NCBI GenBank assembly: GCA_902596975.1
Contig: CACJWS010000002.1
Location: 1 to 64,000 of the forward strand
Direction: 5' to 3'
DNA length: 64,000 nucleotides
Origin: an uncultured Pelagibacteraceae bacterium
Lineage (GTDB): Bacteria > Pseudomonadota > Alphaproteobacteria > Pelagibacterales > Pelagibacteraceae
Of the stretch, positions 1 through 64,000 are shown piece by piece; position 1 is the first letter of the stretch; each line of letters starts with the position of its first letter. The notes under the pieces were generated by a model. That model was not told the DNA's origin. It worked only from the letters and a program-made list of their open reading frames with translations, and did no database searches. The translations under genes were made by a program, and so were the position numbers.

Positions 1-104
1 TGGGAGATTTATTTTTGTCAGGATATAAAATTATTGGAAGTATCAAATGTTCTCAGGGTGGTCATAAACTGACCAATCAATTATTGATCAAAATATTTGA
101 AAAT
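1..104 (+). pseudogene. lpxC: LpxC C-terminal fragment, inverted relative to the rest of lpxC
   Basis: The plus-strand frame beginning at base 3 reads GDLFLSGYKIIGS, then GGHKLTNQLL and IFEN. This matches the C-terminal region of UDP-3-O-acyl-N-acetylglucosamine deacetylase (LpxC, lipid A synthesis): the GDL segment after the metal-binding Asp, the IIG strand, the catalytic His in GGH, and the TN-LL helix (E. coli has SGHALNNKLL). The N-terminal part of the same gene is on the opposite strand at 77-646, so the two parts meet head-on near 90-104. Past IFEN the plus frame is only antisense of lpxC. The fragment lacks a start and continues off the left edge. The right boundary is approximate. 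Confidence 0.75.
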
Positions 105-646
105 ATATTAACTTTATTTTTTTGGGAATTGATAACTTTATTTTTATATTTTATTTCAAATTCTATATCACCTGAAATATTAGATTTATCTATAGATATA
201 AATTTTTCACCGTCATTTATTTTTATGTGTTTATTGATTTTAATTATTTTTATTGGATCATTACTAAAGTTTACACCCACATCTTTTATTTTATCTAAAA
301 ATAATTTTGCTGAGCCATCCATTATTGGCACTTCTTGTGAATCTATTTCTGCAATCACATTATCAATTCCTATTCCATAAAGTGCACCCATCAGATGCTC
401 AATGGTTGAAACTTTGACTCCATATTCATTTGAAATTGTTGTGCATAAAGTTGTATCTACAACATTTGAATAATTGGCGTGGATATGATTTTTCGAATTT
501 AAGTCAATTCTTTTAAAAATTATCCCAGTGTTTGGTGCAGCTGGTAATAGTTTTAGATTTACTTTTTTTCCAGTATGGATACCGATTCCACCAAATGAAA
601 TTTTATCTGCAATGGTTTTTTGAGTAAGTATTGACACATAATACAT
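77..646 (-). CDS. lpxC: UDP-3-O-acyl-N-acetylglucosamine deacetylase, N-terminal part, truncated
   Basis: LpxC removes the acetyl group from UDP-3-O-acyl-GlcNAc, the committed step of lipid A synthesis, in the cytoplasm. Visible are the N-terminal TI....GIGIHTGKKV motif, the STIEHLMGALYGIGIDN zinc-binding segment (His in EHLM) and VPIMDGSA. The frame ends after 189 residues, whereas the family is about 300. The last residues after NKVNIF do not resemble LpxC, and the true C-terminus is found inverted at 1-104. About 65 central residues are missing. It follows ftsA after a 53-bp gap (647-699) in which I see no gene. This is therefore a broken copy or a chimeric contig end, not a short functional enzyme. 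Confidence 0.9.
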   Translation of the reverse strand: MYYVSILTQKTIADKISFGGIGIHTGKKVNLKLLPAAPNTGIIFKRIDLNSKNHIHANYSNVVDTTLCTTISNEYGVKVSTIEHLMGALYGIGIDNVIAEIDSQEVPIMDGSAKLFLDKIKDVGVNFSNDPIKIIKINKHIKINDGEKFISIDKSNISGDIEFEIKYKNKVINSQKNKVNIFSNILINN

Positions 647-699
647 ATATAAAATGTTTGAAATGACAAATACTCAATAAATATTACAAGAAAATACAG

Positions 700-1866
700 T
701 TATTTACTAAAGTAATTGAAGAATTTTTCAAATAAACCTTGATTTTTATTTATTATTCTCGGTAATTCATAATTATCTAAGTGGTAAACTAAGCCACTAT
801 TGCAAATATCCCTGTCTTTTTCAGAATAATAACTAATTGAGTTGAAACCAAAATTATCATTTAAATAAAACGAATTATCTTTGAATATTATAGATCCATC
901 ACCAATTAGGAATAACTTTGCATCTGATAAGTTAAATTTATTTAGGAAGTCTTCTGATTTTTTAAAAGTTAAGTCTATTATTTCCTGAACTCTATATAAA
1001 ATAACTTTTTTGAGTAAATTTATGGAAATATTTTTATTTTCAATATCCTTAATAAATATTTCATTTCCAGTTGTTTTATTTTCATAAGAAAATTCAGTCT
1101 CAGTCTTATTAAATGATCTTTTTATACTTTCTGCTTCATCTATTGTGATTTTGAAAATTTTTGAGATATCTTTTGTAATATGAGATCCTCCGATTGGTAT
1201 TGTCTGTATATACTGAAACTTCTTATTTTCATAAAAAACTAATGATGTTCTTTCCAGGCCTATATCTAAAAATGAAACTTTACCTTCTCCCAATTTTTTT
1301 ACATATGATTTAGTTTTTATATAACTAGTACAGAAGATATTACTCAATTTTAAATTATTTTTTAAAAAATAGTTTTTTAGTTTAACAATATGTTTCTTGG
1401 GGAAACATATTACTTTGAAATCAACTTTAAAATTACTTGCAGTAATATTATCTACAGGAAAATCTAAGTACTTTTTTTTATTATCAACAATACAACTATC
1501 CATTATTATATGGGCTAAGTATAGATTCTCATAGTAAGTTGAAATTGTTTGTTTCAATTCTAATTTCAAAGAATTATATACTTTTTTAACATCTTTTTTA
1601 ATATCTAAATTTTTATTAAATGAAATATCAATTGTGAATAAATCGGCACTATCAAAAAATAAAATTAAATCTTCAATGTGAAATGAAATTTTTTTTTCAG
1701 CTTTTTTTATAATATTATTTAGTTCTATAAAATGTTTAGAAAACTTTTCATCTGTTAGAACAGTTATATTTTGTGAATATTTTTCACTTTTATTTTTATC
1801 AAAAACTGAAAACCTAATTTTTGATGATCCAAAATCTAATAAATTAAAAAAATTTTCTTTATTCAT
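700..1866 (-). CDS. ftsA: cell division protein FtsA
   Basis: FtsA is the actin-like ATPase that tethers FtsZ filaments to the inner membrane and recruits later division proteins. The 388-residue product has the actin-fold signatures: an N-terminal phosphate-1-type strand LLDFGSSKIRFSV (about residues 9-21), a central VSFLDIGLERTSLV, and IGGSHITKDIS (about 225-235). The C-terminal LFEKFFNYFSK could be the short amphipathic membrane-targeting helix typical of FtsA. It overlaps the upstream ftsQ by 8 bp. Unusually, ftsZ does not follow; the next gene is lpxC. Sequence divergence is high, as is common for this family. Confidence 0.88.
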   Translation of the reverse strand: MNKENFFNLLDFGSSKIRFSVFDKNKSEKYSQNITVLTDEKFSKHFIELNNIIKKAEKKISFHIEDLILFFDSADLFTIDISFNKNLDIKKDVKKVYNSLKLELKQTISTYYENLYLAHIIMDSCIVDNKKKYLDFPVDNITASNFKVDFKVICFPKKHIVKLKNYFLKNNLKLSNIFCTSYIKTKSYVKKLGEGKVSFLDIGLERTSLVFYENKKFQYIQTIPIGGSHITKDISKIFKITIDEAESIKRSFNKTETEFSYENKTTGNEIFIKDIENKNISINLLKKVILYRVQEIIDLTFKKSEDFLNKFNLSDAKLFLIGDGSIIFKDNSFYLNDNFGFNSISYYSEKDRDICNSGLVYHLDNYELPRIINKNQGLFEKFFNYFSK

Positions 1867-2545
1867 ATTTTACAATCATTCTATTAGGAATTCTTAAATC
1901 AATAATAATGTTATATAATGATTTATTATTTTTAATGAATTTTTTATAAATTTTCAAAGCATCATCTATATTCTTACTGGGTAATTTAACTAAATTATCA
2001 TTTTCAAAATACAAATCCCATCTTTTATTTTTATGAAAATAGTATTTCACTATTTTATTATTTATACCAAACTTATGAATTTTTTGCTGCAGAGAAATAT
2101 AATCAATTGCTTCAAATTTTCCAAAAATTATCGGTAATTCATTTTTATTTGTAATATTTTTTGAAGAAATAAACTTTCCATTTGACCCAATAAAATACTT
2201 ACTCTGATTTAAAAAAGTAATTGCCAGTAATTGAGTCACTTTAGCTTTTATATTAATTGTTGCAGGATAACTTTTATTAATTTTGATAGTTTCTAGAAAA
2301 TTTAAGTTATCCAGATTTTTTATAATTTCTTTTTCATTTAAAAAAAAAATGTTTTTTTCTAATACAAAATTAGTTTTTTTCAAAATTTTTTTGTCGACTT
2401 GATCATCATTTACTTCGATACTTATCTTTTGTACTAAGAAAAAGTTTTTTAAGTTTGAGATAAATTTTTGATTTGTGATTGTTGATAATATTAAAAACGA
2501 AAAAATATAAAAATATATCTTTTTTTTATTTATTAATTGAGGCAT
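1859..2545 (-). CDS. ftsQ: cell division protein FtsQ
   Basis: FtsQ is a bitopic inner-membrane protein that connects early and late division proteins through FtsB/FtsL. The 228-residue product has a short charged cytoplasmic start, one membrane segment (about residues 10-25, IYFYIFSFLILSTIT), then a periplasmic part with a POTRA-like region (NFLETIKINKSYPATINIKAKV, about 80-105) and a beta-domain ending VKYE. Identification rests on these features and on position between ddl and ftsA. It overlaps ddl by 20 bp and ftsA by 8 bp. The overall sequence is weakly conserved. Confidence 0.85.
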   Translation of the reverse strand: MPQLINKKKIYFYIFSFLILSTITNQKFISNLKNFFLVQKISIEVNDDQVDKKILKKTNFVLEKNIFFLNEKEIIKNLDNLNFLETIKINKSYPATINIKAKVTQLLAITFLNQSKYFIGSNGKFISSKNITNKNELPIIFGKFEAIDYISLQQKIHKFGINNKIVKYYFHKNKRWDLYFENDNLVKLPSKNIDDALKIYKKFIKNNKSLYNIIIDLRIPNRMIVKYE

Positions 2546-3449
2546 CTTCCAAAATTTTTTTTATCAAATTTTTGAAAGTAATGTTATTAAATTTTGCAAT
2601 TTCAGGAACCAAAGATAATGATGTCATTCCAGGTTGGGTATTTGTTTCTAATAAATAAAATTTACCTTTAAAAAACCTAAAATCCGATCTTGTTACACCT
2701 CTACATTTAAGTATTTTGTGGGCTTTTAAAGCAATATTGGTAATTCTTTTATATTGAGCTCTTGTTAATGCTACTGGAATTAAATGTTCTGTTTTAGCTT
2801 TAGGATTATATTTTGCCTCATAATCATAAAATTTTCTTTTAGGCTTTAATTCAATCGCTCCAAGAATTTTTCCACTCAAAATTGCTACTTGAATTTCTCT
2901 ACCTGGAATATATTTTTCAATAAGTATCTCCCCATACTCTTTAAGTTTTTTTAAATTTCTTAAAAAATTGTTTTTTTTACATATATAAACATTTACACTG
3001 GAACCTTCATTTAGTGGCTTTATGACAATTGGAAAGCCTAAACTTTTATTTATATGTTGTAATAATTTTTTTTTATTTGAAAAATTATTGCTCTTATATT
3101 TAAAATATTTAGGAGTTAAAATTTTATTTTTTATAAAAATTAGTTTTGATATTTCTTTATCGATTGCTAAAGAGGAAGCTAAAACTCCTGAATGAGTGTA
3201 TTTCACTCTTTCTGTTTCTAAAATTGACTGTATATAACCATCCTCTCCATATCTTCCATGTAATAAATTTAGAACAATATCTGGATTATATTTTCTTAAT
3301 ACTTTAATAAACTGACCATCTGGATTTAGTATTTTTAATTTATATTTCTTTTCTTTAAGTAGTTCTGAGTAGACACTTTTGGCAGTTTTTAAACTTATTT
3401 CTTTTTCTTTTGAGTAACCTCCTGCTAAAATTAATAATCTTTCCGTCAT
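2526..3449 (-). CDS. ddl: D-alanine--D-alanine ligase
   Basis: Ddl is a cytoplasmic ATP-grasp ligase that joins two D-alanines to give the dipeptide used by MurF. The 307-residue product shows the N-terminal ILAGGYSKEKEISLKTA (about 6-22), NLLHGRYGEDGYIQS (substrate loop), FPIVIKPLNEGSSVNV (ATP-grasp), GREIQVAIL, and a metal/substrate-binding C-terminus ETNTQPGMTSLSLVPEIA. Length is normal for Ddl. The ATG overlaps the murB stop by 4 bp, and its 3' end overlaps ftsQ by 20 bp, indicating tight translational coupling inside the dcw operon. Confidence 0.96.
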   Translation of the reverse strand: MTERLLILAGGYSKEKEISLKTAKSVYSELLKEKKYKLKILNPDGQFIKVLRKYNPDIVLNLLHGRYGEDGYIQSILETERVKYTHSGVLASSLAIDKEISKLIFIKNKILTPKYFKYKSNNFSNKKKLLQHINKSLGFPIVIKPLNEGSSVNVYICKKNNFLRNLKKLKEYGEILIEKYIPGREIQVAILSGKILGAIELKPKRKFYDYEAKYNPKAKTEHLIPVALTRAQYKRITNIALKAHKILKCRGVTRSDFRFFKGKFYLLETNTQPGMTSLSLVPEIAKFNNITFKNLIKKILEDASINK

Positions 3450-4354
3450 TTAACTACTTTAATTTCTAAATCAATATCAATTCCAGTATTAGATTTAACT
3501 TTTTCTTTTACATAATTAATTAAGTTTGACATTTGGTTAAAAGTAGCATTATTTTTGTTAACAAAAAAATTTGAATGCTTGTTTGAAATACACGCATCTC
3601 CAAAACTAATATTGCTAGGCACAGATTCTTTTATCAGTTCCCAAGCCTTTTTATTAGTTTGATTTATTGGATTTTTAAATGTGCTGCCACCAGTCTTTAT
3701 TCTAGAAGGTTGAGAATTGTTTTTTTTATTAGAGAGTTCTTGCATCAGATTGTTAATTTTTTCTTTTTCCGACAAAGAGCCTTTAAATGTTGCACTTAAA
3801 AAAATTAAATCTTCATCTAATTCTATACCTCTATATTTAAATTTAATATTTTTAGATGGCAAAACTTTTATATTTCCTTTCGTATCGATACATTGTAGGG
3901 ATACAAGGTGATCTTTAAATTCAGATCCAAAGCATCCTGAATTCATTTTTAATCCTCCTCCTATAGAGCCAGGTATACAATACATGAATTCAAAACCACT
4001 TATGCTATTTTTCATTGCAAATTCAGCTACTTTTTTTTGGGAACATGATGAGCCTGCAATTATAGTATCATTATTTAATTTTGATATTGATGAAAAATTA
4101 TTAGTTAATTTTATTATTACACCATCGTATAATTCATCATGAAATAATACATTTGAACCCAGTCCTAAAATAAATATTTTACTTCTTCTTGAGTAAACTG
4201 TTAGAAAGTTTTTAAGCTCTCTCAAATTTTTGGGCCTAAAAAAAATCCTTGATTTTCCACCAATATTAAACCAATTAAGTTTTTTTATATTAAAATCAAA
4301 AAATAAATCAGAATTGTATTCACGCTTAAATTCTTCAATATCACTTATTTTCAT
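3446..4354 (-). CDS. murB: UDP-N-acetylmuramate dehydrogenase MurB
   Basis: MurB is the FAD/NADPH enzyme that reduces UDP-GlcNAc-enolpyruvate to UDP-MurNAc. The 302-residue product has the FAD-binding stretch NWFNIGGKSRIFFRPKNL, ILGLGSNVLF (about 62-71), a central PGSIGGGLKMNSGC (about 128-141), and KTGGSTFKNP with the catalytic serine (about 221-230). Length fits type II MurB. It lies 1 bp after murC and overlaps ddl by 4 bp. MurA is not in this window. Confidence 0.96.
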   Translation of the reverse strand: MKISDIEEFKREYNSDLFFDFNIKKLNWFNIGGKSRIFFRPKNLRELKNFLTVYSRRSKIFILGLGSNVLFHDELYDGVIIKLTNNFSSISKLNNDTIIAGSSCSQKKVAEFAMKNSISGFEFMYCIPGSIGGGLKMNSGCFGSEFKDHLVSLQCIDTKGNIKVLPSKNIKFKYRGIELDEDLIFLSATFKGSLSEKEKINNLMQELSNKKNNSQPSRIKTGGSTFKNPINQTNKKAWELIKESVPSNISFGDACISNKHSNFFVNKNNATFNQMSNLINYVKEKVKSNTGIDIDLEIKVVK

Positions 4355-4355
4355 T

Positions 4356-5738
4356 TTAATTTATATTTCTCATCCAGCTTGAGATTGAACCAGCACCCAT
4401 GCCAATGAAAATTTTATCACCGAATGCTATGTTTTTGATTACTTTTTTTAATTCTGTCTCATTTTTTATTAATATTATTTCAACTTTAGAGTTTCTTGCT
4501 ATTGACTGTGCAAATTTTGTATAAGAAAAACCCAATTTTATATTTTCTCCGGCTTTATAGATTGGGCAAAGTATTACTACATTTGCTTTTATAAAACATT
4601 TGGAAAATTCATTTTTTAAATACTTTAGTCTTGAGATTCTATGGGGCTGAAAGATGCAAATAATTTTTTCTTTTTTATAAACTTTTCTCACTCCTTCTAA
4701 GACTGAGGAAATTTCAGTGGGGTGATGAGCATAATCATCAAAAAATGGTATATTATTTATTTCATATAAATAGTTAAATCTCCGCTGAACTCCTTTAAAA
4801 TTTTTTAGCCCTGATTTAATTATTCTATCAGATACACCAATAGAAAAGGCTACAGCTAATGCAGAAGTTGCATTTTTTATGTTATGTAAACCAAGCAAAG
4901 GTATAATTACATTTTTGATTATTTTCTTTTTTCCTGGTATTTGAATCTTCACGTTAAATTTTGAATAGTTTTTACTTTGAAGAATTTTATAAATATGGAA
5001 ATTTGAATTTTTGCTTAATCCATACGTATAATAATTTTTATTTTTTAATCTTGGTAAAATATTTTTTATATTTTTGTCATCTAAGCATAAAAAAGACTTT
5101 CCTAGAGAAGGAGTTTTATTTGCAAATTCTATAAATTTGTTTTTTAAATTATGAATGTTTTTATAATAATCTAAATGCTCACTATCAATATTTGTGACAA
5201 TCGAATAATTAAAAGGGATTTTGAGAAAACTACCATCGGACTCGTCAGATTCAATTAAGCTCCAGTCGCTTTTCCCAAGTTTTGCAGAACTTCCAATTGA
5301 ATTTAGAACACCTCCATTAATTATTGTTGGATCAAGTTTGGCATAATTTAAAACATTGGATAAAATTGATGTTGTTGTTGTTTTTCCGTGAGAGCCTGTG
5401 ACTACAATATTTTTCATTAATGAAACAATATGCCCGAGTAATTCAGCTCTTTTATAAATAGGTAAATTTAGTTTTTTAGCGTGCTTATATTCTGGATTTG
5501 ATTTTTTTATAGCTGAAGAAATAACTAAGACAGTGCAATTTCTTATGTTAGTTTTTTTATGATTTAAAAAAATTGGAATTTTTCTTTTTCTCAGATTATT
5601 TAAATATTTATTATCCGAGATATCACTTCCTTGAATTTTAAATCCCAAACTATCCATAATTAAAGCTAAACCACTCATTCCAATTCCACCTATGCCCACA
5701 AAATGGATTAGTTCAGTTTTTCCAAGATTAATCTTCAT
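4356..5738 (-). CDS. murC: UDP-N-acetylmuramate--L-alanine ligase MurC
   Basis: MurC adds L-alanine to UDP-MurNAc, the first peptide-stem step. The 460-residue product begins with the Rossmann-like IHFVGIGGIGMSGLA (about 11-25), then the Mur-ligase P-loop VVTGSHGKTTTTS (about 112-124), the central IESDESDGSF and TNIDSEHLDYY, and FDDYAHHPTEI (about 334-344) of the C-terminal domain. Length is normal. It overlaps murG by 11 bp and precedes murB by 1 bp. Confidence 0.97.
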   Translation of the reverse strand: MKINLGKTELIHFVGIGGIGMSGLALIMDSLGFKIQGSDISDNKYLNNLRKRKIPIFLNHKKTNIRNCTVLVISSAIKKSNPEYKHAKKLNLPIYKRAELLGHIVSLMKNIVVTGSHGKTTTTSILSNVLNYAKLDPTIINGGVLNSIGSSAKLGKSDWSLIESDESDGSFLKIPFNYSIVTNIDSEHLDYYKNIHNLKNKFIEFANKTPSLGKSFLCLDDKNIKNILPRLKNKNYYTYGLSKNSNFHIYKILQSKNYSKFNVKIQIPGKKKIIKNVIIPLLGLHNIKNATSALAVAFSIGVSDRIIKSGLKNFKGVQRRFNYLYEINNIPFFDDYAHHPTEISSVLEGVRKVYKKEKIICIFQPHRISRLKYLKNEFSKCFIKANVVILCPIYKAGENIKLGFSYTKFAQSIARNSKVEIILIKNETELKKVIKNIAFGDKIFIGMGAGSISSWMRNIN

Positions 5739-6804
5739 TAATAATTTCTATAATACGATTATTTACATTATTCCAAGTGTTTTTTTTATTAATTTGATCT
5801 AAATTATTTATCTTATCTTTGTAATCCTCATTATTATTTAAAATTTCTAAAATTAGGTTTATTGATTTTTTTAATTCAAATTTATTTTGATCAATGATCC
5901 AGCAACCTTTTTTTTGATAGTAAAAATTTGAATTATAAAACTGATGATTATCTCGAGCGTTTGGAAGAGGAATTGAAATAAAAGGTATTTTTAGAAATGA
6001 AAGCTCACTCAAAGTATTTGCGCCGCCTCTTGTTATAGCTAAATCTACATTCTGATATATGTGAGTTATATTATCTGTAAATTCAAAAAGTTTATAATTA
6101 ACTTTTTCCTTCTTATAAATGTCCTCAACTGACTTGATATTACCTTTATCTGAAATTTGTTGAATTATTTTTATTTTATAATTTTTTGAAATTTCAACTA
6201 TTAGTTTTGATATTTTGTCATCAAAAAAAGAGGCACCCTGACTTCCACCAATAATAAGAATTATTTTAAATTTATCTTTAGAATTGACTGAGTTTTTTTT
6301 TAATTCATAAAGTTGTCTTCTTAGAATTGGATATATTTCAATTTTTTTTGAATTATATTTGCTTGGAAAATTTTTTAAATTTTGATCAGTACACATTATT
6401 TTATGGGAAAATGGTATAGTAAGTTTATTTGATCTACCCAAAACACTGTTTGGTTCGAATAGGAAAATTTTTTTTTTTAAAATAAAAGCAGCTAAACAGT
6501 ATGGAAATGCCATATAACCACCTGTGCTTACGATAATATCTATTCTATTTTTTTTTATAAAAAGGAGAGACTTGAAGATATTAATAAAATACTTAAAAAT
6601 ATTGATCGGAAATAAATATAGTTTTGTAAATAAGTTTGGAACATCTATAGTGTGATAATCAAATTTGTTTTTATCGATAAATTTGCTACCCCTTAAATCA
6701 GTAACAATTTTAATTGAATATTTATTCTTTAAATGTTCAAAAAATGAAATTGAAGGAATAACATGCCCACCTGATCCACCGGTGACAATTAAAATATTTT
6801 TCAT
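5728..6804 (-). CDS. murG: lipid II synthase MurG (undecaprenyl-PP-MurNAc-pentapeptide GlcNAc transferase)
   Basis: MurG is the GT-B transferase that adds GlcNAc to lipid I on the inner face of the membrane, making lipid II. The 358-residue product shows the glycine loop VTGGSGGHVIPS (about 7-18), the second loop IIGGSQGASFFD (about 183-194), TRGGANTLSELSF (UDP-GlcNAc contact) and PLPNARDNHQF near the C-terminal domain. It sits between ftsW (1 bp gap) and murC (11 bp overlap), the standard dcw position. Confidence 0.96.
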   Translation of the reverse strand: MKNILIVTGGSGGHVIPSISFFEHLKNKYSIKIVTDLRGSKFIDKNKFDYHTIDVPNLFTKLYLFPINIFKYFINIFKSLLFIKKNRIDIIVSTGGYMAFPYCLAAFILKKKIFLFEPNSVLGRSNKLTIPFSHKIMCTDQNLKNFPSKYNSKKIEIYPILRRQLYELKKNSVNSKDKFKIILIIGGSQGASFFDDKISKLIVEISKNYKIKIIQQISDKGNIKSVEDIYKKEKVNYKLFEFTDNITHIYQNVDLAITRGGANTLSELSFLKIPFISIPLPNARDNHQFYNSNFYYQKKGCWIIDQNKFELKKSINLILEILNNNEDYKDKINNLDQINKKNTWNNVNNRIIEIINED

Positions 6805-6805
6805 A

Positions 6806-7915
6806 TCAAGTTAATTTTCTTTTAGTCAAATTTAAAATAATTCCCGTTAAAATGGATGTCCCTATTATTGAAGAACCACCATAACTGATAAAAGGCATTG
6901 TCATTCCTGTAGTTGGTAGAATTCTAATATTTACTCCAACATGAATAAAAGTTTGAACTAAAATTACAGTAACACAACCAACTAAAATCAATTTAAAATT
7001 ATTATTGTCAATAAAATTAATTTTTCTGATTACTCTATATGAAAAAATTAAGTAAAGTAAAATAATACCAGTGACAATTATTACCCCAAATTCTTCAGCT
7101 ATAACCGACATAATATAATCCGTATGAGCCTCTGGTATCTTAGAATTTAGAGTACCTTCGCCAATACCTTTTCCGAAAAAGCTTCCATTTGATATTGCCT
7201 CACTTGCTTTATCTGCTTGGTAATTATTATCACCAGAAATATCTAAAAATGCTAATATTCTTATCTTTATGTATTCAAATTTGGGAACAAAAAAAACTAA
7301 CAAAAAAGTTAAAGTAGTCAATGAAAGTAAAGAAAAGCTAAATAGAATTAAATTTATTCCTGATACAAATACTATTGCTAGCCATACTGAAATAATTAGC
7401 AAAGTTTGTCCAAGATCTGGCTGGGATAAAAGTAATACAATAGTAGGAAATAAAATTATTGTAGTTAATGAGTACTTAAAATATAAATTTTTTTTATCTA
7501 AAGATATCAAAAAAGATATAATAATAACAAAGAACGGTTTTAAAATTTCAATAGGCTGGAATCTTGGAAGTGATCCCAAATCTAGCCATCTTTTAGATCC
7601 TTTAACTTCAACTCCAATAATTGGCACTAAAATTAAAGCAGCGAATGCAAAAAAAAATAGTATAGCTGATATTTTGATAAGAATTTCCTGATTTAAAAAA
7701 GAAAATAGTAAGATTATTAAAATACCAATTGTTACAAATGCAAAATGTTTTAAAAAAAAATGGTATGAATTAGTATTTAATTTATCCGAAGCAATTATAG
7801 AAGTAGAAACTAGTGAAAAAAATAGTCCTAAGGCAAAAAGTATTGATATTATAAAGAAAATAGACTTGTCTATGTTTTTCCACCAATCATAAGATGTGTC
7901 AAAATATTTTTTCAT
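6806..7915 (-). CDS. ftsW: SEDS peptidoglycan glycosyltransferase FtsW
   Basis: FtsW polymerises lipid II at the septum with its partner FtsI, which is encoded upstream in the same cluster. The 369-residue polytopic membrane protein has about ten hydrophobic segments and SEDS signatures: SKRWLDLGSLPRFQPIEILKP (split here by eye at about 110-130), a periplasmic FGKGIGEGTLNSKIPEAHTDY (about 248-268), and a C-terminal PTTGMTMPFISYGGSS. It overlaps murD by 1 bp. Position and pairing with FtsI favour FtsW over RodA. Confidence 0.95.
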   Translation of the reverse strand: MKKYFDTSYDWWKNIDKSIFFIISILFALGLFFSLVSTSIIASDKLNTNSYHFFLKHFAFVTIGILIILLFSFLNQEILIKISAILFFFAFAALILVPIIGVEVKGSKRWLDLGSLPRFQPIEILKPFFVIIISFLISLDKKNLYFKYSLTTIILFPTIVLLLSQPDLGQTLLIISVWLAIVFVSGINLILFSFSLLSLTTLTFLLVFFVPKFEYIKIRILAFLDISGDNNYQADKASEAISNGSFFGKGIGEGTLNSKIPEAHTDYIMSVIAEEFGVIIVTGIILLYLIFSYRVIRKINFIDNNNFKLILVGCVTVILVQTFIHVGVNIRILPTTGMTMPFISYGGSSIIGTSILTGIILNLTKRKLT

Positions 7916-9207
7916 TAATTTAATAAGTATTTTTTTGCATAATTATTAAATTGTTGACCTCTATGTTCAAAATTTTTGAATTGATCAAAAGAGGCGGCAG
8001 CTGGACTAAATAATACAATAAATTTTTTTTTTTCATTACTTTTTAATTTAGATATTAATTTTAAAGTTTTTTTTAAATTTTCAGTTAAATTAATTTTAAT
8101 TTTATTTTTTAGTAAATTAGAAAATATTTTTTGATCTTGACCATAAATAAATGCTTCTAAATTTTTATAATATTTTTTTTCCAAATTAAACTTATCACCT
8201 TTTTTAAATAAGCCTCCTAATATCCAATAAATCTTTTTTTTATTTGTTTTTAAGAAAGGAGTTGTAGAAGATAAAGTTGTAGACTTTGAGTCATTAATTA
8301 TTTTTATAGATTTAGACTCATAGATCAATTCTTGTCTAAATTTTAGAGGTTTAAATTTATTTATCGTTTTTAATACAATATTTATGTCCAGATTCATAAA
8401 CTTTGTTAATTCAAATAAGAAATTTATATTTTGAAGATTTGTAGAATTTGTAAAATTATTTTTTTTTAATTTTCTTTTTAAATTTTGGTGCTTATTTTTA
8501 TTTAAAAATACTATTTTTGATTTAATATTTTTGAATTTTATCGTTTTTTTTATTAAATTGTCATTTGGAATTATAGCAATATCGTCTCTATCTTGTTTGG
8601 TTACACATTTTAATTTTGATAATATATAATTCTTAAATGTATTATGCCTTTCTAAATGGTCAGGTGAAATATTTGTAATAATTGAAAATTTTGACTTAAA
8701 ATATTGACTATAAGCTAGTTGATAAGAGGATGCTTCGACAACAAAAACAGTTTTTTTACTAATTTTATTCTCATCTAAAATTGGGTTTCCAATATTTCCA
8801 GTTAACCTAACATCTAAATGATGGTTTTTTAAAATATTATACAATAATTTACTTGTTGTTGATTTTCCATTTGTTCCAGTAATTGTGATTGTCAGAATTT
8901 CAGGGTTAGATTTATAAAATATGTCCAAATCAGTAATAATTTTTTTTCTATTCTTCTTTAGATAATTCGATAATTCACATTTATTTAAATCTATTCCAGG
9001 ACTGATAACAATATTATCAAAATTATTATTTATTACTTGTGACTTAGAAACTAAATATTTTTTTAAATTGTTATTTATTTTTTTTTTATCATCATCAAAT
9101 ATATAACATTTGTTATTAACATTTAGATATTTAAATGAAGAAATTCCTGATTTTCCAAATCCATAAATTAAAAAACTTTTTCTTAAATTTTTGGTTTTTA
9201 ATTTCAT
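7915..9207 (-). CDS. murD: UDP-N-acetylmuramoylalanine--D-glutamate ligase MurD
   Basis: MurD adds D-glutamate to UDP-MurNAc-L-Ala. The 430-residue product shows the N-terminal FLIYGFGKSGISSFKYL, NIVISPGID, the P-loop TITGTNGKSTTSKLL (about 107-121), VVEASSYQL and TNISPDHLERH (Mur central domain), NDSKSTT and a C-terminal LFSPAAASFDQFKNFEHRGQQF. The protein is exceptionally lysine- and asparagine-rich, in line with the base composition. It overlaps mraY and ftsW by 1 bp each. Confidence 0.96.
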   Translation of the reverse strand: MKLKTKNLRKSFLIYGFGKSGISSFKYLNVNNKCYIFDDDKKKINNNLKKYLVSKSQVINNNFDNIVISPGIDLNKCELSNYLKKNRKKIITDLDIFYKSNPEILTITITGTNGKSTTSKLLYNILKNHHLDVRLTGNIGNPILDENKISKKTVFVVEASSYQLAYSQYFKSKFSIITNISPDHLERHNTFKNYILSKLKCVTKQDRDDIAIIPNDNLIKKTIKFKNIKSKIVFLNKNKHQNLKRKLKKNNFTNSTNLQNINFLFELTKFMNLDINIVLKTINKFKPLKFRQELIYESKSIKIINDSKSTTLSSTTPFLKTNKKKIYWILGGLFKKGDKFNLEKKYYKNLEAFIYGQDQKIFSNLLKNKIKINLTENLKKTLKLISKLKSNEKKKFIVLFSPAAASFDQFKNFEHRGQQFNNYAKKYLLN

Positions 9208-10292
9208 TACCTAAGTTTTAAAGTTGCTAATCCAATCATTGCTAATATAATTGAAATTATCCAAAATCTAATTACAACTGTTGACTCTGGCCAGCCTTTT
9301 TTCTCAAAATGATGATGTATCGGAGCCATTCTAAATATTCTTCTACCGGTAAGTTTATAAGAAATAACTTGAACTATTACAGAAATAGCTTCCAAAACAA
9401 ATAATCCACCAGTTATTGCTAAAACAATTTCATGTTTTGTAATTATACCTACCGCTCCTAATGAACCACCTAAAGATAATGATCCAGTATCTCCCATAAA
9501 AATTTTTGCCGGCGGTGCATTGAACCAAAGAAAGCCTAAACAGGCTCCAATTATAGATCCACAAAATATTGATGCTTCTCCAACGCCTTCTATGTATGTT
9601 ATCTGAAGATAATCTGAAAAAATTATATTTCCTGATACATAACTAATAAATGCAAAACAAGCAGCAACTAACATTACCGGAACTGTTGCCAATCCATCTA
9701 AACCATCTGTTAAATTAACTGCATTTGATGCCCCAACAAGTACAAACACATAAAAAGGTATAAAAAACCAACCAAGATTAATAACTAAGTTTTTAAAAAA
9801 TGGAAAATATAGATTATTTATTTCATCAGAATTGCTGGTGTTATAAAGAATAAATATACCAATTAAAGCGAGAATAATTTGCAAAAAAAACTTAAGTTTT
9901 GAGGAAATACCCTGAGAGCTTTTTAGTTTTATTTTTTTATAATCATCGTAAGCACCCAATAATCCGAAAGATGTCACAATATAAATTAAAAACCAATTAT
10001 ATGGATTTGATAAATCCCCCCATAATAAAACTCCTGAAAAAACGCCTAATAAAATTATTAGTCCTCCCATAGTGGGTGTACCAATTTTTCTAATTATATG
10101 ATCACTTGGGCCATCTTCTCTAATTGGATTATGAATTTGTTTTGATGAAAAAAACTTTATTAATGGGTTTCCAAATAAAAAAACAACTGCCATAGCTGTA
10201 AACATAGAAAGTCCAGTTCTAACTGTTAAATATTTAAAAACATTTAGAAAACTGAATTGATCAACCAGGATTGAAAAAAGCTCGAATAACAT
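9207..10292 (-). CDS. mraY: phospho-N-acetylmuramoyl-pentapeptide-transferase MraY
   Basis: MraY transfers phospho-MurNAc-pentapeptide to undecaprenyl phosphate, forming lipid I, in the inner membrane. The 361-residue polytopic protein contains KIGTPTMGGLIIL, LLGAYDDYKK with the first Asp pair (about 110-120), NAVNLTDGLDGLATVP (about 190-205), FMGDTGSLSLGG and the histidine motif APIHHHFEKKGWPE (about 323-336). Length and motifs are normal. It overlaps the murEF stop and the murD start by 1 bp each. Confidence 0.97.
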   Translation of the reverse strand: MLFELFSILVDQFSFLNVFKYLTVRTGLSMFTAMAVVFLFGNPLIKFFSSKQIHNPIREDGPSDHIIRKIGTPTMGGLIILLGVFSGVLLWGDLSNPYNWFLIYIVTSFGLLGAYDDYKKIKLKSSQGISSKLKFFLQIILALIGIFILYNTSNSDEINNLYFPFFKNLVINLGWFFIPFYVFVLVGASNAVNLTDGLDGLATVPVMLVAACFAFISYVSGNIIFSDYLQITYIEGVGEASIFCGSIIGACLGFLWFNAPPAKIFMGDTGSLSLGGSLGAVGIITKHEIVLAITGGLFVLEAISVIVQVISYKLTGRRIFRMAPIHHHFEKKGWPESTVVIRFWIISIILAMIGLATLKLR

Positions 10293-13123
10293 TAGGTTTT
10301 TGTTCCAATATTTTTTGTTATCTGGTTAAGACCTGTTGAATTTGAACCTTTAATCATTAGAAAATCATTATTTTTTAAATCATTTTTTATTATATCTAGA
10401 ATATCACTTGTTGATTTAAGCACTTTTCCTTTTTTTTGTGTTCTAATTTTGTTGAAAGTATCAATGATATTATTCCCATAAACAAACAATTTTTTGAATT
10501 TTGCCTTATTGATTTCTTTTGCTGCCTCAATATGAAGTTTTTTTGAAAATTTTCCTAATTCCAACATATCACCTAATAGTATAAATTTTTTATCTGGATT
10601 TATTTCTAAATTATCAAATTTTTTAATTGAAAAATTTAGTGATAATGGATTTGAATTATAACTTTCATCTATTATGTTTATTTTTTTAGAACCAAGACTA
10701 ATTTTCTTAATATTTCCTCTACCGATAGGTATTTGGTAATTATAAAAAAAGTTATTTTTTATTTTATCAATAATGCTCAAACTTTTACATACTGCGACAG
10801 AAGCTAATATATTATCTACATAAGGTAATAAATTGTTATGAATTTTAAAATTATAAATTCTAGTATCTACACTAACAAATATAATACAGTTTTTTTTAGT
10901 TTTTTTTATTTCAAATAATCTAATATTAGAATTTTTATGTTTTCCAAAAGAAATAATATTTAAATTGTTTTTTTTTGCTAATTTTGAAAAAAAATCAAAA
11001 AATTTGTCATCTTTATTTAAAATAATTGTTCCATTTTTTCTTATATTGGAAATAATCTCTGATTTAGCTTTAGCAATGTCAAACAAAGTTCTAAAGTTTT
11101 TAGCGTGTGCATAACTGATATTTGTAATAATTCCAATGTCTGGTTTAATTATTTGTGATAAAAAATCTATCTCTCCTTTTTTATCCATACCAATTTCAAA
11201 TATTCCATAAATTGTATTCTTGTTCAAATTTATTAAAGATATAGGTAAACCAAATTTATTGTTGAGTGAATTTTTTGAAAAAGTTGTAGAATAACTTTTT
11301 TGTAGACATTGACCTAATAACTCTTTTAGCGATGTCTTGCCAGAAGATCCTGTTATTGCAACTTGAGATGCACTAGAAGAAACTCTTATCTTATGAGATA
11401 ATTCAACTAGTAATTTTAAAGTATTTTTAACATTAATTTTTTTTTGATTAAGATTTTTAGTATTTTGAAGTATTGCAAGTTTTGCTCCATTTTTGATGGC
11501 CTCATCAGCAAAATCATTACCATTTAAAGATTTGCCCTTAATTCCAAAGAAAATTTTGTCTTTATTCGATACTTTTGAGTTGGTGCTTATTTTAAAATTT
11601 TTTAATTTATCTAATTTCTTATTTTTTATTATTTCTCTAATTATATTTAATTTCCAATCATTTGATAAATATCTATTTTTAAAAATTATAGATTTTCTTA
11701 TATTATCTTTATCTGAAAATTTTTTTTTAATTTTATATTCTTGAGTGCTTTCGTGCCCTTTCCCTGCAATAATAAGAACTTCATCAGACTTGCTATTTAA
11801 AATTGCTTTTCTTATAGCTAATTTTCTTGAGGGTATTTCAATCATTTTGGATGGCAGTATTGACTTCTTAATATTATCTCTTATTTTTTTTGGACTCTCA
11901 TTTCTGGGGTTATCATCTGTAAGATAAATGAAATTACATAATTTATTTACAATTTTACCCATGATTGGTCTTTTTTCTTTATCTCTTTCACCACCACATC
12001 CAAATAAAATATTAATTTTTCTTAGACCAAACTGTTTTTTGACATTTTCTATACAAGTTTTAAGTGCTTCAGGAGTATGAGCATAATCCAAAATTACTAT
12101 AGAATTATCTTTAGTTTTTCCAACTAACTCCATTCGTCCGTTTGTTGGTTTAACATATTCAAGTGTTTTAATAATATTATCAATTTTTAAATTACTTCTA
12201 AGTGCTGCAGCAACTGCCATCATTAAATTTTTAATTTGTATTTCTCCAATTAAGCTAGTTTTAAATTGATATTGTTTATTCTGGTAAGAAAATTTTACAT
12301 GCTGATTATTATTTAAAATTTTAATCGAAATAATTTTCAAATTACTATTGTATTTTCCAATACTTAATAAATTCAATTTCTTTCTTTTGGCAATTTTTTT
12401 AAAAATGTTAGATAGTTTTGTATCACTATCGTATACCAAATTACCGTTTATTTTTGTTAATTCATTAAATAAAATTAACTTTGAATTAAAATAATTTTTA
12501 TAATTTTTATGATAATCTAAATGATCCCTACTTAAGTTTGTGAATATAGAAGTATTGAAATTTATACCATGTAATCTTTTTTGGTGGAGTCCATGGCTAG
12601 AGGCCTCTAATATTATATTTTCAATTTTTTTACGCTTCAAATTTGAAAGTAATTTATTTATTGTGATTGAATCAACAGTAGTATTATCAAGTTTTAAATT
12701 AATGTTATCTGATTTAACACCAAGTGTTCCAATTGAAGCTACCTTTTTTTTATTAAGTTTTAATATCTGATAGTAAAAATTTGCTATAGATGATTTGCCG
12801 TTTGTGCCTGTCACAGCAATTATATTTTTTGGTTTTTGAGAATAATATCTTGTTGCAAAATTTGATAAAGCTAATCTAGGATCACTTACTTTAATATAAA
12901 CTATACCTTTATTAACACCAGTTTTAAACTTATTTGATACTATTACTTTAGCTCCATTTTTTATAGCTTCTGTTATGTAATTATTACCATTAATTTTATT
13001 TCCCTTAATGGCAAAAAATATGTAATTTTTTTTTATTTTTTTTGAGTTAAATTCAAATCCCTTGATACTTTTATAATTTATTTCTTTTTTTAAATTTTTA
13101 GAAAAATTTATTAAATTCATCAT
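10292..13123 (-). CDS. murE/murF: fused MurE-MurF: UDP-MurNAc-tripeptide ligase and D-Ala-D-Ala adding enzyme
   Basis: One uninterrupted 943-residue frame carries two complete Mur ligases. Residues about 1-485 are MurE: P-loop AVTGTNGKSS (about 103-112), TNLSRDHLDYH, DYAHTPEAL, and DNPRNE (about 404-409), whose DNPR signature predicts meso-diaminopimelate as substrate. Residues about 488-943 are MurF: VSNKDKIFFGIKGKSLNGNDF, second P-loop AITGSSGKTSLKE (about 589-601), GMDKKGEID, SYNSNPLSL and LGDMLELG. The junction lies near base 11,665. The product would perform two consecutive additions to the stem peptide. Most bacteria encode them separately; fusions are known in a few lineages. It is 8 bp after ftsI and overlaps mraY by 1 bp. 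Confidence 0.95.
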   Translation of the reverse strand: MMNLINFSKNLKKEINYKSIKGFEFNSKKIKKNYIFFAIKGNKINGNNYITEAIKNGAKVIVSNKFKTGVNKGIVYIKVSDPRLALSNFATRYYSQKPKNIIAVTGTNGKSSIANFYYQILKLNKKKVASIGTLGVKSDNINLKLDNTTVDSITINKLLSNLKRKKIENIILEASSHGLHQKRLHGINFNTSIFTNLSRDHLDYHKNYKNYFNSKLILFNELTKINGNLVYDSDTKLSNIFKKIAKRKKLNLLSIGKYNSNLKIISIKILNNNQHVKFSYQNKQYQFKTSLIGEIQIKNLMMAVAAALRSNLKIDNIIKTLEYVKPTNGRMELVGKTKDNSIVILDYAHTPEALKTCIENVKKQFGLRKINILFGCGGERDKEKRPIMGKIVNKLCNFIYLTDDNPRNESPKKIRDNIKKSILPSKMIEIPSRKLAIRKAILNSKSDEVLIIAGKGHESTQEYKIKKKFSDKDNIRKSIIFKNRYLSNDWKLNIIREIIKNKKLDKLKNFKISTNSKVSNKDKIFFGIKGKSLNGNDFADEAIKNGAKLAILQNTKNLNQKKINVKNTLKLLVELSHKIRVSSSASQVAITGSSGKTSLKELLGQCLQKSYSTTFSKNSLNNKFGLPISLINLNKNTIYGIFEIGMDKKGEIDFLSQIIKPDIGIITNISYAHAKNFRTLFDIAKAKSEIISNIRKNGTIILNKDDKFFDFFSKLAKKNNLNIISFGKHKNSNIRLFEIKKTKKNCIIFVSVDTRIYNFKIHNNLLPYVDNILASVAVCKSLSIIDKIKNNFFYNYQIPIGRGNIKKISLGSKKINIIDESYNSNPLSLNFSIKKFDNLEINPDKKFILLGDMLELGKFSKKLHIEAAKEINKAKFKKLFVYGNNIIDTFNKIRTQKKGKVLKSTSDILDIIKNDLKNNDFLMIKGSNSTGLNQITKNIGTKT

Positions 13124-13131
13124 GAAATTTC

Positions 13132-14766
13132 TTAATATTTTATGGCTAAAATAGGCCCAATTTTTTCAATTATATTTTTTGCAACTTCAACTGAAGTCCA
13201 ACCAGCTGTATTAAAAGGAGTTCCAACTATTTTTGTTTTTTTTCCATCAATATTATATTCATAAACATATGTTTTACTTAATTTTGGTTCATCCAATAAA
13301 ACAATTAATACATATTTTGGATCAGATACTGGGAAAATTGATGCAAAAGTATTTACCTTTTTTTTGGAATATTTTCCCTTGATTGACTTTTGTGCTGTAC
13401 CTGTTTTTCCTGCAATTTCATAACCAATGATGTTGGCTAGATTAGCGGTGCCCTGCTCCGATGTTACAATTTTTCTTAAAATCTTATTAATTTTACTTGA
13501 ATTTTCTTCACTTATTATTTGTTCACCTTTTTTTATATTAAGCTCTTTTTTAATTAAAGTTGGTTTTATTTTATATCCACCATTTGCGATTATTGCATAG
13601 CCTTTTGCAAGTTGAAGAGGGGTTGTTGTTATTCCATGACCATAAGCAGAAGTGGCAAGTTTACATTTACCCCATTTAAATGGAATTGGATTTCCAACTT
13701 CTTCAATATCAAATTTTGTTTTATTTATTAAATCTAAATCTTCTAAAAACTTTCTAAAATTTTCTAATCCAACTTTCTGTGCAATTTTAATTGAACCAAT
13801 GTTACCTGATCTAATCAATATTTCTTCTGCTGTAAGGCTTGATGGAATATCCATATCATATTCAGAAATTGATCTCCCAGCACATTTTATTTTTTTTGGT
13901 AGATTTTCGAATAATGTATCTTTTCCAACAATGCCTTGTTGAAATCCAGCAGCTAATGTAAATGTTTTAAATACAGATCCGAGCTCATATACGCCTTTTG
14001 TTGATCTATTTATAAATTTTTTGTCTGAGATATTTTTTCTTTTATTTAAATCAAAATCTGGAAGAGAAACCATTGAAAGAATTTCTCCATTATTTATATT
14101 CATTAAAATAGCTGTACTTCCATAACTATTAAAAATGTCTTGAAATTTTAATAGCTCCTGCCGAGTCAAATATTGTATTTCAGTATCTAAGGTTAATTTT
14201 AAAGGCTTGTTGGAAGTGGTTAATTCGTAATCAAATGATTTTTCTATACCTGATACACCATTATTGTCTGTATCAATCTGTCCCAATATATGACTGAAAA
14301 GACTACCATTAGGATAAACACGTGCAATTTTTTCTTCTTCTTTAAATGACTTTTCACCTAATAATTTTATTTTTTCAAGTTTCTCTGGAGATATTTTTTT
14401 TTTTACATAAAAAAACTTATTTCCATATATTTCTTTATCAAAGTTCTTTTGGGGAAAAATTAATCTTAAAGAAATTAATAATTTTTCTTTATCAATTAGT
14501 TGACTTGGATTAATGCCTAAATTGGTTACGCGGACAGTTTTAGCAATAATATTTCCATCTCTATCCATAATAGAGGCTCTATATTTTTCTTTTTCTTTTA
14601 TTATTTCTGCTTGTGTTGTTTTTTTAAAACCTAAATAAACAGTTTTAGATGAGAAAATTGCTGTAATTATAAAAAAAATAAAGAAAATAAATGCAATTCG
14701 CTCAAAAGATATCTTTAAATTTGATTTATTTTCCTGAAAGTTGAAATTCTCATCAATATTATTCAT
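13132..14766 (-). CDS. ftsI: septal peptidoglycan transpeptidase FtsI (PBP3)
   Basis: FtsI is the monofunctional class B penicillin-binding protein that cross-links septal peptidoglycan with FtsW. The 544-residue product has a cytoplasmic tail, one membrane anchor (about 23-45), a pedestal domain starting at RASIMDRDGNIIAKTV (about 63-78), and the transpeptidase motifs SVFK (Ser264-Lys267), SGN (320-322) and KTGT (454-457). All three catalytic motifs are intact and in normal order. The start overlaps ftsL by 8 bp. Confidence 0.96.
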   Translation of the reverse strand: MNNIDENFNFQENKSNLKISFERIAFIFFIFFIITAIFSSKTVYLGFKKTTQAEIIKEKEKYRASIMDRDGNIIAKTVRVTNLGINPSQLIDKEKLLISLRLIFPQKNFDKEIYGNKFFYVKKKISPEKLEKIKLLGEKSFKEEEKIARVYPNGSLFSHILGQIDTDNNGVSGIEKSFDYELTTSNKPLKLTLDTEIQYLTRQELLKFQDIFNSYGSTAILMNINNGEILSMVSLPDFDLNKRKNISDKKFINRSTKGVYELGSVFKTFTLAAGFQQGIVGKDTLFENLPKKIKCAGRSISEYDMDIPSSLTAEEILIRSGNIGSIKIAQKVGLENFRKFLEDLDLINKTKFDIEEVGNPIPFKWGKCKLATSAYGHGITTTPLQLAKGYAIIANGGYKIKPTLIKKELNIKKGEQIISEENSSKINKILRKIVTSEQGTANLANIIGYEIAGKTGTAQKSIKGKYSKKKVNTFASIFPVSDPKYVLIVLLDEPKLSKTYVYEYNIDGKKTKIVGTPFNTAGWTSVEVAKNIIEKIGPILAIKY

Positions 14767-15034
14767 TTTTAATAATATAATTTTTTAAATCTTTAATTTT
14801 TTTTTTTTTTAATTCCTCATCAAAATACTTTTGAGAATATTCCATTAATTTATTTGGAGATGTAAGATAATTGTAATCCAATAAAACAAGTTCATATTTA
14901 TTCTCTAAGGCTCTAATATTTTCCTGTGTTTCAAATATTTTTTTATCAAGTTGTTTTGTGGAATTTTTTGTAAAAGTTGTTGAAATAATTAATAAGATTA
15001 TCGGAATAAATATAAGAATTTTTTTAAACATCAA
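14759..15034 (-). CDS. ftsL: cell division protein FtsL (putative)
   Basis: This 91-residue protein has an N-terminal membrane segment (about 4-22, FKKILIFIPIILLIISTTF) followed by a predicted coiled coil (KQLDKKIFETQENIRALENKYELVLLDYNYL region, about 27-58) and TSPNKLMEYSQKYF. This is the layout of FtsL, the bitopic partner of FtsB and FtsQ, and the gene lies exactly between rsmH and ftsI where ftsL belongs. Sequence identity alone would not settle the name. It overlaps rsmH by 11 bp and ftsI by 8 bp. Confidence 0.8.
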   Translation of the reverse strand: MMFKKILIFIPIILLIISTTFTKNSTKQLDKKIFETQENIRALENKYELVLLDYNYLTSPNKLMEYSQKYFDEELKKKKIKDLKNYIIKNE

Positions 15035-16016
15035 AGCTTAAGTTTTCGATATCTTTTAAATATTTAAATTGATTAACAAAATTTTTAAAATTACATCCAT
15101 TATCTACTTTATAAGCAAATCTAAGTTTTGCAGATCTTGATGATGGATTAATTTTAATTTCAAAAGGTGATGGAATTATTGGTTTTTTTTTCATTAATTT
15201 AAAATATTTTTTTTCTGTAATAGATTTTGGCAAATACCTAGAAAAATTTTTTGTTTCTGAATATTCTTTAAAAAAAAATTTTACTATTTTATCCTCAATT
15301 GAATGAAAAGTTACAACTGCTATTACTCCTCCAATAGGTAGGATATTATATGCATTTATTAACCCATTCATAAGTTCAGAAATCTCTTTATTTACATATA
15401 TTCTAAGAGCTTGAAAAATTTTCGTAGATTTATTTTTTCCACTTTTGTTTTTTTTTATACTTTCAACAATTTCTACAAGATTTTCTGTCTCGATTTTTCT
15501 ATTTTCTCTTAGTTGCACGATTTTTTTTGATATTGGTTTTGCATATTTTTCGTCACTAAAGTATTTAAAAATTTTATAAAGATTTGTTTGACTCATGCGT
15601 GTAATTACATCGTGACAAGAAAAATCATTTAACCCCATTCTCATATCTAATTTACCCTTGCTCTTAAAAGATAGTCCTCGATTTAAGTCAGATATTTGAT
15701 TTAATGAATATCCTAGATCAAAAATGACACCTTTAATATTTTTATTTTTGATTTGGTCTATACTTGAAAATTTTGAGTTATAAAATTTAAATCTTTTTTT
15801 ATTTCTTGAAAGAAGTTCGTTTGCAATACTTTTTACAGATTTATCTCTATCGAATGCTATAACATTATTTGAAGATTCTTCTAATATTTTCTTTGAGTAG
15901 CCACCAGCACCAAAAGTGCAGTCTATAAATGTGCCACCATAAAGAGGGGAAATAATACTAACTAGTTCATTTAGTAATACTGGAAAATGTTTTTCCAGAT
16001 TTATGGTGGCATTCAT
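15024..16016 (-). CDS. rsmH: 16S rRNA (cytosine1402-N4)-methyltransferase RsmH
   Basis: RsmH (MraW) methylates N4 of C1402 in the 16S rRNA decoding centre using SAM. The 330-residue product has HFPVLLNELV near the start, the SAM-binding FIDCTFGAGGYSKKIL (about 30-45), VIFDLGYSLNQISDLNRGLSF (about 96-116), LDMRM, and VTFHSIEDKIVKFFF (about 236-250), all family signatures. Normally it follows mraZ directly; here ftsZ intervenes. The ATG has no evident Shine-Dalgarno sequence. Confidence 0.96.
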   Translation of the reverse strand: MNATINLEKHFPVLLNELVSIISPLYGGTFIDCTFGAGGYSKKILEESSNNVIAFDRDKSVKSIANELLSRNKKRFKFYNSKFSSIDQIKNKNIKGVIFDLGYSLNQISDLNRGLSFKSKGKLDMRMGLNDFSCHDVITRMSQTNLYKIFKYFSDEKYAKPISKKIVQLRENRKIETENLVEIVESIKKNKSGKNKSTKIFQALRIYVNKEISELMNGLINAYNILPIGGVIAVVTFHSIEDKIVKFFFKEYSETKNFSRYLPKSITEKKYFKLMKKKPIIPSPFEIKINPSSRSAKLRFAYKVDNGCNFKNFVNQFKYLKDIENLSFDV

Positions 16017-16034
16017 TTATTTTTTTGAAGACCA

Positions 16035-17483
16035 TTAATTTTTTTGTCTTCTCAAAAATGCCGGGATTTCTAAATCTTCTTCTTCTTCTGAATTTGTATC
16101 TTCTGAATTATTTAACAATTCTTCATTATAATCTGAATTAAATAATTCAGGTGCATCATCATCACTTAATTCAAAATTCTCTAGGCCATTGTTTTCTGAA
16201 ATTTGTTCTTCAGTCTTATTGTCAATATCAACATTATCTGCATTTGCAGAAGGGACTTCCGGTTGCTCTAAAGTCTCACTTTTTAAAGTGCTTGATATCT
16301 CATTTAAATCACTGCTATCTACACCGTTGGAAGCTAATTCTTCTTTTTGTACTTCTTCTTCTATTTTAAGTGCATTTGCTCCATTAGTAATTATCGAATT
16401 ACTATTATTTGTAAATTGAAATGATTGTGTAGATCCAGAATTTGAGAATTCGGAGTAGCCTGGATTCCTATTTTGAATTCTATGAACCATATTTATAACA
16501 GACTTTGGCTCAGGTTGCTGACCATCTAAAGCAGTAGCAACTATAGAAACTCTCATTAATCCATCTAAACTTTCATCTGTTATAGCTCCGATAATTAATT
16601 CAGCTTCTGGGTCAACCTCTGCTCTAACTTTATTAACTGCCTCATCAACCTCAAATAATTTTAAATCCTTACCTCCGGTTATATTCACTAAAAGTCCTTT
16701 AGCCCCTTTTAATGAATAATCATCAATTAAAGGATTGTTTATTGCAGATTCTGCTGCTTTAACAGCTCGCCCTTCACCTTCAGCCTGACCTGTTCCCATC
16801 ATTGCTTTGCCCATTGAACTCATAACCGTTTCAACATCAGCAAAATCTAAGTTTATAAGCCCAGGTCTTACCATTAAATCAGTTATACTTTGAACACCAT
16901 GAAGCAAAACATCATTTGATAAAGCAAAAGATTCTTCAAAAGTTGTTTGTTCGCTAGCTATTTTAAAAAGATTTTGATTAGGAACAACTATTATAGTATC
17001 AACATGTTTTCGAAGCTCTTCTAAACCTTGTTGAGCTTTTCTCATTCTTGAGGGGCCTTCATATAAAAATGGAAGAGTAATAACCCCAACTGTTAAAATG
17101 TTTAATTCTTTTGCTGCTCTTGCTATAACATGCGCAGATCCCGTTCCAGTTCCACCACCCATTCCAGCTGTGATGAAAACCATATTTGCACCCTGTAATA
17201 TATTTACAATTTCATTTAGTGATTCATCTGCAGCAGCTTGGCCGATATCTAGTTTTGCACCTGCTCCTAGTCCCTTAGTTAAGTTTAATCCCATTTGTAT
17301 TTTTGTTTGCGCCTTACTTAATCTTAGATCTTGAGCATCTGTATTTACCGCAATAAACTCAACTCCCTGAAGGCCAGCGTCAATCATACCATTTATTGCA
17401 TTTCCACCCGCTCCTCCTACTCCTAAAACTAGAATCCTTGGTTTAAGTTCTTTTATATCCGGTGTTTTAAAGTTTATTGTCAT
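16035..17483 (-). CDS. ftsZ: cell division GTPase FtsZ, relocated next to mraZ
   Basis: FtsZ is the tubulin-like GTPase forming the Z ring. The 482-residue product has [13 protein letters not shown] (about 19-31), the tubulin signature GGGTGTGSA (about 109-117), the T7 loop [14 protein letters not shown] (about 208-221), a long acidic linker (about 345-465) and the conserved C-terminal peptide EIPAFLRRQ that binds FtsA and other partners. It is placed between mraZ and rsmH instead of after ftsA. A strong Shine-Dalgarno AGGGGAG lies just before the ATG, unlike most genes here, suggesting high translation. The distance from the mraZ stop is 11 bp, so both share the MraZ-controlled promoter. Confidence 0.98.
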
Positions 17484-17494
17484 TTTCTCCCCTT

Positions 17495-17950
17495 TTAGTT
17501 ATTAAATTGTTTTTCCCATTTAAGACTTGCTCTATTGATGTTTGATTTTTTTCTAGCGTTTGCCCTAAATTTCTCAAAAAGTGTTGGTTCCCAGATTTGA
17601 AATGTTTTACCTTGACCAACAAATAACATGCTATTTTTGATTTTTGCATGTTTTAATAATTTTGGAGTTATTTGAACTCTGCCTTCACTATCAAATTGTA
17701 AATTTATACTTTCCGATAATATAGATGTTGCAAAATAATCTTTTTTTTCCTCAAAAGGACTCAGTGAGTCAATTGCATTTGAAATTTTTTCTATTCGATC
17801 TTGCGGCCATGCTTCAATACATTGATTATTAAAAGATGGATAGCAAATTATACCGTTGTAACCTATATTTGACAAATATGATCTATATGAAGCAGGCACT
17901 GAAACCCTTCCCTTTTTGTCCAATTTGTTTTCGTAAGTTGATAAAAACAT
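17495..17950 (-). CDS. mraZ: transcriptional regulator MraZ
   Basis: MraZ is a SpoVT/AbrB-like DNA-binding protein that represses the dcw operon in E. coli by binding TGGGN repeats in its own promoter. The 151-residue product has the two tandem motifs of the family: [21 protein letters not shown] (about 6-26, given here as family signature) and [19 protein letters not shown] (about 81-99), plus [13 protein letters not shown]. It is the first gene of the cluster, and its promoter carries three such repeats at 17971-17995. The leader is about 28 bases. Confidence 0.96.
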
Positions 17951-17970
17951 AAACCATATTATCCCAAATT

Positions 17971-17995
17971 TGGGTATTTATGGGATATTATGGGT
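17971..17995 (+). promoter_or_regulatory. three MraZ-type TGGGN repeats (10-bp period)
   Basis: On the plus strand TGGGT (17971), TGGGA (17981) and TGGGT (17991) occur with exactly 5 bp between each, the spacing described for E. coli MraZ boxes. They overlap the -10 element of the mraZ promoter and the predicted start site, so binding would block transcription. The leftmost repeat is also half of the palindrome CCCAAATTTGGG at 17963-17974. Confidence 0.8.
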
Positions 17996-18013
17996 TTTAT
18001 TTAAAAGCGTCAA
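17985..18013 (-). promoter_or_regulatory. sigma70-type promoter of the mraZ-ftsZ-dcw operon
   Basis: On the minus strand there is -35 TTGACG (18013-18008), a 17-bp spacer, and -10 TAATAT (17990-17985). The start site would be near 17978, giving a leader of about 28 bases before the mraZ ATG. No other clear promoter or gap over 53 bp appears in the following 17 kb. Confidence 0.7.
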
Positions 18014-18076
18014 TAGCTAATATTATGGAGCATTAATTTAAGAATTTACTAATTATTTGGATTTATTTTTATGATA

Positions 18077-18438
18077 GGCCAGATAAACTATAAGCCGGGT
18101 TCTGTCATTTAAACTTATCATTTATCTAGGCTTTAAATCACTTTAAAGCTCAAGCAACTAACCCTGATGACTAGCCAAAGACTGCTTTTAGTTATTTATA
18201 ACAATGTCATCTCTACTCAGTCTTGCTCCCAGTGGGGTTTTCCATGCGCTAGTTGTTACCAACCTAGCCGGTGTGCTCTTACCACACCTTTTCACCCTTG
18301 CCTTGATAAGGCGGTTTATTTTCTGTGGCACTATCCCTAGGGTTTCCCCCGCCAGTGATTAACTGGCACTGTGTCTTTGTAGAGCCCGGACTTTCCTCTT
18401 TAAAAAAATAAAGCGATAAGTCATTTATCTGGCGAGTA
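18077..18438 (-). ncRNA. rnpB: RNase P RNA component
   Basis: RNase P RNA is the catalytic RNA that trims tRNA 5' leaders. On the minus strand the signatures are GAGGAAAGTCCGGGCTC near the 5' end (around 18383-18399), the GGGGGAAACCC-type and GGTAAGAGCACACCGG segments in the middle, and the 3' ACAGAACCCGGCTTAT. The ends pair: GCCAGATAAA (18433-18424) with TTTATCTGGC (18087-18078), the P1 helix. The size of about 360 nt is typical of alphaproteobacteria. Exact ends are inferred from the P1 pairing. It fills most of the protein-free stretch 17951-18483. Confidence 0.95.
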
Positions 18439-18446
18439 AAGAGATA

Positions 18447-18468
18447 TTCTTTTTTTTGTTAATTTCAA
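18447..18468 (-). promoter_or_regulatory. candidate promoter of rnpB
   Basis: On the minus strand TTGAAA (18468-18463) is followed after 16 bp by TATCTC, just upstream of the RNase P RNA 5' end. The -10 is only a moderate match to TATAAT; position is the main support. Confidence 0.45.
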
Positions 18469-18483
18469 CTCTTATTAGTTCAA

Positions 18484-19203
18484 TTAAATCAACGATTTTA
18501 AAATCGCATAACATTCTCTATCGACTATACTGCTGACTAATTCAGGTCTAAATCTCCTTTGAAAGCTTTTATAAATTTTGATTTTGTCCTTAGCATTCCT
18601 CGAGAATTTATACCCAAACTTGAATAATAATTTATAAAAATTTTTTGTTTTATTTAATTTTAAGTTTCTAAGTTTTTTAGATCTTTTTTTACTAATATTA
18701 TGCCATAAAGATAATTTTTCCTTATGAAGTAATTTCCATGGAAATTTTTCTCCAGGATCTTTTTTTCTTAATGGAGCAATATCTGAATGTCCTAATATAT
18801 CTTCATTTTTTATTTTATATTTTTTTTTTAAAATTTTAGATAGTTCTATAATTGATTTAATTTGTTTTTTTTTAAAATTTTCATAACCATGTTGATGCCC
18901 GGGATTAGATATTTCTATACCAATAGATTTAAAATTTAAAAAAAAATCTTTTTTCCACGAAGAAATACCTGCATGCCATGCTACATATAAATCAGGCACC
19001 ATTTGTATAATTTTGCCATTTGATTTAATCAAATAATGACAACTCACTTTAGAATTTTCATCTATAAGCCTTTTTATTGCTCCATTCTCAGATTTCATGC
19101 CAGTATAATGGAAAATTATATATTTTATATCTGAGCCTCGTCTTTTACTTGAATTAAAATTGGGAGAGTAATTTATCGTCATTTTTTGAACATTTTCTTG
19201 CAT
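18484..19203 (-). CDS. N-acetylmuramoyl-L-alanine amidase, AmpD/AmiD type with peptidoglycan-binding domain
   Basis: The 239-residue product has an Amidase_2 zinc hydrolase domain: FHYTGM (His32), SCHYLI, YVAWHAG, SIGIEISNPGH, and GHSDIAPLRKKDPG (His139, Asp149), the zinc ligands seen in AmpD. It cleaves the bond between MurNAc and the stem peptide. The C-terminal FQRRFRPELVSSIVDRECYAILKSL (family signature spread over about 205-238) resembles a PG_binding_1 domain, which favours AmiD-like over plain AmpD. I see no signal peptide, so a cytoplasmic recycling role is possible. The 3' end lies some 45 bp beyond the rnpB 5' end. Confidence 0.9.
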   Translation of the reverse strand: MQENVQKMTINYSPNFNSSKRRGSDIKYIIFHYTGMKSENGAIKRLIDENSKVSCHYLIKSNGKIIQMVPDLYVAWHAGISSWKKDFFLNFKSIGIEISNPGHQHGYENFKKKQIKSIIELSKILKKKYKIKNEDILGHSDIAPLRKKDPGEKFPWKLLHKEKLSLWHNISKKRSKKLRNLKLNKTKNFYKLLFKFGYKFSRNAKDKIKIYKSFQRRFRPELVSSIVDRECYAILKSLI

Positions 19204-19215
19204 AAATTAAAACAA

Positions 19216-19244
19216 TTTACCTTTATATTACTATTTAATATATT
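19216..19244 (+). promoter_or_regulatory. candidate promoter of mlaA
   Basis: TTTACC (19216-19221), 17-bp spacer, TATATT (19239-19244). The predicted start near 19251 is about 5 bases from the mlaA ATG, so the mRNA would be nearly leaderless. Identified by motif only. Confidence 0.4.
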
Positions 19245-19255
19245 ATAAATGTTTT

Positions 19256-20056
19256 ATGGGAAGTTTGAAGTCAGCTTTAATTTTACTTGTTTTTTTATCT
19301 ATAAGTAATTTTGCAATAGCAGGTGATGATGGCAAAATTCAAATAAACGAAAAAAAAAATAACGGATACATAGAAACAAGTGATTGTTTTGAAAAAGTAA
19401 ATAGGGGAATTTTCGGTTTTAATCAAGTATTAGATAAAGTGATTTTTAAACCTCTTGCAAAAGGATATAGAATGTTTCCTCAGCCAATTAGATCAGGCAC
19501 AAGCAATGCCCTTACTAATTTAGGGAGTGTTGTGACTATACCCAACAATATACTTCAAGGACAATTTAAAAATGCTGGAGTAAATTCTGCAAGATTTGTT
19601 ATAAATTCAACACTGGGAATAGCAGGAATTTTTGACGTCGCATCTTACTACGGATTAAAAAAACGTGATATGGAAGATTACGGTCAAACACTAGGAGTCT
19701 GGGGTGCTGGCCCAGGATGTTATTTTGTATTACCAGTTTTGGGGCCAACTACAGTAAGAGATGCTCTCGGATCAGTAGTTAATTTAATTGGTGGAGACGC
19801 TTGGTATAATGTTACTGTTGTAAACGACACTCATTATTTTTCTGAAACAGATTATTACGCATCTAAATTATTAGACGGAATTGATTTTAGAGCAAAAAAC
19901 TTAGAGTCATTTGATAGTCTTGAAAATAGTTCAGTAGATCTTTACGCTTCTGTTAGAAGTCTTTATTTGCAGGATAGATACAGAAAAGTAAGAAATATTG
20001 ATAAAACCACTGAAACTTTGAGTGACGACGACTGGGAAGAAGTAGATAATCAATAA
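19256..20056 (+). CDS. mlaA: MlaA/VacJ family outer-membrane phospholipid removal protein
   Basis: MlaA takes mislocalised phospholipids from the outer leaflet of the outer membrane and passes them to MlaC. The 266-residue product has the family core: FGFNQVLDKVIFKPLAKGY (about 53-71), LTNLGSVVTIPNNILQG (about 86-102), FVINSTLGIAGIFDVA, ED-YGQTLGVWGAGPGCYFVLPVLGPTTVRDA (spread over about 140-170). It starts with a signal peptide (to about AIA, residue 22) but has no lipobox cysteine, so it is probably not a lipoprotein, unlike E. coli MlaA. mlaC follows 11 bp downstream; mlaFED are not in the window. Confidence 0.93.
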   Translation: MGSLKSALILLVFLSISNFAIAGDDGKIQINEKKNNGYIETSDCFEKVNRGIFGFNQVLDKVIFKPLAKGYRMFPQPIRSGTSNALTNLGSVVTIPNNILQGQFKNAGVNSARFVINSTLGIAGIFDVASYYGLKKRDMEDYGQTLGVWGAGPGCYFVLPVLGPTTVRDALGSVVNLIGGDAWYNVTVVNDTHYFSETDYYASKLLDGIDFRAKNLESFDSLENSSVDLYASVRSLYLQDRYRKVRNIDKTTETLSDDDWEEVDNQ

Positions 20057-20067
20057 TCAATTTTTAA

Positions 20068-20658
20068 ATGAAATTTTTTAGAATTTTATTTTTTTTTATT
20101 GTTTGTTTAAATTTAAATAATATTTCTTTAGCAAAAAATCCTAGCGATCTAATTAATAGTATTGTTGATGAAGCAGCTGGAATATTATCAAGCGATGATC
20201 CTGTAGAATCAAAAATAATTAAATTAAATGCCATAGCTGAAAGAAGTGTGGATATTAATGGTATTGGAATGTATACGCTAGGTAAATATCGAAAGACTAT
20301 TAGTGATGAGCAAAAATCGAAATACCAAAAACTATTTAAGAGTTATTTTTTAAAAAGCTTTTCTAGTAGATTGGTTGATTATACAAATCCTAGAATAAAT
20401 GTTGTTTCACAAAAAAAGATAAATGATAAATACACAATTGTTAATAGCATATTAGAGGCAACATCAAAAAGGCCACAAGTAAAAATAGATTGGAGAATTT
20501 ATACAAAAAATCCAGATAGACCTTTGATAAGAGATCTAATTGTAGAGGGATTAAGTTTAGCCAGAACACAAAAGGAAGAGTTTAACTCAATTATACAAAA
20601 TAATGATGGTGATATAAATGCATTATTTAAAACACTTGAAGAATTTTTAATTAAATAA
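20068..20658 (+). CDS. mlaC: MlaC/Ttg2D periplasmic phospholipid-binding protein
   Basis: MlaC shuttles phospholipids across the periplasm between MlaA and the MlaFEDB transporter. The 196-residue product has a signal peptide (about 1-22, ending ISLA), then the Tgt2/MlaC domain: YTLGKYRKTISDEQKSKYQKLF (family signature, about 70-91), an LVDYTN segment, VKIDWRIY and IRDLIVEGLSLARTQKEEF (about 152-170). It is directly downstream of mlaA. Its stop is 1 bp from the stop of the convergent CIA30 gene. Confidence 0.92.
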   Translation: MKFFRILFFFIVCLNLNNISLAKNPSDLINSIVDEAAGILSSDDPVESKIIKLNAIAERSVDINGIGMYTLGKYRKTISDEQKSKYQKLFKSYFLKSFSSRLVDYTNPRINVVSQKKINDKYTIVNSILEATSKRPQVKIDWRIYTKNPDRPLIRDLIVEGLSLARTQKEEFNSIIQNNDGDINALFKTLEEFLIK

Positions 20659-20659
20659 T

Positions 20660-21244
20660 TTAATAAAATCCGATTTCACTCAGACATATATCAGATTTAA
20701 AATCGTCAAATCCAGCAACTAAGCCAATAGATTTTATATTTTGTCCTAAGATACTTTTGGGTTGATAAAAATTTGATTTTTTAAATTCAACAAATGGTGC
20801 TCTAATAATAACCCATTTTTCAGATGAAAAAAAAGTGAAACTATAGTATTGCCACGGAGCTAATGTTAAACCAGTTCTTAAATGAAGATTGTAATTTTTT
20901 TCATTACCATAAACTTTTACGTATACTCCATTATAATCTTTACTATTAATTTCTGGATTTAATTTTGCTCTGATTTGAATAAATCCACCGTTATTTTTTG
21001 TAGAAACATCTCCTGTCATTTTATAACACTTAATTCCATCAACTTTCTCAATTATAAATTTTCCTGTTGATACACCTCCCATCACTTGATCGGTAATAAA
21101 ATTCCATTTTTGAAATTGATTAGTTAAATTGGGATTATTTAATTTATCTAAAATCATATCTTTAGAAGAAACATGATTTTGGCATAATATAAATAAAATT
21201 AAAAATATTATTTTTTTCAAAACAAAATTACTTTTTTTTTGCAA
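20660..21244 (-). CDS. CIA30 domain protein (NDUFAF1-like)
   Basis: The 194-residue product has an N-terminal hydrophobic signal sequence (about 9-27) and one CIA30 domain: WNFITDQVMGGVSTGKF (about 45-61), GFIQIRAKL, GVYVKVYGNEKNYNLHLRTG (about 105-124), YSFTFFSSEKWVIIRAPF and IKSIGLVAGF. The mitochondrial member (NDUFAF1) assists complex I assembly; bacterial members have varied or unknown roles, and the predicted export makes a complex I role uncertain. It overlaps the upstream membrane-protein gene by 17 bp, so the two are probably cotranscribed. Confidence 0.85.
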   Translation of the reverse strand: MQKKSNFVLKKIIFLILFILCQNHVSSKDMILDKLNNPNLTNQFQKWNFITDQVMGGVSTGKFIIEKVDGIKCYKMTGDVSTKNNGGFIQIRAKLNPEINSKDYNGVYVKVYGNEKNYNLHLRTGLTLAPWQYYSFTFFSSEKWVIIRAPFVEFKKSNFYQPKSILGQNIKSIGLVAGFDDFKSDICLSEIGFY

Positions 21245-21683
21245 GTTGTTGAAGAAGATAAATTTCTTTTTCTGTAAGTGTATTTTTTGCTTCTTTGATT
21301 TGATCCTCTAAACTGAATAGAGTTATTAATGAAAAAAATGACACTAATCCAGTTACTATAACAAAGTAAATTGAGCTCAAATCAACAATTATCAGTATTA
21401 TAAATACACTTGTCCATCCAATAAATACTCCTCTTAAAATTGTACGATGACTTTTTAAGTCTGGTATTTTTATAAACTGGATAAACAAAAGTATTAAAAG
21501 AAGCATTATTCCTGAAATAGATGCACGTAATAATACTAATGTATCTAATCCTCCTCCATATAACTCTCTGTGAATTAGATATGCAACAACACCCTTATAA
21601 GCAAAATAAAAAAGAATTGTAGAAGATACAAATATTGAGATATAATATGATATTATCGGGCTGATATTTATTTTAAACTTCAT
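21228..21683 (-). CDS. small membrane protein of unknown function, four predicted membrane segments
   Basis: I do not recognise this 151-residue protein. It has four hydrophobic stretches (about 10-35, 48-66, 84-102 and 106-124), a loop YLIHRELYGGGLDTLV between the first two, and a charged helical C-terminus (EDQIKEAKNTLTEKEIYLLQQL, about 126-147). Its only visible partner is the CIA30 gene, which it overlaps by 17 bp. It starts 76 bp downstream of a tRNA. Confidence 0.75.
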   Translation of the reverse strand: MKFKINISPIISYYISIFVSSTILFYFAYKGVVAYLIHRELYGGGLDTLVLLRASISGIMLLLILLFIQFIKIPDLKSHRTILRGVFIGWTSVFIILIIVDLSSIYFVIVTGLVSFFSLITLFSLEDQIKEAKNTLTEKEIYLLQQLAKKK

Positions 21684-21759
21684 TTTATTTATAAAGATAT
21701 TACAATTTTAGTTAAATTTTGAAAAATTAAATTTATAAATACTTTATTTTTGCTAGATT

Positions 21760-21836
21760 TGGTGGGCCCGCCAGGACTCGAACCTGGGACCAATACATTA
21801 TGAGTGTACTGCTCTAACCAACTGAGCTACAGGCCC
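21760..21836 (-). tRNA. tRNA with CAT anticodon (elongator Met or lysidine-modified Ile2)
   Basis: On the minus strand a complete cloverleaf of 77 nt with encoded CCA: acceptor GGGCCTG/CGGGCCC, D-stem GCTC/GAGC, anticodon stem GTACA/TGTAT with loop CTCATAA (anticodon CAT), T-stem CCAGG/CCTGG with normal loop TTCGAGT. The acceptor start GGGCCTG resembles alphaproteobacterial isoleucine tRNAs, so tRNA-Ile2 (read as AUA after lysidine modification) is a real alternative to elongator Met. It is not an initiator: position 1 pairs with 72. Confidence 0.93.
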
Positions 21837-21851
21837 TTAATTGAACACTTA

Positions 21852-21857
21852 ATTATA
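21852..21857 (-). promoter_or_regulatory. extended -10 element upstream of the CAT tRNA
   Basis: On the minus strand TATAAT preceded by TG one base upstream lies about 16 bases before the tRNA 5' end. The -35 is poor. It may allow this tRNA to be transcribed apart from rpoD. Confidence 0.4.
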
Positions 21858-21896
21858 ACATTTTTTATAAGTTAGCAATTAAAGATAATTTAAAAA

Positions 21897-21971
21897 TGGT
21901 GGGCCGTGTTGGTTACGCTCCAACTACCCCTGCAATGTCAATGCAGTACTCTACTATTGAGCTAACGGCCC
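21897..21971 (-). tRNA. tRNA-Val (GAC) with atypical D- and T-loops
   Basis: The minus strand gives a 75-nt cloverleaf with encoded CCA. Stems are perfect or near-perfect: acceptor GGGCCGT/ACGGCCC, anticodon stem CTGCA/TGCAG with loop TTGACAT (anticodon GAC, valine), T-stem GTTGG/CCAAC. The T-loop is AGCGTAA instead of the near-universal TTCRANN, and the D-loop is AATAGTA, lacking the G18-G19 pair. The T54-A58 pair is replaced by A-T. The first base of the tRNA is the last base of the rpoD TAG stop, so it is probably cut from the rpoD transcript. Confidence 0.88.
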
Positions 21972-23797
21972 TAACTTTCTAAGAAACTTTTTAATTGTTT
22001 TGATCTACTTGGATGTTTTAATTTTCTAAGTGCTTTAGCTTCAATTTGTCTAATTCTTTCCCTTGTAACAGAAAACTGTAATCCTACTTCCTCTAGTGTA
22101 TGGTCTGTATTCATTCCAACACCAAATCTCATTCTTAAAACTCTTTCTTCTCTTGGTGTCAATGTTGAGAGTATTTTAGTAGTTGCCTCACTTAGGTTTG
22201 ATTTAATTGCTTGTTCGAGTGGTGCTAGAGCTTTTGTGTCTTCTATAAAGTCACCTAAACTACTATCCTCTTCATCTCCCACAGGTTTTTCTAGTGATAC
22301 TGGTTCTTTAGAAATTTTTAAAACTTTTCTAACTTTCTCTAAAGGCATTCTCAATTTTTTAGCCAATTCCTCAGGAGTTGCTTCTCTTCCAAACTCAGAT
22401 AAAATTAGCCTTTGTGTTCTTACAATTTTATTTATTGTTTCGATCATGTGTACTGGAATTCTGATTGTTCTGGCTTGATCAGCAATTGATCTTGTTATTG
22501 CCTGCCTTATCCACCATGTTGCATAAGTAGAAAATTTATAACCTCTTCTGTATTCAAATTTATCAACGGCTTTCATAAGACCGATATTTCCTTCTTGAAT
22601 TAAATCTAAGAATTGAAGGCCTCTATTTGTATATTTTTTCGCTATAGAGATTACTAATCTTAAGTTAGCTTCTACCATCTCTTTCTTGGCTATTCTTGAC
22701 TCTTTTTCACCCTTTTGAACTCTACTTACTAATTTTTTGAAATCGGTGACTGAAATACCTAACTTGTGACTTATTTCAACAAGTCTGTCTCTTATATTTT
22801 TAAATTCGTTTTTATTTTTTTGAAAAAATTTTTTCCATACTTCATTTGTATCTAAAAACTCTTTTAAGTTTGGATTGATTTCGTTGCCAACGTAAAATTT
22901 AATAAATTCATCTCTAGATATTTTAGAGTCAATTGCTAGCCTTAATAAGTTTCCTTCTAGAGAGACAATTTTTTTGTTTTCAGCATAATGCTTTTGGACT
23001 AATTCCTCTAAAACTGAAGGAGAAAGCTGTAAAGATTTTATTTGATCTAAAATATTTTCAACAATTTTTTTATAATTTGCTTCCTTTGATGAAGAGAATT
23101 TATTTGAATTCAAAATAGATTGAAGTTTTTCATTTTGATATTTAATTAACTTATTGTACTCTTTAGTCAAAGAATGAACTGTTTCTAAAACTTTTGGTTT
23201 GATTTCAGTTTCCATTGCAGCCAAAGTTGGATTAAATTCATCGTCATCAACATTATTATTCTCATCTTGGCTTTGTTCATCGTCCTGCTTTTTTGTTTTA
23301 GTATTATTAGTATTTTCTTCGTCATCCATATAATTTGTATCGATATCGATAATTTCTCTGACTAAAATTTCATCATTATGAAGTTTGGTGTTCCATTCAA
23401 AAAATTGTTGTGCTGTTATTGGACTTTGAGATAGTGCATTTAACATTACATCTTTGCCTGCTTCAATTCTTTTCGCTATGGCAATTTCACCTTCTCGTGA
23501 TAATAATTCCACACCTCCCATTTCCCGGAGATACATTCTTATTGGGTCATCACTTTTTTCTAAAGCTTTTCCCTCTTCTTTTGATGACGAATCTTTTTTC
23601 CTTAAAATCTTATAGTCTGATTTTTTTTCAACTAGAACAATACTTTCATCAAGAATATGAATAAAAGCTTGAGCAAGATTTTCACTTGATAAATTTCTTT
23701 TACCTAAAGACTTATTTAATTCTTCATGGGTAATAAATCCTCTATGGATCCCTCTGCCCATTAATCTTGCAAATGATTTTGTAATTATTCGTTCCAC
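21971..23797 (-). CDS. rpoD: RNA polymerase primary sigma factor RpoD (sigma70)
   Basis: RpoD directs core RNA polymerase to housekeeping promoters. The 608-residue product has region 1.1-like [16 protein letters not shown] (about 16-31), region 1.2 [22 protein letters not shown] (family signature, about 83-104), an acidic non-conserved insert (about 150-185), region 2 [14 protein letters not shown] to [17 protein letters not shown] (about 374-437), region 3, and region 4 with [14 protein letters not shown] and [17 protein letters not shown] (about 541-597). The start is GTG at 23797; no in-frame ATG lies upstream before a stop. It follows dnaG by 65 bp and abuts tRNA-Val. Confidence 0.97.
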
Positions 23798-23862
23798 AAT
23801 AAAAAGTTTGATGGTCTTATATAATGTCTATTACAAAAAAATCTATGTGATTTTTTTTATTT

Positions 23863-25638
23863 TTAGTTGATTTTTTGTAGCTTTTTTAACTCTTTTATCT
23901 TATTAAATGTGCTTTCGCTCATATCTTCTAAAAACTTTGATTCTAATTCAGATATTCTTTGCTCTAATTCATAATGTTTAAGATCTTGTATAATCTCTTT
24001 AAAAATCTCTAAAATTTTTTCTTCATCATTTAAGTTTTTTGAAATTATGTGTTTGACAGAAGCATAATTCATAACTCTATTAACAAGATTTTTATCCACA
24101 TTTAATTTTTGTAAGTCTAAATTTATTAAATTTTCTGATTGGCTTAAAATTTCAGCAAATAATTGCTTGTTTTCATCGCTATATAATTTGACTCTATCTA
24201 TTAAATGAAAGTTTTTCTGAATTAATTTAGGTTTAGAAAGCAATATATATAAAAATGAAAATTCTTTTATTTCAAAAGATTTTAACGACTTTGTCTCATT
24301 GTAGTAACTTTTAGTTTTAGCAAGAGATTTTGGAAATGTTTTATAATTTTTATTGAATTTTGAGTTAATATTTGGTGTTAACTCTGAAACTTTTTCAAGA
24401 AAATACTCTAGAGTATATTTTTTCACAAAACTGTCTTTTATATTTGATGCAATCTCTCTTAGTTTTTTTTCAAAGATTGCTCGCGAACTAGGGCTTTCCG
24501 TCGTTTGACTCATATAATGTTCAAAAATAAATTTATGAATAGGTATTATTTTATGATTTGAAATTTCTAAGAATTTCTCTCTACCAAATTTATTTACATA
24601 ATTATCTGGATCTAAATTATCTTCTAAAAGTAGAAAAGAAATTTTTTTGTCTGGTTTTAATTCATCTATAATATTCTCTGCAGCTCGTAGCGCAGCTTTA
24701 TAACCACTTTGATCACCATCAAAACATATAATGACATGATTATAGAATTGATTTAAAATTTGTATCTGTTTGCTTGTCAAAGCAGTTCCCAAGTTTGCAA
24801 CAGTATTTTCTATTCCATTTTTTGATAAACCAATAACATCCATATACCCCTCTACTAAATAAACATCTTCTAATTTATTTGATAATTTTCTTGCTTTATC
24901 AAGGTTATATAAATTAGAGCCTTTCTTGAAAAAAGGTGTTTCAGGTGAATTAATATATTTAGCTAAATTTTTATTTTCGTCTACAATTCTTCCTCCAAAA
25001 CCTATTATATTACCTGATATATTTTTTATTGGAAAAATTATTCTGTTTCGAAATCTTGATATATATTTTTTTTTCTTCTCATCAAAGTAAAATAAACCCG
25101 TGTCTTTGATAATTTCTTCATCAAAATCCTTTTTTAGGACTTCATAATAATCTAAATCCTCTGTGACAAAGCCAAGATCAAAATTCTTAACTTCAACACC
25201 AGACAGTCCTCTTGATTTAAGATAATTTTTTGCATTAATTGAATTTTTATTTTTAAATAATTCATTTTTATAAAAATCAGAAAAATTACTACATATAGAT
25301 TTATATAATTTCCATTTAATCTCTCTTTCCTCATCTTGTTTTGAAAATGTATAAGGTTGCATGCCCGCAAGATTTGAAAGCATTTTAACTGCTTCACCAA
25401 ATCTAAGGTTTTGAGTTTTCATTACAAAGTCAAAAATGTTTCCATGTTCACTTGTGCTAAAGCAATGGTAAAATTCTTTTTCATCATTGACTGTAAATGA
25501 TGGAGTTTTCTCCGTTTTAAATGGTGATAAGCCAACAAACTCTTTACCTCTTTTTTTAAGTTTAACAGTTTTAGAGACAACTGTTGAAACTTTTAATCTA
25601 GTTTTAATTTCGTCTAAATATTCCTTTGGATATTTCAT
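23863..25638 (-). CDS. dnaG: DNA primase DnaG, with degenerate zinc motif
   Basis: DnaG makes RNA primers at the replication fork with the DnaB helicase. The 591-residue product has the N-terminal domain GLSPFKTEKTPSFTV...FYHCFSTSEHGNIFDF (about 36-72), the catalytic core GFGGRIVDENKNLAKYINSPETPFF, the TOPRIM motif VEGYMDVIGL (about 265-274) and CFDGDQSGY (about 306-314), and a C-terminal helicase-binding part. Of the usual four zinc ligands (C-H-C-C) only one Cys remains; Ser, Lys and Thr replace the others. The start overlaps the yqeY stop by 1 bp. Confidence 0.95.
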   Translation of the reverse strand: MKYPKEYLDEIKTRLKVSTVVSKTVKLKKRGKEFVGLSPFKTEKTPSFTVNDEKEFYHCFSTSEHGNIFDFVMKTQNLRFGEAVKMLSNLAGMQPYTFSKQDEEREIKWKLYKSICSNFSDFYKNELFKNKNSINAKNYLKSRGLSGVEVKNFDLGFVTEDLDYYEVLKKDFDEEIIKDTGLFYFDEKKKKYISRFRNRIIFPIKNISGNIIGFGGRIVDENKNLAKYINSPETPFFKKGSNLYNLDKARKLSNKLEDVYLVEGYMDVIGLSKNGIENTVANLGTALTSKQIQILNQFYNHVIICFDGDQSGYKAALRAAENIIDELKPDKKISFLLLEDNLDPDNYVNKFGREKFLEISNHKIIPIHKFIFEHYMSQTTESPSSRAIFEKKLREIASNIKDSFVKKYTLEYFLEKVSELTPNINSKFNKNYKTFPKSLAKTKSYYNETKSLKSFEIKEFSFLYILLSKPKLIQKNFHLIDRVKLYSDENKQLFAEILSQSENLINLDLQKLNVDKNLVNRVMNYASVKHIISKNLNDEEKILEIFKEIIQDLKHYELEQRISELESKFLEDMSESTFNKIKELKKLQKIN

Positions 25639-26099
25639 TAGCTATTAAGTAAATTTTTAATAATCTGTCCTGCCTTAGAAAAATCAATTGTATCAGAATG
25701 GTTTTTTTTCAATTCACCCATGACTTTACCCATATCCTTAATTGAAGATGCTCCAGAACTTTTTATAATTTCTTCACATATTTTTTTTGTATCCGCCTCA
25801 GATAATTGCTTAGGTAAATATTCGGATAAAACATCAAGCTCTCCTTGCTCAATTTCTAATAAATCTGACCTGTTATTTTTTTTATATATTTCAATTGATT
25901 CGGATCTTTGTTTGATCATTTTTTTTAAGAGTTTTTTTATATCCTCATCGTCTGTGTCCTTTTTATTTGGGCCAGATCTGTTGTTAATATCTAAGTCCTT
26001 AACTCCAGATAAAATTAACCTATAAGTTGATATCTTATTTTTATCTTTTGATTTTAAAGCATTTTTGTAATCGTTATCTATTTTATCTCTCAAAGACAT
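25638..26099 (-). CDS. GatB/YqeY domain protein
   Basis: The 153-residue product (start chosen at MSLRDKIDND, the usual N-terminus of the family; an in-frame extension to 26252 exists but adds 51 atypical residues that run across the carA start) matches YqeY: ALKSKDKNKISTYRLILSGVKDLDI, then DIKKLLKKMIKQRSESIEIYKK, GELDVLSEYLPKQLSE and DMGKVMGELKKNHS. The family shares a C-terminal tRNA-binding-like domain with GatB of the Glu-tRNA amidotransferase, but its cellular job is not established. Location directly before dnaG-rpoD is common in alphaproteobacteria. Confidence 0.9.
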   Translation of the reverse strand: MSLRDKIDNDYKNALKSKDKNKISTYRLILSGVKDLDINNRSGPNKKDTDDEDIKKLLKKMIKQRSESIEIYKKNNRSDLLEIEQGELDVLSEYLPKQLSEADTKKICEEIIKSSGASSIKDMGKVMGELKKNHSDTIDFSKAGQIIKNLLNS

Positions 26100-26171
26100 A
26101 CTAGAATGTACTTCATAGACAAAATTGTTCAAAAGAAAAAATTGTATTTTTAGAAAATTATTATAGAGCTG

Positions 26172-26200
26172 TTGCGGATATATACGTTTTATTGTATTAA
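26172..26200 (+). promoter_or_regulatory. candidate promoter of carA
   Basis: TTGCGG (26172-26177), 17-bp spacer, TATTAA (26195-26200), predicted start near 26207. Moderate matches only, but it is the best candidate in the 122-bp divergent gap 26100-26221 between yqeY and carA; I see no riboswitch or PyrR-like attenuator there. Confidence 0.35.
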
Positions 26201-26221
26201 CCTTTAACTCATGAGTTGTAA

Positions 26222-27415
26222 TTGACTTTAAAACGAAAAAATAAAAACTCACACCTCTCAGATTTTAGTAAAGCTATTTTGGTTCTCGAAAATAAATCAT
26301 TTTTTAAAGGAATTGGACTAGGATATATAGGAGAGGCAACCGGAGAGGTATGCTTTAATACGTCATTAACCGGTTATCAAGAAATTATATCTGATCCATC
26401 GTATGCAGGGCAGATAATAAATTTTACATTTCCACACATTGGGAACGTTGGGGTTAATAAAGAAGACATAGAGTCAGATAAAATATGGACAAGAGGAGTT
26501 ATTTTTAATTCAGAGATAACAAGTCCTTCTAATTATAGATCTCTTCAAAATTTAGATAAATGGCTTAAAAAGAATAAAATAGTAGGCATAACTGGTCTCG
26601 ATACAAGAAGTTTAACAAATTTTATAAGAGATAAGGGGGCTCCAAAAGGAACAATATCAAACAATAAAAATGGAAAATTTAATATTAATAAATTAATAAA
26701 TAAATCAATTAAATGGCCTGGTTTAAGCGGAATGGATTTGGCGCAAGAAGTCACAACTAACAAAACATATATTTGGAAAGGACATAAAACTTGGAAAAAA
26801 AATAAAGGTTATGAAAGAAATAAAAAGAAAAAATTTAGAGTTGTTGCAATAGATTATGGAATTAAAAAAAATATACTTAGATATTTCTCTGACTTTGATT
26901 GTGAGGTTAAAGTTGTTTCCTGTAAAGAAAATGCCGATAACATAATTAATCTAAAACCACATGGGATTTTTTTGTCAAACGGTCCTGGAGATCCTGCCGC
27001 AACAGGTAAATATGCAATTAAAGTTGTTAAAAATTTAATAAAAAAAAATATTCCTTTATTTGGAATATGTTTGGGTCATCAAATTTTAGCTTTAGCATTA
27101 GATGCAAAAACCAAAAAAATGAAATTAGGGCATAGAGGTGCAAATCATCCAGTTAAAAATTTAATTACAAAGAAAGTTGAAATTACAAGTCAAAATCATG
27201 GATTTGAGGTTGTTAAAGAAAGTTTAAAAAGAAATACAGAAATAACCCACCTATCATTATTTGACAATTCTATAGAAGGAATAAAGTTAAAAAACAAACC
27301 AGTTTTCTCAGTCCAATATCATCCTGAGGCTAATCCTGGACCACAAGACAGTAAATATTTATTTAGTAATTTTGTTAAAGAAATAAAAAAATATGCCAAA
27401 AAGAAAAGACATTAA
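26222..27415 (+). CDS. carA: carbamoyl-phosphate synthase small (glutaminase) subunit
   Basis: CarA hydrolyses glutamine and feeds ammonia to CarB for carbamoyl phosphate, precursor of pyrimidines and arginine. The 397-residue product has [22 protein letters not shown] (family signature, about 41-62), [16 protein letters not shown], the class I glutaminase motif [13 protein letters not shown] with nucleophilic Cys (about 280-292), and [14 protein letters not shown] (His/Glu of the triad, about 364-377). The start is uncertain: TTG at 26222 directly follows an in-frame TAA, and no in-frame ATG exists before the conserved region. The 3' end overlaps carB by 23 bp. Confidence 0.96.
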
Positions 27416-30400
27416 AAAAATTTTAGTTATTGGAGCTGGTCCAATTATTATTGGTCAAGCCTGTGAATTTGATTATTCAGGAACACAGGCATGTAAAGCA
27501 TTAAAAGATGAGGGTTATAAAGTAATACTAATCAACTCAAATCCAGCAACTATAATGACTGATCCTGGTATTGCTGATAAAACTTATATCGAACCAATAT
27601 CTTTGGAAGTACTAGAGGAAGTCATCAAAAAAGAAAGGCCTGATGCTATTCTACCTACAATGGGCGGTCAAACAGCATTAAATCTTGCAATTAACGCGGA
27701 AAAAATTGGTTTACTTAAAAAGTATAAAATTGAACTTATAGGAGCTAACTCAAAGGCAATAGCGAACGCTGAGGATAGAAAAAAATTTAGAAAAAATATG
27801 TCTGATATTGGTATTGATTTACCAAAATCAGAAGTTCTCAATAAATTTTCAAATGCGAAAAAATGTTTAAACAAAATAGGATTACCTGCAATTATTAGAC
27901 CTTCATTTACATTGGGTGGATTAGGTGGAGGAATTGCTAGAACACAAAAAGATTTTTTTAAGATTGTTAAAGAAGGAATGAACGAGTCTCCTCAAAATCA
28001 GGTTTTGGTTGAAGAATGTTTAGATGGTTGGAAAGAATTTGAGATGGAGGTTGTCAGAGATAGAAATGATAATTGTATAATTATCTGTTCAATAGAAAAT
28101 GTTGATCCAATGGGAACTCATACTGGTGATTCTGTTACAATAGCTCCAGCATTAACTTTGACAGATAAAGAATATCAAGTAATGAGAAATGCATCTATTG
28201 CTTGCTTAAGAAAAATAGGTGTTGAAACAGGCGGTTCCAATGTTCAGTTTGCCATAAATCCTAAAAATGGAAGGATGGTAATTATTGAAATGAATCCCAG
28301 AGTTTCAAGGTCATCTGCGTTAGCTTCAAAAGCAACGGGATTTCCAATAGCAAAAGTAGCAGCAAAATTAGCCGTTGGTTATACTCTTGATGAACTACAA
28401 AATGAAATAACAAAAGTAACACCAGCTTCTTTTGAACCAACAATTGATTATGTTGTAACAAAAATTCCAAGGTTTACGTTTGAAAAATTTTCTGACACAG
28501 AAGCAATTTTAGGCACATCCATGAGATCAGTTGGTGAAGCAATGGCAATTGGGAGAAATTTCAAAGAGTCTTTTCAAAAAGCCCTGGTTTCACTTGAAAC
28601 TGGTTTTTCTGGATTAGACAATATTTTTAGTTACACAAAAAAAGAGATTTTGAAAAATTTAAAAATCAATATTCCAAATAAATTGCTATTAATTGCTGAA
28701 GCTTTTAGAAAAAAAATTTCTTTAGATGTTATATATAAATTATCAAAAGTAGATCCATGGTTTTTAAATCAAATTAAGGAAATAGTTGACGAAGAAAAAA
28801 TATTAAATTCAAAAGGGCTACCCAAAACTTTTGAGGAATTTAATAGAATAAAATCAATAGGCTTTTCTGACAAAAAGATCTCACAATTAACTGGTCAAAA
28901 AGAAACAATCGTCAAATCTAGAAGAAAAAGTTTAAAAGTTATGCCTGTTTTTAAGAAAGTTGATACCTGTGCTGCTGAATTCAAATCTTTCACACCTTAT
29001 ATGTATTCTACATATCAAAGAAATTTTTCTATTAAAACTGAATGTGAAGCTGAGCCAAGCAATAAAAAGAAAATAATTATTTTAGGTGGAGGGCCAAATA
29101 GAATTGGTCAAGGTATAGAGTTTGATTACTGCTGTTGTCAGGCTAGCTTTTCTTTAAAAGAGGCAGGTTTTGAAACAATAATGATAAATTGTAACCCAGA
29201 AACTGTTTCTACAGATTATGATACAAGTGATAGATTATACTTTGAACCTTTAATTGAAGAGTATGTTGAGAATATAATTTTAAAAGAAAAATCAAAAGGA
29301 AATCTAATTGGGATTATTGCACAATTTGGAGGCCAAACTCCTATCAAATTAGCTAAGTTTTTAGATGAAAATAAATTACCTATTTTAGGGACACAATATA
29401 AATCGATTGATCTTGCAGAAGATAGAGACAGATTTAGAGAGTTGCTTATAAAGCTTAAATTAAAACAAGCTGAAAGTGGAATAGCCTACAAATTCGATCA
29501 AGCTGTTAATGTTGCTGAACAAATTGGATTACCTGTAGTTGTTAGACCTTCTTATGTTTTAGGTGGAAGAGCTATGGAAATTGTTCATGACAAAAGTCAA
29601 TTGAAACAATTTATAAATGAAGCCTTCAAAGCATCAGAACAAAATCCAATCTTAATTGATAAATTTATCGACAATGCAATGGAAGTAGATGTAGATGCAA
29701 TTTCTGACGGAAAAGACGTTTATGTTGCTGGAATAATGCAACATATTGAAGAAGCCGGGATTCATTCTGGAGACTCTGCTTGTTGCTTGCCGCCGGTATC
29801 AATAAAGGCAAATCTTTTAAGAGAACTTAAAATACAAACAAGAAAATTAGCTCTGGCGTTAAAAGTTAAAGGATTTTTAAATATTCAATTTGCAATTAAA
29901 AATGATGAAATTTTTGTCATTGAAGTTAATCCTAGAGCAAGCAGAACTGTACCCTTTGTTTCAAAAGCAAACGGTATTCCACTTGCAAAAATTGCATCAA
30001 GAATAATGTCGGGAGAAAAATTAAGTAAGTATAAATTAAAATACAAAACCAATAAAAAATTTGCTGTTAAGGAAGCAGTATTTCCATTCAATAAATTTCC
30101 AGATAGTGATTTATTACTTGGCCCTGAGATGAAGTCTACTGGTGAGGTAATGGGTTTTGATGATGATTTTGGAATGGCTGTTGCAAAAAGTCAAATTGCT
30201 GCTTCTAATTCATTGCCAACTAAAGGAATGGCATTCTTATCAGTAAAAGACTCTCACAAGCAAGAAATAATAGGTGTTGCACAAAGATTAATAAAACTTG
30301 GATTCACACTTTCTGCGACCAAAGGAACGTCAGAGATTCTAAATCAAAATGGAATGAAATGTAAAAAAATTAATAAAGTGAGTAGTGGTAGACCACATAT

Positions 30401-30617
30401 AGTAGATGTTTTAAATTCTAAAAAAATATCTTTGGTAATAAATACTGGAGGTGGAAATTCTGAACATAGGATTAGTGATGCTAGAGCATTAAGAAGAGGA
30501 ACTCTTGCAAACAAAATTCCTTATTGTACGAATATGTCTACAGCCTATTCATTCTTAGAAGCAATAAAATCATTAAAAACAACCAAGTTAAGAGTAAAAT
30601 CTCTGCAAGATAATTAA
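27393..30617 (+). CDS. carB: carbamoyl-phosphate synthase large subunit
   Basis: CarB makes carbamoyl phosphate from bicarbonate, ammonia and two ATP. The 1074-residue product contains two ATP-grasp halves: [22 protein letters not shown] (about 9-30) with [10 protein letters not shown] and [20 protein letters not shown], then the repeated [22 protein letters not shown] (about 560-581) with [10 protein letters not shown] and [20 protein letters not shown]. The C-terminal allosteric MGS-like domain (about 945-1074) has [11 protein letters not shown] and NTGGG. Full family length. It ends 2 bp from the convergent oxygenase gene. Confidence 0.98.
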
Positions 30618-30619
30618 TT

Positions 30620-31282
30620 TTAATTGACTTTCCAATCTGTCTCAAATGTAACATAATTTACTTGAAGACATCTTCTCTCTTTTACTATTTCTTTTTTTTC
30701 CATACCGTGCCAAGTGTTAGGGCCACTTGAAAAGAAATAGCCATAATTATCCTTATAAGGAACAGTTTTTGCTAATTTTAGATTTTCATCATAAAAATCT
30801 GTACCTAAATCTTCTTTTTCATTATGCCTATTTACGAATAATAAACATGACATCAGTTTCTCTTTAATATCGCAATGTGGTTTTAACCAGAATCCTTTTC
30901 TATCACATATAACTTCAACTCTTACATATGAATTTGAAAGATCTTTATTTATCATTTCAGAAATTTTTTTATAAGTTGATGGATTTTGAAGTTCTTTAAT
31001 AAATTCAACAAGATTAGGAAATTGATTTGAGTTTTCTTTGGTCACAAAACATCTAAATTTTAGTGCCTTGCCTCCGTCTGATATACCTTCTCTAAACTTA
31101 CCTTCACCTCCATCAATTGCTCTAGTACCATCGTAGTTTAAATTATGTTCTATCGGATTAGCTATATCAGCGTTTATAATTTCCTGAACTTGGCCGTCAG
31201 TTAGTGGTTGATTTAATTCCCAATGTTCAAAAGGAATTTTGTGATTTGACGAATTTTTTAATATTGAATTTAAAAATGCCAT
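30620..31282 (-). CDS. 2-oxoglutarate/Fe(II)-dependent oxygenase family protein
   Basis: The 220-residue product fits the cupin-fold 2OG-Fe(II) oxygenase layout: VRVEVICDRKGFWLKPHCDIKEKL with the HxD iron ligands (His and Asp of PHCD, about residue 136-138), a distal His in NTWHGMEKKEIVKERRCLQV (about 191-210), and a following Arg that could bind the 2-oxoglutarate carboxylate. The substrate cannot be told from sequence. It overlaps the ELM1-family gene by 1 bp, so the pair is likely cotranscribed; a cell-surface glycan or lipid target is a guess from the neighbour's GT-B-like fold. Confidence 0.75.
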   Translation of the reverse strand: MAFLNSILKNSSNHKIPFEHWELNQPLTDGQVQEIINADIANPIEHNLNYDGTRAIDGGEGKFREGISDGGKALKFRCFVTKENSNQFPNLVEFIKELQNPSTYKKISEMINKDLSNSYVRVEVICDRKGFWLKPHCDIKEKLMSCLLFVNRHNEKEDLGTDFYDENLKLAKTVPYKDNYGYFFSSGPNTWHGMEKKEIVKERRCLQVNYVTFETDWKVN

Positions 31283-32229
31283 TATAATTGAATTTTATCT
31301 TTAATGATATTTGCTACTCTATTCGTTTCATCTAATTTTTCATAGTTCCAATTTTCTAATTTTTCTCCTAATTCTCTAACAATTTTCATTTCTTGAAATA
31401 ATTTTCTAAAATTTTTAAATCTTTTATCGCTTTTTTTAGGTGGAATAGTGGCAATATAAATTGGCTTGCCTGTTAAAGCTGCCTCTGAAATCATAGAGCT
31501 TGAATCGCACGTAATAACTATATGTTTTGATATTGCAAGCGCACTTAAATAGGCCTTTTTATCAACACCATCTAATACTAAATGATCGTTTCCAAAATAT
31601 ATTTTTGCATGTTCTATAGTTCCCTTTGGCGTTCTCATAGAAGGGATGACTACTAAATTAAGATTATTTTCTTTAACTAAATAATTTACTTTTGAAAAAA
31701 TTTCTTGGATATTTCTATCTGAATAATCATAATACTGGGTAGGACCACCAATTATTAAAGAAATTATATTTTTATCCCTCAATTTGCTTGAAATACTAAA
31801 CAAATATTCTTTGTCTTTTTCAATTTCTTCACTTGTTAAATAATGAATAGCTCCTTTTGTTTTTAATACATTATCTCCATCAAGATTATCGTGCTCTGGC
31901 ACTACAACTAGATCAAAATTATCAAGTTTTATCTTTGGGTTTTGAATATGAATGTTAAATACTTTTTTCTTTGAATTTTTTTTTAAGAATAATGATGGAA
32001 TAATACTTTTTCTTCCACATGAAATTATTAAATCAACATCTTCACATTCAATTTTTTTAAAAACTGAGTCGGATATTGGAGTGAATTTCGGCGGTATAAC
32101 TTTCCAGAAACCTTTTGTTTCAACTGTGTGGTGAGAATAATTTATATCTAAAGCTTTAGCCAAACCTTCTACTTGGCTAATCATCCCATGCATACCTTCT
32201 GTTAATAATATACCTTTCAATTTAGTCAT
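31282..32229 (-). CDS. ELM1/GtrOC1-family (DUF1022) putative GT-B-like protein
   Basis: The 315-residue product matches the mitochondrial fission ELM1 family: GMHGMISQVEGLAKALD (about 13-29), IISCGRKSIIPSLFLKK (about 68-84), HIQNPKIKLDNFDLVVVPEHD (about 94-114), SLIIGGPTQYY, and a C-terminal ITCDSSSMISEAALTGKPIYI (about 239-259) resembling the donor-binding side of GT-B glycosyltransferases. The bacterial role is not established. It starts only 21 bp from the divergent trxB start. Downstream it overlaps the 2OG oxygenase gene. Confidence 0.8.
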   Translation of the reverse strand: MTKLKGILLTEGMHGMISQVEGLAKALDINYSHHTVETKGFWKVIPPKFTPISDSVFKKIECEDVDLIISCGRKSIIPSLFLKKNSKKKVFNIHIQNPKIKLDNFDLVVVPEHDNLDGDNVLKTKGAIHYLTSEEIEKDKEYLFSISSKLRDKNIISLIIGGPTQYYDYSDRNIQEIFSKVNYLVKENNLNLVVIPSMRTPKGTIEHAKIYFGNDHLVLDGVDKKAYLSALAISKHIVITCDSSSMISEAALTGKPIYIATIPPKKSDKRFKNFRKLFQEMKIVRELGEKLENWNYEKLDETNRVANIIKDKIQL

Positions 32230-32250
32230 TAATCATTATATAGCTTTCAT

Positions 32251-33198
32251 ATGAGTGAAAATCCAACTAAACACACAAAAGTGTTAATAATTGGGTCAGG
32301 TCCAGCTGGATATACAGCAGCAATTTATGCTGCAAGAGCAATGTTAAAACCAATATTAGTTCATGGTATGGAACCTGGTGGCCAATTAACAACAACAACT
32401 GATGTTGAAAATTTTCCTGGATTTAAAGATGTAATACAAGGGCCATGGCTTATGGATCAAATGAAAGGTCAGGCAGAAGTAGTTGGAACTGAAATGATAC
32501 AAGATCATATTGCATCAGTGGACTTAAAATCTAAGCCATTTAAAGCTGTTGGAGATAGTGGCCAAATTTATGAAGCAGACTCAATAATTATTTCAACAGG
32601 AGCTCAAGCTAGATGGTTAAATATTGACTCAGAACAAAGCTTCAGAGGTTTTGGTGTATCTGCATGTGCAACATGTGATGGATTTTTCTTTAAAGACAAA
32701 ACTGTAGCAGTTGTTGGAGGTGGAAATGCTGCGGTCGAAGAAGCTATGTTTTTAACAAAATTTGCCTCAAAGGTTCAGCTTATACACAGAAGAGATAGTT
32801 TGAGAGCAGAAAAATTACTTCAAAAGAAATTAATGGAAAATAAAAAAATTGAAATAATTTGGGACTCTGTTGTTGATGAAGTTATTGGGGATAATGATCC
32901 TAAAAATGTAACAGGATTAAAAATTAAAAATGTTAAAACAAATAAAGTAGATGAACTAAAAATCGATGGATTATTTATAGCTATAGGACATGATCCAGCA
33001 ACTTCATTATTTAAAGATCAGTTAGAAATGGATAAAGAAGGATATTTAGTTACAAAGAATGATTCGACAGAAACCAATATTCCAGGTGTATTCGCCGCTG
33101 GAGATGTAAAAGATAAAATATTTAGACAAGCAGTAACAGCCGCTGGAATGGGATGTATGGCCGCTTTAGAGGCGGAAAAGTTTCTTTCCCACGATTGA
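32251..33198 (+). CDS. trxB: thioredoxin-disulfide reductase
   Basis: TrxB uses NADPH and FAD to reduce thioredoxin. The 315-residue product has the FAD-binding VLIIGSGPAGYTAAIYAARA (about 11-30), PGGQLTTTTDVENFPGF, the redox-active CATCDG (about 138-143), the NADPH-binding VAVVGGGNAAVEEAMFL (about 153-169), and the C-terminal PGVFAAGDVKDKIFRQAVTAAGMGC. All motifs are intact and length is normal. Confidence 0.97.
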   Translation: MSENPTKHTKVLIIGSGPAGYTAAIYAARAMLKPILVHGMEPGGQLTTTTDVENFPGFKDVIQGPWLMDQMKGQAEVVGTEMIQDHIASVDLKSKPFKAVGDSGQIYEADSIIISTGAQARWLNIDSEQSFRGFGVSACATCDGFFFKDKTVAVVGGGNAAVEEAMFLTKFASKVQLIHRRDSLRAEKLLQKKLMENKKIEIIWDSVVDEVIGDNDPKNVTGLKIKNVKTNKVDELKIDGLFIAIGHDPATSLFKDQLEMDKEGYLVTKNDSTETNIPGVFAAGDVKDKIFRQAVTAAGMGCMAALEAEKFLSHD

Positions 33199-33257
33199 TT
33201 ATATTCCAATAAAATTGATCTAGAATAAATATTTGAATTAAAATATAAATTAATTAG

Positions 33258-33632
33258 ATGGAAAATATCGTAAAACAAATCCAGCTTGTCGCTTTAGTAA
33301 TCATTTTAGTTAGTACAGTGATTGCTTTTGGACAAGAGATGTATCAGATGATACTCGTGCAAAGGGTTACTTTAGCAGATCTGCTTTTACTTTTTCTATA
33401 TCTTGAAGTGCTTGCAATGGTTAGAGTTTTTTGGGAGAGCCAATCAATTCAAATTACACTGCCTTTATTTATTGCCATAACTGCACTTGCTAGATTTATT
33501 ATTTTACAAGGAAAATCTCTAAATCCAGAGATATTACTGTATGAAGCTGGTGCGATTGTTTTAATTGCTTTAGCAATTGTAATTTTAAGATTTAGAAATT
33601 CTTCTCTAATTGGACTAAATAAAAAAAAATAG
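33258..33632 (+). CDS. psiE: PsiE family membrane protein (phosphate-starvation-inducible)
   Basis: The 124-residue product has four hydrophobic segments and the family core LADLLLLFLYLEVLAMVRVFW (about 36-56), with LYEAGAIVLIALAIVILRF (about 93-111). PsiE-type proteins are induced by phosphate starvation in E. coli; the molecular role is unknown. I see no Pho box in the 59-bp gap before it. Its stop is 2 bp from that of the convergent aspC. Confidence 0.75.
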   Translation: MENIVKQIQLVALVIILVSTVIAFGQEMYQMILVQRVTLADLLLLFLYLEVLAMVRVFWESQSIQITLPLFIAITALARFIILQGKSLNPEILLYEAGAIVLIALAIVILRFRNSSLIGLNKKK

Positions 33633-33634
33633 GT

Positions 33635-34822
33635 TTATCCTAAATCCTCACAAAACTTTTTAATTCTAGACATTGCTATTTTAAGTTTTGCCATTGAAGT
33701 TGCATATGAAATTCTAAAATATCCATCTAAACCAAATGCTGAGCCCTGAACAGCGGCAACATTTTGTTTTTCTAAAAGCTTTTGGACAAAATCAGTATCT
33801 TTTTTAAGTTTAGTTCTTTTATTTAAAAGTTTTTTACAATTCGGAAATACGTAAAATGCACCATTAGGTTTCAAGCAGCTAATACCATCAATATTATTTA
33901 AACTTTTTACAACAAAATCTCTTCTTTCTTTAAATGATTTTGCTCTTTTCTTAATAAAGTCTTGTTTTCCATTTAAAGCTTCAACGGCTGCTGCTTGACT
34001 AATTGATGATGGATTCGAAGTAGACTGAGACTGAATTTTTCTAATTGCAGAAATTATTTCTTTTGGTCCAGCCGCATAACCAATCCTCCAACCAGTCATT
34101 GCATAAGATTTACTCACTCCATTCATTGTTAATGTTCGAGATTTTAATTTTGAAATTTGAGCAATAGTAAAAAATTTAAAATTATCATATTTAACATGCT
34201 CATAAATATCATCGCTCAAAATGTGAACTTTTTTGTTTTTTATTAAAACCTTTGCTAATTTTTGAATTTCTGATTTGCTGTATCCAGATCCAGTTGGATT
34301 AGATGGTGAGTTAAGGATTATCCACTTCGTTCTTTTTGTAATTGCAGCTTTTAATTTTGCAGGTGTAATTTTAAATCCATCTTTTTCACCACATTTTACT
34401 ATTTTTGGTTTTCCTCCTGCTAAAAGAACCATATCCGGATATGAAACCCAGAATGGAGCAGGAATAATAACTTCATCTCCTTTATTTAAAGTTGCCATAA
34501 AAGTGTTATAGAGAACTTGTTTCCCTCCAGTTCCAACTGTGATTTCATCTAGTTTATAATTTAGTTTATTTTCTCTTTTAAATTTTTTTAAAATTGCTTT
34601 TTTTAATGCTGGAGTTCCATCAACTGCTGTATACTTTGTATCTCCGTCTCTTATTGCTTTAATAGCTGCATTTTTAACATTGATAGGAGTATCAAAATCT
34701 GGTTCCCCTGCCCCAAGTCCAACTACATCTTTTCCTGCAGCTCTTAATTCTCTTGCCTTTTGAGTAACTGCAATAGTTGGGGATGGTTTAATTCTTTTTA
34801 AATTATTAGATATTATGCTCAT
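33635..34822 (-). CDS. aspC: aspartate aminotransferase (class I/II PLP enzyme)
   Basis: The enzyme interconverts aspartate and oxaloacetate with glutamate/2-oxoglutarate. The 395-residue product has the alphaproteobacterial AAT form: KARELRAAGKDVVGLGAGEPDFDTP (about 22-46, family signature), TVGTGGKQVLYN, PFWVSYPDMVLLAGG, LNSPSNPTGSGYS (about 170-182), DDIYEHV, NGVSKSYAMTGWRIGY with the PLP lysine (about 233-248) and FRISYATS. The start codon overlaps a 23-bp near-palindrome shared with the divergent uvrB. Confidence 0.93.
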   Translation of the reverse strand: MSIISNNLKRIKPSPTIAVTQKARELRAAGKDVVGLGAGEPDFDTPINVKNAAIKAIRDGDTKYTAVDGTPALKKAILKKFKRENKLNYKLDEITVGTGGKQVLYNTFMATLNKGDEVIIPAPFWVSYPDMVLLAGGKPKIVKCGEKDGFKITPAKLKAAITKRTKWIILNSPSNPTGSGYSKSEIQKLAKVLIKNKKVHILSDDIYEHVKYDNFKFFTIAQISKLKSRTLTMNGVSKSYAMTGWRIGYAAGPKEIISAIRKIQSQSTSNPSSISQAAAVEALNGKQDFIKKRAKSFKERRDFVVKSLNNIDGISCLKPNGAFYVFPNCKKLLNKRTKLKKDTDFVQKLLEKQNVAAVQGSAFGLDGYFRISYATSMAKLKIAMSRIKKFCEDLG

Positions 34823-34843
34823 TGAATTATGAAATTATTCAAT
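34821..34843. repeat. near-perfect 23-bp palindrome between aspC and uvrB
   Basis: ATTGAATTAT and ATTATTCAAT flank a central GAA; 9 of 10 arm positions pair. It covers two bases of the aspC start codon and most of the 36-bp divergent gap, so it could be an operator, or just AT-rich chance. It does not match the alphaproteobacterial LexA form GAAC-N7-GAAC. Confidence 0.4.
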
Positions 34844-34858
34844 TACGTTGTTTAATAT

Positions 34859-37033
34859 ATGGAGAATACATATCAAGACCTAATTACAGACATTCAGAGT
34901 AAAAACCCAAAAATCGGTGGAAAACTCGAAGGTGGAAAAAAATTCAAAATAAAGTCAGATTTTATACCGGCTGGTGACCAGCCAGATGCAATTAAAAGGC
35001 TTGTTCAAGGAGCTAAAAAAAATGAGTTTAATCAAGTATTATTAGGAGTAACTGGATCTGGAAAAACTTTTACAATGGCAAAAGTTATAGAAGCTACAAA
35101 TAGACCAGCATTAATATTGGCACCAAATAAAACTTTGGCAGCTCAACTTTACGGTGAGATGAAAACTTTTTTTCCAGATAATGCTGTTGAGTATTTTGTA
35201 TCTTACTATGATTATTACACTCCAGAAGCTTACGTACCAAGATCAGACACATACATAGAAAAAGAAGCATCAATAAACGAACAGATTGATAGAATGAGAC
35301 ACTCAGCAACGAGATCTCTTCTTGAAAGAGACGATGTTTTAATTGTTGCAAGTGTTTCCTGTATTTATGGTTTGGGATCAGTAGAAGCTTACAGCAAAAT
35401 GACTTTAACTCTTCAGAAAAACTATGAATATAATAGAGAACAAATAATAAAATCTCTTGTTGCTCTTCAGTATAAGAGAAATGATCAAAATTTTTTTAGA
35501 GGAACATTTAGGGCAAGGGGAGAATATTTAGAAATATTTCCATCTCATCTGGAGGATAGAGCATGGAGACTAAGTTTATTTGGTGATAAACTTGAGAAGA
35601 TTGAGGAATTTGACCCTTTGACAGGAGATCAGGTTAGAGATCTTAGTCTAGTAAAAGTTTATGCTAATTCTCATTACATCACTCCTAAACCAACTGTAGA
35701 ACAAGCAATTATAAAAATAAGAAAAGAATTAGAGGAAACTTTAAAAAAACACAAAGCTGAAAACAAGTTATTGGAGGCGCAACGATTAGAGGAGAGAACT
35801 AAATTTGATTTAGAAATGATTGAAGCGACTGGATCTTGTGCAGGAATTGAAAATTATTCAAGATTTTTATCTGGTAGAAAACCAGGAGAGCCACCACCTA
35901 CTCTTTTTGAATATTTTCCTGATAACACATTAGTTTTTGTAGATGAGTCTCATGTTACAGTTCCCCAACTTAATGGGATGTTTAAGGGAGATAGATCTAG
36001 AAAAAGTACATTGGCTGAGTACGGTTTTAGATTGCCATCTTGCATGGATAACAGGCCTTTAAAATTTGAAGAGTGGGATTTGATGAGAACACAAACTGTA
36101 TTTGTTTCAGCAACTCCTGGACCGTGGGAGTTAGAACAAACAAAAGGCAAGTTTATTGATCAGGTAATAAGACCTACAGGATTAATAGATCCACCAGTTG
36201 AGATTAGACCAGCAAAAAATCAAGTAGACGACCTTATGCATGAATGCAAAAAAGTAGTTGAGAATAATTATAGAGTTTTGGTTACAACACTTACAAAAAA
36301 AATGGCAGAGGATTTAACCGAGTATCTTCATGAAAATGGGATAAAAGTAAGATACCTTCATTCTGATATAGATACACTTGAGAGAATAGAGATTATGAGA
36401 GATCTTAGAATGGGTGTATTTGATGTTCTTGTTGGAATAAATTTATTAAGAGAAGGTTTAGATATTCCAGAATGTGCATTAGTTGGAATACTAGATGCTG
36501 ATAAGGAAGGATTTTTGCGATCAGAAACTTCACTAATTCAAACAATAGGAAGAGCCGCAAGAAACGTAGATGGAAAAGTTATTCTTTATGCCGATAAAGA
36601 AACCAAAAGTATAAAGAAAGCAATTAAAGAAACTGAGAGAAGAAGAAAGATTCAATTAGAGTACAATAAGAAAAATAAAATCGATGCTAAATCTGTAAAA
36701 AAAGAAATAAGTGATATTTTAGAAAGTGTTTACGAGAAAGATTATGTCAAAATAAGCGAAGGTTCCAATATTGGCGGTAACCTTAAAAAACATTTAAAAG
36801 GATTAGACAAAAAGATGAAGGAAGCTGCATCTAATCTGGAATTTGAAGAAGCTGCTAAAATTAGAGATGAAATGAGAAAACTTCAAAGTACCGAATTAGA
36901 AATTACTTTAAACCCTAAGATTAGACAGTACGATGTTAAAAATAAAATTTATCCCAAAGGTAGATCTACATTAGGTATGCCTGGAACAAGGGTTACAAAA
37001 AAAAGAGATAAAAAATGGAAGCACGGAAGATAA
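34859..37033 (+). CDS. uvrB: excinuclease ABC subunit B
   Basis: UvrB is the damage-verifying helicase-like subunit of nucleotide excision repair. The 724-residue product has [14 protein letters not shown], Walker [15 protein letters not shown] (about 64-77), [13 protein letters not shown], the beta-hairpin region [16 protein letters not shown] (about 361-364), [37 protein letters not shown], and the C-terminal UVR motif [13 protein letters not shown] (about 670) that binds UvrC. It heads a plus-strand run that ends with uvrC-pgsA. Its 3' end overlaps the SDR gene by 19 bp. Confidence 0.98.
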
Positions 37034-37770
37034 TAATTACTGGAGCAGCAACTCGAATGGGAGCTGCCATAGCTAAAAAATTATCTGGACCTAATATTGA
37101 AATTGTTATCCATTATAACAAATCTAGATCCAAAGCAGAAAATCTTAAAAAAGATTTAACTAAAAGTGGTACAAAAATTTATTTAGCAAAAGCAGATTTA
37201 ACTAAAGAAAAAGAAATAGAAAGAATGCTTAAATTTTCAAAATCAAAGTTGAAGTATTTTGATTGTTTAATTAATAATGCTTCATTATTTGAGAACGATA
37301 AACTTGAAAATTTCACAACAAAAAGTTGGGAAAGCCATTTAAAAGCGAATTTAAAAGCGCCAGCTTTATTATCAAAGGGTTTTGCTAAAAATATTAGAGG
37401 CAAAAACAATAATATTATTAATATAATTGATCAAAGAGTATTCAAGTTAACTCCATATTTTTTTTCATATACATTAAGTAAATCTGGTCTTTACACTTTA
37501 ACCAAAACCAGCGCTATGAGTCTCGCCCCAAATATTAGAGTAAATGGAATTGCTCCAGGTCCAACTATTAAAAATAAAAGACAGTCTGACAAGCACTTTA
37601 AAAAACAATACATGGCAACACCTCTTAAAAGACAGACAAATGTTCAAGAAATCTGCAATGCTGTTGACTTTTTTATTAAAAATAGATCTATTACCGGTCA
37701 AGTTTTAGCAATTGATAGTGGCCAAAACTTAAATTGGCAAACGCCAGATATTACAAGAGGAAAAGAATGA
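37015..37770 (+). CDS. SDR oxidoreductase, pteridine reductase (PTR1/FolM) type
   Basis: The 251-residue short-chain dehydrogenase has [12 protein letters not shown] (about 9-20), the TGxxxRxG form of the NADPH loop found in pteridine reductases, then NNAS, and a catalytic set IIDQ...YTLSK in which Asp replaces the usual Ser. The Asp and Tyr are 13 residues apart and Lys follows four after Tyr, as in Leishmania PTR1. It probably reduces dihydropterins or dihydrofolate. The nearby folB supports a folate role. It overlaps uvrB by 19 bp and the hydrolase by 4 bp (ATGA). Confidence 0.8.
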
Positions 37771-38903
37771 AAAAATTAATTCTGCTAATAATTTTTGTAC
37801 TTTTCACAACTATGGCTTATTCGCATTCTACAAAAAATTTAAGTCTAGATTCAAAAGTAGAATGTAAAAAAAGTAAATCAATGCTTAATTGGGTTTCTAA
37901 AAATAAATATTATAAAGGTGGAGAATTAATTAAATATCAGTCTTACACTGGATTTGATCAAAGGACTGTAATTATTGGTGGTCACAAAAAAAATCCGATT
38001 GAAATAACAGGATATCTTCAACTTCCAAAAGGAGATTCGAAAGTACCTATTGTTATATGGACACACAGCAGTGGTGGTCCAGGAAATTATATTTGGAATG
38101 ACTTTACTTATCATGCACACAAAAAACTTTTAGAAGAAGGAATAGGAGTTATGTTCATAGATAATTTCTGTCCTCGGGGGGCAAAAGATACATGGAGAGA
38201 TCAATCAAAGGTGCCATTAATTAATGGTGCAATCGATGGAATTTTAGCTTTAAAATTACTTAAGTCTCACCCAAGGTCTAACGGAAAATTTGGAACAACT
38301 GGACATTCTAGAGGAGGAACTAATAGTCTTATTTTGGCAGATGTGAAATTTACATCTTTATTTTTAGATGGGACTGAAGGTTTTGATGCTATATTACCTG
38401 AGGCTGCCGAATGTCACTCGGCTGGTTTATTTGCAAATCCAGAACTAACAACTAACACAAAATTATTATATGTTCATGGTGGTGCTGATGATTATACTTT
38501 AGCGGAACCATGTGTAGAACATATCAAAAGAATTAAAGCCAAACCCAATCAAATAGAAATTGATATAAAAGAAGGATGGTACCATGAATTTCATATGGGT
38601 AAAAAACCATTTAAGGTAAGAGGTGCAATGACACTTGGAAATTGTCCGGATTTTTTCATTGATGATAAAGGGTATCCAACTAATCCTACTTGGGGTGAGT
38701 GGATGATAAATAAACATAAACTTTATAAATCTCTAGAAGAATTTTATGATGCAGCTCAAATTGAACCAAGAAAAACATTTAAAAAAGTTTTTAAAATAAT
38801 GAAGAAAGAAAAATGTTTATCAAAGGGAGTTACAATAGGAGGACAAAATCAAGATGTGTATATGCCTCAATTCGTAAATTTCTTTAAAGAAAATTTATTA
38901 TAA
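37767..38903 (+). CDS. secreted alpha/beta hydrolase, dienelactone-hydrolase-like
   Basis: The start at 37767 (ATGA overlap with the SDR stop) gives 378 residues beginning [13 protein letters not shown], a signal peptide cleaved around AYS. The body has an alpha/beta-hydrolase fold: VIWTHSSGGPGNY (oxyanion loop region), the nucleophile elbow TTGHSRGGTNS, GGADDYTLAEPC (acid) and WYHEFHMG (catalytic His). Five or more cysteines suggest disulfides in the periplasm. The substrate is unknown. It sits between two pterin-related genes but its export makes a direct folate role unlikely. Confidence 0.82.
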   Translation: MKKLILLIIFVLFTTMAYSHSTKNLSLDSKVECKKSKSMLNWVSKNKYYKGGELIKYQSYTGFDQRTVIIGGHKKNPIEITGYLQLPKGDSKVPIVIWTHSSGGPGNYIWNDFTYHAHKKLLEEGIGVMFIDNFCPRGAKDTWRDQSKVPLINGAIDGILALKLLKSHPRSNGKFGTTGHSRGGTNSLILADVKFTSLFLDGTEGFDAILPEAAECHSAGLFANPELTTNTKLLYVHGGADDYTLAEPCVEHIKRIKAKPNQIEIDIKEGWYHEFHMGKKPFKVRGAMTLGNCPDFFIDDKGYPTNPTWGEWMINKHKLYKSLEEFYDAAQIEPRKTFKKVFKIMKKEKCLSKGVTIGGQNQDVYMPQFVNFFKENLL

Positions 38904-39328
38904 TGAAAAAAAATAATTTAAAGATTGTTAAAATAGATAAAACGAAAAGCTTATTTAATTACGAAAAAAAAGTTTTAATAAAAGAATTAGTTTTAGATTT
39001 AAAACTTGGTTATTTTGATTTTGAAAAAGAAAAGCCTCAAAAAGTAAAATTTAATTTAGAGGTGAATTATCAAGATAAACAGCCGTCTAACGATAAAGAT
39101 ATTAAATCGATAGTTAATTATGCTAAAATAGTAAAATTAATAAAAAAACTAGTAAAAAATAAACATTACAATTTTCTTGAAACATTGGCAGAAGATGTTT
39201 TTGATGAGCTATTCAAAGATAAAAGAATAGATAAAATTACTCTTCAAATCGAAAAATTAGAAATAATGAAGGATTGTAGTTCAGTCGGGATCCAAATTTC
39301 TAAAAAAAGAAGCCATGATCAGCTCTGA
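38903..39328 (+). CDS. folB: dihydroneopterin aldolase-like protein
   Basis: FolB converts dihydroneopterin to 6-hydroxymethyl-dihydropterin in folate synthesis. The 141-residue product has [32 protein letters not shown] (pattern of the FolB N-terminus, about 23-54), [15 protein letters not shown] (about 70-84), [17 protein letters not shown] with the conserved Glu, and VGIQISKKR. The ATG shares an A with the preceding TAA. It is diverged and has a 20-residue N-terminal extension, so an epimerase-type or other pterin role is possible. Confidence 0.8.
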
Positions 39329-41150
39329 TATAGGTAAAGAAGTAATTAAAAAAGAATTGCCCTTGGTTCCTAAGCTGCCAGGTGTTTATAGGATGCTAAA
39401 TTCAAAAGGAGAAATTCTTTATGTGGGTAAAGCAAAAAACCTTCCAAATAGACTTAAAAGTTATATTTCAGAGAAAAATCATATCATTAGGACTGAGAGA
39501 ATGCTCTCTCAAACAAAAAGGCTCGAAATTACTACTACCTCAAATGAAAGTGAGGCTTTACTTTTAGAGGCAAATTTAATTAAAAAGTTTAAACCAAAAT
39601 TTAATATTTTACTAAGAGATGACAAATCCTTTCCTTTTATTTTTATAGGTGACAAAGATAAATGGCCACAAATCAAAAGGCACAGAGGGAAAAAAGACAA
39701 AGAAGGATTTTATTTTGGACCATTTGCATCAGCTGGATCTGCAAATTGGACTATAAAAATGATCCAAAAAATATTTCATCTCAGAATTTGTGATGATACT
39801 GTTTTCAAAAATAGAGAAAGACCCTGCATACTTTATCAAATTAAAAGGTGCTCAGGACCTTGCGTTGGTTACGTTACTGAGAGTGATTATAAACAAACTG
39901 TTGATGATGCAATTGAGTTTGTGTCAGGTAAATCAAGAAAAATTCAGAAAAGCTTATCTAATCAAATGGAAAAGGCTAGTGAAGATTTAGACTTTGAAAA
40001 AGCAGCAATATTAAGAGATCGAATTAAATCATTAAATATTATCCAATCTTCTCAAAGAATTAATGAAGCAAATTTAGTCGAAGCAGATGTTATTGCAGGA
40101 TACAAAGAGTCTGGAAAAACTTGTATTCAGGTTTTTTTCTATAGGTCAAAACAAAATTGGGGTAATCAAGCTTTTTTTCCAAAGCATGATCCAGAAGAAA
40201 ATCTTAGTGATATTATTAATTCTTTTGTCTCTCAATTTTATGAAAATAAAAGTGTACCTTCTTCAATAATTTTATCAAATGAAATTAAAGAAAAAGAATT
40301 AATTGAAAAAACACTTACACAAAAAGAAGGTAAACAAATCACAATTACTGTTGCAAAAAAAGGGACAAAACTAAAAGTTATTAATCAAGCAATAAATAAT
40401 GCAAAAGATAGTTTGAATAGAAAACTTTACGAGAGTCAGAATAATAGAGATCTTTTTGATGCAGTATCAAAAAAATTCAATCTTGAAACTAATATTAATT
40501 TAGTCGAGGTTTACGATAATAGCCATATTCAAGGCACAAATAGTGTGGGCGCTTTAATTACTTATGGTGATGAAGGGTTCGTTAAAAAAAGGTATAGAAA
40601 ATTTAATATAAAAATTCAAAAAAATGCTCAAGATGATTATGGAATGATGAAAGAAGTTCTTAACAGAAGATTTAAAAGAGCAGTTCAAGAGAAAGATAAT
40701 TATTTAACTTTCCCTGATTTAGTTTTAATTGATGGAGGGAAAGGTCAATATTCTGTTGCTAGAGAAGCGATGAATGAACTCGGTCTACATGAAATACCTA
40801 TTGTAGCCATAGCAAAAGGTAAAATGAGAAATAGTGGAAATGAAACATTTTTTCATAATGGAAGAGAGTTCAAGTTTGAGAAAAATGATCCAACATTATT
40901 CTTTTTACAAAGACTAAGAGATGAATCCCATCGATTTGCTATAAGTGCTCATAGAGCAAAAAGAAAAAAGGGCATAAGTAAATCATTATTAGATCAAATT
41001 GATGGTATTGGATCTATTAGAAAAAGGGCATTATTAAATCATTTTGGTTCAGCTAGAGCTGTGGAATCAGCTAGTTTAGATGAAATAAAATCAGTTGATG
41101 GAGTTGAGGAAAAAGTTGCAAAAAAAATATATAACTTCTTTCACGAATGA
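39315..41150 (+). CDS. uvrC: excinuclease ABC subunit C
   Basis: UvrC makes both incisions in nucleotide excision repair. The 611-residue product has the GIY-YIG nuclease [21 protein letters not shown] (about 20-40, pattern), a cysteine cluster CIL...RCSGPC, the UVR motif [13 protein letters not shown] (about 219-231), the RNase H-like C-terminal nuclease with [11 protein letters not shown] and [10 protein letters not shown], and tandem helix-hairpin-helix motifs ([20 protein letters not shown]). It overlaps folB by 14 bp and pgsA by 4 bp. Confidence 0.98.
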
Positions 41151-41731
41151 AATTTAAAATACCTAATTATCTAACAATTGGACGAATAATAATTGTTCCA
41201 ATATTTGTTTTTACATTCTACCTTCCTGGATTTTATGGAGACGTTATACCATTTGCTCTTTTTTTAATTGCCTCATTTACAGATTTTTTAGATGGCCTTT
41301 TGGCGAGGATGTTTAAAGAAGAGTCAAAACTTGGTGAGCTTTTAGATCCTATTGCAGATAAAATTATTGTTGCAACTGCTTTAATTTTATTGGTTATGGA
41401 CCAAACAATAAAAAATTACGAAGTTATTGCAGCTATTATAATTCTTACAAGGGAAATACTAATTTCAGGATTAAGAGAGTTTCTAGCTAAGGGGAAAATA
41501 AAGCTTCCTGTATCTAATTTAGCAAAACTTAAAACATTCTTGCAGATGTTTTCGATAGCAATACTTTTAACTGGGGAAACAGGAAATAAATTAATAAATT
41601 TTCAAGATTATAATGCTCAAACAATTGGCATTATTATTTTATGGCTATCCGCGTTTTTAACACTTTATACTGGATATGATTATCTTAGAAAAGGAATAGA
41701 CCATGCAATATCTGAAGATAATAAGGATTAG
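41147..41731 (+). CDS. pgsA: CDP-diacylglycerol--glycerol-3-phosphate 3-phosphatidyltransferase
   Basis: PgsA makes phosphatidylglycerol phosphate in the inner membrane. The 194-residue polytopic product begins [16 protein letters not shown] and has a complete CDP-alcohol phosphotransferase motif, DG-x2-AR-x8-G-x3-D-x3-D (DGLLAR, then G and the two Asp in [10 protein letters not shown], about 47-71). Length is normal. It overlaps uvrC by 4 bp, and its TAG stop interlocks with the convergent ilvE TAA. Confidence 0.96.
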
Positions 41732-42609
41732 GCAGCTTTTTTTTGTCTAACCAACCGATCAAAGCTTTTTGATAATCCTAATATAACATCACAAATTTTG
41801 TATTTATGATCTGCTATACTTGCAACAGGTGTTATTTCAGCTGCAGTACCAGTTAAGAAACACCCATCAAAATTACCTAGTTCATCTGGAGAAATTTTTC
41901 TTTCATGAACTTTAATATTTTTTGATTTTGCTAATTCAATTACAGCTTGTCTTGTAATACCATTTAAAAAAGAATCTGGTGTTGGTGTATGCAATTCATT
42001 GTTTTTATCTTTAAAAAAAATGTTTGCACTTGTTCCTTCTGCAACATTACCTTCAAAATCTAACATTAATGATTCAGAATATCCTTGTTGTTCAGCTTCG
42101 TGTTTTGAAAGAGTACAAATCATATATAATCCAGCTGCTTTTGCATCCCAAGGTATAGTATTTGGAGCTGGTCTTCGCCATTTAGAAATATTTAATCTTA
42201 TTCCTTCAGCTTTTAATTTTGGATCAAAATACGCAGGCCATTCCCATGTTGCTATTGCTACATTAATCGTATTTTTCTGTGCAGACACACCCATCATCTC
42301 ACTTCCTCTCCACGCAAAAGGTCTTACATATCCATTTTGAATATTTTGAACCGTCACTATTTTTTTAGAGGCTTCATTTATTTCATCTTTTGTGTAAGGA
42401 ATATTAATGTCTAATCTTTTTGCAGAATAAAATAATCTATCTGTATGCTCTTCTAGCTTAAATATTTCTCCGTCGTATACTCTTTCACCTTCAAAAACTA
42501 AACTTGCATAATGAAGTCCGTGACTGATTACATGGCATTTTGCATCTTGCCATTCAACAAGCTCATTATTGTACCAAATTTTTCCTGATCGTTTATCGAA
42601 AGGTATCAT
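41728..42609 (-). CDS. ilvE: branched-chain amino acid aminotransferase
   Basis: IlvE catalyses the last step of Leu, Ile and Val synthesis. The 293-residue class IV PLP enzyme has WYNNELVEWQDAKCHVISHGLHYASLVFEGERVYDG (pattern over about 12-47), RPFAWRG, the PLP lysine in WDAKAAGLYM (about 154-163), ALNFEG-equivalent LDFEGNVAEGTSANIFF, and FLTGTAAEITPV. In many alphaproteobacteria it neighbours a petP/petR pair, as here. A perfect TTGACA -35 is seen upstream. Confidence 0.95.
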   Translation of the reverse strand: MIPFDKRSGKIWYNNELVEWQDAKCHVISHGLHYASLVFEGERVYDGEIFKLEEHTDRLFYSAKRLDINIPYTKDEINEASKKIVTVQNIQNGYVRPFAWRGSEMMGVSAQKNTINVAIATWEWPAYFDPKLKAEGIRLNISKWRRPAPNTIPWDAKAAGLYMICTLSKHEAEQQGYSESLMLDFEGNVAEGTSANIFFKDKNNELHTPTPDSFLNGITRQAVIELAKSKNIKVHERKISPDELGNFDGCFLTGTAAEITPVASIADHKYKICDVILGLSKSFDRLVRQKKAA

Positions 42610-42625
42610 TATTTAATTTTATAAA

Positions 42626-42654
42626 AAAATATATTTGTATATATAATATGTCAA
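42626..42654 (-). promoter_or_regulatory. candidate promoter of ilvE
   Basis: On the minus strand TTGACA (42654-42649), 17-bp spacer, TATTTT (42631-42626), leader about 10 bases. It is interleaved with the plus-strand -10 at 42642-42647, so the two divergent promoters would compete. Confidence 0.55.
42642..42647 (+). promoter_or_regulatory. -10 element of the marR-type operon
   Basis: A perfect TATAAT lies 21 bases before the ATG of the MarR-family gene; the predicted start is near 42654. The -35 is poor, so the promoter may need an activator or the operon may be autoregulated through this 59-bp gap. Confidence 0.4.
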
Positions 42655-42668
42655 TATAACTTACCAAT

Positions 42669-43112
42669 ATGAAAAAACTTTTATATTTAAAAGACGATGA
42701 TCTCAAACAATATATTGAAAAAATATTTCTTGGCTACAGAGAGACGGTCTCAGATGCTAGAAATGTGTTGAATAAATACTCCATAGGTGTCGCACATAAC
42801 AAGGTTATTCATCTAATTTCATTATATGAGGGTATTACAATATCAGAACTTTTAAGAAAATTGAAAGTTACAAAGCAAAGTTTGAATAGAGTTTTGAAAG
42901 ATTTAATAAATTTAAAAGCTATAAAATATGAAAAGGATCAAGTAGATACCAGAATAAAACATGTCTTCTTAACAGAAGAGGGAGAGAAATTATTTAACGA
43001 GATTTTCTCAGCTCAAAAGAAAAGAATTTACCAAGCATTCTCTGCATCAAAAGCAAATGAGGTTGTCAGTTTTGATAATGTTTTAAAAAAAATAATTAAT
43101 GGAAAAATTTAA
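42669..43112 (+). CDS. MarR-family transcriptional regulator, PetP-like
   Basis: The 147-residue product is a winged-helix MarR protein: HNKVIHLISLYEGITISELLRKLKVTKQSLNRVLKDLI (about 40-77, pattern), DTRIKHVFLTEEGEKLFNEIF (wing and following helix, about 98-118). Together with the downstream OmpR-type regulator it resembles petP-petR of Rhodobacter capsulatus, which affects cytochrome bc1 genes; petABC lies 8 kb away in this window. The exact name is inferred from gene order. It overlaps the response regulator by 14 bp. Confidence 0.82.
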   Translation: MKKLLYLKDDDLKQYIEKIFLGYRETVSDARNVLNKYSIGVAHNKVIHLISLYEGITISELLRKLKVTKQSLNRVLKDLINLKAIKYEKDQVDTRIKHVFLTEEGEKLFNEIFSAQKKRIYQAFSASKANEVVSFDNVLKKIINGKI

Positions 43113-43776
43113 AGCACATATTTTAGTTGTAGATGATGATGATGGTATAAGAGAATTAGTTAAGGAATATCTTTCTCAAAATAACTATCTCGTAACCAGC
43201 TCAAATAGCGCCGAAGATGCTCTTGAAAAAGTTAAAGTTATAAAATTTGATTTAATAGTTCTTGATATAATGATGCCTGGCAAAAGTGGATTGGAATTTA
43301 CAAAAGAAAACAAAGACAAAATTTCAACCCCTATAATTCTTTTAACTGCGAAGGGCGAAGCTTCAGAGAGAATAGAGGGTTTAGATATTGGTGCAGACGA
43401 TTACCTTCCAAAACCTTTTGAGCCTAAAGAATTAATACTTAGAATTAATAATATCTTAAATAAAACAAAATATAGAAATACAAAAAGAAAATTTAAATTT
43501 GGTAAAATTGAAATAGATCTTAACAAGCAGTTTATTTTAAAAAATGATAAATCAATAAAAATCAATAATACAGAAAAAATAATTTTAGATAAAATGGTTA
43601 ATTCTCCTGGAAAAATATTTAAAAGAGAGGAAATTGGTAATCTTATAAAAATTGATAAAGAAAGATCAGTTGATGTAATAATTACAAGACTTAGAAAGAA
43701 AATTGAAGAAAACCCCAAAAGCCCAAATTATTTACAAACAATAAGAGGTGAAGGTTATGTTTTATGGATTGAGTAA
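43099..43776 (+). CDS. OmpR-family response regulator, PetR-like
   Basis: The 225-residue product has a receiver domain with acidic pocket VVDDDDGI (about 10-17), phosphoacceptor Asp in LIVLDIMMPGKSG (Asp about 55), TPIILLTAKGEASE, DYLPKPFEPKEL (Lys about 105), and a C-terminal winged helix with GKIFKREEIGNLI, ERSVDVIITRLRKKIE and TIRGEGYVL. It binds DNA when phosphorylated, probably by the kinase encoded next. It overlaps the kinase gene. Confidence 0.92.
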   Translation: MEKFKAHILVVDDDDGIRELVKEYLSQNNYLVTSSNSAEDALEKVKVIKFDLIVLDIMMPGKSGLEFTKENKDKISTPIILLTAKGEASERIEGLDIGADDYLPKPFEPKELILRINNILNKTKYRNTKRKFKFGKIEIDLNKQFILKNDKSIKINNTEKIILDKMVNSPGKIFKREEIGNLIKIDKERSVDVIITRLRKKIEENPKSPNYLQTIRGEGYVLWIE

Positions 43777-45070
43777 ATATATAAAAAATATCTTACCTAA
43801 AAGACTTTTTTATAGAGGTTTGCTCATAGTCGCTGTTCCAATAATAGTTATGCAAATAACTATCTCTTTAGTTTTTTTTGATAGTCTTTGGATCAAAACT
43901 AATTCTGGAATGACAAGAGCATTAGTATCTGAAGTCAAAACTTTTGTAGACGCTTATGATAACGATGAAACAAATAAAGATTTTATAATAATTTTATTCA
44001 AAGAACACTTGGGTTTTAATATCAAATACGAAAAAGATAAAATCTTACCAGACAAAATACCAGAAAGATGGTTCAGTCCAGTTGATCGATCATTACGAAG
44101 AGAGTTAAAAAAAAAAAATTTAACTTATTGGTTTGATACAACTAACTTTAAAGAGGTTGTTGATTTGAAAATAGGATATTCAAAAGGATATTTTCAATTT
44201 TATATTCCAAGGGATAGGCTAACTACGAGTTCGGCTAGATTATTTGGTCTTTGGATAACATTGCCAGCATTATTAATGATAGCTGTAGCAATAATTTTTT
44301 TAAAGAATCAAACTAGACCCATAACTAAACTTGCAGAGGCATCTGAAAGATTTGGTCGAGGAGAAGATATTGACGAATTTAGACCTTCTGGAGCACTCGA
44401 AATCCGAAAAGCTGGTTTAGAGTTTGACAAAATGAGAAAAAGAATAATTAGACATCTCAATCAAAGATCTGAGATGCTATCTGGTATCAGCCACGATTTA
44501 AGAACACCTCTGACAAGGATAAAACTTCAAATTGCTATGATTAAAGACAAAAGTGTTGCGGAGAAACTCTCAAGAGATGTTGATGAAATGGAAAAAATGT
44601 TAAACGAGTATCTGCAATTCGCAAGATCTGGTGCAAAAGATAAAACTGAAACGTTTGATATCTCTGTTCTTCTTCAAGATATTTGTAAAAAATATGAGAA
44701 ACCAAATATAAAATATTTTTTAAAAGAGAGGGTTTATTTTGATGGAAGAAAGAATTTAATTAGCAGATGTATTAATAACCTTATAGATAATTCTTTAAAA
44801 TTTGCTGATAATGTTGAATTGTATCTAAAAAAAGGAAGATCAACTATTAGTATTTTAATTGAGGATGATGGTCCAGGAATACCACAGAATGAACATCAAA
44901 ATGTTTTAAAACCATTTTATAAAATTGACAAAAGTAGATCGGAAACAAAGTCTAGTGTTGGTCTTGGCTTAGCTATATCATCTGATGTAGTAAAATCACA
45001 TGGAGGAGATCTTAAATTTGATAAGTCTAGTTTAGGTGGATTAAAAGTTATTATTTCTTTGCCCGTTTAG
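43757..45070 (+). CDS. EnvZ-type sensor histidine kinase
   Basis: The membrane kinase (437 residues from ATG at 43757; a GTG at 43748 adds three) has a first membrane segment (about 20-40), a periplasmic domain of about 110 residues, a second segment (about 158-180), a HAMP linker with TRPITKLAEASERFGRGE, the phosphoacceptor ISHDLRTPLTRIKLQIAMI, and an ATPase domain with N box LIDNSLKF, DDGPGIP and GLGLAIS. It should phosphorylate the regulator it overlaps. The signal sensed is unknown. Its last 20 bp overlap the convergent ubiK gene. Confidence 0.93.
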   Translation: MFYGLSKYIKNILPKRLFYRGLLIVAVPIIVMQITISLVFFDSLWIKTNSGMTRALVSEVKTFVDAYDNDETNKDFIIILFKEHLGFNIKYEKDKILPDKIPERWFSPVDRSLRRELKKKNLTYWFDTTNFKEVVDLKIGYSKGYFQFYIPRDRLTTSSARLFGLWITLPALLMIAVAIIFLKNQTRPITKLAEASERFGRGEDIDEFRPSGALEIRKAGLEFDKMRKRIIRHLNQRSEMLSGISHDLRTPLTRIKLQIAMIKDKSVAEKLSRDVDEMEKMLNEYLQFARSGAKDKTETFDISVLLQDICKKYEKPNIKYFLKERVYFDGRKNLISRCINNLIDNSLKFADNVELYLKKGRSTISILIEDDGPGIPQNEHQNVLKPFYKIDKSRSETKSSVGLGLAISSDVVKSHGGDLKFDKSSLGGLKVIISLPV

Positions 45071-45293
45071 TTTTTTTTTTTATTTTTTTTTCATCAATTT
45101 TTTTTTCTAATTTTTCAATTCTTTTATTTAATATGTCGATTTCATCTTTGCTTACTAAATTCATTTTAAGAATAATTTCCTCTTTTTTTGATCGTAAAAT
45201 ATTTACGACTTCATCACTAAAATCTTTATAATTGACCAGTCCTTCTTCCAAAAATTTTGCAAATTTATCAAATACGAATCTTGATTTTGACAT
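45051..45293 (-). CDS. ubiK: UbiK/BMFP-family accessory factor
   Basis: The 80-residue product fits the BMFP (DUF526) family, which includes UbiK, an accessory factor for ubiquinone biosynthesis: an N-terminal amphipathic helix (FDKFAKFLEEGLVNYKDF), then SKKEEIILKMNLVSKDEIDILNKRIEKLEKKI, a trimeric coiled coil (about 38-68), and a lysine-rich tail. The family motif LV(S/T)REEFD is seen as LVSKDEID. It overlaps the kinase gene tail by 20 bp. Confidence 0.8.
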   Translation of the reverse strand: MSKSRFVFDKFAKFLEEGLVNYKDFSDEVVNILRSKKEEIILKMNLVSKDEIDILNKRIEKLEKKIDEKKIKKKTKRAKK

Positions 45294-45304
45294 AATAATT
45301 TCTT

Positions 45305-45332
45305 ATCAAAGTTTAAGTAATATTTATAATAT
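45305..45332 (+). promoter_or_regulatory. candidate promoter of lgt
   Basis: TTATCA (45305-45310), 16-bp spacer, TATAAT (45327-45332). The start site would be about 3 bases before the lgt ATG, so the transcript would be essentially leaderless. Confidence 0.4.
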
Positions 45333-45341
45333 TACAATTAA

Positions 45342-46118
45342 ATGTTTATTAATAATTTTGACCCAGTCGCTTTTGAGATCTTTTCATTAGAAATTAGATG
45401 GTATTCCTTGTCTTATATATTTGGCTTAGTATTTGGTTGGTATTTTGCAAAAAACAAACTAATCAAAGATAACGCTCAGAGAGAATATTTTGATGATTAT
45501 ATAACTTATTTGATCATAAGTATCATCCTTGGTGGAAGACTTGGATATGTAATTATTTATGACCCCATTTATTTTATCAGCAATCCAGTTGAGATTATAA
45601 AAATTTGGCAAGGAGGCATGTCTTTTCACGGTGCACTAATTGGAATTATTATAGGAACTTATTTTTTCTGCAAAAATAAAAAACAAAATATTTTTAGTTA
45701 TTTAGATGTGGTTGCTGTTTGTTCTCCTATAGGAATTTTTTTAGGTAGAATATCAAATTTCATAAACTCAGAACTTTATGGCATAGAAACAAATGTACCA
45801 TGGTCAGTAAAGTTTATAAAAATTGATGATTTAAATCGACATCCTTCACAAATTTATGAGGCAATATTTGAGGGGGTTGTTCTATTTATTATTTTAAGTA
45901 TGTTGTTTAATAGATTAAAGAACACACCTGGGATTATTTCGGGGTATTTTTTAATTTTATACTCTTTTTTTAGATTTGTTATCGAGTTCTTCAGAGAACC
46001 TGATCAACAAATAGGTTATTTATTTTTCAATTTAAGTATGGGGCAAATAATAAGTTGTATAGCACTAACCTGCGGATTAATTATCGTCTATTATAAAAAT
46101 GCTAATAGGACACAATAA
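45342..46118 (+). CDS. lgt: phosphatidylglycerol--prolipoprotein diacylglyceryl transferase
   Basis: Lgt attaches diacylglycerol to the lipobox cysteine of prolipoproteins in the inner membrane. The 258-residue polytopic protein has FEIFSLEIRWYSLSYIFG (about 11-28), GGRLGYVIIYDP (about 66-77), GGMSFHGALIGII, the signature GRISNFINSELYG (about 139-151), HPSQIYEAIFEG and FFREPDQQIG. It starts a tight plus-strand operon, overlapping the methyltransferase gene by 20 bp. Confidence 0.96.
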   Translation: MFINNFDPVAFEIFSLEIRWYSLSYIFGLVFGWYFAKNKLIKDNAQREYFDDYITYLIISIILGGRLGYVIIYDPIYFISNPVEIIKIWQGGMSFHGALIGIIIGTYFFCKNKKQNIFSYLDVVAVCSPIGIFLGRISNFINSELYGIETNVPWSVKFIKIDDLNRHPSQIYEAIFEGVVLFIILSMLFNRLKNTPGIISGYFLILYSFFRFVIEFFREPDQQIGYLFFNLSMGQIISCIALTCGLIIVYYKNANRTQ

Positions 46119-47139
46119 AAAGATCTCATTGGATAGATTTATTTACAAATCTTTGTATGACAAAGATAATGGTTATTATATTAAAAAAAATCCTTTCGGA
46201 AAAAAAGGTGACTTCATAACATCTCCTAATATTTCTGTTCTTTTTTCAGAAATGATATCTATTTGGTTAATTTCATTTTGGGAGAATTTAAAAAAACCAA
46301 AAAAAATAAATATTGTAGAGCTGGGTGCAGGTAATGGTGAGATGATGTCACAAATTATAAAAACTTTAAATAATTTTAGTGAAATTAGTTTATCTGCCAA
46401 TTTCTTAATTTTAGAAAAAAGTCCATTACTGATAAAAATTCAGAAGAGTAAAATAGATGATAAAAAAGTAAGTTGGATAAGAAATTTAAAAGAAATTCCG
46501 AAGGCTCCAACTATATTCTTGGCTAATGAGTTTTTTGATGCTTTTCCTATCAAACAGTTTTTAAAAAAAAGTGATAATTGGTATGAAAAATATGTAGCAT
46601 ACAAAAAAAATAAGTTTGAAGTTTGTGATCAAAAAGTGTCGTCAAAAATAATTGAGAAATATTTAGGTAAAAATATAGAAAAAGAAAAATTTGTTGAATA
46701 TTCACCTTCAGCAATGAAATTTGTTAAAGAAATAGCAAATTTTATTTTTAAAAATAATGGTGGTTTATTAATGATAGACTATGGCTTTACAAGTGGAAAA
46801 ATGAAAAATACTTTGCAAAGTGTTGAGAAGCACAGAAAAATTAGTTTTTTAGAAAATCCCTATAATTCAGATATTACTCATTTGATAAATTTTAAAATGT
46901 ACAAGAAAGAGTTTGCAAGTTCTAATTTGAAATCTTTAATAACTACCCAAGGTAATTTCTTAACTAAATTAGGAATATTAAAAAGAGCTGAGATAATAAG
47001 TAAAAATTTACAATTTAGTAAGAAAGCGGACATATTTTATAGAATAAAAAGATTAATTGATGAAAAATATATGGGCTCTTTGTTTAAAGTTTTATTTGTA
47101 AGCAAATCTAAAAATAATTTTAATTTGGGTTTTAAGTGA
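46099..47139 (+). CDS. MidA/NDUFAF7-family SAM-dependent methyltransferase
   Basis: The 346-residue product has the DUF185/MidA pattern: DRFIYKSLYDKDNGYYIKKNPFGKKGDFITSPNIS (about 12-46), NIVELGAGNGEMMSQII (SAM loop, about 72-88), LANEFFDAFPIKQF (about 142-155), MIDYGF, and THLINF. The mitochondrial relative NDUFAF7 methylates an arginine of a complex I subunit. The bacterial substrate is inferred only. It lies between lgt and pgeF, an order common in alphaproteobacteria. Confidence 0.9.
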   Translation: MLIGHNKKISLDRFIYKSLYDKDNGYYIKKNPFGKKGDFITSPNISVLFSEMISIWLISFWENLKKPKKINIVELGAGNGEMMSQIIKTLNNFSEISLSANFLILEKSPLLIKIQKSKIDDKKVSWIRNLKEIPKAPTIFLANEFFDAFPIKQFLKKSDNWYEKYVAYKKNKFEVCDQKVSSKIIEKYLGKNIEKEKFVEYSPSAMKFVKEIANFIFKNNGGLLMIDYGFTSGKMKNTLQSVEKHRKISFLENPYNSDITHLINFKMYKKEFASSNLKSLITTQGNFLTKLGILKRAEIISKNLQFSKKADIFYRIKRLIDEKYMGSLFKVLFVSKSKNNFNLGFK

Positions 47140-47888
47140 TTAAGTCAAAAATTTTTAGAGATCAAAAATCCATTTCACATTATTTTTTCAATAGATTAGG
47201 AGGTGCCTCAAAAGGAATCTACAAAAGTTTAAATTGTGGAAAAGGTTCAAAAGATAAAATTGCTAATATAAGTAAAAATTTAAAAATAGTTTCAAAGAAA
47301 ATAGGCTGTAATAGTGAAAATCTAGTTTCTCTTAATCAAATTCACAGCAATAAAGTTCTTAAAATTAATAATGTTCCAAAAAAAAAATTGACTGGAGACG
47401 CGATGATTACAAATAAACAAAATATTGCGATTAGTATACTTACTGCAGATTGTGCGCCAATTCTAATTATAGAAAAAAAGCAAAAATTTGTTGGTGCAAT
47501 ACATGCTGGGTGGAAAGGTGCTTTTAAGGGAATAGTAAAAAAAACAATTCAGCTTTTAAAAAAAAATGGATGCTCAGAGAAAGATATGATTGCTTGCATT
47601 GGACCATGTATAAAAAAAAATAGTTATGAAGTAAAAAATGATTTTTTTAAATTGTTTAAGGACAAAAATAAAAAAAATGTGAATTTCTTCACATTTAAAA
47701 GGAAAAAAATTTATTTTGATTTAAGCGAATATATAAAATCTCAATTTTACGAAAATGGAGTTAAAAAAATAGATATAATAAGAAAGGATACCTACGCTCT
47801 AGAAAATAACTTTTTTAGTTCTAGGAGATCAAAAAAAAATAAGCATAACGATTATGGTAGAAATATTTCTGCAATTATGATTAAATAG
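47136..47888 (+). CDS. pgeF: peptidoglycan editing factor PgeF (multicopper-fold, YfiH)
   Basis: PgeF removes wrongly incorporated amino acids (such as L-Ser) from cytoplasmic peptidoglycan precursors; the fold was once called laccase-like. The 250-residue product has HYFFNRLGGASKGIYKSLNCG (about 14-34), LNQIHSNKV, ILTADCAPILI with the Cys (about 101-111), GAIHAGWKGAFKGIV (about 120-134), and the ACIGPCI and Y-V segments. It starts with GTG inside the previous stop codon region (4-bp overlap). Confidence 0.92.
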   Translation: MIKSKIFRDQKSISHYFFNRLGGASKGIYKSLNCGKGSKDKIANISKNLKIVSKKIGCNSENLVSLNQIHSNKVLKINNVPKKKLTGDAMITNKQNIAISILTADCAPILIIEKKQKFVGAIHAGWKGAFKGIVKKTIQLLKKNGCSEKDMIACIGPCIKKNSYEVKNDFFKLFKDKNKKNVNFFTFKRKKIYFDLSEYIKSQFYENGVKKIDIIRKDTYALENNFFSSRRSKKNKHNDYGRNISAIMIK

Positions 47889-47898
47889 CAAATCTCGA

Positions 47899-48831
47899 AT
47901 GAAAATTCTCACAGGAAACAGTAATAAACATCTTAGTCAAAAAATATCTAAATTTTTAAAAAATAGACTAGTGAATTCAAACATAAGAAAATTTGCAGAC
48001 GGAGAAATCTATATAGAAATTAATGAAAATATTAGAGGCAATAGTATTTTTTTAATTCAATCCGTTTCATCTCCTGCAAATGACAATTTAATGGAATTGT
48101 TATTATCCATTGATGCTTTAAAAAGATCATCGGCCAAAAACATAACTGCTGTGATCCCATATTTTGGATATGCAAGACAAGATAGAAAGGTGGTTCCTAG
48201 AACATCTATATCTGCAAAACTTGTATCTAACCTTATTGCAAAAGCAGGAGCAGATAGAGTCGTTACAGTTGATTTGCATTCTGGACAAATTCAAGGATTT
48301 TTTGATATTCCAGTAGATAACTTATTTGCAACTCCAATATTTGCTAGACATATAAAAAAGAAATTAAAAAAAAATAATATAATCTGTGTTGCTCCGGATG
48401 TCGGTGGTACTGCAAGAGCAAGAGCTTTAGGAAAATTGTTAAATGTAGATTTAGCAATAGTAGATAAAAGAAGACCTGCTCCTGGAAAGTCAGAAGTGAT
48501 GAATGTAATTGGAAATGTTAAAAATAAAACATGTATATTAGTTGATGATATAATCGACTCTGGTGGAACAATTGTAAATGCAGCTTCTGAACTAAAAAAA
48601 AGAGGAGCTAAAGATGTTCATGTGTATGTAACACATGGCGTATTAAGTGGTAATGCTGTTGAAAAAATTAAGAAATCTTCGATAAAAAATTTAGTTGTAA
48701 CTGATACAATAGATAATTCGACAAAAGTTAAAAAAGCTAAGAATATTGAGGTATTAACAATCTCTAATTTGGTTGGAGAAGCTATTAAAAGAATATCAAA
48801 TTCTACCTCTGTATCAGATCTATTTAAATAA
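47899..48831 (+). CDS. prs: ribose-phosphate pyrophosphokinase
   Basis: Prs makes PRPP from ribose 5-phosphate and ATP for nucleotide, His and Trp synthesis. The 310-residue product has GNSNKHLSQKIS, FADGEIYIEINENIRG, YFGYARQDRK (ATP loop, about 90-99), the metal-binding VDLHSGQIQGFFDIPVDNL (about 127-145), VAPDVGGTARARAL and the PRPP loop LVDDIIDSGGTIVNA (about 213-227). Normal length. Confidence 0.97.
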   Translation: MKILTGNSNKHLSQKISKFLKNRLVNSNIRKFADGEIYIEINENIRGNSIFLIQSVSSPANDNLMELLLSIDALKRSSAKNITAVIPYFGYARQDRKVVPRTSISAKLVSNLIAKAGADRVVTVDLHSGQIQGFFDIPVDNLFATPIFARHIKKKLKKNNIICVAPDVGGTARARALGKLLNVDLAIVDKRRPAPGKSEVMNVIGNVKNKTCILVDDIIDSGGTIVNAASELKKRGAKDVHVYVTHGVLSGNAVEKIKKSSIKNLVVTDTIDNSTKVKKAKNIEVLTISNLVGEAIKRISNSTSVSDLFK

Positions 48832-48876
48832 TTTACTTGTAAAATTTAGTTTCATAAGTTAAAAACCCGACACTTT

Positions 48877-49593
48877 ATGAGTTTATTAGCAGCCACAATA
48901 AGAGAAACAAAAACTAAGGGTGAAATTAAATCTCTTAGAACTAAAGGTATGGTTCCAGGAATAATTTATGGAGGAGAGGAACCAAATCAAAAAATCTCTG
49001 TCTCTGTTAAAGAAGTAAAAAATTTATTAAATAAAGAAAATATTTTATCAAATATTATTTCAATTAATATTGATGGGAAAGAACAAAAAGTTTTACCAAG
49101 AGTTATTGATTTTGATACAGTTACAGATGAGCCTATACATTTAGATTTTTTAAGAATTGTTAAAGGTGCAAAAGTAATTTTAGAGATTCCTGTTAAGTTT
49201 ATAAACCATGAATTATCACCAGGATTAAAAAGAGGTGGAGTTTTGAATATAGTAAGACGAAAAGTTGAATTAAGATGTCCTACAGAAAACATACCAACAG
49301 AGTTAGTTGTAGATTTAAATAACTTAGATATTGGAGCAAGTATTAAAATATCTTTTATAAATTTACCTGAAAATGTAACACCTACAATTCAAGGAAGAGA
49401 CTTTGTAATCGCAACCGTCGCAGCACCAACGGTTGTTAAAGAGCCTGAAAAACCAGCAGAAGCTGAGGGAGAAGGTGGAGAAGCTGCAGAGGCAGCTGCG
49501 GATGGAGAAGCTAAACCTGAAGAAGGTGCAGAAAAAGCTGCAGATGGCGATAAAGGAAAAGACGAAGGAAAAGCTCCAGCAGAGAAAAAATAA
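48877..49593 (+). CDS. rplY: 50S ribosomal protein L25 (Ctc form) with acidic tail
   Basis: L25 binds 5S rRNA. The 238-residue product has an N-terminal L25 domain (ATIRETKTKGEIKSLRTKGMVPGIIYGG, about 5-32), the beta-rich TL5/Ctc domain (VLPRVIDFDTVTDEPIHLDFLRI to RDFVIATVAAPTV), and a low-complexity tail of about 50 residues rich in Glu, Ala, Gly and Lys. The tail's codons make bases 49,440-49,590 clearly richer in G+C than their surroundings. It is followed by pth, a usual pairing. Confidence 0.95.
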   Translation: MSLLAATIRETKTKGEIKSLRTKGMVPGIIYGGEEPNQKISVSVKEVKNLLNKENILSNIISINIDGKEQKVLPRVIDFDTVTDEPIHLDFLRIVKGAKVILEIPVKFINHELSPGLKRGGVLNIVRRKVELRCPTENIPTELVVDLNNLDIGASIKISFINLPENVTPTIQGRDFVIATVAAPTVVKEPEKPAEAEGEGGEAAEAAADGEAKPEEGAEKAADGDKGKDEGKAPAEKK

Positions 49594-49621
49594 TAATCTG
49601 TGAAAATAATAATAAAATAAA

Positions 49622-50182
49622 ATGTTGTTACTCGTTGGTTTGGGCAATCCAACCCCAAACAGTCATAATAATAGACATAATATAGGTTTTAAAGTTGTAG
49701 ATGCGATAAATCAAAAATTTGGTCTTTCAAAGCAAAAGCCAAAATTTAAGGGTTTACTTACAACAGGTAATATCGGGGAAAAGAAAATTTATGCTATCAA
49801 ACCTCTGACTTTCATGAACAACTCAGGAATATGTATCAGAGAATTGCTTGAATATTTCAAAATAGATGCAGAGGATGTGATTGTTTTTCATGATGATCTA
49901 GATGTAGAATTTGGAAAAATAAAGGCAAAATTTGGTGGATCAAGTGCAGGTCACAATGGAGTTGCTTCAATTGATAAATTTATTGGAAAAGACTATTCAA
50001 GAGTGAGGATTGGGATTGGAAAGCCAGAGAATAAAATGTCTGTATCAGACTTTGTTTTAAATGATTTTTCTGATGACGAACAAGAACACTTAGAAAAAAT
50101 TACTCACAATATAATTGACTCTATTGCTATTTTGATAGATAAAAAATTAGATTTATTCTCAAGCAAAGTTAACAATAATTAA
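49622..50182 (+). CDS. pth: peptidyl-tRNA hydrolase
   Basis: Pth recycles peptidyl-tRNAs that fall off ribosomes. The 186-residue product has LVGLGNPTPNSHNNRHNIGF (about 4-23, catalytic His in RHN), KPLTFMNNSG (about 60-69), VFHDDLDVEFGKIKAKFGGSSAGHNG (about 90-115) and RVRIGIGKP. The stop is immediately followed by the ychF ATG. Confidence 0.97.
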   Translation: MLLLVGLGNPTPNSHNNRHNIGFKVVDAINQKFGLSKQKPKFKGLLTTGNIGEKKIYAIKPLTFMNNSGICIRELLEYFKIDAEDVIVFHDDLDVEFGKIKAKFGGSSAGHNGVASIDKFIGKDYSRVRIGIGKPENKMSVSDFVLNDFSDDEQEHLEKITHNIIDSIAILIDKKLDLFSSKVNNN

Positions 50183-51256
50183 ATGGGTTTTAAGTGTGGT
50201 ATAGTTGGTTTACCAAATGTTGGTAAATCTACTTTATTTAATGCTCTTACAAATTCAAGTAAAGCTCAAGCAGCAAATTTTCCTTTCTGTACGATAGATC
50301 CAAATATAGGTGTAGTTCCTGTACCAGATTATAGGTTAGATGAATTGGTTAAAATTTCAAATTCAAAAAAAAAAATAAATACCACAATATCTTTTGTTGA
50401 TATAGCAGGATTAGTCGAAGGAGCCTCTAAAGGTGAAGGATTAGGTAATAAATTCTTATCCCACATAAGAGAAGTAGATGCTGTTATTCATTTAATTAGG
50501 TGTTTTGATTCTGATGATATTCAGAATGTAAATCCAACAGTTGATCCAATTAGAGATTTAGAAATAATTGAAACAGAGATGTCTTTAGCAGATTTGGAAT
50601 CTATTCAAAAAAGACTAGATAAGAAAAATAAAAAAAATAATGATGAAAATCAAAACCAAATTCTAGAAAGAGCTCAGAATTTAATTAATAATAACGACGA
50701 TATAAATAAATTATACGAAGAATTTGATAAAAAGGATGTTAAATTATCAGGATTATTGTCAATAAAGCCTAAACTTTATGTTTGTAATGTTGACGAAAAT
50801 AGCGTTGATAAAGGCAATGATTATACAAAAAGTTTTATTGAAAAATATGGTTCTAAAAACACTCTAACTATTTCAGCTGAAATAGAAAATCAATTAAATG
50901 AACTAGAAAATGAAGAAAGAAAAAACTATATGAAAATGATCAACGTAGATGATACAGGATTAAATTTATTAATCAAAAAAGGATATGACCTTTTATCTTT
51001 AGAGACGTTTTTTACTTCAGGAGTTGAAGAGACAAGGGCTTGGACAATTAACAAAAATTGCATGGCACCTCAAGCAGCAGGTATAATTCATACAGATTTT
51101 GAAAAAGGTTTTATAAGAGCAGAAACTGTGTCTTATCAAGATTTCGTTGGTAGTGGTGGTTGGTTAAAATCTAGAGAAAATGGTAAAATGAGATTAGAAG
51201 GTAAAGATTATATCGTTAAAGATGGGGATGTTCTAAACTTTAGATTCAACACGTGA
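50183..51256 (+). CDS. ychF: redox-regulated ATPase YchF (OLA1 family)
   Basis: YchF is a universally conserved Obg-related P-loop NTPase that binds ribosomes and prefers ATP. The 357-residue product has CGIVGLPNVGKSTLFNALT (about 5-23), NFPFCTIDPN, VDIAGLVEGASKGEGLGNKFL (about 72-92), NVDE in the nucleotide-specificity region (YVCNVDENS), and a C-terminal TGS domain with FFTSGVEETRAWTI and GDVLNFRFN. Its 3' end overlaps petC by 24 bp. Confidence 0.97.
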   Translation: MGFKCGIVGLPNVGKSTLFNALTNSSKAQAANFPFCTIDPNIGVVPVPDYRLDELVKISNSKKKINTTISFVDIAGLVEGASKGEGLGNKFLSHIREVDAVIHLIRCFDSDDIQNVNPTVDPIRDLEIIETEMSLADLESIQKRLDKKNKKNNDENQNQILERAQNLINNNDDINKLYEEFDKKDVKLSGLLSIKPKLYVCNVDENSVDKGNDYTKSFIEKYGSKNTLTISAEIENQLNELENEERKNYMKMINVDDTGLNLLIKKGYDLLSLETFFTSGVEETRAWTINKNCMAPQAAGIIHTDFEKGFIRAETVSYQDFVGSGGWLKSRENGKMRLEGKDYIVKDGDVLNFRFNT

Positions 51257-52015
51257 CCATATCTTCTTCATTGTAAAGTAAACCAATACAGTCAATATTA
51301 TCAAATAAGCTATAACTCTAAATCCTGTTTTATGTCTTTGCTCTAAATGTGGTTCCGCTGACCACATCAGAAAATTTGTAACATCTTTAGACATTTGCTC
51401 AGCTGTAGCTTTTGTTCCATCTGTATACTCAATTAAATCATCAGATAAAGGAGCTGGCATTTTAATTTTATTACCATACATATACTTGTTGTAATAAACA
51501 CCATCATCAAGTTCTACACCCTCTGGTGGTTCAGAATATCCTAACAATAGGGAATAAATATAATCTGCTCCGCCCTTTCTTGCCTTAACTAGAACAGACA
51601 TATCTGGTGGATAAGCACCACCATTAGCAGCTTTAGCTTCTTGCTCATTAGCATATGGCATCACAAATTTATCAGACAATTTGGCTGGTCTTACAAACAT
51701 TTCTCCAGTGCTGTCCGGACCATCTGTTACCTCAAAACTTGCAGCTATTGCTTTGGCCTCTGCTTCAGAAAATTCTGGTCCACCCTTTTCTGCTAAATTT
51801 CTATAGGTTAAATATTTCATAGAATGGCAAGATGCACATACTTCGGTATATACTTGATAACCCCTTTGAAGTGATGCTCTATCAAATTTTCCGAAGAGAC
51901 CTTTGAAAGTCCATTTAGTTTCTAAAAAAGGAGGTGATTTTTCAGCAGAGTTAGATGAATTTAGTACGATAATAGATAATATTAATACAAATAAAATATT
52001 TTTTAACTTACTCAC
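51233..52015 (-). CDS. petC: cytochrome c1 of the bc1 complex
   Basis: PetC is the membrane-anchored haem c subunit passing electrons from the Rieske protein to soluble cytochrome c. The 260-residue product has a signal peptide (about 1-23), the haem motif CASCHS (about 60-65) followed by [31 protein letters not shown] (about 138-159), the Met ligand region [11 protein letters not shown] (about 185-195), and a C-terminal membrane anchor (about 232-250). The start overlaps petB by 4 bp. Confidence 0.97.
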
Positions 52016-53283
52016 TTTATTGTTTTTTCTATTTTTTCATCATTCCTTGCTGCAGCTAAATTTGGCGAACCTCCTAAAACTGGCTCGGTAATACTCAAAG
52101 GCAGCGGGGTAGTTTTTTCTTTCCATCCCAAAACTGGAAGAATAATCAAAAAATGCGCAAAGTAATATGCTGTAGCAACTCTTGCGATTAACAAATACAA
52201 TCCTTCAGCTGGCATCGCTCCTACATATCCAAGAATTAAAACATCGGCTACCAAGATCCAGTAGAACTGTCTAAATAACGGTCTGAAAACTGCTGATCTA
52301 ACTTTTGACGTATCCAACCATGGTAAAGCAGCTAAAATTAAAATAGCTGATAACATAGCAACAACACCCATAAGTTTATCAGGAACCGATCTTAAGATCG
52401 CATAAAAAGGTAATAAGTACCACTCAGGAACTATATGAGCAGGAGTTACAAGTGGATCCGCCTCGATATAATTATCAGCATGTCCTAAAATATTTGGCTG
52501 ATAAAATACAAACAACGCAAAAACAATACAAAACATTAATAACGCAAAAGCATCTTTAATTACGATATATGGATGAAACGGAACTGTATCTTTAGAAGGC
52601 TTTTTAATATCAATACCAACTGGATTGTTATTTCCAGGAACATGTAATGCCCATATGTGAAGTACTACAAGCCCTAATATTAAAAACGGTATCAAGTAAT
52701 GAAGAGTAAAAAATCTTGTTAAAGTTGGATTGTCAACTGAGTAACCACCCCATAACCAAGTTGTTATACTCTCCCCCACAAGTGGAATTGCACTAAATAA
52801 ATTCGTTATTACTGTTGCTCCCCAAAAACTCATTTGTCCCCAAGGAAGAACATATCCCATAAAAGCAGCTGCCATCATTAGCAGATAAATTATAATTCCA
52901 AGTATCCAAATTATTTCTCTAGGAGATTTGTATGATCCATAAAATAAAGATCTGAAAATATGGATATAAACTGCCAAGAAAAACATAGAAGCACCATTTG
53001 CGTGAACATATCTTAACAACCATCCATAATTCACATCTCTCATTATATGTTCAACACTGCTGAATGCCATATCTGCATGAGCAATGTAGTGCATAGCCAA
53101 AACTAATCCTGTAACTATTTGGGTAATTAAGCAAAAAGTTAATATCCCACCAAAGGTCCACCAGTAATTTAAATTTTTTGGTGTAGGGTAATCTGTTAAG
53201 TGATTTGCCAATGTAAGCAAAGGCAGTCTATCATTGAACCATTTACCAAATTTTGAACTAGGTGTGTATTCGTGATCACTCAT
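52012..53283 (-). CDS. petB: cytochrome b of the bc1 complex
   Basis: PetB carries haems bL and bH and both quinone sites. The 423-residue polytopic product has [45 protein letters not shown] (pattern over about 56-100, with first His ligands), [40 protein letters not shown] (second ligands), the PEWY loop [14 protein letters not shown] (about 285-298), and eight membrane helices. It is flanked by petA (2-bp gap) and petC. Confidence 0.98.
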
Positions 53284-53285
53284 AT

Positions 53286-53807
53286 TTATCCAATCTTAAT
53301 CGTGTTAGTATTTACAAATTCGTATTTAGGGATCTCCATATTAGTTGGAGCTGGTCCTTTTCTAATTCTGCCAGATGTATCATAATGAGAACCATGGCAA
53401 GGACAAAACCAACCATCATAATCACCTTTATCTGTTAATGGAACACATCCTAGATGAGTACAAATCCCAAGCATCACTAACCATTCAGGATTTTTTGCTC
53501 TATCTTCGTCTTTTTCAGGATGCTTAAGATCATTAATATCAACTGCTCTCGCTTTTTTAATTTCATCATCCGTTCTTCTCTTTATAAAAACAGGTTTACC
53601 TCTCCAAAGAACTGTTAAAGATTGTCCGGGTTGCATTGAACTCACATCTACTTCTGTGCTTGCTAATGCTTTTACAGAGGCATCTGGGTTCATTTGATCG
53701 ACTAATGGCCAAACAGCAGCGCCTACTCCAACTGCACCGGCAGCGGCAGTAGCAGTAAACAAGAAATCTCTTCTGTTGGTCTTTTTTTCGTCTTTTTGGT
53801 CTGACAT
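53286..53807 (-). CDS. petA: ubiquinol-cytochrome c reductase Rieske iron-sulfur subunit
   Basis: PetA holds the 2Fe-2S cluster of complex III. The 173-residue product has an N-terminal twin-arginine signal-anchor ([23 protein letters not shown], about 11-33), and cluster motifs CTHLGC (about 115-120) and CPCHGS (about 134-139) with [10 protein letters not shown] after. Twin-arginine export after cluster insertion is typical. It starts the petABC operon; the 60-bp gap to trmL contains no other gene. Confidence 0.97.
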
Positions 53808-53867
53808 CTTTAATATTTTATATCTTTGGTAATATATGATTTCATATAATAAAAAAGAGATATTTCT

Positions 53868-54344
53868 ATGGTAACAATGACACAGAAACCTTTAAAACAC
53901 GGTCTAAAAGTAGCTCTATATCAGCCGGATATTCCTCAAAATACAGCTTCAATTATTCGAACTTGTTCTTGCCTAGGGGCTAGTTTAGAAATCATTGAAC
54001 CTTGTGGGTTTTTATTTAGCGATAAAAGGTTCAAGAGAGTTGTTATGGATTATTTAGATTACAGTGAAATTAAATTTTACAAGAGCCCTAAAGAATTCTT
54101 TGATGAAAATAGTAAAAATAGAGTAGTTTTAATGACGACAAAAGCTAACAAAGTTTATACAAAGTTTAAATTTAAGCGTAATGATATATTACTCTTTGGC
54201 AGAGAAAGTGCTGGTGTTCCAGAAGATGTACATTCTAAGGTTAATGAAAGAATTAAAATACCAATGCTAAAAAATAAAAGATCATTAAACATTTCAATAT
54301 CAGTGGCCATAGGAGCTTCAGAATTTATAAGACAGTTAGGATAA
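53868..54344 (+). CDS. trmL: tRNA (cytidine/uridine-34-2'-O)-methyltransferase TrmL
   Basis: TrmL methylates the 2'-O of the wobble base in leucine tRNAs. The 158-residue SPOUT protein has [20 protein letters not shown] (about 15-34), [24 protein letters not shown] (trefoil knot, about 111-125) and [23 protein letters not shown] (about 132-154). Short length without extra domains supports TrmL over larger SpoU proteins. The hemF ATG follows the stop immediately. Confidence 0.93.
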
Positions 54345-55169
54345 ATGGATCAATACATAAAAAAGAAATTAGCAAAAAATTGGTTTAAAACTTTACAAGA
54401 AGTACTTTGTAGAGAAATAGAGGAAAAAGAGGGTAACAAAACCAAATTTAAAATTACTAATTGGAATAGAAGTAAAAGTAATGATGAAGGTGGAGGACAA
54501 TATAGAATTTTAGAAAACGGTAAAATTTTTGATAAAGTTGGAGTAAATTTTTCAGAAGTTTATGGAAAATTTTCAAATGAATTTAAAAATAAAGTTCCAG
54601 GTACTAAAACAAGCTCTAAATTTTGGGCATCTGGAATATCTGTTGTTATGCATATGAAAAATCCTCATGTGCCTGCGATGCATTTTAACACAAGGTATAT
54701 AGTTACTTCATTTGGTTGGTTTGGAGGTGGAATGGATGTTACACCTTGTATGAAAGATAAGAAATTAGAAAATTGGTTTCATTCAGAACTAAAAAAATCA
54801 TGTGATAAGCACAACAAAAATTATTACAAAAAATATAAAAAGTGGTGTGATGAATATTTTTATTTACTGCATAGGAAAGAGCCAAGAGGTATTGGCGGAA
54901 TTTTTTTTGATTATAAAAAAAATAATTGGGAAGAAGATTTTTCTTTTGTTAGAGAAGTAGGAATAAGTTTTAAAAACATTTCTAATGAAATAATTGAGAA
55001 AAAAAATAAATTAAAATGGACAATTAAAGATAAAGAAATCCAATACAAAAAAAGAGGTAGATATGTTGAATTTAATTTATTACATGACAGGGGGACAAAA
55101 TTTGGTTTACAAACTGGTGGAAATGTTGAAGCTATACTTATGTCATTACCACCAACAGCTAAATGGTAA
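54345..55169 (+). CDS. hemF: oxygen-dependent coproporphyrinogen III oxidase
   Basis: HemF decarboxylates coproporphyrinogen III to protoporphyrinogen IX using O2, in haem synthesis. The 274-residue product has GGGQYRILENGKIFDKVGVNFSEV (about 47-70, pattern), HPVNPH-equivalent MKNPHVPAMHFNTRY (about 102-116), WFGGGMDVTPC (about 124-134), RGIGGIFFDY and RYVEFNLLHDRGTKFGLQTGG. It indicates an aerobic lifestyle and fits the bc1 genes next door. Confidence 0.96.
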   Translation: MDQYIKKKLAKNWFKTLQEVLCREIEEKEGNKTKFKITNWNRSKSNDEGGGQYRILENGKIFDKVGVNFSEVYGKFSNEFKNKVPGTKTSSKFWASGISVVMHMKNPHVPAMHFNTRYIVTSFGWFGGGMDVTPCMKDKKLENWFHSELKKSCDKHNKNYYKKYKKWCDEYFYLLHRKEPRGIGGIFFDYKKNNWEEDFSFVREVGISFKNISNEIIEKKNKLKWTIKDKEIQYKKRGRYVEFNLLHDRGTKFGLQTGGNVEAILMSLPPTAKW

Positions 55170-55172
55170 ATT

Positions 55173-55649
55173 ATGGATAAAGAACCAATTACTACTGAAG
55201 GATTAGAAAAATTAAAAAGTGAATTAATTTTTTTAAAAGAAAAAAAGAGACCCGAAATTGTTGCAGCCATTGCTGAAGCAAGATCACATGGAGATTTGAA
55301 AGAAAATGCTGAATATCATGCTGCAAAAGAACAGCAATCTCATAACGAAGGAAGAATTCAAGAAGTTGAGGATTTAATTGCAAGAGCAAATGTAATTGAT
55401 ATCACGAAGATTAGTAATGATGGAAAAGTGATATTTGGATCGACAGTCTACCTTCAAAATTTAGATACAAATGAAAAAATAAATTACAAAATTGTTGGTA
55501 AAGACGAGGCAGATCTAAAACAAAAGCTTCTATATTTTCAATCACCAATAGGAAAAGGTCTCATAGGTAAAAATAAAGGGGATCTTGTAGAGATAAATAC
55601 ACCAGCAGGGACAAAAAATTTTGAAATTGTAGACGTAAAATACGTTTAA
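55173..55649 (+). CDS. greA: transcription elongation factor GreA
   Basis: GreA rescues backtracked RNA polymerase by stimulating transcript cleavage. The 158-residue product has an N-terminal coiled coil with [21 protein letters not shown] (about 46-66, acidic tip nearby), and a C-terminal FKBP-like domain with [30 protein letters not shown] and [15 protein letters not shown]. Its TAA overlaps the cca stop in a shared TTAA. Confidence 0.97.
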
Positions 55650-56917
55650 TTTGATAAAACTTTTTCCATATCTTTTTTTGATAAATTGAAATTATTTTCA
55701 ATCCATTTAATTTCTAAATTTTTTAATTTTTGACCCAATTCCCTTCCCTCCTTCAATCCATAATCATTTATCAATAACTGAGCTTTTATTGGAAATTCTG
55801 GTTTATCTAATTTTTCAAAGTAAGTTTTTAATTCTGAAAGTTTTTTACTTTCTTTAAAATATAACAAATTGAAATCAATTAAATCGATTGTGCTAGATTT
55901 ACCCTCATAATAAAATATTTTTTGTAAATCTTTCTTGTTAAAAATTTTAGTACTATCTTTATTTAGCGAATTATTTTTTAGAAAATTAATTTTATCTTTT
56001 AACTCATTGGGTAAATTATATTTATATACAAAATAGTCAGAATTGTCAGTTTCATCGATTACAAGAAAAGAAATGACGAAATTTAAACTTTTATTTTTTA
56101 ATATCTTTTCTTTTGGTTTTGATAACTTGCTCAATTTTTTAAAATTTTTTAGTTGAGGAAAAATTAATGAAAATAATTCACAAGAGGTTTTATTTTTAAA
56201 TAACTTTAAAAAGTTATCCAATTTGAGAATTTTTTTTAATTCATTGAATTGTCTTTCTTTTGATATTTTTCCTAAACCCTCTATATTTTTTTTAATGATT
56301 TTTATTATATTAATTTCATGATCGATTTTGCTATATTCGGTATAAAATCTTAAATATCTAATAATTCTTAAATAATCTTCTTTTATTCTAGTTTCTGGAT
56401 CACCTATAAATTTAATTATTCCAACATTTAAATCTTTATGACCAGAATTTGGATCATATAAATTTCCGTCTAAATCTGAATATATTGAATTTATTGAAAA
56501 ATCTCTCCTTAATGAATCTTCCTTCCAATTAGTTGTATATTCTACAACAGCATGCCTTCCATCTGTTTTTACATCTTTTCTTAATGTTGTAATTTCAAAA
56601 TTTTGATCATCAATCACTGCTGTGATTGTGCCATGTTCAATTCCTGTTTCAAAAAACTTTATTTGGTTTTTAACTAAGCATTGTTTAACTTGATCAGGAG
56701 TTAAATTGGTTGCAAGGTCGATATCATCTGTTTTTTCATCATTTAAAATTTTTCTTACACAACCACCAACATATCTAATCTCGCTGGTTTCATTGTGGTT
56801 ATTTATTACACCAAATATTTTATTTACTCCCTTATTATTTTTTAAATCTAGAAAATTAAGATCTTTATCGCTTGAAATTTTTTTGTTTTGAAAAATTTTT
56901 TTAAGTAAAGCTTTCAT
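55646..56917 (-). CDS. cca: CCA tRNA nucleotidyltransferase / poly(A) polymerase family
   Basis: The enzyme adds or repairs the CCA end of tRNAs (class II nucleotidyltransferase). The 423-residue product has [11 protein letters not shown] (about 48-58), [14 protein letters not shown] with the catalytic Asp pair (about 63-76), [42 protein letters not shown] (about 132-154), [22 protein letters not shown] (about 170-191), and a C-terminal helical part. The ATG lies only 3 bases after the 3' CCA of tRNA-Gln. The tRNAs here encode CCA, so repair is the likely role. Confidence 0.94.
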
Positions 56918-56920
56918 AAA

Positions 56921-56995
56921 TGGCTGGGGTGCTAGGATTCGAACCTAGGAATGGCGGTACCAAAAACCGCTGCCTTACCACTTGGCTACACCCCA
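56921..56995 (-). tRNA. tRNA-Gln (TTG)
   Basis: The minus strand folds into a standard cloverleaf of 75 nt with encoded CCA: acceptor TGGGGTG/CACCCCA, anticodon stem GCGGT/ACCGC with loop TTTTGGT (anticodon TTG), T-stem CTAGG/CCTAG with normal TTCGAAT loop. It lies between ispE (32 bp upstream) and cca (3 bp downstream) in the same direction, so it is probably released from a shared transcript. Confidence 0.96.
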
Positions 56996-57027
56996 AGATG
57001 TTTTTCGTATAACACAAAAAAAAAGCT

Positions 57028-57870
57028 TTATATAGTTTTAGAGTAAATACACCAATAGTTTTTATATTTATTTTTTAATTTTTTTTGCGCTTTTATTGCC
57101 GCATTTTTGGTTAAAAAATAACCAATTATAGTAGAACCCGACCCTGTCATATTTGCAAAGTAAATATTATCTAAATTTTGCAAGTAACTTTTGATCTTTC
57201 TTAAAATTGGATATTTATTAAAAGCTGCTCTCTCTAAATCGTTATTTGAAACTTTTAATAGATCTTGTCTGTCAATCTTGTTTGATTTATTGAATAGGCT
57301 CTTTGAAAATCCTTTGTGTTTTGCATAGATCATCTTAGTAGAACATCCAAAATTAGGCTTTATTATTAACAAATGAAAATTTAATTTTTTATTAATTTTA
57401 CTTATATTTTGCCCTTGTAGGATCATTGGACTTTCATAAAGACCCAAAATTACATCTGAACCAACTTTATTTGCAATTTTTATTAAATTATTTTTTGTAG
57501 TTTTAATTATTCTTTTTTTAAATAAATAGTTCAAAATGGATGCTGCATTCATAGATCCTCCCCCCATACCAGAAGATTGGGGTATATTTTTTTTTACTTT
57601 GATATTGAATTTTTTATTTTTAATATAATTTTGATCATTTAAGATTTTTAGTAGTTTTGAAATTGTATTTGTATTTGAAATATTTGGGGAAAATTTCCCA
57701 CTAAACGATATTCTATTTTTTGAACCTTGTGTCTCTTTTATTAAAATCTCATCAGCCAAATTGATCTTAGATATTAAACTTTCGATTTTATGATAACCAT
57801 TTGAGTATTTATTTAAAATTTTTAAAGTTAAGTTTACTTTTGCAAATGATTTTATTTTATGAAACTTCAT
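57028..57870 (-). CDS. ispE: 4-diphosphocytidyl-2-C-methyl-D-erythritol kinase
   Basis: IspE phosphorylates CDP-methylerythritol in the non-mevalonate isoprenoid pathway. The 280-residue GHMP kinase has SFAKVNLTLKI...NGYHKIESLIS (about 8-31), the ATP loop IPQSSGMGGGSMNAAS (about 90-105), IANKVGSDVILGLYESPMI and a C-terminal MTGSGSTIIGYF (about 241-252). It is adjacent to the TPR gene (no gap), a linkage seen in other alphaproteobacteria. Confidence 0.95.
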   Translation of the reverse strand: MKFHKIKSFAKVNLTLKILNKYSNGYHKIESLISKINLADEILIKETQGSKNRISFSGKFSPNISNTNTISKLLKILNDQNYIKNKKFNIKVKKNIPQSSGMGGGSMNAASILNYLFKKRIIKTTKNNLIKIANKVGSDVILGLYESPMILQGQNISKINKKLNFHLLIIKPNFGCSTKMIYAKHKGFSKSLFNKSNKIDRQDLLKVSNNDLERAAFNKYPILRKIKSYLQNLDNIYFANMTGSGSTIIGYFLTKNAAIKAQKKLKNKYKNYWCIYSKTI

Positions 57871-59550
57871 TTAAGAATTATTATTTAAGCCATTATATAA
57901 TTTTTCCTTAACTTTAATTTTCAATTCTTCATCTGCTTCATCGCTATTTAAAGCACTTTTCCAAAAATAATTAGCTTGGATTTTTCTATTTAATTGCCAA
58001 AGAACATCTCCATAATGATCACTTGCAACAGGATCACTTGGTAACAATTCAACAGCTTTTCTTAAATATTTTTCTGCTTCAATATAATTTCCTGTCAAAT
58101 AATAACCCCAACCAACAGAGTCTGTTATGTAAGGGTCTTCTTCTTTCCCTTTGTAAGCTTGATTTAACATTTCTATTGCTTCTTCAATTTTATATCCTCT
58201 TTCTAACCAACTATAAGCGAGATAGTTAAGTGTATAGGGCTCGTCAGGTCTAATTTTAATTGAATTTAGCAAATCCTTATCCGCCAAATCATAATTTTTT
58301 AATCTTTCATACGCTCCACCTCTACGATAAAGAACATCTGCATAAGCCATAGAATTTTTATCCAAATTTTTTAAGGCCAAAGTATAATAATTTATAGCCT
58401 CATCATATTTTTTAAAGTTTTTGTAAATATTTGCCAAATCATAAATCATCTTTGTCGATTTATTATTAAATTTTTCAAGATTTTTTAATATATAGTTCAA
58501 ACTTGCTTCATAATTTTCTTCCTCTGCTATAATTCTGGCAATCTTCTTTGTTTTGTACCAAAAAAATATTTCATCCTTATCATCAAATTTTTCGAAAGTT
58601 TTTTTTGCTAGATCATAATTATTATTAGACTGATAGTTTTCAGCTATTAATGATAAATTAAAATAAAATTTTGGATTTAAATAATTTGAAATATTTAAAT
58701 ATATGTTTGAGTAATCAAATCTACTTTGAGATGAATAAAAATTAGATATAAGGAAAAAGAATTCTGCCAAAATATCATTCTCATTTTGACATGAAAAATG
58801 CTGTGTTAATTTTGTATATTTTTTTTCATCTATCCATTTTTTTACTTGAGAAATAAGCAAACTACTTCTTAAAGGATCTATTGTATCTGCAAAATTATCA
58901 ACTGTTGCAAGGTCGTTATTAGACACTTCGTTACTCAAATAAAAAAAAGTATATCTAGAGTAATCACTTTGAGGATCGTTAATTAAATTTAAAAAATAAG
59001 ACTCAGTTTTTTTGGAATTCAAATAACAATTTTGAAAAGCCATGTTTATCAAATCTAATTTTCCAAATTGCTCAACAATGTCAGATTTTTTATATATAAA
59101 AAGATCAATGTAACTTTTTAAGCTAGAATAAATTATAAATTTGTATGAGTCGTCGTCTTTGAATTTTTCCAATTTTTTTAACTTCAAAGCTGCTTGTTTA
59201 AACTTTTTCTTTTTAATACTATTTAAAATTAATAATAAATTTCCCTCAAAAAAATCTCCTCCTATTGAGGTATTAGAATATTTTACCTGGTTAATTGCTT
59301 TTTTAACCTGCCCATCCAAAAGTAAAGAAAATACATATTCTTGCAAAAAACTATCATGTGATTGAATTAATAATTTTGAATTTTCAAAAAACTTAAGAGC
59401 ATCGTTATTTTTCTGGTTATCAAATGATAATAATGCCGAAAGATAATTTGATAGATACTTCTGGTTGAATTCTTTTTCATTCGCTGCTTTTGAATAGAGA
59501 TTTGTTTGATATAGAATTAATATTATAAAACAAAAAATTTTTAAGAACAT
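57871..59550 (-). CDS. exported tetratricopeptide repeat protein
   Basis: The 559-residue product begins with a signal peptide (about 1-20) and then consists of helical repeats. Clear TPR units lie in the second half: YEASLNYILKNLEKFNNKS, KYDEAINYYTLALKNLDKNSMAYADVLYRRGGAYERLKNYDLADKDLLNSIKIRPDEPYTLNYLAYSWLERG (continuous over about 385-455), and NYIEAEKYLRKAVELLPSDPVASDHYGDVLW (about 493-523). It likely scaffolds periplasmic or membrane complexes; partners are unknown. Its start is only 10 bp from the divergent UDG start. Confidence 0.88.
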   Translation of the reverse strand: MFLKIFCFIILILYQTNLYSKAANEKEFNQKYLSNYLSALLSFDNQKNNDALKFFENSKLLIQSHDSFLQEYVFSLLLDGQVKKAINQVKYSNTSIGGDFFEGNLLLILNSIKKKKFKQAALKLKKLEKFKDDDSYKFIIYSSLKSYIDLFIYKKSDIVEQFGKLDLINMAFQNCYLNSKKTESYFLNLINDPQSDYSRYTFFYLSNEVSNNDLATVDNFADTIDPLRSSLLISQVKKWIDEKKYTKLTQHFSCQNENDILAEFFFLISNFYSSQSRFDYSNIYLNISNYLNPKFYFNLSLIAENYQSNNNYDLAKKTFEKFDDKDEIFFWYKTKKIARIIAEEENYEASLNYILKNLEKFNNKSTKMIYDLANIYKNFKKYDEAINYYTLALKNLDKNSMAYADVLYRRGGAYERLKNYDLADKDLLNSIKIRPDEPYTLNYLAYSWLERGYKIEEAIEMLNQAYKGKEEDPYITDSVGWGYYLTGNYIEAEKYLRKAVELLPSDPVASDHYGDVLWQLNRKIQANYFWKSALNSDEADEELKIKVKEKLYNGLNNNS

Positions 59551-59560
59551 TTTTTACTTT

Positions 59561-60265
59561 ATGACTTTTAATGAAAAAAATCAAAATGACAGATTAGATA
59601 ATGATTTATTAAATGAACTAGGTATCGAGTATGAATTTAGTGATGAGCCAATAAATAGATTTAAAAATAATGTTTCTAATGAGGAAAAATCTGTAGAATT
59701 AGCAAAACTTAGAGTTGAAATAGAAAAAATTGAAGATTGTGAACTAAAAAATAGTGCAAAAAATCTTGTTTTCAGCGATGGAAATTCATCTTCAAAAATA
59801 ATGATTGTAGGAGAAGGACCTGGACAAAAAGAAGATGAATTAGGAAAACCTTTTGTTGGTGATGCAGGAATGCTTTTAAATAAAATGTTGAAAGCTATTA
59901 ATTTAGATAGAACTAACGTGTATATAACTAATGTTGTAAATTATAGACCTCCAAATAACAGAAAGCCTGAAATATCAGAAATAAATAGATACTCTGAATA
60001 TTTAAGAAAACATATTTCGATTATAAATCCAGAAATACTTATTTTAATGGGAAGCACAGCAATGGAAGCACTCTTCGGGAATAAAATTAAAATCTCTAAA
60101 GAAAGAGGAAAATGGAAGGAAGTAATAATTAATAATAAAACATATTTAACAATGATAACTTTTCACCCAGCATATCTACTAAGACAAGCAGAGCAAAAAA
60201 AATATTCTTGGGCCGATCTTAAAGAAATTAAAAAAAAAATAGATGAAACTGGTTTAGAGATTTAA
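59561..60265 (+). CDS. uracil-DNA glycosylase family protein (type 4/5-like), lacking Fe-S cysteines
   Basis: The enzyme should remove uracil from DNA. The 234-residue product has an N-terminal extension (about 1-60), then VFSDGNSSSKIMIVGEGPGQKEDELGKPFVG (about 70-100, active-site loop GEGPG), YITNVVNYRPPNNRKP (about 122-137), ILMGSTAMEALFG and ITFHPAYLLRQAEQK (His loop, about 201-215). Classical type 4 enzymes bind a 4Fe-4S cluster through four cysteines; this protein has only one Cys in total, so no cluster is expected. It is 19 bp upstream of rnhB. Confidence 0.88.
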   Translation: MTFNEKNQNDRLDNDLLNELGIEYEFSDEPINRFKNNVSNEEKSVELAKLRVEIEKIEDCELKNSAKNLVFSDGNSSSKIMIVGEGPGQKEDELGKPFVGDAGMLLNKMLKAINLDRTNVYITNVVNYRPPNNRKPEISEINRYSEYLRKHISIINPEILILMGSTAMEALFGNKIKISKERGKWKEVIINNKTYLTMITFHPAYLLRQAEQKKYSWADLKEIKKKIDETGLEI

Positions 60266-60284
60266 ATTTTTAATAATATTTTAT

Positions 60285-60857
60285 ATGAAAAAAATTATTG
60301 CTGGGGTTGATGAAGTTGGAAGAGGAAGCCTTGTAGGACCAGTTTATGCAGCTGCTGTTATATTAAATAAAGAAATTAATAGAAAAATTCTTAAAGATTC
60401 AAAAAAACTAAACAAAATTCAGAGGGAAACTCTAGCTAAATATATAAAAAAAAATTCAGTTTGGGCGTTAGGATCTGCATCTATAAAGGAAATTGAAAAA
60501 ATTAATATTTTAAATGCTAGCCTACTTTCAATGAAAAGAGCAATTAAGAAACTCAAATTGAAACCTAAAAAAGTTTTAATAGATGGTAATAAACCACCAG
60601 ACTTAAAAAATTATGTAATTAAAACTATTGTAAAAGGTGATGAAAAAATTCCTGAAATTTCAGCCGCATCGATTATTGCTAAAGTTGAAAGAGATAAGCT
60701 AATGAAAAAGATGTCTTTTTCTTTTAAAAAATACGGCTGGGATAATAATGCAGGTTATGGAACTAAGGATCATATTAAAGCTATTAAAAAATTTGGAGTG
60801 ACTAGATTTCATAGAAAAACCTTCCAACCAATACACAAGATATTGAGTCTTAAATAA
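60285..60857 (+). CDS. rnhB: ribonuclease HII
   Basis: RNase HII removes ribonucleotides from DNA and RNA from RNA-DNA hybrids. The 190-residue product has AGVDEVGRGSLVGPVYAAAVIL (about 6-27, with the catalytic Asp-Glu), LKDSKKL, VLIDGNKPP (Asp about 99), KGDEKIPEISAASIIAKVERDKLM (about 121-144) and GYGTKDHI. A GAGTC site (60845) lies in its last codons, upstream of the ccrM promoter. Confidence 0.97.
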   Translation: MKKIIAGVDEVGRGSLVGPVYAAAVILNKEINRKILKDSKKLNKIQRETLAKYIKKNSVWALGSASIKEIEKINILNASLLSMKRAIKKLKLKPKKVLIDGNKPPDLKNYVIKTIVKGDEKIPEISAASIIAKVERDKLMKKMSFSFKKYGWDNNAGYGTKDHIKAIKKFGVTRFHRKTFQPIHKILSLK

Positions 60858-60896
60858 TAATCATAACAATTATCAAACAATAAATTCAATCACAGG

Positions 60897-60925
60897 TTGA
60901 CGTAGACTCCTGACTGGAGTCTAAT
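60897..60925 (+). promoter_or_regulatory. ccrM promoter with paired GANTC methylation sites
   Basis: The -35 TTGACG (60897-60902) and -10 TCTAAT (60920-60925) are separated by exactly 17 bp. Within and at the edge of the spacer are GACTC (60905-60909) and GAGTC (60917-60921), both GANTC sites for CcrM; the second shares two bases with the -10. They belong to the perfect inverted repeat TAGACTCC/GGAGTCTA (60903-60910 and 60916-60923, 5-bp loop). The start site near 60932 leaves a leader of about 7 bases. The gap 60858-60938 holds nothing else. Confidence 0.75.
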
Positions 60926-60938
60926 TCAAAAATATAAA

Positions 60939-62012
60939 ATGATCATTTCAGACATAAAAAATAAAATTATTAATGGAGATAGTATTAAGGAATTAAAAAA
61001 AATTCCGGCTGAAAGTTTTGATCTGATATTTGCAGATCCACCTTACAACCTTCAACTGAAAAAAGAATTAAGTCGACCTGATAGATCTAAAGTCGATGCT
61101 GTAGACGATGCGTGGGATAAATTTGATAGTTTTAAAAGTTATGATGAGTTTTCAGTTCAATGGCTTAAAGAATGTAAAAGAATTTTAAAAAAAAATGGAT
61201 CTATATGGGTCATAGGAAGTTATCATAATATTTTTAGAGTTGGTTCAAAAATGCAAGATTTAGGTTTTTGGATACTAAATGATGTGATTTGGAACAAAAA
61301 TAACCCTATGCCAAATTTTAGAGGAACACGTTTTACGAATGCACACGAAACACTTATATGGGCATCAAAAAGTGAAGGCTCAAAATATACTTTTAATTAT
61401 CAATCACTTAAATGTTTAAACGATGATCTACAGATGAGATCTACATGGAATTTACCTATATGTAATGGAAAAGAAAGACTTAAAAATAATGGTAATAAAG
61501 TTCACTCAACGCAAAAGCCAGAGTCTTTATTGCACAGAATTATATTAGCATCGTCTAATAAAGGCGATTTAATATTGGACCCGTTTCTCGGTACGGGAAC
61601 AACTGCTGTAGTTTCAAAAAAGTTAGGTAGAAATTATTTTGGGATAGAAAAAGAAAAAAACTATTTTGAAGCTGCAAGTAAAAGAATTAAAAATACAAAA
61701 ATTATAGAAGATGAATATTTAGATACTATAAAAAATAATAGATCCAAACCAAGAGTGCCATTTGGATCTTTGGTTGAATTAGGAATTATTAAACCTGGTA
61801 CTGAAATTTTTGATCAAAAAAAACAAATCAATGCGAAAATTATGATTGATGGTAGTATAAAATATCGGAAATCAGAAGGATCAATTCATAAAGTTGCTGC
61901 ACAAATATTAGGTGCTGAGAGCTGTAACGGTTGGACTTTTTGGTATTATAAATCAGGTAATTCACTCAAACCAATTGATGATTTGAGGCAAAGACTAAGG
62001 CCAACTACTTAA
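60939..62012 (+). CDS. ccrM: cell-cycle DNA adenine methyltransferase CcrM (GANTC-specific)
   Basis: CcrM methylates adenine in GANTC after replication and coordinates cell-cycle genes in alphaproteobacteria. The 357-residue beta-class enzyme has the catalytic ADPPYNL (about 31-37), WVIGSYHNIFRVG, MPNFRGTRFTNAHETLIWA, HSTQKPESLLHRII, the SAM loop LDPFLGTGTTAVVSKKLGRNYFGIE (split over about 212-236), and the C-terminal DNA-recognition domain PRVPFGSLVELGIIKPG to AESCNGWTFWYY (about 268-340) typical of CcrM. No restriction endonuclease is nearby, so it is a solitary methylase. Confidence 0.96.
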   Translation: MIISDIKNKIINGDSIKELKKIPAESFDLIFADPPYNLQLKKELSRPDRSKVDAVDDAWDKFDSFKSYDEFSVQWLKECKRILKKNGSIWVIGSYHNIFRVGSKMQDLGFWILNDVIWNKNNPMPNFRGTRFTNAHETLIWASKSEGSKYTFNYQSLKCLNDDLQMRSTWNLPICNGKERLKNNGNKVHSTQKPESLLHRIILASSNKGDLILDPFLGTGTTAVVSKKLGRNYFGIEKEKNYFEAASKRIKNTKIIEDEYLDTIKNNRSKPRVPFGSLVELGIIKPGTEIFDQKKQINAKIMIDGSIKYRKSEGSIHKVAAQILGAESCNGWTFWYYKSGNSLKPIDDLRQRLRPTT

Positions 62013-63133
62013 TTTCTATAAATTTTTCCAAGATAACTCTCTAGAAATTTTTTATTTTTTGATAAAAATTTCAAAACAATATTTCTAATTAATATTATTA
62101 TTGGATTAGTTAAATGGAAGGCAAAATGATTTAATTTTGATCTTTTATTTACCAGTAATATTTTACTTATCTTATCTTTATAAATACTATTTGAATTTGT
62201 AATATTTTCTAAAATACCATTTGCTGTTTCAATACTTTGAGAAGCGCCTTGTGCAAAAGAAGGTGGAAAAGCAAATAAAGCATCACCGCTCAAATAAGTA
62301 TTTTGATATTTTAGTGTGGGTAATTCAGTGCTCACAAATACAGGAAAACACTTTATATTTGCTAAACTTTCCAAATTTATAATAGAATTTTTTGAAATAA
62401 AGTCTTTTAAAGATTTGATAAATGTTTCTGAATTAAGAATATTTTTATCTTCAATTTCTTTAGTAGTTAGTTTCTTTTTGATTATAGCAACGAAATTATA
62501 TTCGAGTTTTTGATTTACAGGATAAGTTACATAGTGAAAATTTGACCCCATATAAACAGAAATATTATCTTTTTCATGTTGTTTTAAATTCGCCCTTAAA
62601 GCAATGTTGCCATTAAAAATTGGATTTAAATGATTATTAGATATTTGAGATTTTAATTTTGAAAAAACACCGTCAGCAATTACAATATAATCGAAACTTT
62701 CGTTATTATTATCCCAGGAAATCTTTATTTTTTCATTATATTCAATATCCTGAATATCGGCTTTAAATTGAATTTTTTCCTCAGGGATATTATCAATTAA
62801 AAACTTTATTAATGTTGACCTTTTAAGTGTTGTGTAACGGTCATTTACATTATTGAATTGCTTTAAATCAATTTCACAAATCTTTTTAATATTATTTGCC
62901 TGGAAAAAATTAACTTTTGTTGGATAATAAACATCTGATGCTGAAATATTTTTAAATCCAATTTTATTCAACAAATTAATACTATTAACTGAAAGTTGAA
63001 TACCATAACCTTCATTTAAATTGAGGTGATCTTTTTTTTCAAATATTTTATAGTCTATTTCGGTATTTTTGTTTAATTCATTTGCAAGATACAAACCAGA
63101 TATACCAGCTCCAACAATTGCAACTTTTTTCAT
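62009..63133 (-). CDS. FAD-dependent monooxygenase (UbiH/salicylate hydroxylase-like)
   Basis: The 374-residue flavoprotein has the N-terminal FAD fold VAIVGAGISGLYLANELNK (about 4-22), RSTLIKFLIDNIP (about 104-116), YIVIADGVFSKLKSQI (DG motif, about 143-158), and the second FAD motif YLSGDALFAFPPSFAQGASQSIETA (GD motif, split over about 285-310). A ubiquinone-pathway hydroxylase or an aromatic hydroxylase are both possible; the sequence does not decide. It overlaps mutY by 4 bp (ATGA) and shares a TTAA stop with ccrM. Confidence 0.85.
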   Translation of the reverse strand: MKKVAIVGAGISGLYLANELNKNTEIDYKIFEKKDHLNLNEGYGIQLSVNSINLLNKIGFKNISASDVYYPTKVNFFQANNIKKICEIDLKQFNNVNDRYTTLKRSTLIKFLIDNIPEEKIQFKADIQDIEYNEKIKISWDNNNESFDYIVIADGVFSKLKSQISNNHLNPIFNGNIALRANLKQHEKDNISVYMGSNFHYVTYPVNQKLEYNFVAIIKKKLTTKEIEDKNILNSETFIKSLKDFISKNSIINLESLANIKCFPVFVSTELPTLKYQNTYLSGDALFAFPPSFAQGASQSIETANGILENITNSNSIYKDKISKILLVNKRSKLNHFAFHLTNPIIILIRNIVLKFLSKNKKFLESYLGKIYRN

Positions 63134-64000
63134 TCAGATTTTGAGATGGTATAAAATATTTTTTTAGTAAATGATGGAATTATTTCTGAGGTTAATTTAT
63201 CTTTTTTAATTAATATTTTATTTTTAATCTTTGGAGGTCTTTTTGTGTTATTTAACAAAATTTTCATTTCCATATTAGATAATTTTATATTAATTTTTTT
63301 ATTATTTGAATAATTATACTTACTTTCTCGAACTTCAGTCATAGGAAAAATTGGCATATTTTTTAAAAATTTAAATTTATCATTTTTAACCAATAAGTAA
63401 TTATTTTGTTTTTTGTAGATAGTCGCTTCAAAATATTTAGTTTTTATTTCTTTATTAATTTTAGTTAATTCAAAATCATTTTTTTTTAAAGATATACAAT
63501 TTTTACTTAATGGACATTCTTTACAACTTGGATTTTTTGGTTTGCAAATTAAAGCACCTATTTCCATAATTGCTTGTGAGTAATCGCTGGCACGATCGGA
63601 CAGTCCAAAAAAATTAATTTTTGTTTTTAAAAAATCTTTAGATATTTCACTCTGCTTTTTTAAATATAAAGTTCTTTTAAGAATTCTCTCTACATTTCCA
63701 TCTAAAGGGATAGTTTTGATGTTAAATGCTATAGACATTATTGCTTTAGATGTATATTCACCAACACCTGGTAATTGTATCAACTTTTCATAAGATTTTG
63801 GCAACTTACCATGGAAATCTCTAACAATTATAATAGCACTTTTTTTTAGATTTCTTGCTCTTGAATAATAACCAAGGCCTTCCCAATGTTTCATTAAGAT
63901 CTTTTCATCAACATCTGCCAATGATTGAAAGGTTGGAATTTGTTTTACAAATTTTTCAAAATAAGGAATAACGGTTTTTACTTGAGTTTGCTGCAACATA
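63130..64000 (-). CDS. mutY: A/G-specific adenine glycosylase, N-terminus outside window
   Basis: MutY removes adenine mispaired with 8-oxoguanine. The visible 290 residues have MLQQTQVKTVIPYFEKF at the edge (a motif normally about 35-40 residues into the protein, so the true start lies beyond base 64,000), WEGLGYYSRARNL, the helix-hairpin-helix LPGVGEYTSKAI, PLDGNVERIL with the catalytic Asp, the 4Fe-4S cysteines C-x6-C-x2-C-x5-C, and a shortened, lysine-rich C-terminal NUDIX-like part. Confidence 0.94.
   Translation of the reverse strand, partial: MLQQTQVKTVIPYFEKFVKQIPTFQSLADVDEKILMKHWEGLGYYSRARNLKKSAIIIVRDFHGKLPKSYEKLIQLPGVGEYTSKAIMSIAFNIKTIPLDGNVERILKRTLYLKKQSEISKDFLKTKINFFGLSDRASDYSQAIMEIGALICKPKNPSCKECPLSKNCISLKKNDFELTKINKEIKTKYFEATIYKKQNNYLLVKNDKFKFLKNMPIFPMTEVRESKYNYSNNKKINIKLSNMEMKILLNNTKRPPKIKNKILIKKDKLTSEIIPSFTKKIFYTISKSE

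Follow-up and report, generated by a model that had tools for sequence, protein, structure and literature searches.

The ccrM locus

The window, by which we mean the whole stretch of 64,000 nucleotides that was analysed, carries a gene identified by homology as ccrM, which encodes the GANTC adenine methyltransferase (Table 1). It belongs to a SAR11 genome; the CcrM encoded here and that of an uncultured Pelagibacteraceae bacterium (L161) are 100% identical. The best match of its protein is the NCBIfam CcrM model NF050803 (E 7.6e-175), with a score of 580.9 bits that falls short of the curated cut-off of 830 bits. The same-strand neighbour on the 5′ side is rnhB. An RNase HII-like frame end was also seen by eye in the sequences upstream of ccrM in many distant Alphaproteobacteria, and the rnhB-ccrM gene order looks old.

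A preliminary description of this DNA had placed in front of ccrM a promoter made of a −35 element, a 17-nt spacer, two GANTC sites and a −10 element, with a third GANTC in rnhB. These coordinates hold on the sequence: TTGACG and TCTAAT are separated by 17 nt (60903-60919), and the third site is found at 60845, in an rnhB frame ending at 60857. From the 13 nt between −10 and ATG a leader of about 5-7 nt can be predicted, implying a near-leaderless ccrM mRNA. TTCAATC, which lies 5′ of the ccrM −35, forms an imperfect palindrome with GGTTGA.

Table 1. Features of the rnhB-ccrM region and their conservation among Pelagibacter upstream sequences (rows)
Feature	Position	Strand	Evidence
rnhB, same-strand neighbour 5′ of ccrM	60285..60857	+	Pfam RNase_HII, NCBIfam ribonuclease HII
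Third GANTC, end of rnhB	60845..60849		GANTC 30-62 nt 5′ of TTGAC in 59/91 rows, which may partly reflect the RnhB C-terminus
TTCAATC box 5′ of −35	60885..60891	+	invariant in 91/91 distinct anchored rows
−35 element TTGACG	60897..60902	+	TTGAC-N20-TA in 105/108 loci examined
Perfect 8-bp inverted repeat, 5-nt loop	60903-60910 / 60916-60923		arms of 8 in 10/91 rows
Distal CcrM site GACTC, wholly within spacer	60905..60909		GANTC in 84/91 distinct rows
Proximal CcrM site GAGTC	60917..60921		last two bases overlap −10; GANTC in 90/91 rows
−10 element TCTAAT, 17-bp register	60920..60925	+	T-A-A-T after GAGTC in 91, 91, 90, 91 of 91 rows, the first two letters counting as conserved by anchor construction
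−10 to ATG, 13 nt	60926..60938	+	12 or 13 nt to next ATG in 87/91 rows
ccrM, GANTC adenine methyltransferase, 357 aa	60939..62012	+	NCBIfam NF050803, Pfam N6_N4_Mtase, RAMA

The register of the −10 is uncertain in Pelagibacter because the spacing between TTGAC and GANTC is 15. It can be read as TCTAAT after a 17-bp spacer, which puts C at −11, as CTAATT after 18 bp, with T at −11, or as TAATTC after 19 bp, with TA, and it is off the optimum in all three. A generic sigma70 scan returned two other sites (1.6 expected) and missed the ccrM promoter, since it demands that the second base of the −10 be A, and at ccrM this base is the C of GANTC.

GANTC is scarce in the window, with 89 sites against 177 expected from shuffles, about half. 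Four neighbouring pairs start at most 15 nt apart, and the pair of the ccrM promoter is among them. Seven of the 89 sites lie in the roughly 3.1 kb without long ORFs, that is 2.2 per kb compared to 1.3 in ORFs, a difference that rests on a rough ORF call. Published work reports that Pelagibacter GANTC sites are methylated with an ori-ter gradient (PMC9516812); methylation of GANTC in Pelagibacter is also described in PMC12570018.

Conservation of the GANTC sites in SAR11 and beyond

A ccrM match was obtained in 232 of the 300 genomes of the window's genus. The upstream regions compared come from 105 Pelagibacter loci with 91 distinct sequences: the 30 best matches (the window's own included), 40 loci hand-picked to spread over identity, L076 from the class search and 34 named-genome loci (L161-L193 and L198). 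TTGA(C) and TA served as anchors of the rows, and the conservation of these letters is therefore partly by construction; the anchor was missing in 3 of 108 loci. The row percentages flatter the pattern, because the other named SAR11 loci (L194-L197, L199-L210, L226 and L231) were excluded from the 91 as belonging to other genera once their upstream regions had been inspected, although L198, of similar identity, was kept. The count that is independent of promoter choice is 141 of 159 genus genomes (see below).

The proximal GANTC is present in 90 of the 91 distinct rows, always with G as N. The distal one is found in 84, at the window position in 57 and 1 bp downstream in 27, and its N is variable. 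Some other spacer columns, for example +6, +14 and +15 counted from the TTGAC start, carry almost no information; as the GANTC positions are conserved while these columns vary, chance is excluded. We are practically certain, from this comparison of sequences, that Pelagibacter ccrM is preceded by a selected, GANTC-bearing promoter.

The perfect 8-bp inverted repeat, reported in the preliminary description, is present. Among the 33 perfect repeats of the window (arms of at least 8, loops 3-8) it alone has at least four G+C per arm, and the stretch, taken as single-stranded DNA, folds at −8.6 kcal/mol (z −4.2). As the organising feature of the promoter it did not survive the comparison: arms of 8 bp occur in just 10 of 91 rows against 90 and 84 for the two sites, and most Pelagibacter rows have lost the dyad and kept GANTC, which rules the repeat out as a conserved unit. 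In the window the dyad is made up of GACTC opposite GAGTC, extended by three flanking pairs that also match, and it appears to be largely a by-product of the two facing sites. What selection keeps, judging from these rows, is the methylation sites and not the dyad. A dyad-binding factor is unlikely, as changes of the distal N and the 1-bp shift in 27 rows break the dyad and keep GANTC. Nor is the conserved spacer dyad of MerR-type promoters seen, with 8-bp arms at that same frequency. A search for Rho-independent terminators (GC-rich stem and T-run) gave 0 sites at 60700-61100, ruling out a terminator hairpin of rnhB.

Outside the genus, the exact two-site layout was found in none of 16 ccrM loci of other Pelagibacteraceae genera. 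GANTC lies there 3-5 nt after TTGAC in nine loci, five of which have a second site at 20, at 15 in two and only at 20 in one; in the remaining four (L077, L144, L145 and L148) no GANTC was found within 25 nt after TTGAC, and it has apparently been lost upstream of ccrM. In a second family of the SAR11 order, TTGAC-N14-GANTC was present in all ten loci examined, seven of them with the distal site as well. By these sequences, the ccrM GANTC layout is older than the genus.

The class was sampled with the best 87 of 200 matching genomes outside SAR11, which gave 81 loci after removal of near-duplicates. In these 81 loci, from the best 87 of 200 matches, the proximal site was found in 39, the distal in 51 and either in 57, compared to shuffle means of 0.16, 0.46 and 0.60, respectively; 24 had neither. 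The commonest distances from TTGAC to GANTC are 14 (37 loci) and 3-5 (18, 13 and 12). In all 37 loci with spacing 14, GANTC is followed directly by A and, at the fifth base, by T, that is −12 C, −11 A and −7 T with a 17-bp spacer in 37 of 37, which argues strongly that this is a genuine promoter whose GANTC occupies −16 to −12. The proximal site thins with distance in the class set, from 19 of the first 27 to 17 of the next 40 and 5 of the last 20. Among named loci outside SAR11 the layout occurs in 18 of 28, with 7/7 in Rhodobacteraceae, 7/7 in Sphingomonadales (some of them congeners) and 1/8 in Hyphomicrobiales; these groups were assigned partly from record titles, Rhodobiaceae being counted as Hyphomicrobiales.

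Range of the layout and candidate regulators

The layout is nearly private to ccrM. Of the 247 genomes of the order, 142 contain TTGACN14-15GANTCTAAT, namely 141/159 in the window's genus, 1/35 in other genera of the family and 0/53 in the second family, which has a different form of its own, the matches being recognised by sequence with ccrM adjacency not confirmed one by one and the group counts made by hand. A single match was found in 134 of the 141 genus genomes and two in seven; for the reversed control the genus yielded 16 matches. In 22 genomes selected for carrying the class layout, its strict pattern gave 29 matches, 22 at ccrM and 7 elsewhere; the reversed control also gave 7, so that the pattern exceeds its control only at ccrM. 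The shorter pattern GANTCTAAT was not enriched over its reversed control in ten Pelagibacter genomes. These counts lend no support to a large set of Pelagibacter genes controlled through a −10 fused to GANTC, and no wider regulon of this layout backs a mechanism based on GcrA.

GcrA is encoded in the window's genome, and its match to the Caulobacter structures 7ye1, 5yiu and 5yix is strong in the DNA-binding domain and weak in the sigma-interacting domain (E 0.0007 to 0.004). A match to the GcrA family was found in 22 of 24 genomes tested, with a search that also matched the control Sulfolobus acidocaldarius. The two genomes in which no match was found (G296 and G540) are otherwise near-complete, and gene loss or an assembly gap may account for it; both keep the ccrM promoter, G540 in the N14 form. 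The layout is not shared by gcrA, since within the 120 nt upstream of this gene GANTC was found in 1 of 19 readable loci (of 22); the sites are thus not general to the ccrM/gcrA pair. Many of these SAR11 gcrA upstream regions (L001, L241-L261) carry, by eye, AT-rich strings like TTGTTRA.

GcrA is described as binding sigma domain 2, recognising methylated DNA and stimulating open complex formation at methylated promoters (PMC7403470). A YGAKTCK motif was proposed for C. crescentus GcrA, a preference not seen in B. subvibrioides (PMC7987155). Neither window site matches it on the + strand (AGACTCC and GGAGTCT), and the base before the proximal GAGTC is C in 5 of 91 Pelagibacter rows and T in none. 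In Ca. P. ubique, the same work predicts that very few of the conserved orthologs are controlled by GcrA (PMC7987155). Two features of GcrA promoters are found at ccrM: GANTC stands in or next to a sigma70-type core, the promoter being called from conservation, and GcrA is encoded in the window's genome, its second domain weak. As YGAKTCK is not matched, we describe the promoter as one that may work like a GcrA promoter, a candidate member of that class.

We agree with the preliminary description that no CtrA-type site is evident: TTAA-N6/7-TTAA occurs within 130 nt 5′ of ccrM in 4 of 91 Pelagibacter rows, which does not suggest a CtrA-controlled ccrM promoter. Pelagibacter is reported to be without a ctrA ortholog (PMC2877005; PMC7987155). 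Outside SAR11, full CtrA boxes were counted in 3 of the 57 class-sample loci that have a GANTC site and 3 of the 24 that have none, and in 2 of 18 named loci with the layout and 5 of the 10 others. These counts do not support a clean either-or of GANTC layout and CtrA box.

Proposed methylation feedback, its rivals and known systems

With GANTC sites fixed in the ccrM promoter and under selection, methylation feedback is the natural reading. The preliminary description had proposed it; the fixed positions, the encoded GcrA and the lack of a conserved CtrA box support it, but the inverted repeat as its organising feature is not supported. What is observed is a conserved architecture, nearly private to ccrM, and a GcrA encoded in most genomes tested; from this we infer a promoter used in vivo, with methylated sites, bound by GcrA and under positive control. 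In this dedicated ccrM promoter, CcrM would place one mark inside the spacer and another where the spacer meets the −10, the region in which domain 2 of the sigma factor melts DNA. Methylated or hemimethylated sites would, most likely, recruit GcrA, which would bind sigma70 and help to open an intrinsically poor −10, so that CcrM methylation would support transcription of ccrM; passage of the fork would leave the sites hemimethylated and thereby modulate it. A poor −10 beside a methylation site would be a target suited to a sigma-assisting activator. In the textbook Caulobacter circuit, methylation feedback on ccrM is routed via CtrA; SAR11 would use direct CcrM-GcrA control instead. As the promoter persists in the two genomes where no GcrA match was found, our confidence in activation by GcrA has been lowered slightly, and we now favour it by little more than an even chance. 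GANTC between −35 and −10 is given as the mark of one timed class of Caulobacter starts (PMC4287350), and the Caulobacter ftsZ promoter as most active when methylated (PMC3708114).

The main rival is negative feedback, in which full methylation weakens the promoter, hemimethylation after the fork relieves it and a pulse of CcrM shuts it again. We consider it rather unlikely, although the position of the sites inside the core promoter would suit it. In Caulobacter the ccrM GANTC sites lie 3′ of the promoter, and Stephens et al. in 1995 reportedly linked the two of them to promoter shut-off. A review associates hemimethylated sites at the Caulobacter ccrM promoter with raised ccrM expression (PMC10073500), and Caulobacter ctrA P1 is stated to require hemimethylation (PMC8116508). 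Set against this, the known reader, GcrA, is an activator (PMC7403470), and the ftsZ and mipZ promoters gain activity when methylated (PMC3708114).

The GANTC strings might also be retained simply for their role as sigma70 promoter or contact sequence, with methylation irrelevant. That the proximal N is always G in Pelagibacter, with nearly invariant flanks, goes beyond what methylation needs and would fit. However, the distal site is not a core element, yet its GANTC survives changes of N and a shift of 1 bp; the proximal N varies among the 37 class-sample loci with spacing 14 (C in 25, A in 11, T in 1); and the layout belongs, of all genes, to that of the methyltransferase. We thus hold this reading to be improbable.

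Still less probable is a dedicated regulator that binds the TTCAATC/−35 block and competes with CcrM, leaving hypomethylated sites and an epigenetic switch. Its attraction is that TTCAATC-N4-GTTGAC does not vary among the anchored rows and, in each of ten Pelagibacter genomes, has exactly one match, adjoining ccrM (1 in the reversed control). MucR-protected, hypomethylated GANTC promoters are known in Caulobacter (PMC5172544), and of the Pelagibacter sites that were unmethylated in every sample, 66.67% are intergenic (PMC9516812). The regulator itself is nevertheless putative only, and TTCAATC was not seen among the class loci inspected.

Control mainly by DnaA rather than GcrA where CtrA is absent is very improbable. 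DnaA motifs were predicted at ccrM chiefly where there is no CtrA motif (PMC2877005), and 7 of 18 named loci and 2 of 41 class loci have a DnaA-like box at most 40 nt 3′ of their proximal GANTC. No such box was found in the last 160 nt upstream at any of 105 Pelagibacter loci, so DnaA cannot explain the SAR11 promoter; in orders outside SAR11 it may add to ccrM control. The boxes near the proximal GANTC outside SAR11 were noted at L218, L219, L220, L228, L236, L237, L238, L275 and L285. As a guide to timing from chromosome position, GC skew over 20 stretches in each of two single-contig genomes gave no clear origin. In G012 and G082, taking the contigs as circular, about 0.27-0.28 Mb separate ccrM from the DnaA gene, although that gene does not necessarily coincide with the origin.

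Finally, the dyad as a functional unit, whether bound by a dimer, acting as a MerR-like spacer dyad or folding as a terminator hairpin of rnhB, is hardly credible despite its perfect arms, its stable fold and the 19-bp spacer that TAATTC as −10 would share with MerR-type promoters (PMC8113463), since 8-bp arms are seen in 10 of 91 rows, relatives lose the dyad yet keep GANTC, and 60700-61100 holds 0 terminator-like sites.

Judging from the conserved promoter, direct feedback of methylation on ccrM may be widespread in Alphaproteobacteria. A broader proposal, towards which we lean somewhat less than against, is that of an ancient one-gene class of epigenetic promoter, in which the methyltransferase's own site at −16 to −12 would be read by GcrA-sigma70 during melting and methylation would time itself; CtrA would be a later replacement in Hyphomicrobiales and Caulobacterales, and SAR11 would depend on the loop alone. 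The question addressed is how SAR11, among the most abundant cells of the ocean, time DNA methylation without CtrA, and with a conserved promoter that bears target sites of the methyltransferase it encodes, a direct answer can be put to the test. For Caulobacter, two GANTC sites at the ccrM promoter are already known (PMC10073500), and GANTC was sought 5′ of cell-cycle genes across the class (PMC2877005). None of the open-licence papers listed in literature searches describes a fixed, nearly ccrM-private core layout, in SAR11 or in the class, though a site table such as that of PMC2877005 may contain the GANTC of Pelagibacter ccrM.

Four known systems bear comparison. The CtrA-box ccrM promoters of Hyphomicrobiales concern the same gene; there the GANTC layout is seen in 1 of 8 named loci, and TTAA-N6/7-TTAA in 3 of the other 7. 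In the synthetic CcrM memory operon, CcrM methylation likewise feeds back on ccrM transcription; that operon is engineered and uses a zinc-finger repressor, whereas the SAR11 promoter is natural and its mark reader putative (PMC5458116). The ccrM promoter of Caulobacter crescentus shares the gene and two GANTC sites in the promoter region (PMC10073500), but it is activated by CtrA, whereas that of SAR11 is without a CtrA box and has its sites within the core. There is also a likeness to the methylated, GcrA-dependent sigma70 promoters of Caulobacter (ctrA P1 and mipZ, as well as CcrM-activated ftsZ), in which GANTC also lies in or beside the core, CcrM and GcrA are both encoded and the −35 is of sigma70 type. 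Unlike these, the SAR11 target is ccrM itself, with two fixed sites of which one is fused to the −10, and the ccrM layout is both nearly private to this one gene and common to several orders.
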